11,186 bases of DNA from the NCBI GenBank assembly GCA_003157715.1, contig PMKK01000116.1, positions 1 to 11,186 of the forward strand. The letters run 5' to 3'. The notes under the pieces are model-generated. The model made no database searches. It saw only the letters and a program-made list of their open reading frames with translations, and had not been told where the DNA came from. This document shows, piece after piece, positions 1 to 11,186 of this stretch. A program made the translations under genes and the position numbers. Origin of the DNA: Actinomycetota bacterium (lineage in GTDB: Bacteria > Actinomycetota > Thermoleophilia > UBA2241). Each line of letters opens with the position of its first letter. Position 1 is the stretch's first letter.

Positions 1-3
1 GCC

Positions 4-798
4 TCAGACCTCGTCGTAGACCCATTCGACGTTTTCGCGGTGCATGGCGCGATAGGTCTCGCCGATCTCGACGCCGTCGGCGACGAACGCTTCGGGCGGC
101 AGGTCGACGTCGGCGCGGTGGACACCGGAGCGCTTGGCCGCGCGCACCGCTTCGTAGAGGGCTTCGACGTAGTGCTGATTGGCGTCGATGATCTCCTTGC
201 CCATCACCGGACCATGCGCCGGCACCACCTGGCGGACCGCGAGCTGGTTCAGGGACCGCAGGGTCTTCAGATAGATCTCGCCGCCGTCACGCTGGGCGAG
301 CGCCGGAAAGGGCCATTCGACCGTGTCGCCGCCGAGCACCACCTGTTGCTCGGGAATGTAGAGGATGATCGAGTCTTCGGTGTGGCCGGGCGTATGGATG
401 AGGTTCACGGCGGCGCTCTCGTCGTCATAGCGCAGGCGGTCGCCGAAACCCACCGAGGGCAGCGGCACGCCTTCGGGCGGCGGCGGCGGCACCGAGGCCG
501 AGCGACCGCTGCCCTGAGCGACGATCAGGCGGCGGCACAGCTGGTGGGCCACGAAGTCGTGGCCGGCGAAGGCGGCGTTGCCGTAGACGTGGTCCCAGTG
601 GTGGTGCGAGTTGACGACCACTATGCGCCGCCCGGCGGCGAGCCCCTCGAGCAGCGCCGCTACGGGCGCCATGGCCTGCGGCGAGTCGAGCGTGTCGAAC
701 ACGAAGATGCGGTCGCGGGCCATGACGACGCCGCTCGTCACCGGAAACCCGCGCGCGACGACGCTATGCAGCCAGACCGTGTCTGATAGCTGTTCCAT
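4..798 (-). CDS. MBL-fold metallo-hydrolase
   Basis: A 264-residue metallo-beta-lactamase-fold hydrolase. The metal-binding motif HxHxDH is at residues 65-70 (HHHWDH), followed by His139 in TPGHT, Asp158 in GGDT and His195 in PAHG, so the full binuclear metal site is present and the enzyme should be active. No signal peptide or membrane segment is seen, so it is probably cytoplasmic. The fold covers glyoxalase-II-like thioesterases, lactonases and many other hydrolases, and the substrate cannot be read from the sequence. A run of five prolines (residues 104-108) lies in a loop between two motifs. The ATG is preceded by AAGGAAGAG about 9 nt upstream. The gene starts 15 nt after the M24 peptidase and is the last gene of the minus-strand run visible here. 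Family assignment is certain, function open. Confidence 0.9.
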   Translation of the reverse strand: MEQLSDTVWLHSVVARGFPVTSGVVMARDRIFVFDTLDSPQAMAPVAALLEGLAAGRRIVVVNSHHHWDHVYGNAAFAGHDFVAHQLCRRLIVAQGSGRSASVPPPPPEGVPLPSVGFGDRLRYDDESAAVNLIHTPGHTEDSIILYIPEQQVVLGGDTVEWPFPALAQRDGGEIYLKTLRSLNQLAVRQVVPAHGPVMGKEIIDANQHYVEALYEAVRAAKRSGVHRADVDLPPEAFVADGVEIGETYRAMHRENVEWVYDEV

Positions 799-813
799 AT
801 GGTGCTCTCTTCC

Positions 814-2106
814 TTACAGGACGACGATCTCCTCGGGAGCCCGCGTCAGGCGCTCGACGCCGTCGGCGGTGACCGCCCAGGTGTTCTCTATGCCGATCGC
901 CCCAAGACCCGCGAACACGAACTTGGGCTCGAGGGCGAACACGTTGCCCACCTCGAGCGGCCGGTCGTTGCGCGAGAGCACCGGCAGCTCGTCGAGCTCG
1001 AGTCCGACGCCGTGCCCCACGAAGCGCGCCCGCGACGGGCCCCAGCCCATGAAATGGGCTTCGAGCCCGTCGCCCGCGGCGACCTCGAGAGCAGCTTCGT
1101 AGACATCCCGGCAGGCCACGCCGGGGCGAGCGCGGGCGCAGGCCGCCGCCTGCGCCCGGCGCGCGCACGCGTAGGCATCGGTGAGCCGCTCGGGCAGCTC
1201 ACCGAGCGCGAAGATCCGGGTGAAGTCGGCCGTGTAGCCGTCGAGCACGGGCACGAAGTCGAACACGACGGGCTCGCCGCGGCCGATGGGCTTGAAGCTC
1301 ACGCCCTGCGCCACCGCCGCGCTCAGGCCGGTGCCGGCCAGGGGCGTGTCCAAAAAGGAGGGCACGGCGCCGCTCGCCCCCGTCAGGAGCTGGCCGTAGA
1401 ACATCTCGGCGTTGAAGGCCCGCATGCGGATCACGCCCTGATGGCCCAGGGCTCGTGCCTCGGCCTCGACGCGGCCGGCGAAGGCGGCTTCGGTGAGACC
1501 CTCGCGCAGCAGACCGGGGATGCGCCCGAACACCTCGTCGGCGAGCGCCGCGGCGGCGGCGATGCGCTCGATCTCCCACGCCGACTTGACCGCCCGCTGG
1601 GCGACGAGCGCCGCGCCGATGTCGACGAAGCGCGCGCCCGCAAGCTGGCTCTCGTAGCGCCGAAACTGGCCGACCGGCAGCACGTCGAGCTCGAGCCCCA
1701 CGACGCCGGGCGTCCCGCCACAGCAGTCGGCGACCAGCTCGCCGAGGCGCCGCAGACTCGGCAGCTCGGCGACCGTCAGCGGCGACTCCTCGCGCGCGCG
1801 AGCGACAGTCTTGCGGGTGAGCAGCACGGGCGCGGCGCCGGCGGGCACCACCAGCCGCGACTCCTGGACCGTCCCCGCCAGGTAGTAGAGGTCGGCGTTC
1901 TGCGAGACGATGGCGGCATCGATGCCCTCGGCGCGCAGGGTCTCCTGAAAGCTCGTCAGGCGACGCTCGACCTCGGCGCGCGGCACGGGCACGGAGCGCG
2001 GCTCCACGAACGACGGTCCCCTGAACAGAGGCTCCGCGGACGGCGGCTCCGCGGACGGCGGCTCCGCGGATAGCGGCTCCGCGGACGGCGGCTCGATGGT
2101 GGTCAC
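814..2106 (-). CDS. M24 family metallopeptidase (Xaa-Pro aminopeptidase/dipeptidase type)
   Basis: A 430-residue pita-bread-fold peptidase. Residues about 45-165 form the creatinase/prolidase N-terminal domain and about 175-425 the M24 catalytic domain. All five expected metal ligands are present: Asp283, Asp294 (in DGYTAD), His365 (in GHGVGLE), Glu393 (in ALEP) and Glu407 (in GIEN). The family removes or cleaves Xaa-Pro peptides in the cytoplasm, but some members act on creatine-like or dimethylsulfoniopropionate-like substrates, so the exact substrate is not proven. The start is GTG (2104-2106) with GGAG about 8 nt upstream. Residues 6-27 are an unusual Pro-Ser-Ala-Glu repeat made by four 15-nt units, and real family homology begins near residue 45, so translation could start further in. 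The gene lies between the rhomboid and MBL genes. Confidence 0.9.
   Translation of the reverse strand: MTTIEPPSAEPLSAEPPSAEPPSAEPLFRGPSFVEPRSVPVPRAEVERRLTSFQETLRAEGIDAAIVSQNADLYYLAGTVQESRLVVPAGAAPVLLTRKTVARAREESPLTVAELPSLRRLGELVADCCGGTPGVVGLELDVLPVGQFRRYESQLAGARFVDIGAALVAQRAVKSAWEIERIAAAAALADEVFGRIPGLLREGLTEAAFAGRVEAEARALGHQGVIRMRAFNAEMFYGQLLTGASGAVPSFLDTPLAGTGLSAAVAQGVSFKPIGRGEPVVFDFVPVLDGYTADFTRIFALGELPERLTDAYACARRAQAAACARARPGVACRDVYEAALEVAAGDGLEAHFMGWGPSRARFVGHGVGLELDELPVLSRNDRPLEVGNVFALEPKFVFAGLGAIGIENTWAVTADGVERLTRAPEEIVVL
2030..2089 (-). repeat. Four tandem 15-nt units at the 5' end of the M24 gene
   Basis: On the plus strand the unit ggctccgcggacggc occurs at 2030-2044, 2045-2059, 2060-2074 (one copy ending in tagc instead of cggc) and 2075-2089, followed by the start of a fifth. 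On the coding strand each unit encodes five residues of a Ser-Ala-Glu-Pro-Pro/Leu type. The length is a multiple of three, so copy number can change without breaking the frame. The repeat sits outside the conserved peptidase fold. Confidence 0.9.
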
Positions 2107-2151
2107 GACCAGGACTCCATGGCGGTCATACTCAGGACTCGATGGCGGTCA
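2089..2151 (-). repeat. Degenerate 23-nt tandem repeat across the rhomboid stop and M24 start
   Basis: Read on the minus strand, TGACCGCCATCGAGTCCTG (containing the rhomboid TGA), TGACCGCCATGGAGTCCTG and the weaker TGACCACCATCGAG (beginning within the M24 GTG) follow each other at 23-nt steps. The first two copies differ at one base in 19. The 42-nt spacer between the two genes therefore looks as if it grew by local duplication. The middle copy also holds an eight-codon ATG-started frame whose TGA overlaps the M24 GTG as GTGA. Whether that frame is translated is unknown. Confidence 0.75.
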
Positions 2152-3117
2152 CAGCCAGGGGATGAGAGTGGCGAGCGTGAAGGTCTGCACGCGCCAGAAG
2201 GTGAGCGCGACCAGGACGGCGATGACCGCGACGGTGACCACGATGTCCGTGCGTGTGAAGCGCCCGCCGGGGTTCTTGCGACCGAACATGTTGTAGAGGC
2301 ACATCAGGACGAAGCCGGTGACGAAGCCGCCGACGTGCCCCTGCCAGGACAGGCCGGATTGCGTGAACCCCAGGACGACGTTCAGCATGAGCCAGAACAT
2401 GAGCTGGCCGAACATGGCGCGCGCCATGTAGTCGTGGTGGCGATTGAGATACGCGTAGGCGATCAGCGCCCCGAAGACACCGAAGATCGCCCCCGAGGCG
2501 CCCACCGTGACGCCGAGCGGCGCCGCGAGCAGCACTATGAGCACCGAGCCGGCCAGGCCCGTGACCAGGTAGAGCACCAGGAACTTGACGTGGCCCAGTA
2601 TGGCTTCGGTGTACTCGCCCAGAAACCAGAGGGCCACCATGTTGAAAAGAATGTGAAGAAAGCTCTCGTGCAGGAACATGACGGTGAACATGCGCCAGTA
2701 CTCGTGGTTCAGGGCGACATAGGCCGGCACGAGGCCGCCCAGGCGCACCTGCTCGAGGATGCTGTTCAGGGCGCCGGTCGCCACCTCGACGAGAAAGACC
2801 ACGACGTTGATCGCGATCAGCACCTTGGTGACCGAAAGGCCGCGGCCCTGCCCCATCACGCCGCTGCTCTGCCAGCGACCGCGAGTCTGCTGGCGAGTGA
2901 CGACCCGCGGCCGTCCGGCGCCGTGCCGCTGCGCGGCCATGCAGTCGGGGCAGCGAAAGCCGACCGCCGCCGGCACCATGCACTCGTGGCAGATCGGCCG
3001 GCCGCAGTTCGAGCACCGCACGCCGGTCTCGCGACCAGGGTGACGGTAGCAGTGCTCGACGTCGAGATCGTCGGGCAGGCGCGGTTCGAAGTCCTCAAAT
3101 GGCGGGGTCGTGCTCAT
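2149..3117 (-). CDS. Rhomboid family intramembrane serine protease with N-terminal zinc-binding domain
   Basis: A 322-residue membrane protein. Residues 23-59 carry a Cys/His-rich segment (C23, H26, C35, C38, C43, H44, C46, C56, C59) resembling a B-box or zinc ribbon. Residues about 97-310 form the rhomboid core with six to seven hydrophobic segments. The catalytic dyad is Ser208 in GASGA and His261 in QGHVGG. The family WR motif is at 142-143 and the His/Asn pair of HILFNM at 155-159. The enzyme should cleave transmembrane substrates within the lipid bilayer, with the zinc domain probably in the cytoplasm. Substrates are unknown. The ATG at 3115-3117 overlaps the thioesterase stop as ATGA and has no clear ribosome binding site, so it is probably made by translational coupling. 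The frame stays open upstream, but that stretch is an arginine-rich shadow of the thioesterase gene. Confidence 0.93.
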   Translation of the reverse strand: MSTTPPFEDFEPRLPDDLDVEHCYRHPGRETGVRCSNCGRPICHECMVPAAVGFRCPDCMAAQRHGAGRPRVVTRQQTRGRWQSSGVMGQGRGLSVTKVLIAINVVVFLVEVATGALNSILEQVRLGGLVPAYVALNHEYWRMFTVMFLHESFLHILFNMVALWFLGEYTEAILGHVKFLVLYLVTGLAGSVLIVLLAAPLGVTVGASGAIFGVFGALIAYAYLNRHHDYMARAMFGQLMFWLMLNVVLGFTQSGLSWQGHVGGFVTGFVLMCLYNMFGRKNPGGRFTRTDIVVTVAVIAVLVALTFWRVQTFTLATLIPWL

Positions 3118-3659
3118 GATGGTGGCCGCCACTCTTGTGCCCGCGCCACGAGCTCGGCAATCCAGCCCTCGATGCGCACCGGCCTCATGGTCTCGCGCGA
3201 GACGACCGCGTGGCGGGTGCTGCCGCCGGCGATCAGCTCGCCGGGCACGTCGGCGGCGAGCGGCTCGCGGGCGACGGCGGCGAGCGGCTCGCGGGCGACG
3301 GCGGCGTCGCCGCCATTTCCCCTGTCGCCGGCACTCACGTCCCCGGCAACGCGCCGCACCTCGTAGCCGAAGCCGAACGAGGCACGCCCGACGTGGTCGG
3401 TCCACATGGCGACCTCGAGCAGGTCGTCGAGGTGAGCCGGGCTGTGGTAGGTGCAGTTCGCGCTGACCGCCGGCAAGATGACGCCGCGGCGCTCGACCTC
3501 GGTGATCGGCATGCCCACGGCGCGCAGAGCTTCGACGCGCGCGACCTCGAAGTAGACGAGGTAGTTCGAGTAGTAGACCACGCCGGCGGCGTCGGTCTCC
3601 TGATAGCGGACCCGGATGGGGGTGCGAAACGGCCCGGTGGCCTGCGGCGGCGCGTGCAT
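3114..3659 (-). CDS. Hot-dog fold acyl-CoA thioesterase (4HBT/YbgC-FadM type)
   Basis: A 181-residue thioesterase of the 4-hydroxybenzoyl-CoA type, expected to hydrolyse an acyl-CoA to free acid and CoA in the cytoplasm. The signature is RYQETDAAGVVYYSNYLVYF at residues 18-37, with the usual catalytic Asp at 23. Residues 37-105 and 141-170 continue the fold, ending in the strand GGSTRHAVV. Family members are usually about 130-150 residues. The excess here is an insert of about 35 residues (about 106-140), rich in Ala, Gly and Arg and containing a perfectly repeated AVAREPLA-type octapeptide. ATG at 3657-3659 is chosen because homology begins just after it; the frame extends 24 codons further upstream with a Arg/Asp-rich sequence unlike the family. 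There is no ribosome binding site, but a TAGAAT -10 box lies 9 nt upstream of the ATG, suggesting leaderless translation. It is the first gene of the minus-strand run. The acyl substrate is unknown. Confidence 0.88.
   Translation of the reverse strand: MHAPPQATGPFRTPIRVRYQETDAAGVVYYSNYLVYFEVARVEALRAVGMPITEVERRGVILPAVSANCTYHSPAHLDDLLEVAMWTDHVGRASFGFGYEVRRVAGDVSAGDRGNGGDAAVAREPLAAVAREPLAADVPGELIAGGSTRHAVVSRETMRPVRIEGWIAELVARAQEWRPPS
3258..3305 (-). repeat. Two perfect tandem 24-nt units inside the thioesterase gene
   Basis: The 24-nt unit beginning gagcggctcgcgggcgacgg is present twice without mismatch, at 3258-3281 and 3282-3305. It encodes a repeated eight-residue segment in the loop inserted into the hot-dog fold. 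The perfect identity suggests a recent duplication. Confidence 0.9.
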
Positions 3660-3667
3660 GGTGGCGG

Positions 3668-3673
3668 ATTCTA
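3668..3673 (-). promoter_or_regulatory. Candidate -10 element (TAGAAT) for a leaderless thioesterase transcript
   Basis: On the minus strand TAGAAT matches TATAAT at five of six positions and lies 8 nt before the thioesterase ATG (3659). The expected transcription start would fall at or a base or two before the ATG. No good -35 is visible at 16-18 nt; the nearest, GCGACA at 3694-3699, gives a 20-nt spacer. The absence of a Shine-Dalgarno sequence before this ATG fits a leaderless message. Confidence 0.45.
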
Positions 3674-3823
3674 GCACAGCGTCCGCTCCGGGCTGTCGCC
3701 GGTCAGCGCGCGACCGGCGGTCGCCGGCCACGCCGTCGCGGCGCGCTCGTGACCGCGCGACCGCGACCGCACGCTCGCGACGGCGCGGTCGCGAGTCGCG
3801 CGTTGCGCGGCGCCCAAAACGAG

Positions 3824-3864
3824 GGCGGGGCGGGCGGGGCTCTTTGAGCCACGCCCGCCCCGCC
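3824..3864 (-). terminator. G+C-rich hairpin, probable terminator after the aminotransferase gene
   Basis: The arms 3824-3842 and 3846-3864 are complementary over 19 positions with one mismatch and a three-base loop (ttt). It lies 49 nt beyond the aminotransferase stop. Reading on the minus strand the hairpin is followed by CTCGTTTTGG, a weak T tract. The position between two co-directional genes fits an intrinsic terminator, although the T tract is short. The sequence from about 3700 to 3810, between the hairpin and the thioesterase promoter, is full of short CG-rich inverted repeats (for example tcgcgac at 3775-3781 with gtcgcga at 3788-3794) and holds no supportable gene. Confidence 0.65.
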
Positions 3865-3912
3865 CCGGCGGCCGGCCGCCCGTGAGCGACCGGGAGTCAC
3901 AAGCAGTCGACT

Positions 3913-5187
3913 CTAGAAGACGACCTTGGCGACCTCGGTGAAGACGCCGAAGGCATGCTCCAGGTCGGAGTCGGTGAGCACGAGCGGCGGCAGGAAGCGT
4001 ACGCAGTTGCCGAAGCTGCCGGCGCCCATGAGGATGGTGTTGCGCTTGGCGGCCTCGGCGACGAACGCCTTGGCCGGACCGGCGTCGGGCTCGCGGGTGC
4101 CCGGCTTGACGACCTCGATGGCGGCCATGAGGCCCTTGCCGCGCACGTCGCCGATGGCGGGGTACGTCTTCTGCAGGTCCTTGAAGAACGCCAGCAGCTT
4201 GTCGCCCTGCCTGGCGGCGTTGCCCAGCAGGTCCTCGTCTTTCATGACCTGGATGGTGGCGTTACCCGCGGCGCAGGCCACGATGTTGCCGCCGAACGTG
4301 CCGCCCATCGAACCCGGGGTCACCTTGTCCCAGATATCCTTGCGGCTGACGATCGCGGCCAGCGGCAGACCGCTGGCGATGCCCTTGGCGACCGTGACGA
4401 TGTCGGCGGTGACGCCGTAGTGCTCGTGGCAGAACCACTTGCCGGTGCGGCCCATGCCCGCCTGGATCTCGTCGATCACGAGGTAGGCGCCGATCTCGTC
4501 GGCGATCTTGCGCAGCTCGAGCATGAACTCGGAGGTCGGCACGATAAAGCCGCCCTCGCCCTGGATGGGCTCGACCACGATGCAGGCCACGTCTTCGCCG
4601 TAGATCTCGGCGCGCAGGATGCGGCGCAGGTCTTCGATGGCGTAGTCGGTCGGGTCGAGGCCGGCCGGCGTGTGATACGGGTCGCAGTAGCGGGCGTGGA
4701 AGACGCACGGCACGAGGGGCTGCATGTGGCCGCGGTAGTGCACGACCGAATCGGTCAGCGCCATGGCCAGGTGGGTGCGGCCGTGGAAGGCGTTCTGGAA
4801 GGCGATCACGCCGGGGCGACGCAGGTTGCCCTTGGCGAGCTTGACGGCGTTCTCGACGGCCTCGGCGCCCGAGTTGGCAAACAGCACCTGGTCGAGGTTG
4901 CCCGGCACGATCTCGCACAGCGTGTCGGCCAGGTCGAGCATGGGCTGATGCAGGTACATGTTCATCTGCGCGTGGATCATCTTGCCGAGCTGGTCCTGGG
5001 CGGCTTTGACCACCTTGGGATGACAGTGGCCGGTGTTGGCCACCGCGATGCCCATACAGAAGTCGAGCCACTTGCTGCCGTCGGTGCCGTACACCCAGGC
5101 GCCTTCGGCGTGATCTACGGTGATGGGCGTTGCGCGCCCGACGAAGCCGGGAATGCGTGTCTTTTTGTCTTGAGCGACCACCGTCAT
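3913..5187 (-). CDS. gabT-like: Class-III PLP aminotransferase, 4-aminobutyrate aminotransferase type
   Basis: A 424-residue pyridoxal-phosphate enzyme of the acetylornithine/4-aminobutyrate aminotransferase family, full length. Visible motifs are NSGAEA (105-110, phosphate binding), FHGRTHLAM (134-142), VIDEIQAGMGRTGKW (237-251, with Asp239 for the pyridine nitrogen), the Schiff-base lysine Lys268 in VAKGIASGLPL, and GGTFGGN (295-301). It should move an amino group from an omega-amino acid such as 4-aminobutyrate to 2-oxoglutarate. Related specificities (ornithine, acetylornithine, beta-alanine, branched omega-amino acids) cannot be excluded. ATG at 5185-5187 is chosen because GGAGG precedes it by about 6 nt; the frame stays open 40 codons further upstream, but that stretch lacks homology and contains the likely promoter and a hairpin. 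It is monocistronic as far as can be seen, with a terminator hairpin behind it, and diverges from the rex operon. Confidence 0.88.
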   Translation of the reverse strand: MTVVAQDKKTRIPGFVGRATPITVDHAEGAWVYGTDGSKWLDFCMGIAVANTGHCHPKVVKAAQDQLGKMIHAQMNMYLHQPMLDLADTLCEIVPGNLDQVLFANSGAEAVENAVKLAKGNLRRPGVIAFQNAFHGRTHLAMALTDSVVHYRGHMQPLVPCVFHARYCDPYHTPAGLDPTDYAIEDLRRILRAEIYGEDVACIVVEPIQGEGGFIVPTSEFMLELRKIADEIGAYLVIDEIQAGMGRTGKWFCHEHYGVTADIVTVAKGIASGLPLAAIVSRKDIWDKVTPGSMGGTFGGNIVACAAGNATIQVMKDEDLLGNAARQGDKLLAFFKDLQKTYPAIGDVRGKGLMAAIEVVKPGTREPDAGPAKAFVAEAAKRNTILMGAGSFGNCVRFLPPLVLTDSDLEHAFGVFTEVAKVVF

Positions 5188-5208
5188 GGAAACCTCCGCG
5201 CCTGGACC

Positions 5209-5236
5209 GCTTTTCGGTTTGGCGAAACCGAAGAGC
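5209..5236 (-). promoter_or_regulatory. Inverted repeat in the aminotransferase leader
   Basis: GCTTTTCGGTTT (5209-5220) and AAACCGAAGAGC (5225-5236) pair over 12 positions with one imperfect pair (T:G on one strand, C:A on the other) and a 4-nt loop. It lies 22 nt upstream of the aminotransferase ATG, next to its ribosome binding site. It could be an operator for a repressor or an RNA hairpin affecting translation. The sequence alone does not decide between them. Confidence 0.5.
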
Positions 5237-5265
5237 CCTATAACCTTGATGAAACGGACGGTCAC
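5237..5265 (-). promoter_or_regulatory. Possible promoter of the aminotransferase gene
   Basis: On the minus strand GTGACC (5260-5265, four of six to TTGACA) and TATAGG (5237-5242, four of six to TATAAT) are 17 nt apart. A start near 5230 would place the 5209-5236 inverted repeat at the very beginning of the message. Weak match, listed because it is the only reasonable leftward candidate in the gap. Confidence 0.35.
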
Positions 5266-5419
5266 GGGTCGCGGATCTCGCGCCGATACCCCTGACTCCA
5301 GCGACATCTTAGCGTGTCGCCCTGGTCCGCCACCGCCGGCGGTTCGCGCACGGTGTGAAGAGAGAAACGGCCGCTTTGGACGCCTTGTCCAAGCGCCGCC
5401 CGCCCGAGCGCCCTCCAGC

Positions 5420-5448
5420 TTGACACTCCGCTCTGCTCAAGCTACGCT
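5420..5448 (+). promoter_or_regulatory. Promoter of the rex-hyd operon
   Basis: A perfect -35 TTGACA at 5420-5425 is followed, after exactly 17 nt, by TACGCT at 5443-5448 (three of six to TATAAT). The predicted start is near 5455. The poor -10 is overlapped by the Rex operator, which would block RNA polymerase when occupied. The leader to the rex ATG would be about 60 nt. Confidence 0.6.
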
Positions 5449-5464
5449 GTGAATTGCTTCACAA
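5447..5464 (+). promoter_or_regulatory. Rex operator (NAD/NADH-responsive)
   Basis: CTGTGAATTGCTTCACAA matches the Rex-box consensus TTGTGAA-N4-TTCACAA at 13 of 14 specified positions; only the first base differs. It overlaps the end of the -10 element and the predicted transcription start, and lies 50 nt before a gene encoding Rex itself. Known Rex proteins leave such sites when NADH is high. Autorepression of the whole operon, relieved under reducing conditions, is the natural reading. Confidence 0.85.
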
Positions 5465-5476
5465 CGTTACGTAACG
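5465..5476. promoter_or_regulatory. Perfect 12-nt palindrome next to the Rex operator
   Basis: CGTTACGTAACG is identical to its own reverse complement and begins directly after the last base of the Rex operator, about +10 to +21 from the predicted start. It does not resemble the Rex box. It may be the site of a second regulator. No assignment is possible. Confidence 0.5.
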
Positions 5477-5504
5477 AAACGACTGGCATTCGGCACCGAC
5501 CGCC

Positions 5505-5510
5505 GGGAGG
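5505..5510 (+). promoter_or_regulatory. Ribosome binding site of rex
   Basis: GGGAGG ends 3 nt before the ATG at 5514. The spacing is short but the match is strong, and it supports this start over the internal ATG at 5541, which would remove part of the first helix of the Rex DNA-binding domain. Confidence 0.6.
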
Positions 5511-5513
5511 ATC

Positions 5514-6584
5514 ATGGTCTCGCGCAAGACGATCGCTCGCATGAGCCTCTACCGGCGGCTCCTCATATCGCTGCGCGACGACGGCACGAGCCACGTCTTC
5601 TCTCACCAGCTCGCCAAGCTCGCCGGCCTCACGGCGGCCCAGGTGCGCCGCGACTTCATGTCGATCGGCTACTCGGGCAGCCCTACGCGCGGCTACGAGG
5701 TCGGCAAGTGCATCGACAGCATCGGCGGCTTTCTCGACGGCCCTCGCCGCCAGGACGTCGCTCTGGTCGGCGCCGGCAAGCTCGGCCGCTCGATCATCTC
5801 CCACTTCAGCGGCCGCCGCCCCAAGCTTGCCATCGTCGCCGCCTTCGACGACGACCCGGCCAAGGCCGAGGGCCGCATCGACGGCTGCCGCTGCTTTCCG
5901 GTCGACATCATGGAGTCGACCGTGCGCGACCTCGGCATCCAGATCGCCATCGTGGCCACGCCGCCGGCCGCCGCCCAGAAGGCCACCGACGCCCTCGTGC
6001 GCGCCGGCGTGCGCAGCATCGTGAGCTTCGCCGCCACGCCGTTGCAGGCGCCCGAGGGTGTCTCGATCATCGACATGGACATCACCGCCGCCCTCGAGAC
6101 GGCCGCCTACATCGCCCGCGAGACGCCGGCGACCACGGCCGCCGAGGCGGAAGCCGACGTCGACAAGTCCGCCGCCCCGCTGCTGCGCCAGCTCGACACG
6201 CTGCTCGCCGGCAACGAGGTCAAGCTCGACGAGCTGGCCCGCCGCATCGGCGCCCAGATCGTCTCGAGCGACTCGTGTCCGCAGCGCACCGTCGAAAAGA
6301 TCTACGCCGGCGACCGGGTCAGCGACCTGTTGAACGAAGCCTCCGACCGCACCCTGCTGGTGACCAACCTCATGAGCCTGCAGATGATCCGCGTCGCCGA
6401 GCTCATGGACGTGCCGGCGATCTGCTTCGTGAACGGCGTCTGTCCCGAGCCCGACATCGTCGCCAAGGCCGACAGCACCGGCACCACGCTGCTGGTCTCG
6501 CCGATCGGTGTCTTCGAGACCTGCGGCCTCATCTACCAGTCCCTCGCCGCCGCTCCGGCGGCCGCCCCCGCCGCGCGCGCTTGA
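5514..6584 (+). CDS. rex: Rex redox-sensing repressor fused to a C-terminal DRTGG domain
   Basis: A 356-residue two-part protein. Residues 1-80 form the Rex winged-helix DNA-binding domain (LAKLAGLTAAQVRRDFMSIG, then YEVGKCIDSIGGFL). Residues 81-203 form the NAD(H)-binding Rossmann domain with GAGKLG at 86-91 and FDDDP at 111-115. Rex proteins normally end near residue 210-220. Here an Ala/Glu/Asp-rich linker (about 204-220) leads into a DRTGG domain (about 222-345; VKLDELARRI, YAGDRVSDLL, LLVTNLMSLQMIRVAELMDV, FETCGLIY), then an Ala/Pro tail. Rex represses fermentative and respiratory genes and is released from DNA by NADH. The DRTGG domain occurs in HPr kinase and other proteins, and its ligand is not generally known. 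First gene of the operon, with a Rex operator 50 nt upstream, so probably autoregulated. The Rex half is certain, the role of the fused domain unknown. Confidence 0.93.
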   Translation: MVSRKTIARMSLYRRLLISLRDDGTSHVFSHQLAKLAGLTAAQVRRDFMSIGYSGSPTRGYEVGKCIDSIGGFLDGPRRQDVALVGAGKLGRSIISHFSGRRPKLAIVAAFDDDPAKAEGRIDGCRCFPVDIMESTVRDLGIQIAIVATPPAAAQKATDALVRAGVRSIVSFAATPLQAPEGVSIIDMDITAALETAAYIARETPATTAAEAEADVDKSAAPLLRQLDTLLAGNEVKLDELARRIGAQIVSSDSCPQRTVEKIYAGDRVSDLLNEASDRTLLVTNLMSLQMIRVAELMDVPAICFVNGVCPEPDIVAKADSTGTTLLVSPIGVFETCGLIYQSLAAAPAAAPAARA

Positions 6585-6592
6585 CCGATCTC

Positions 6593-8146
6593 ATGGAGCA
6601 TGTGAAGTACGACATCGTCGGTGGCGACTACAGCGAGGCGGGCGCCGCGTCGCGCGCCATCAAGGCGCACCTCAAGGCCATCGGGGCTCGCTCCGACGCC
6701 ATCCGGCGCGCCATGATCGCCGCCTACGAAGCCGAGATGAACGTGGTCATCCACGCCCGCCGCGGACGCCTCGAGGCGGCCATCGACGACCACCACATCG
6801 ACGTCGACGTGATCGACGAAGGCCCCGGCATCCCCGACATCGAGCGCGCCCTCACGCCGGGTTTCTCGACGGCCTCCCCCGAAGCCCGCGCGCTGGGCTT
6901 CGGCGCCGGCCTGGGCCTGCCCAACATCCGCCGCAACTCAGACAGCTTTTCCCTGGAGAGCGAGGTCGACAAGGGCACCACCGTGCGCTTCAGCGTGCTG
7001 CTGCACCCCGAACCGGTCGCCGGCGGCGCCCCGCTGTCGCTGGCCGTGAACGCCGGGCTCTGCCGCGACTGCCGACGCTGCCTCGCGGCCTGTCCCACCG
7101 GCGCCCTCCGCGTGCGCGCGGGCGTGCCGCAAGTGATCGACCACCTCTGCATCGACTGCACCTGCTGCATCGCGGCCTGCGAGGCCGGCGCCCTGGGCCT
7201 CGCCGAGACGGCCCCCGACGCCGAGCGCCTCGGCGCCGTGCCGCTGGCGGTGCCGCCGGCCTTCCTGGCCGGGTTCGGCGAGCGCGTCACCGCCGACTGC
7301 GTGCGCGACGCGCTCGCCGACTCCGGCTTTGCCGAAGTCTGCTCGGTCGACGGCTGCGAGACCGCCCTGCGCGCCGAGGTCGCCGCCGACGCGGCGGCAA
7401 GCGACCGGCCGCGGCCTGTACTTTCGCCCGCCTGCCCGTCGGTCGTGGCCCTGATCGAACTGCGGTTCCCGTCGCTGCTTGCCCATCTGGCGCCGTTCGC
7501 CTCGCCCTGGGAGTCTCTCGCCACGACGACCGGCAGCGACACCGTCTATGTCGTGTCGTGCCCGGGTCAGCGCAGCGCGCTGGCCGCTCGCGGCATCGAC
7601 GCCGCCCGCCGCGCGATCGAGCCCGCCCTGCTGCGCGACCTCGTGCTGGCGCATCTCGCCGGCCACCGCAGCGAAGCGCCGGCACCGATCGTCACGACCG
7701 CCGCCGCCGACGGGCCGCTACGCGTGACCGGCATCGATCATGTCATCGCCGTGCTCGAACAGATCGAAGACGGGCTGCTGACCGCCCCGGCGGCGATCGA
7801 GCTCTACGTCTGCGACGGCGGCTGCTTCGGTTCGCCGCTGCTGGCCGACGACCCGTTCCTCGCCGCGGCCCGGACGCCCGCCGCCGCGACGCTCGGCGAC
7901 ACCTCACCCCCGCCTGCCGTGGCAGCCCCGCGCCAGGCGTTCGCGGCACGCCCCGGCATTCGGCTCGACGCCGACATGGCCAAAGCCATCGAGAAGCTCG
8001 GCCGCCTCGACGCGCTACGGCGCGAGCTGCCCGGCAAGGACTGCGGTGCGTGCGGCGCACCGACCTGCGCGGCACTTGCCGAGGACGTCGTCCTCGGCCG
8101 CGCCGAGGTCGTCTTGTGCCCGTACCGTTCCACCGACGGAGGCTGA
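6593..8146 (+). CDS. RsbW-like ATPase fused to 2x[4Fe-4S] ferredoxin, HydS-like domain and C-terminal Fe-S domain
   Basis: A 517-residue cytoplasmic protein. Residues 1-137 are a GHKL/anti-sigma-factor-type ATPase (YEAEMNVVIH with Asn50; DEGPGIPD 75-82; GFGAGLGLPN 102-111). Residues 155-200 hold two [4Fe-4S] motifs (C157, C160, C163, C167; C186, C189, C192, C196). Residues about 215-430 are a shortened [FeFe]-hydrogenase large-subunit-like domain. It keeps single cysteines aligned with the four cysteine ligands of the H-cluster cubane (C281 in SPACP, C323 in VSCPGQ, C407 and C411 in CDGGC). It has Ala280 where catalytic HydA has the proton-shuttle Cys, and no Lys after C323. Residues 484-509 are a C-x2-C-x4-C-x16-C Fe-S domain. 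It resembles sensory HydS more than a working hydrogenase. ATG 6593 lies 8 nt after rex; TTG at 6581, overlapping the rex stop, is a less likely start. Function inferred: electron or H2 sensing coupled to an ATP-dependent switch. Confidence 0.85.
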   Translation: MEHVKYDIVGGDYSEAGAASRAIKAHLKAIGARSDAIRRAMIAAYEAEMNVVIHARRGRLEAAIDDHHIDVDVIDEGPGIPDIERALTPGFSTASPEARALGFGAGLGLPNIRRNSDSFSLESEVDKGTTVRFSVLLHPEPVAGGAPLSLAVNAGLCRDCRRCLAACPTGALRVRAGVPQVIDHLCIDCTCCIAACEAGALGLAETAPDAERLGAVPLAVPPAFLAGFGERVTADCVRDALADSGFAEVCSVDGCETALRAEVAADAAASDRPRPVLSPACPSVVALIELRFPSLLAHLAPFASPWESLATTTGSDTVYVVSCPGQRSALAARGIDAARRAIEPALLRDLVLAHLAGHRSEAPAPIVTTAAADGPLRVTGIDHVIAVLEQIEDGLLTAPAAIELYVCDGGCFGSPLLADDPFLAAARTPAAATLGDTSPPPAVAAPRQAFAARPGIRLDADMAKAIEKLGRLDALRRELPGKDCGACGAPTCAALAEDVVLGRAEVVLCPYRSTDGG

Positions 8147-8152
8147 CAGAAG

Positions 8153-8509
8153 ATGAAGCTTGAGAGCATCGCTCGCGAACTCGACCTCACGGACCTGACG
8201 CCCGCCCTCGCCGGCGCGGCGGCGGCCGAGGTCACGGCAGGCTACGCCTCCGACCTGCTTTCGGACGTCCTTGCCAACGCCCCCGAGGGCGGCGTCCTCG
8301 TCACCCTGCAGGTACACCTGAACGTGGTCGCCGTGGCCAGCCACGCCGAGCTTTGCGCGGTCGTCTTTACCTCGGGCCGCGCGCCCGACCCCGAGATCGT
8401 CGCCAAGGCGATGGCCGAGGGCCTGCACCTCTACGGCACCGACGCCGACACGTTCGAGACCGTCGGCCGCCTGTTCGCCCTGGGCGTGAAGAGCGGCCGT
8501 GACGTCTGA
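8153..8509 (+). CDS. Stand-alone DRTGG-domain protein
   Basis: A 118-residue protein made only of a DRTGG domain. It starts MKLESIARELDL and continues AGYASDLLSDVLANAPEGGV, with DPEIVAKAMAEGLHLYGTDADTFETVGRL near the end. It is recognisably related to residues 235-345 of the Rex fusion (shared VKL/MKL start, YAG..SDLL, PDIVAKA and FET positions) but has lost several of the conserved polar residues, so the two are diverged paralogues. Proteins of this kind accompany HydABC-type hydrogenase operons in anaerobes. Their biochemical role is unknown, and nucleotide or small-molecule binding is the usual guess. ATG lies 6 nt after the previous gene, with GGAGG 12 nt and AGAAG directly upstream. Its end overlaps the PHP gene by 11 nt if that gene starts at GTG 8499. 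Confidence 0.8.
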   Translation: MKLESIARELDLTDLTPALAGAAAAEVTAGYASDLLSDVLANAPEGGVLVTLQVHLNVVAVASHAELCAVVFTSGRAPDPEIVAKAMAEGLHLYGTDADTFETVGRLFALGVKSGRDV

Positions 8510-9254
8510 CCCCTTCATGACCGTACGCGCCGACCTGCACGTTCACACGGCGCTGTCGCCGTGCGGCGACGACGAGATGTCGCCGCCGGCGATCGTCGAC
8601 GCCGCCCTGGCGGCGGGCCTCGGCCTGATCGCCGTGTGCGACCACAACGCCGCCGGCAACACCGGCGCCGTCGGCGAGGCTGCCGGCAGCCGCCTGAGCG
8701 TCATCTCCGGCATCGAGATCACCACGGCCGAGGAAGTCCACGTCGTCGGGCTCTTCCCCACCGTGACGGCCGCCGCCAACGCGGCCGACGAGGTGCGCGA
8801 GACGCTGCCGGTGGCCGACGACGACTACACGCGCTTCTTCGGCGAGCAGTACCTCATGAGCGCCGACGGCACGGTCTACGGCCGCGAGCCTCGGGCGCTG
8901 GCGCTGGCCACCTCGCTGGGACTGGACGAGACCGTCGAGCTGATCAGGCGCTATGGCGGCCTGGTCATCGCGGCGCACATCGACCGGCCGACCTTCGGCG
9001 TCATCGCGCAGCTCGGCTTCTTTCCGCGCGAGGCGGGTTTCGACGCCGTCGAGCTGTCGCGTCACGCGCCGGCCGGCTCGCCGGCGACCGACGGCTACGC
9101 CGCTTACGGGCTGCCGATCGTGCGCTCCTCGGACAGCCACTACCTCGAGGACGTGGGCTGCGTCGCCTCCGAGTTCGGGCTGGCGGCGCCGACGTTCCGC
9201 GAGCTCGTGCTCGCCCTCAAGCACCGCGAAGGCAGGGTCCTGGCCGATGCATGA
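8499..9254 (+). CDS. PHP-domain metal-dependent phosphoesterase
   Basis: A 251-residue PHP protein of the trinuclear-metal phosphoesterase family. The ligands are visible: His14-x-His16 (DLHVHT), Asp48-His49 (CDHN), Glu73 (GIEIT), His81 (EVHVVG), His160 (AAHIDRP) and Asp212-x-His214 (SDSHYLEDVG), so it should be catalytically competent. Family members hydrolyse nucleotide phosphates, 3'-5' nucleic-acid ends or histidinol phosphate; a stand-alone PHP of this size most resembles the TrpH/YciV group. The substrate here is unknown. The start is uncertain: GTG 8499 overlaps the DRTGG gene by 11 nt, while ATG 8517 would give a protein six residues shorter, and neither has a strong ribosome binding site, so coupling to the gene before is likely. 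The end overlaps the next gene by 8 nt. The context suggests it makes or destroys a phosphate-bearing signal. Confidence 0.87.
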   Translation: MTSDPFMTVRADLHVHTALSPCGDDEMSPPAIVDAALAAGLGLIAVCDHNAAGNTGAVGEAAGSRLSVISGIEITTAEEVHVVGLFPTVTAAANAADEVRETLPVADDDYTRFFGEQYLMSADGTVYGREPRALALATSLGLDETVELIRRYGGLVIAAHIDRPTFGVIAQLGFFPREAGFDAVELSRHAPAGSPATDGYAAYGLPIVRSSDSHYLEDVGCVASEFGLAAPTFRELVLALKHREGRVLADA

Positions 9255-9924
9255 CCTGTCACTGTATGTCCTGGAGATGATCGAGAACTCGCTGCGGGCC
9301 GGCGCCGGCAAGGTCGCCGTGCACGTCTGGATCGAAGCGCCGCGCGACGAGCTGTCGATCGTGGTCGAAGACGACGGTCCCGGCCTTGACGTGAGCGTCG
9401 AGCAGGCGACCGACCCCTTCTACACGACCAAGGCCGGCAAGCGGACCGGCCTCGGACTGCCGCTCTTTCGCGAGGCGGCAGAGGCGGCCGGCGGCCACCT
9501 CACGCTGCACCGTTCGCGCGATCTGGGCGGCGTCGCGATCGACGCCGTCATGGTGCTCTCGCACGTCGACCGCCCGCCGCTGGGCGACGTCGTGGAGACC
9601 GTGGCCGTGATGGCGGCCACCAACCCCCAGGCCGACCTGAGCCTCGAAGTCGGCGCCGGCGCCGACACCTGCCTGGCCACGGGCGCCGAGCTCGCCGCCG
9701 GCGCACCCGTCGCGCGCCGCTGCGCGGCGCTGCTGGCCGGCGCCGACTCGGCCCCGGCAAGAGTCGACGCCCGACCGGTCTCGACCACCCATCCGGCGCG
9801 AAACACCGACCCGACCCTGACCACCGATCCGGTGCGAGACACCGACCCGACCATGACCAGCGATCCGATCCCGACAGTGGACGGCACCTGTGATGACAAC
9901 AAGCTGCAAAGGAGCGTGGGATGA
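9247..9924 (+). CDS. GHKL-type ATP-binding protein (histidine-kinase-like ATPase) with repeat tail
   Basis: A 225-residue protein. Residues 1-108 form a GHKL ATPase fold: EMIENSLRAGA with Asn14 (N box), EDDGPGL at 41-47 (G1), DPFYTTKAGKRTGLGLP at 56-72 (ATP lid and G2). There is no phosphoacceptor histidine domain or sensor domain, so it is not a classical sensor kinase; it resembles the small ATPases of hydrogenase operons. Residues 109-165 form a second conserved part beginning PPLGDVVETVAVM. Residues about 168-219 are a low-complexity tail with TDP-rich repeats, made by a 36-nt tandem duplication, and are probably dispensable. ATG 9247 overlaps the PHP stop by 8 nt, and the TGA overlaps the next ATG as ATGA. 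Second ATPase of the operon. Role inferred: an ATP-dependent partner in signalling or in assembly of the hydrogenase. Confidence 0.83.
   Translation: MHDLSLYVLEMIENSLRAGAGKVAVHVWIEAPRDELSIVVEDDGPGLDVSVEQATDPFYTTKAGKRTGLGLPLFREAAEAAGGHLTLHRSRDLGGVAIDAVMVLSHVDRPPLGDVVETVAVMAATNPQADLSLEVGAGADTCLATGAELAAGAPVARRCAALLAGADSAPARVDARPVSTTHPARNTDPTLTTDPVRDTDPTMTSDPIPTVDGTCDDNKLQRSVG
9783..9870 (+). repeat. 36-nt tandem repeat (about 2.4 copies) in the tail of the ATPase gene
   Basis: Units at 9783-9818 and 9819-9854 differ at only a few bases, and a partial third begins at 9855 (gaccagcgatccg). Each unit encodes 12 residues of a T-T-x-P-x-R-x-TDPT pattern. The unit length is a multiple of three, so the frame is kept. 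Within each unit, gac/acc-rich sub-repeats are also visible. Confidence 0.85.
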
Positions 9925-10451
9925 CTGAAGTCCTCCAACAGTGCGTTTGCGAGGAGGCGACAGAGGAAGAGCTGCTCGCCCGCCTCGACGAGGTGATCGC
10001 GAGTTACAAGGACAAGCCCGGGGCACTGATCCCCGTCCTGCAGCTCGCCCAGGGCATCTTCGGCTACCTGCCGGTGGTCGCCCTCAAGCACGTCGCCCTG
10101 AAGATGGGCAAGCCCTACAGCGAAGTGGCCGGCGTGGTCGGCTTCTACTCGTTCTTCTCGCGCGTGCCGCGCGGCAAGCACGTCATCCGGGTCTGTCTGG
10201 GGACGGCCTGCTACGTGCGCGGCGGCGTGGCCGTGCTCGACGCCTTGAAGAAGGACCTCGGCGTCGACGTCGGCGAGACCACCGACGACCGCCAGTTCTC
10301 GCTCGAGGTCGGACGCTGCTTCGGCGCCTGCGGCCTCGCTCCCGTGATCATGATCGACGACGACGTGCATCATCGCGTCAAGCCCAAGCGGATCGGCGCC
10401 ATTCTGGGCGAGTACGCCGCCGAGCCCGTCACAGCAGAGAGGAGTGCCTGA
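9921..10451 (+). CDS. hydC: NuoE/HydC-type [2Fe-2S] subunit of NAD-linked hydrogenase or dehydrogenase
   Basis: A 176-residue subunit with the NuoE architecture: an N-terminal helical part (about 12-78, ending YSEVAGVVGFYSFF) and a thioredoxin-like [2Fe-2S] domain with C92-x4-C97 (CLGTAC) and C133-x3-C137 (CFGAC). It is about the usual length of this family. It should carry electrons next to the flavin subunit that oxidises or reduces NAD(H). In HydABC-type bifurcating hydrogenases this is HydC. The same fold also serves complex I, formate dehydrogenase and NADP-reducing hydrogenase, and the catalytic subunit lies beyond the window, so the symbol is inferred from context. AGGAG about 7 nt upstream supports the ATG, which overlaps the previous stop as ATGA. 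Confidence 0.9.
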   Translation: MTEVLQQCVCEEATEEELLARLDEVIASYKDKPGALIPVLQLAQGIFGYLPVVALKHVALKMGKPYSEVAGVVGFYSFFSRVPRGKHVIRVCLGTACYVRGGVAVLDALKKDLGVDVGETTDDRQFSLEVGRCFGACGLAPVIMIDDDVHHRVKPKRIGAILGEYAAEPVTAERSA

Positions 10452-10455
10452 CGCC

Positions 10456-10827
10456 ATGGTAGAGAAGATCAAGAGTGCCGCCGACCTCAAGGCGATGGCC
10501 GGCAGGGCGAAGGCCTCGGTCGAGCTGCGCGAAGGGACCAAGGACGTCCAGGTCACGGTCCACATGGGCACCTGCGGCATCGCCGCCGGAGCGCGCGGCG
10601 TAGCCGCCGCCTTCATGCGCGAGCTGGCCGCCGCCGGCGTCGACAACGTCACGCTGCGGCAGTCGGGCTGCGCCGGGCTCTGCGAGCAGGAGCCGATGGT
10701 CACCGTGCGCGACGCGAGCGACACGCCCTACCGGTACGGGCTGCTCGACGACGCCAAGGTCAAGACGATCGTCACGCAGCACCTCGCCGGCGGCAAGCCG
10801 GTCGACGCGCTGCTGATCGGATCGTAG
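10456..10827 (+). CDS. Small thioredoxin-like (2Fe-2S) ferredoxin-domain protein
   Basis: A 123-residue protein. After a helical start (LKAMAGRAKASVELREG) comes a thioredoxin-like ferredoxin domain with VHMGTCGIAAGARGV (Cys40) and SGCAGLCEQEPMV (Cys72, Cys76). This is the small partner often found between NuoE- and NuoF-type genes in anaerobes. Only three cysteines are present in the whole protein; the position four to five residues before Cys40, a Cys in NuoE-type domains, is Val35/His36 here. A normal four-cysteine [2Fe-2S] site is therefore not complete within one chain. ATG 10456 is chosen, with AGGAG at 10440-10444 about 11 nt upstream; an in-frame GTG at 10444 lies inside that ribosome binding site. 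Starts 4 nt after hydC. Role: probable electron-transfer or assembly partner of the flavin subunit. Confidence 0.82.
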   Translation: MVEKIKSAADLKAMAGRAKASVELREGTKDVQVTVHMGTCGIAAGARGVAAAFMRELAAAGVDNVTLRQSGCAGLCEQEPMVTVRDASDTPYRYGLLDDAKVKTIVTQHLAGGKPVDALLIGS

Positions 10828-10858
10828 AAGCTCTCGAGGACTACTAAAGGAAGCGGAT

Positions 10859-11186
10859 ATGGAGCAGTTCAGAAGCCACGTCCTCGTCTGCACGGGTGGT
10901 GGGTGCATCGCATCCGGCGCTCTGGCGGTCAGCGCCGCCTTCGATGAGGAGTTAAAGAACAAGGGTCTGGCCGACGAGGTCCAGGTCGTCGAGACGGGCT
11001 GCCTGGGGCCGTGCGCCGTGGGCCCGGTCGCGCTCGTCTACCCGGACGGCGTCTTCTACCAGAACATCAAGGTGCCCGACGTCGCTGAGATCGTCGAGGA
11101 GCACCTGCTCAAGGGCCGCATCGTGACGCGCCTCGTGAGCCATGCGCCCGGCACCGACAAGACGACCGCCGAGATGCACGACGTCG
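10859..11186 (+). CDS. hydB: NuoF/HydB-type flavin subunit, N-terminal part (cut by window end)
   Basis: The first 109 residues of a gene that continues past the window. They form the N-terminal thioredoxin-like [2Fe-2S] domain with C11-x4-C16 (CTGGGC) and C48-x3-C52 (CLGPC), followed by YPDGVFYQNIKVPDVAEIVE and EEHLLKGRIVTRLV, which are typical of the segment leading into the NAD/FMN domain of bacterial HydB/NuoF proteins of anaerobes. The extra N-terminal [2Fe-2S] domain is characteristic of the hydrogenase and formate-dehydrogenase types rather than plain complex-I NuoF. The ATG at 10859 has AAAGGAAG about 6 nt upstream. It starts 31 nt after the previous gene, the widest gap in the operon. 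Expected role: FMN- and NAD-binding subunit of the bifurcating complex. The catalytic HydA should follow. Confidence 0.87.
   Translation, partial: MEQFRSHVLVCTGGGCIASGALAVSAAFDEELKNKGLADEVQVVETGCLGPCAVGPVALVYPDGVFYQNIKVPDVAEIVEEHLLKGRIVTRLVSHAPGTDKTTAEMHDV

What the first reader, a model, noticed from the sequence alone, without database searches (positions are those of the whole stretch)
5420..11186. Candidate redox-signalling module built into a bifurcating hydrogenase operon
Eight consecutive genes, overlapping or 4-31 nt apart, combine a Rex-DRTGG regulator, an ATPase-FeS-HydS-like fusion, a second DRTGG protein, a PHP phosphoesterase, a second GHKL ATPase and then NuoE, (2Fe-2S) and NuoF-type subunits. 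Related sets without these fusions occur upstream of hydABC in Clostridia and Thermotoga, but I know of no worked-out mechanism for the DRTGG/PHP/ATPase part. Two ATP-binding switch proteins, a phosphoesterase and two ligand-binding-like domains look like a complete sense-signal-reset circuit: the HydS-like part senses, the ATPases switch, PHP removes a phosphate signal, and Rex-DRTGG reads the result. This circuit is inference.
Basis: inference. Interest (0 to 1): 0.85.

Follow-up and report, generated by a model that had tools for sequence, protein, structure and literature searches.

The report
Rex-led redox-sensing hydrogenase operon
A hydrogen-enzyme operon from an uncultured actinobacterium-like organism starts with its own redox-controlled off-switch (a Rex repressor fused to an extra DRTGG domain, with a Rex-type site in its own promoter), followed by a conserved, little-understood set of sensor proteins that sits beside the same enzyme in several bacterial phyla.

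Summary
The eight genes are real and lead a HydABC-type [FeFe]-hydrogenase operon: in 9 of 13 relatives fetched, one of them 93-94% identical, it runs on through HydB, HydA, a receiver and a group-C sensory hydrogenase-kinase. The DRTGG-ATPase-'HydS-like'-DRTGG-PHP set is not unique; it recurs in several phyla (DRTGG1 79/79 loci, DRTGG2 69/72, PHP 60/64; enzyme genes 25/28 with full flanks), and an ATPase-bearing HydS is in print for Hydrogenedentota. New here: (1) a Rex-DRTGG family with a Rex operator in its own promoter (18/19 loci; shuffles 0.12); the strict palindrome occurs once in the closest relative's genome. (2) Neighbouring parts are fused in different lineages (Rex-DRTGG1, DRTGG1-ATPase, ATPase-HydS, GHKL-NuoE), hinting at a physical chain ending on a repressor. 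(3) All eight ATPase-fused hydrogenase-like domains examined keep four cluster cysteines but lack the diiron-site lysine, so they are probably Fe-S redox sensors rather than H2 sensors. Verdict: new variant of a known kind that gives group D HydS a testable output route.

The parts
5420..5448 (+). Promoter-like hexamers TTGACA (5420-5425) and TACGCT (5443-5448), 17 nt apart; the second hexamer meets the operator
   Evidence: Sequence. TTGAC stands 19-22 nt before the operator in 18 of 18 loci with an operator in the 150 nt examined, 0.51 expected in mononucleotide shuffles. Against: the strict consensus scan found no sigma-70 site in 5300-11186; TACGCT matches TATAAT at only 3 of 6.
5447..5464 (+). 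Rex operator CTGTGAATTGCTTCACAA (core 5448-5463 TGTGAA-N4-TTCACA)
   Evidence: Exact core, 0.04 expected at up to 2 mismatches; site with at most 3 mismatches in 18 of 19 loci of the clade; the only TGTGA-N6-TCACA found in the 3.2-Mb genome G046 lies at the matching place.
5466..5475 (+). Second palindrome GTTACGTAAC directly after the operator; possible tandem site
   Evidence: GTT-N(0-10)-GT[AC]AC in the 24 nt after the operator in 15 of 18 loci, 0.09 expected in mononucleotide shuffles.
5514..6584 (+). Rex repressor (about residues 1-205) fused to a DRTGG domain (about 233-347), 356 aa
6593..8146 (+). Fusion: SpoIIAB/RsbW-like ATPase (1-140), two 4Fe-4S sites (157-196), degenerate [FeFe]-hydrogenase H-domain, C-terminal Cx2Cx4Cx16C Fe-S domain (484-509); 517 aa; possible earlier TTG start at 6581
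   Evidence: Pfam; fold matches to SpoIIAB 1tid TMt 0.84 and to [FeFe] hydrogenases; residue counts.
8153..8509 (+). Second DRTGG protein (DRTGG2), 118 aa
   Evidence: PF07085 E 6.5e-5, under the curated cut-off; follows HydS in 69 of 72 loci with room.
8499..9254 (+). PHP-domain metallo-phosphoesterase, 251 aa
   Evidence: PF02811/PF13263; H14, D48, H49, E73, H81, H160, D212, H214 in 68/68, H16 in 67/68.
9247..9924 (+). GHKL ATPase without phospho-acceptor domain, with a repeat-bearing C-tail, 225 aa
   Evidence: PF02518; one ORF with NuoE in L117 and L121.
9921..10451 (+). NuoE/HydC-type subunit, 176 aa
   Evidence: PF01257 161.7 bits.
10444..10827 (+). 2Fe-2S thioredoxin-like ferredoxin, 127 aa
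   Evidence: Weak PF01257 and NF041612 matches; homologues stand next to NuoF in the loci.
10859..11186 (+). Start of the NuoF/HydB-type subunit (N-terminal 109 aa); in the relative L111 about 1,020 aa, NuoF fused to a GltD-like flavoprotein, followed by HydA
   Evidence: PF01257 33.2 bits; L111 6526-11363.

Best explanation
This is the head of a self-regulated, roughly 11-gene HydABC-type [FeFe]-hydrogenase operon. The first gene encodes a dedicated Rex repressor. SHOWN by sequence: it has a Rex DNA-binding and NAD-type fold, and a Rex-type operator lies in its own promoter region. INFERRED from Rex biology: when NADH/NAD+ is low, Rex-DRTGG sits on the operator, over the -10/start region, and shuts the operon; when NADH builds up it lets go, and the hydrogenase is made to burn off NADH and reduced ferredoxin as H2. 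The extra DRTGG domain is the second input. Its neighbour is a SpoIIAB-like ATPase fused to a 4Fe-4S protein that descends from a group D-like sensory hydrogenase but has probably lost the diiron centre. INFERRED: the Fe-S part reads the ferredoxin/redox state, the ATP state of the ATPase changes its grip on DRTGG1, and this shifts Rex's hold on DNA, so that the operon answers both to NADH and to ferredoxin. DRTGG2 and PHP are accessory (PHP probably hydrolyses a small nucleotide or phosphate ligand); the GHKL protein mostly belongs to the enzyme half, docked on HydC.
For: Rex-DRTGG. Exact operator core in the window; site within 150 bp upstream in 18 of 19 loci at 3 mismatches or fewer (dinucleotide shuffles: mean 0.12, max 2); of four genomes searched, the strict TGTGA-N6-TCACA occurs once in G046 and once in G091, both in this promoter, and three times in G040, one of them here. 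Rex-type sites are also enriched before the hydrogenase operon in loci without the fusion (16 of 58 at 2 mismatches or fewer, shuffles 1.2). Physical chain: Rex-DRTGG1, DRTGG1-ATPase (L014), ATPase-HydS and GHKL-NuoE occur as single ORFs in different lineages. Conserved ATPase and PHP sites. K358 equivalent lost in 8 of 8 ATPase-fused proteins against K in 71 and R in 2 of 73 split ones; Q in 26 of 26 rows of the closer panel A1. Precedent: a rex gene with a predicted Rex site leads the hydABC cluster of Caldithrix abyssi (PMC5317091, passages).
Against: No experiment; operator strength and NADH response of this Rex are inferred. The fourth genome searched, G042, has no strict palindrome, though it holds a 3-mismatch site before Rex (L092). 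L099, a 57%-identical Rex of the same clade with such a site, shows no DRTGG part in the stretch seen. The link DRTGG1 to ATPase rests on adjacency (79/79) and one fusion ORF; a gene fusion can reflect co-expression rather than signalling. Where Rex is not fused, sites before DRTGG1 are only modestly enriched (8 of 76, shuffles 1.15). The loci of the class are related, so counts are not independent. In TamHydS the C-terminal cluster did not respond to H2 (PMC13104023, abstract and passages). GHKL stands without NuoE in L005 (contig end near), L032 and L072, the last directly after DRTGG2, so its place in the enzyme half is not absolute.
Confidence: 0.5

Rival explanations
1. The DRTGG-ATPase-HydS-DRTGG-PHP set acts after translation on the HydABC enzyme (assembly, repair or an on/off switch of the complex). 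Rex-DRTGG is just the operon's local repressor, and its DRTGG domain only adds dimer contacts or a ligand site.
For: GHKL is fused to NuoE in two genomes and accompanied by it in 61 of 64 loci. In 18 of 59 loci NuoE runs on the opposite strand to the sensor set, so the two units need not share a promoter. Rex-type sites are enriched before NuoE more than before DRTGG1 where Rex is not fused.
Against: GHKL belongs mostly to the enzyme half, so its fusion says little about the sensor set. Rex is fused exactly to the first member of the sensor set. The sensor core can stand without hydABC in the flanks seen (L009).
Confidence: 0.3
2. One reading: the ATPases make a phosphate signal, PHP removes it, Rex-DRTGG reads it.
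For: PHP metal ligands conserved in 68/68 (H16 67/68) and the SpoIIAB-type Glu/Asn of the N-box in 81/81, so both could be enzymes.
Against: No phospho-acceptor domain (STAS, HPr or HisKA) was found in the eight window genes; the HisKA and receiver pair further down belongs to the separate HydS-kinase. The nearest solved PHP relatives are 7ug9, named a 5'-3' exoribonuclease, and 2yb1 (2yb1's nucleotide substrate is recalled). PHP is missing from 4 of 64 loci with room.
Confidence: 0.1
3. The HydS-like domain of the window is a working H2 sensor with an H-cluster, like TamHydS.
For: All four H-cluster-type cysteines and the C-terminal Cx2Cx4Cx16C are kept, 81/81. A lost proton-transfer cysteine alone is also seen in TamHydS (PMC8163306, passages).
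Against: The residue at the CpI-358 Lys position is Q in the window and Q or E in all 8 ATPase-fused proteins (Q in 26/26 of panel A1), the L2 Pro is Ser and the L3 second Gly is Ser. For ATPase-bearing relatives in Hydrogenedentota others also could hardly find the H-cluster motifs (PMC11406978, passages).
Confidence: 0.1

Closest known systems
Rex repressor and Rex-led hydABC cluster (Caldithrix abyssi, PMC5317091; passages seen)
   Same: rex gene heads a bifurcating-type hydABC cluster with a predicted Rex site just upstream of rex
   Different: There Rex is described as a regulator gene with no DRTGG domain mentioned in the passages; here Rex is fused to DRTGG and followed by the ATPase/HydS/PHP set. 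My text search for 'Rex' with 'DRTGG' found one paper, on pneumococcal capsule by its listing.
Group D (M2e) putative sensory [FeFe]-hydrogenase, TamHydS (PMC8163306, PMC13104023; passages seen)
   Same: [quoted passage not shown] published markers R30, R32, D378, E392 and D393 kept in the window
   Different: Window protein is fused to the ATPase, lacks the K358, K58, K35 and D403 equivalents and probably the diiron site
HATPase-bearing 'group C1' [FeFe]-hydrogenases of Hydrogenedentota (PMC11406978; passages seen)
   Same: ATPase domain on a sensory-type [FeFe]-hydrogenase, 21 of 53 genes next to group A3 genes, H-cluster motifs hardly found; very likely the same protein family as L005, a Hydrogenedentota locus
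   Different: 'DRTGG' occurs 0 times in that paper's main text, and I saw no Rex fusion or operator in its passages
hfs-type (group C, PAS) sensory hydrogenase operon of Thermoanaerobacterium (PMC5707799; passages seen)
   Same: A hydrogenase-like subunit with a regulatory role: hfsB deletion raised ethanol yield and adhE expression
   Different: PAS-bearing group C protein, no ATPase fusion mentioned in the passages
SpoIIAB/RsbW anti-sigma kinases
   Same: Fold (1tid, TMt 0.84), N-box Glu/Asn, G1 and G2 motifs
   Different: 49.7 bits against the anti-sigma F cut-off of 135; no sigma factor or STAS domain among the eight window genes
HydABC, group A3 bifurcating-type [FeFe]-hydrogenase
   Same: NuoE, 2Fe-2S, NuoF-GltD and HydA in order in relatives
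   Different: Preceded by the sensor set, with an extra GHKL ATPase; bifurcation itself not tested

Membership tests
Rex repressor | N-terminal Put_DNA-bind_N winged helix and CoA_binding/Rossmann domain | tested here: met
   PF06971 53.6 bits (cut-off 27), PF02629 50.7 (22.3), NF003995 170.1 (126)
Rex repressor | Binds TTGTGAA-N4-TTCACAA-type operators | tested here: inconclusive
   Operator present in its promoter region; binding not testable here
Rex repressor | Release of DNA by NADH | not testable with these tools
   Needs purified protein
Rex repressor | About 210 aa, two domains only | tested here: not met
   356 aa with a C-terminal DRTGG domain
DRTGG domain (PF07085) | Match over the curated cut-off | tested here: inconclusive
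   [not shown]
Group D (M2e) sensory [FeFe]-hydrogenase | C-terminal Cx2Cx4Cx16C, no PAS domain, no proton-transfer Cys | tested here: met
   Motif 81/81, no PAS in the Pfam scan of the window protein, Cys in 0/81 at the C299 position
Group D (M2e) sensory [FeFe]-hydrogenase | H-cluster site: four Cys plus L2 Lys | tested here: not met
   Four Cys 81/81, but Lys replaced by Gln in the window and Gln/Glu in all 8 fused proteins; Lys in 71 and Arg in 2 of 73 split ones
Group D (M2e) sensory [FeFe]-hydrogenase | Conserved charges R30, R32, K35, K58, D378, E392, D393, D403 (PMC13104023) | tested here: inconclusive
   Window keeps R30, R32, D378, E392, D393; lacks K35, K58, D403 (placed by motif spacing, TamHydS itself was not aligned)
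SpoIIAB/RsbW anti-sigma kinase | GHKL fold with N-box Glu and Asn, G1, G2 | tested here: met
   E46, N50, D75, G77, G79, G104, G106, G108 in 81/81; SpoIIAB top fold match
SpoIIAB/RsbW anti-sigma kinase | Cognate sigma factor and STAS anti-anti-sigma partner encoded nearby | tested here: inconclusive
   None among the eight window genes by Pfam; the window's other genes and most flanking genes of the loci were not annotated, and no own genome is held
Group A3 HydABC hydrogenase | NuoE, NuoF and HydA genes together | tested here: met
   NuoE and NuoF start in the window; HydA only in relatives, e.g. L111 with Fe_hyd_lg_C 320.4 bits
PHP phosphoesterase | Conserved metal-binding His/Asp/Glu set | tested here: met
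   Eight residues 68/68, H16 67/68

The most novel reading that the evidence does not exclude
A retired hydrogenase serves as an Fe-S redox sensor whose signal passes through a SpoIIAB-like ATPase to the DRTGG domain of a Rex repressor, giving one transcription factor two redox inputs (NADH and ferredoxin). This would be the first output route known for group D HydS-type proteins and a protein-to-repressor use of the anti-sigma-type ATPase fold that involves no sigma factor.
Probability: 0.35. Interest if true: 0.78.

Novelty: new variant of a known kind. Interest (0 to 1): 0.6.

Why it matters
How group D 'sensory' hydrogenases pass on their signal is an open question in print: they lack the PAS domain that suggested a route in group C (PMC8163306, PMC13104023, passages). 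The gene order and the fusions here name the partners one by one (ATPase, DRTGG1, Rex, operator), so the question can be put to a few binding assays. Hydrogenases of this type set how fermenters split electrons between H2 and other products, and the same set occurs in many Clostridia.

Tried and rejected
Considered and rejected: (1) that the eight-gene set is unique or a chance neighbourhood; DRTGG1-ATPase-HydS recurs wherever the contig allows a look and the rest in most loci. (2) That an ATPase-bearing HydS is new; it is in print for Hydrogenedentota. (3) That the window's HydS-like part is an ordinary H2 sensor. (4) That the Rex operator is a chance palindrome. (5) A 'RexN-ATPase-HydS' single ORF in L082 and L112 (both from G040): ignored, since Rex and HydB are also split there and a frame break in the assembly is likely. 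(6) Weak NuoFn-HydS and HydS-GHKL joint hits: taken as other Fe-S proteins and as the group-C HydS-kinase.

Led nowhere: viral contigs (12 pattern matches, no relative); Rfam (no hit); strict promoter/terminator scan (0 found); paper searches for DRTGG with hydrogenase (1 paper, not opened), for PHP domain with bifurcating and hydrogenase (1 paper, a T. saccharolyticum Rex study), for hydABC-operon terms (0 with two terms) and for PHP/serine kinase terms (0). Passages of PMC4374699, PMC7325909 and PMC3990059 did not mention the set. Both structure models are of middling confidence (pLDDT 74.5 and 75.8); Foldseek was run on both and VIA-align on the Rex model only; DRTGG2, PHP and GHKL were not modelled. 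L117 departs after HydB (HydA-like hit on the other strand) and was not followed up.

One search used 19 loci with at least 100 nt upstream: L081-L096, the window, L099 (no DRTGG part detected) and L100 (runs off its contig); L097 and L098 have no upstream DNA; the one miss, L084, has a 3-mismatch site further up. One search used regions of at least 200 nt (76 and 58 of the 77 loci L004-L080). PHP counts rest on ORFs of 200-300 aa (L002, L006, L023 and L057 left out). One search listed the best matches only, so 18 of 299 genomes with Rex-DRTGG is a lower bound; in L082 the ORF is frame-broken and L097 and L098 start inside Rex.
Full report
WHAT IS THERE. The window ends 109 codons into the NuoF-type gene. 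No genome is held for the window. Its relatives look actinobacterial: the three best loci of named genomes are Actinobacteria MAGs and two homologues bear the name Thermoleophilia.

THE WHOLE OPERON. In L111 the order is Rex-DRTGG, ATPase-HydS, DRTGG2, PHP, GHKL, NuoE, ferredoxin, HydB (1,020 aa, NuoF plus a GltD-like flavoprotein), HydA (589 aa, Fe_hyd_lg_C 320 bits), a 132-aa receiver protein and a 691-aa group-C-type sensory hydrogenase with HisKA and HATPase domains. Of 13 regions fetched, 9 show this run through to the HydS-kinase (L112 with frame breaks, L118 with the last gene cut), 3 are cut off earlier (L120, L121, L122) and 1 (L117) departs after HydB.

HOW WIDESPREAD. DRTGG1 directly precedes the ATPase in 79 of 79 loci with at least 500 bp on the left; DRTGG2 follows in 69 of 72 with 1.5 kb on the right and PHP in 60 of 64 with 2.5 kb; of the 28 loci with at least 9 kb on both sides, 25 hold GHKL, NuoE, HydB and HydA (misses L009, L028, L035). 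In 18 of 59 loci NuoE runs on the opposite strand, and GHKL is accompanied by NuoE in 61 of 64 loci (exceptions L005, L032, L072), so the set falls into a sensor unit (DRTGG1-ATPase-HydS-DRTGG2-PHP) and, mostly, an enzyme unit (NuoE-GHKL-ferredoxin-HydB-HydA). L009, L012 and L021 keep only DRTGG1-ATPase-HydS.

THE REX OPERATOR. The exact core TGTGAA-N4-TTCACA stands at 5448-5463, 50 nt before the Rex start. In the class of G003, 299 genomes were searched; 18 loci (L081-L098, one per genome) hold Rex joined to DRTGG in one ORF (L082 frame-broken, L097 and L098 cut at the contig start). Of 19 loci of this clade with upstream DNA (L081-L096, the window, and L099 and L100 in which no DRTGG part could be seen), 18 have a site with at most 3 mismatches within 150 bp, against 0.12 in dinucleotide shuffles. 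TTGAC stands 19-22 nt before the site in 18 of 18 (0.51 expected from mononucleotide shuffles), and a second palindromic element follows in 15 of 18 (0.09 expected). In four genomes searched, the strict TGTGA-N6-TCACA occurs once in G046, once in G091, three times in G040 (one in this promoter, one before its unfused rex) and not in G042; the reversed control pattern occurs in none. The three genomes G001-G003 also carry one or two Rex genes each that match the Rex part alone, so the fusion is an extra, local Rex. In loci without Rex fusion, Rex-type sites with at most 2 mismatches lie before NuoE in 16 of 58 (shuffles 1.2, random windows 1.0) and before DRTGG1 in 8 of 76 (1.15 and 0.95).

FUSIONS POINT TO A CHAIN. 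In single ORFs we see Rex-DRTGG1 (class of G003), DRTGG1-ATPase (L014, 1 of 80 loci), ATPase-HydS (class of G003 and L001-L007) and GHKL-NuoE (L117, L121). L014 also has an unfused Rex directly upstream and a perfect operator TTGTTAAAAAATTAACAA before it.

THE HYDROGENASE-LIKE PART. In 81 sequences the four H-cluster-type cysteines and the C-terminal Cx2Cx4Cx16C are invariant; the proton-transfer position is Cys in none. The CpI-358 Lys position is K in 71 and R in 2 of the 73 split proteins, but Q (6) or E (2) in all 8 ATPase-fused ones; the second Gly of L3 is lost in the same 8 and the L2 Pro in 6 of 8; all 26 rows of the closer panel A1 have Q. That this Lys holds the diiron site is recalled knowledge. 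In the tree the 8 fused rows form one side of a branch with 100/100 support, with a warning about long branches. Published group D markers R30, R32, D378, E392 and D393 are present in the window; K35, K58 and D403 are not (markers from PMC13104023; placed by motif spacing, since TamHydS itself was not aligned). So the family is group D-like, but the window's branch probably holds a 4Fe-4S cluster without the diiron part. ATPase-bearing sensory hydrogenases in Hydrogenedentota were reported with H-cluster motifs hardly found (PMC11406978).

ENZYME RESIDUES. ATPase N-box, G1 and G2 residues are invariant in 81/81; PHP ligands in 68/68 (H16 67/68); GHKL N14, D42, G44, G46, G68 and G70 in 65/65, while the GHKL N-box acid is Glu in the window but Asp in 63 of 65. 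The ATPase half is most like SpoIIAB in fold (1tid, TMt 0.84). The PHP protein's nearest solved relatives by sequence are 7ug9 (named 5'-3' exoribonuclease) and 2yb1.

MECHANISM. Shown: a conserved set, a Rex-type operator at the operon's own promoter region, physical joining of neighbouring parts, conserved catalytic sites. Inferred: NADH-gated repression; redox gating of the ATPase by the Fe-S part; ATPase-to-DRTGG1 contact changing Rex binding; PHP acting on a small nucleotide-like ligand; GHKL acting on HydC.

WHAT IS ALREADY KNOWN. A rex gene with a predicted site at the head of hydABC (Caldithrix, PMC5317091); regulatory genes upstream of clostridial hydABC noted in general terms (PMC3492117, passages); the ATPase on or next to the sensory hydrogenase (PMC11406978, PMC8163306); a regulatory effect of a group-C-type hydrogenase subunit, hfsB, on ethanol yield and adhE (PMC5707799, passages); predicted Rex sites before hydrogenase and maturation genes in T. 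saccharolyticum (PMC5886521, passages). Not found in these passages or in the listings of my ten searches: the Rex-DRTGG fusion, its operator, or the chain as a whole. Most subscription papers are not in the library, so this is not proof of absence.

Noticed in passing
window 9783-9867: A 36-bp tandem repeat (2.4 copies, 89% match) encodes a Thr/Asp/Pro-rich tail of the GHKL protein; the tail differs in length from the close relative L111 (225 against 206 aa).
   Followed up: partly
window 3913-5307 (- strand) and 5308-5513: A divergent gene that looks by eye like a class III aminotransferase (no family search run) faces Rex across the intergenic region that holds the operator; a homologue stands upstream of Rex on the - strand in L001 and L002, so it might share Rex control.
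   Followed up: no
L111 11456-13929; L003 18292-20596: After HydA come a stand-alone receiver protein and a group-C-type sensory hydrogenase fused to a histidine kinase, which keeps the L2 Lys but has a C-x2-C L3 motif: a second, candidate H2-sensing branch in the same operon.
   Followed up: partly
L111 15436-18000: A second hydrogenase-type cluster follows within 2 kb: a receiver-domain ORF, an ORF with both NuoE- and NuoF-type domains, and a HydA-like start.
   Followed up: no
L111 9594-11363 and L003 16303-18243: HydA carries TSCSPGW in place of TSCCPGW at motif L1, with Ser where the second Cys would stand; recalled as known from HndD-type enzymes.
   Followed up: no
L117 10409-15625: Between HydB and the receiver gene lie about 5 kb with a HydA-like hit on the opposite strand, unlike the other relatives.
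   Followed up: no
L032 3806-4363; L072 12019-12621: GHKL ATPase stands by the sensor set with no NuoE found in the flank, so it is not tied to the enzyme genes everywhere.
   Followed up: no
window 2030-2094, 3227-3306: Short high-GC tandem repeats (15-bp and 24-bp units) inside the - strand ORFs 814-2106 and 3114-3731, which look by eye like a peptidase and a thioesterase.
   Followed up: no
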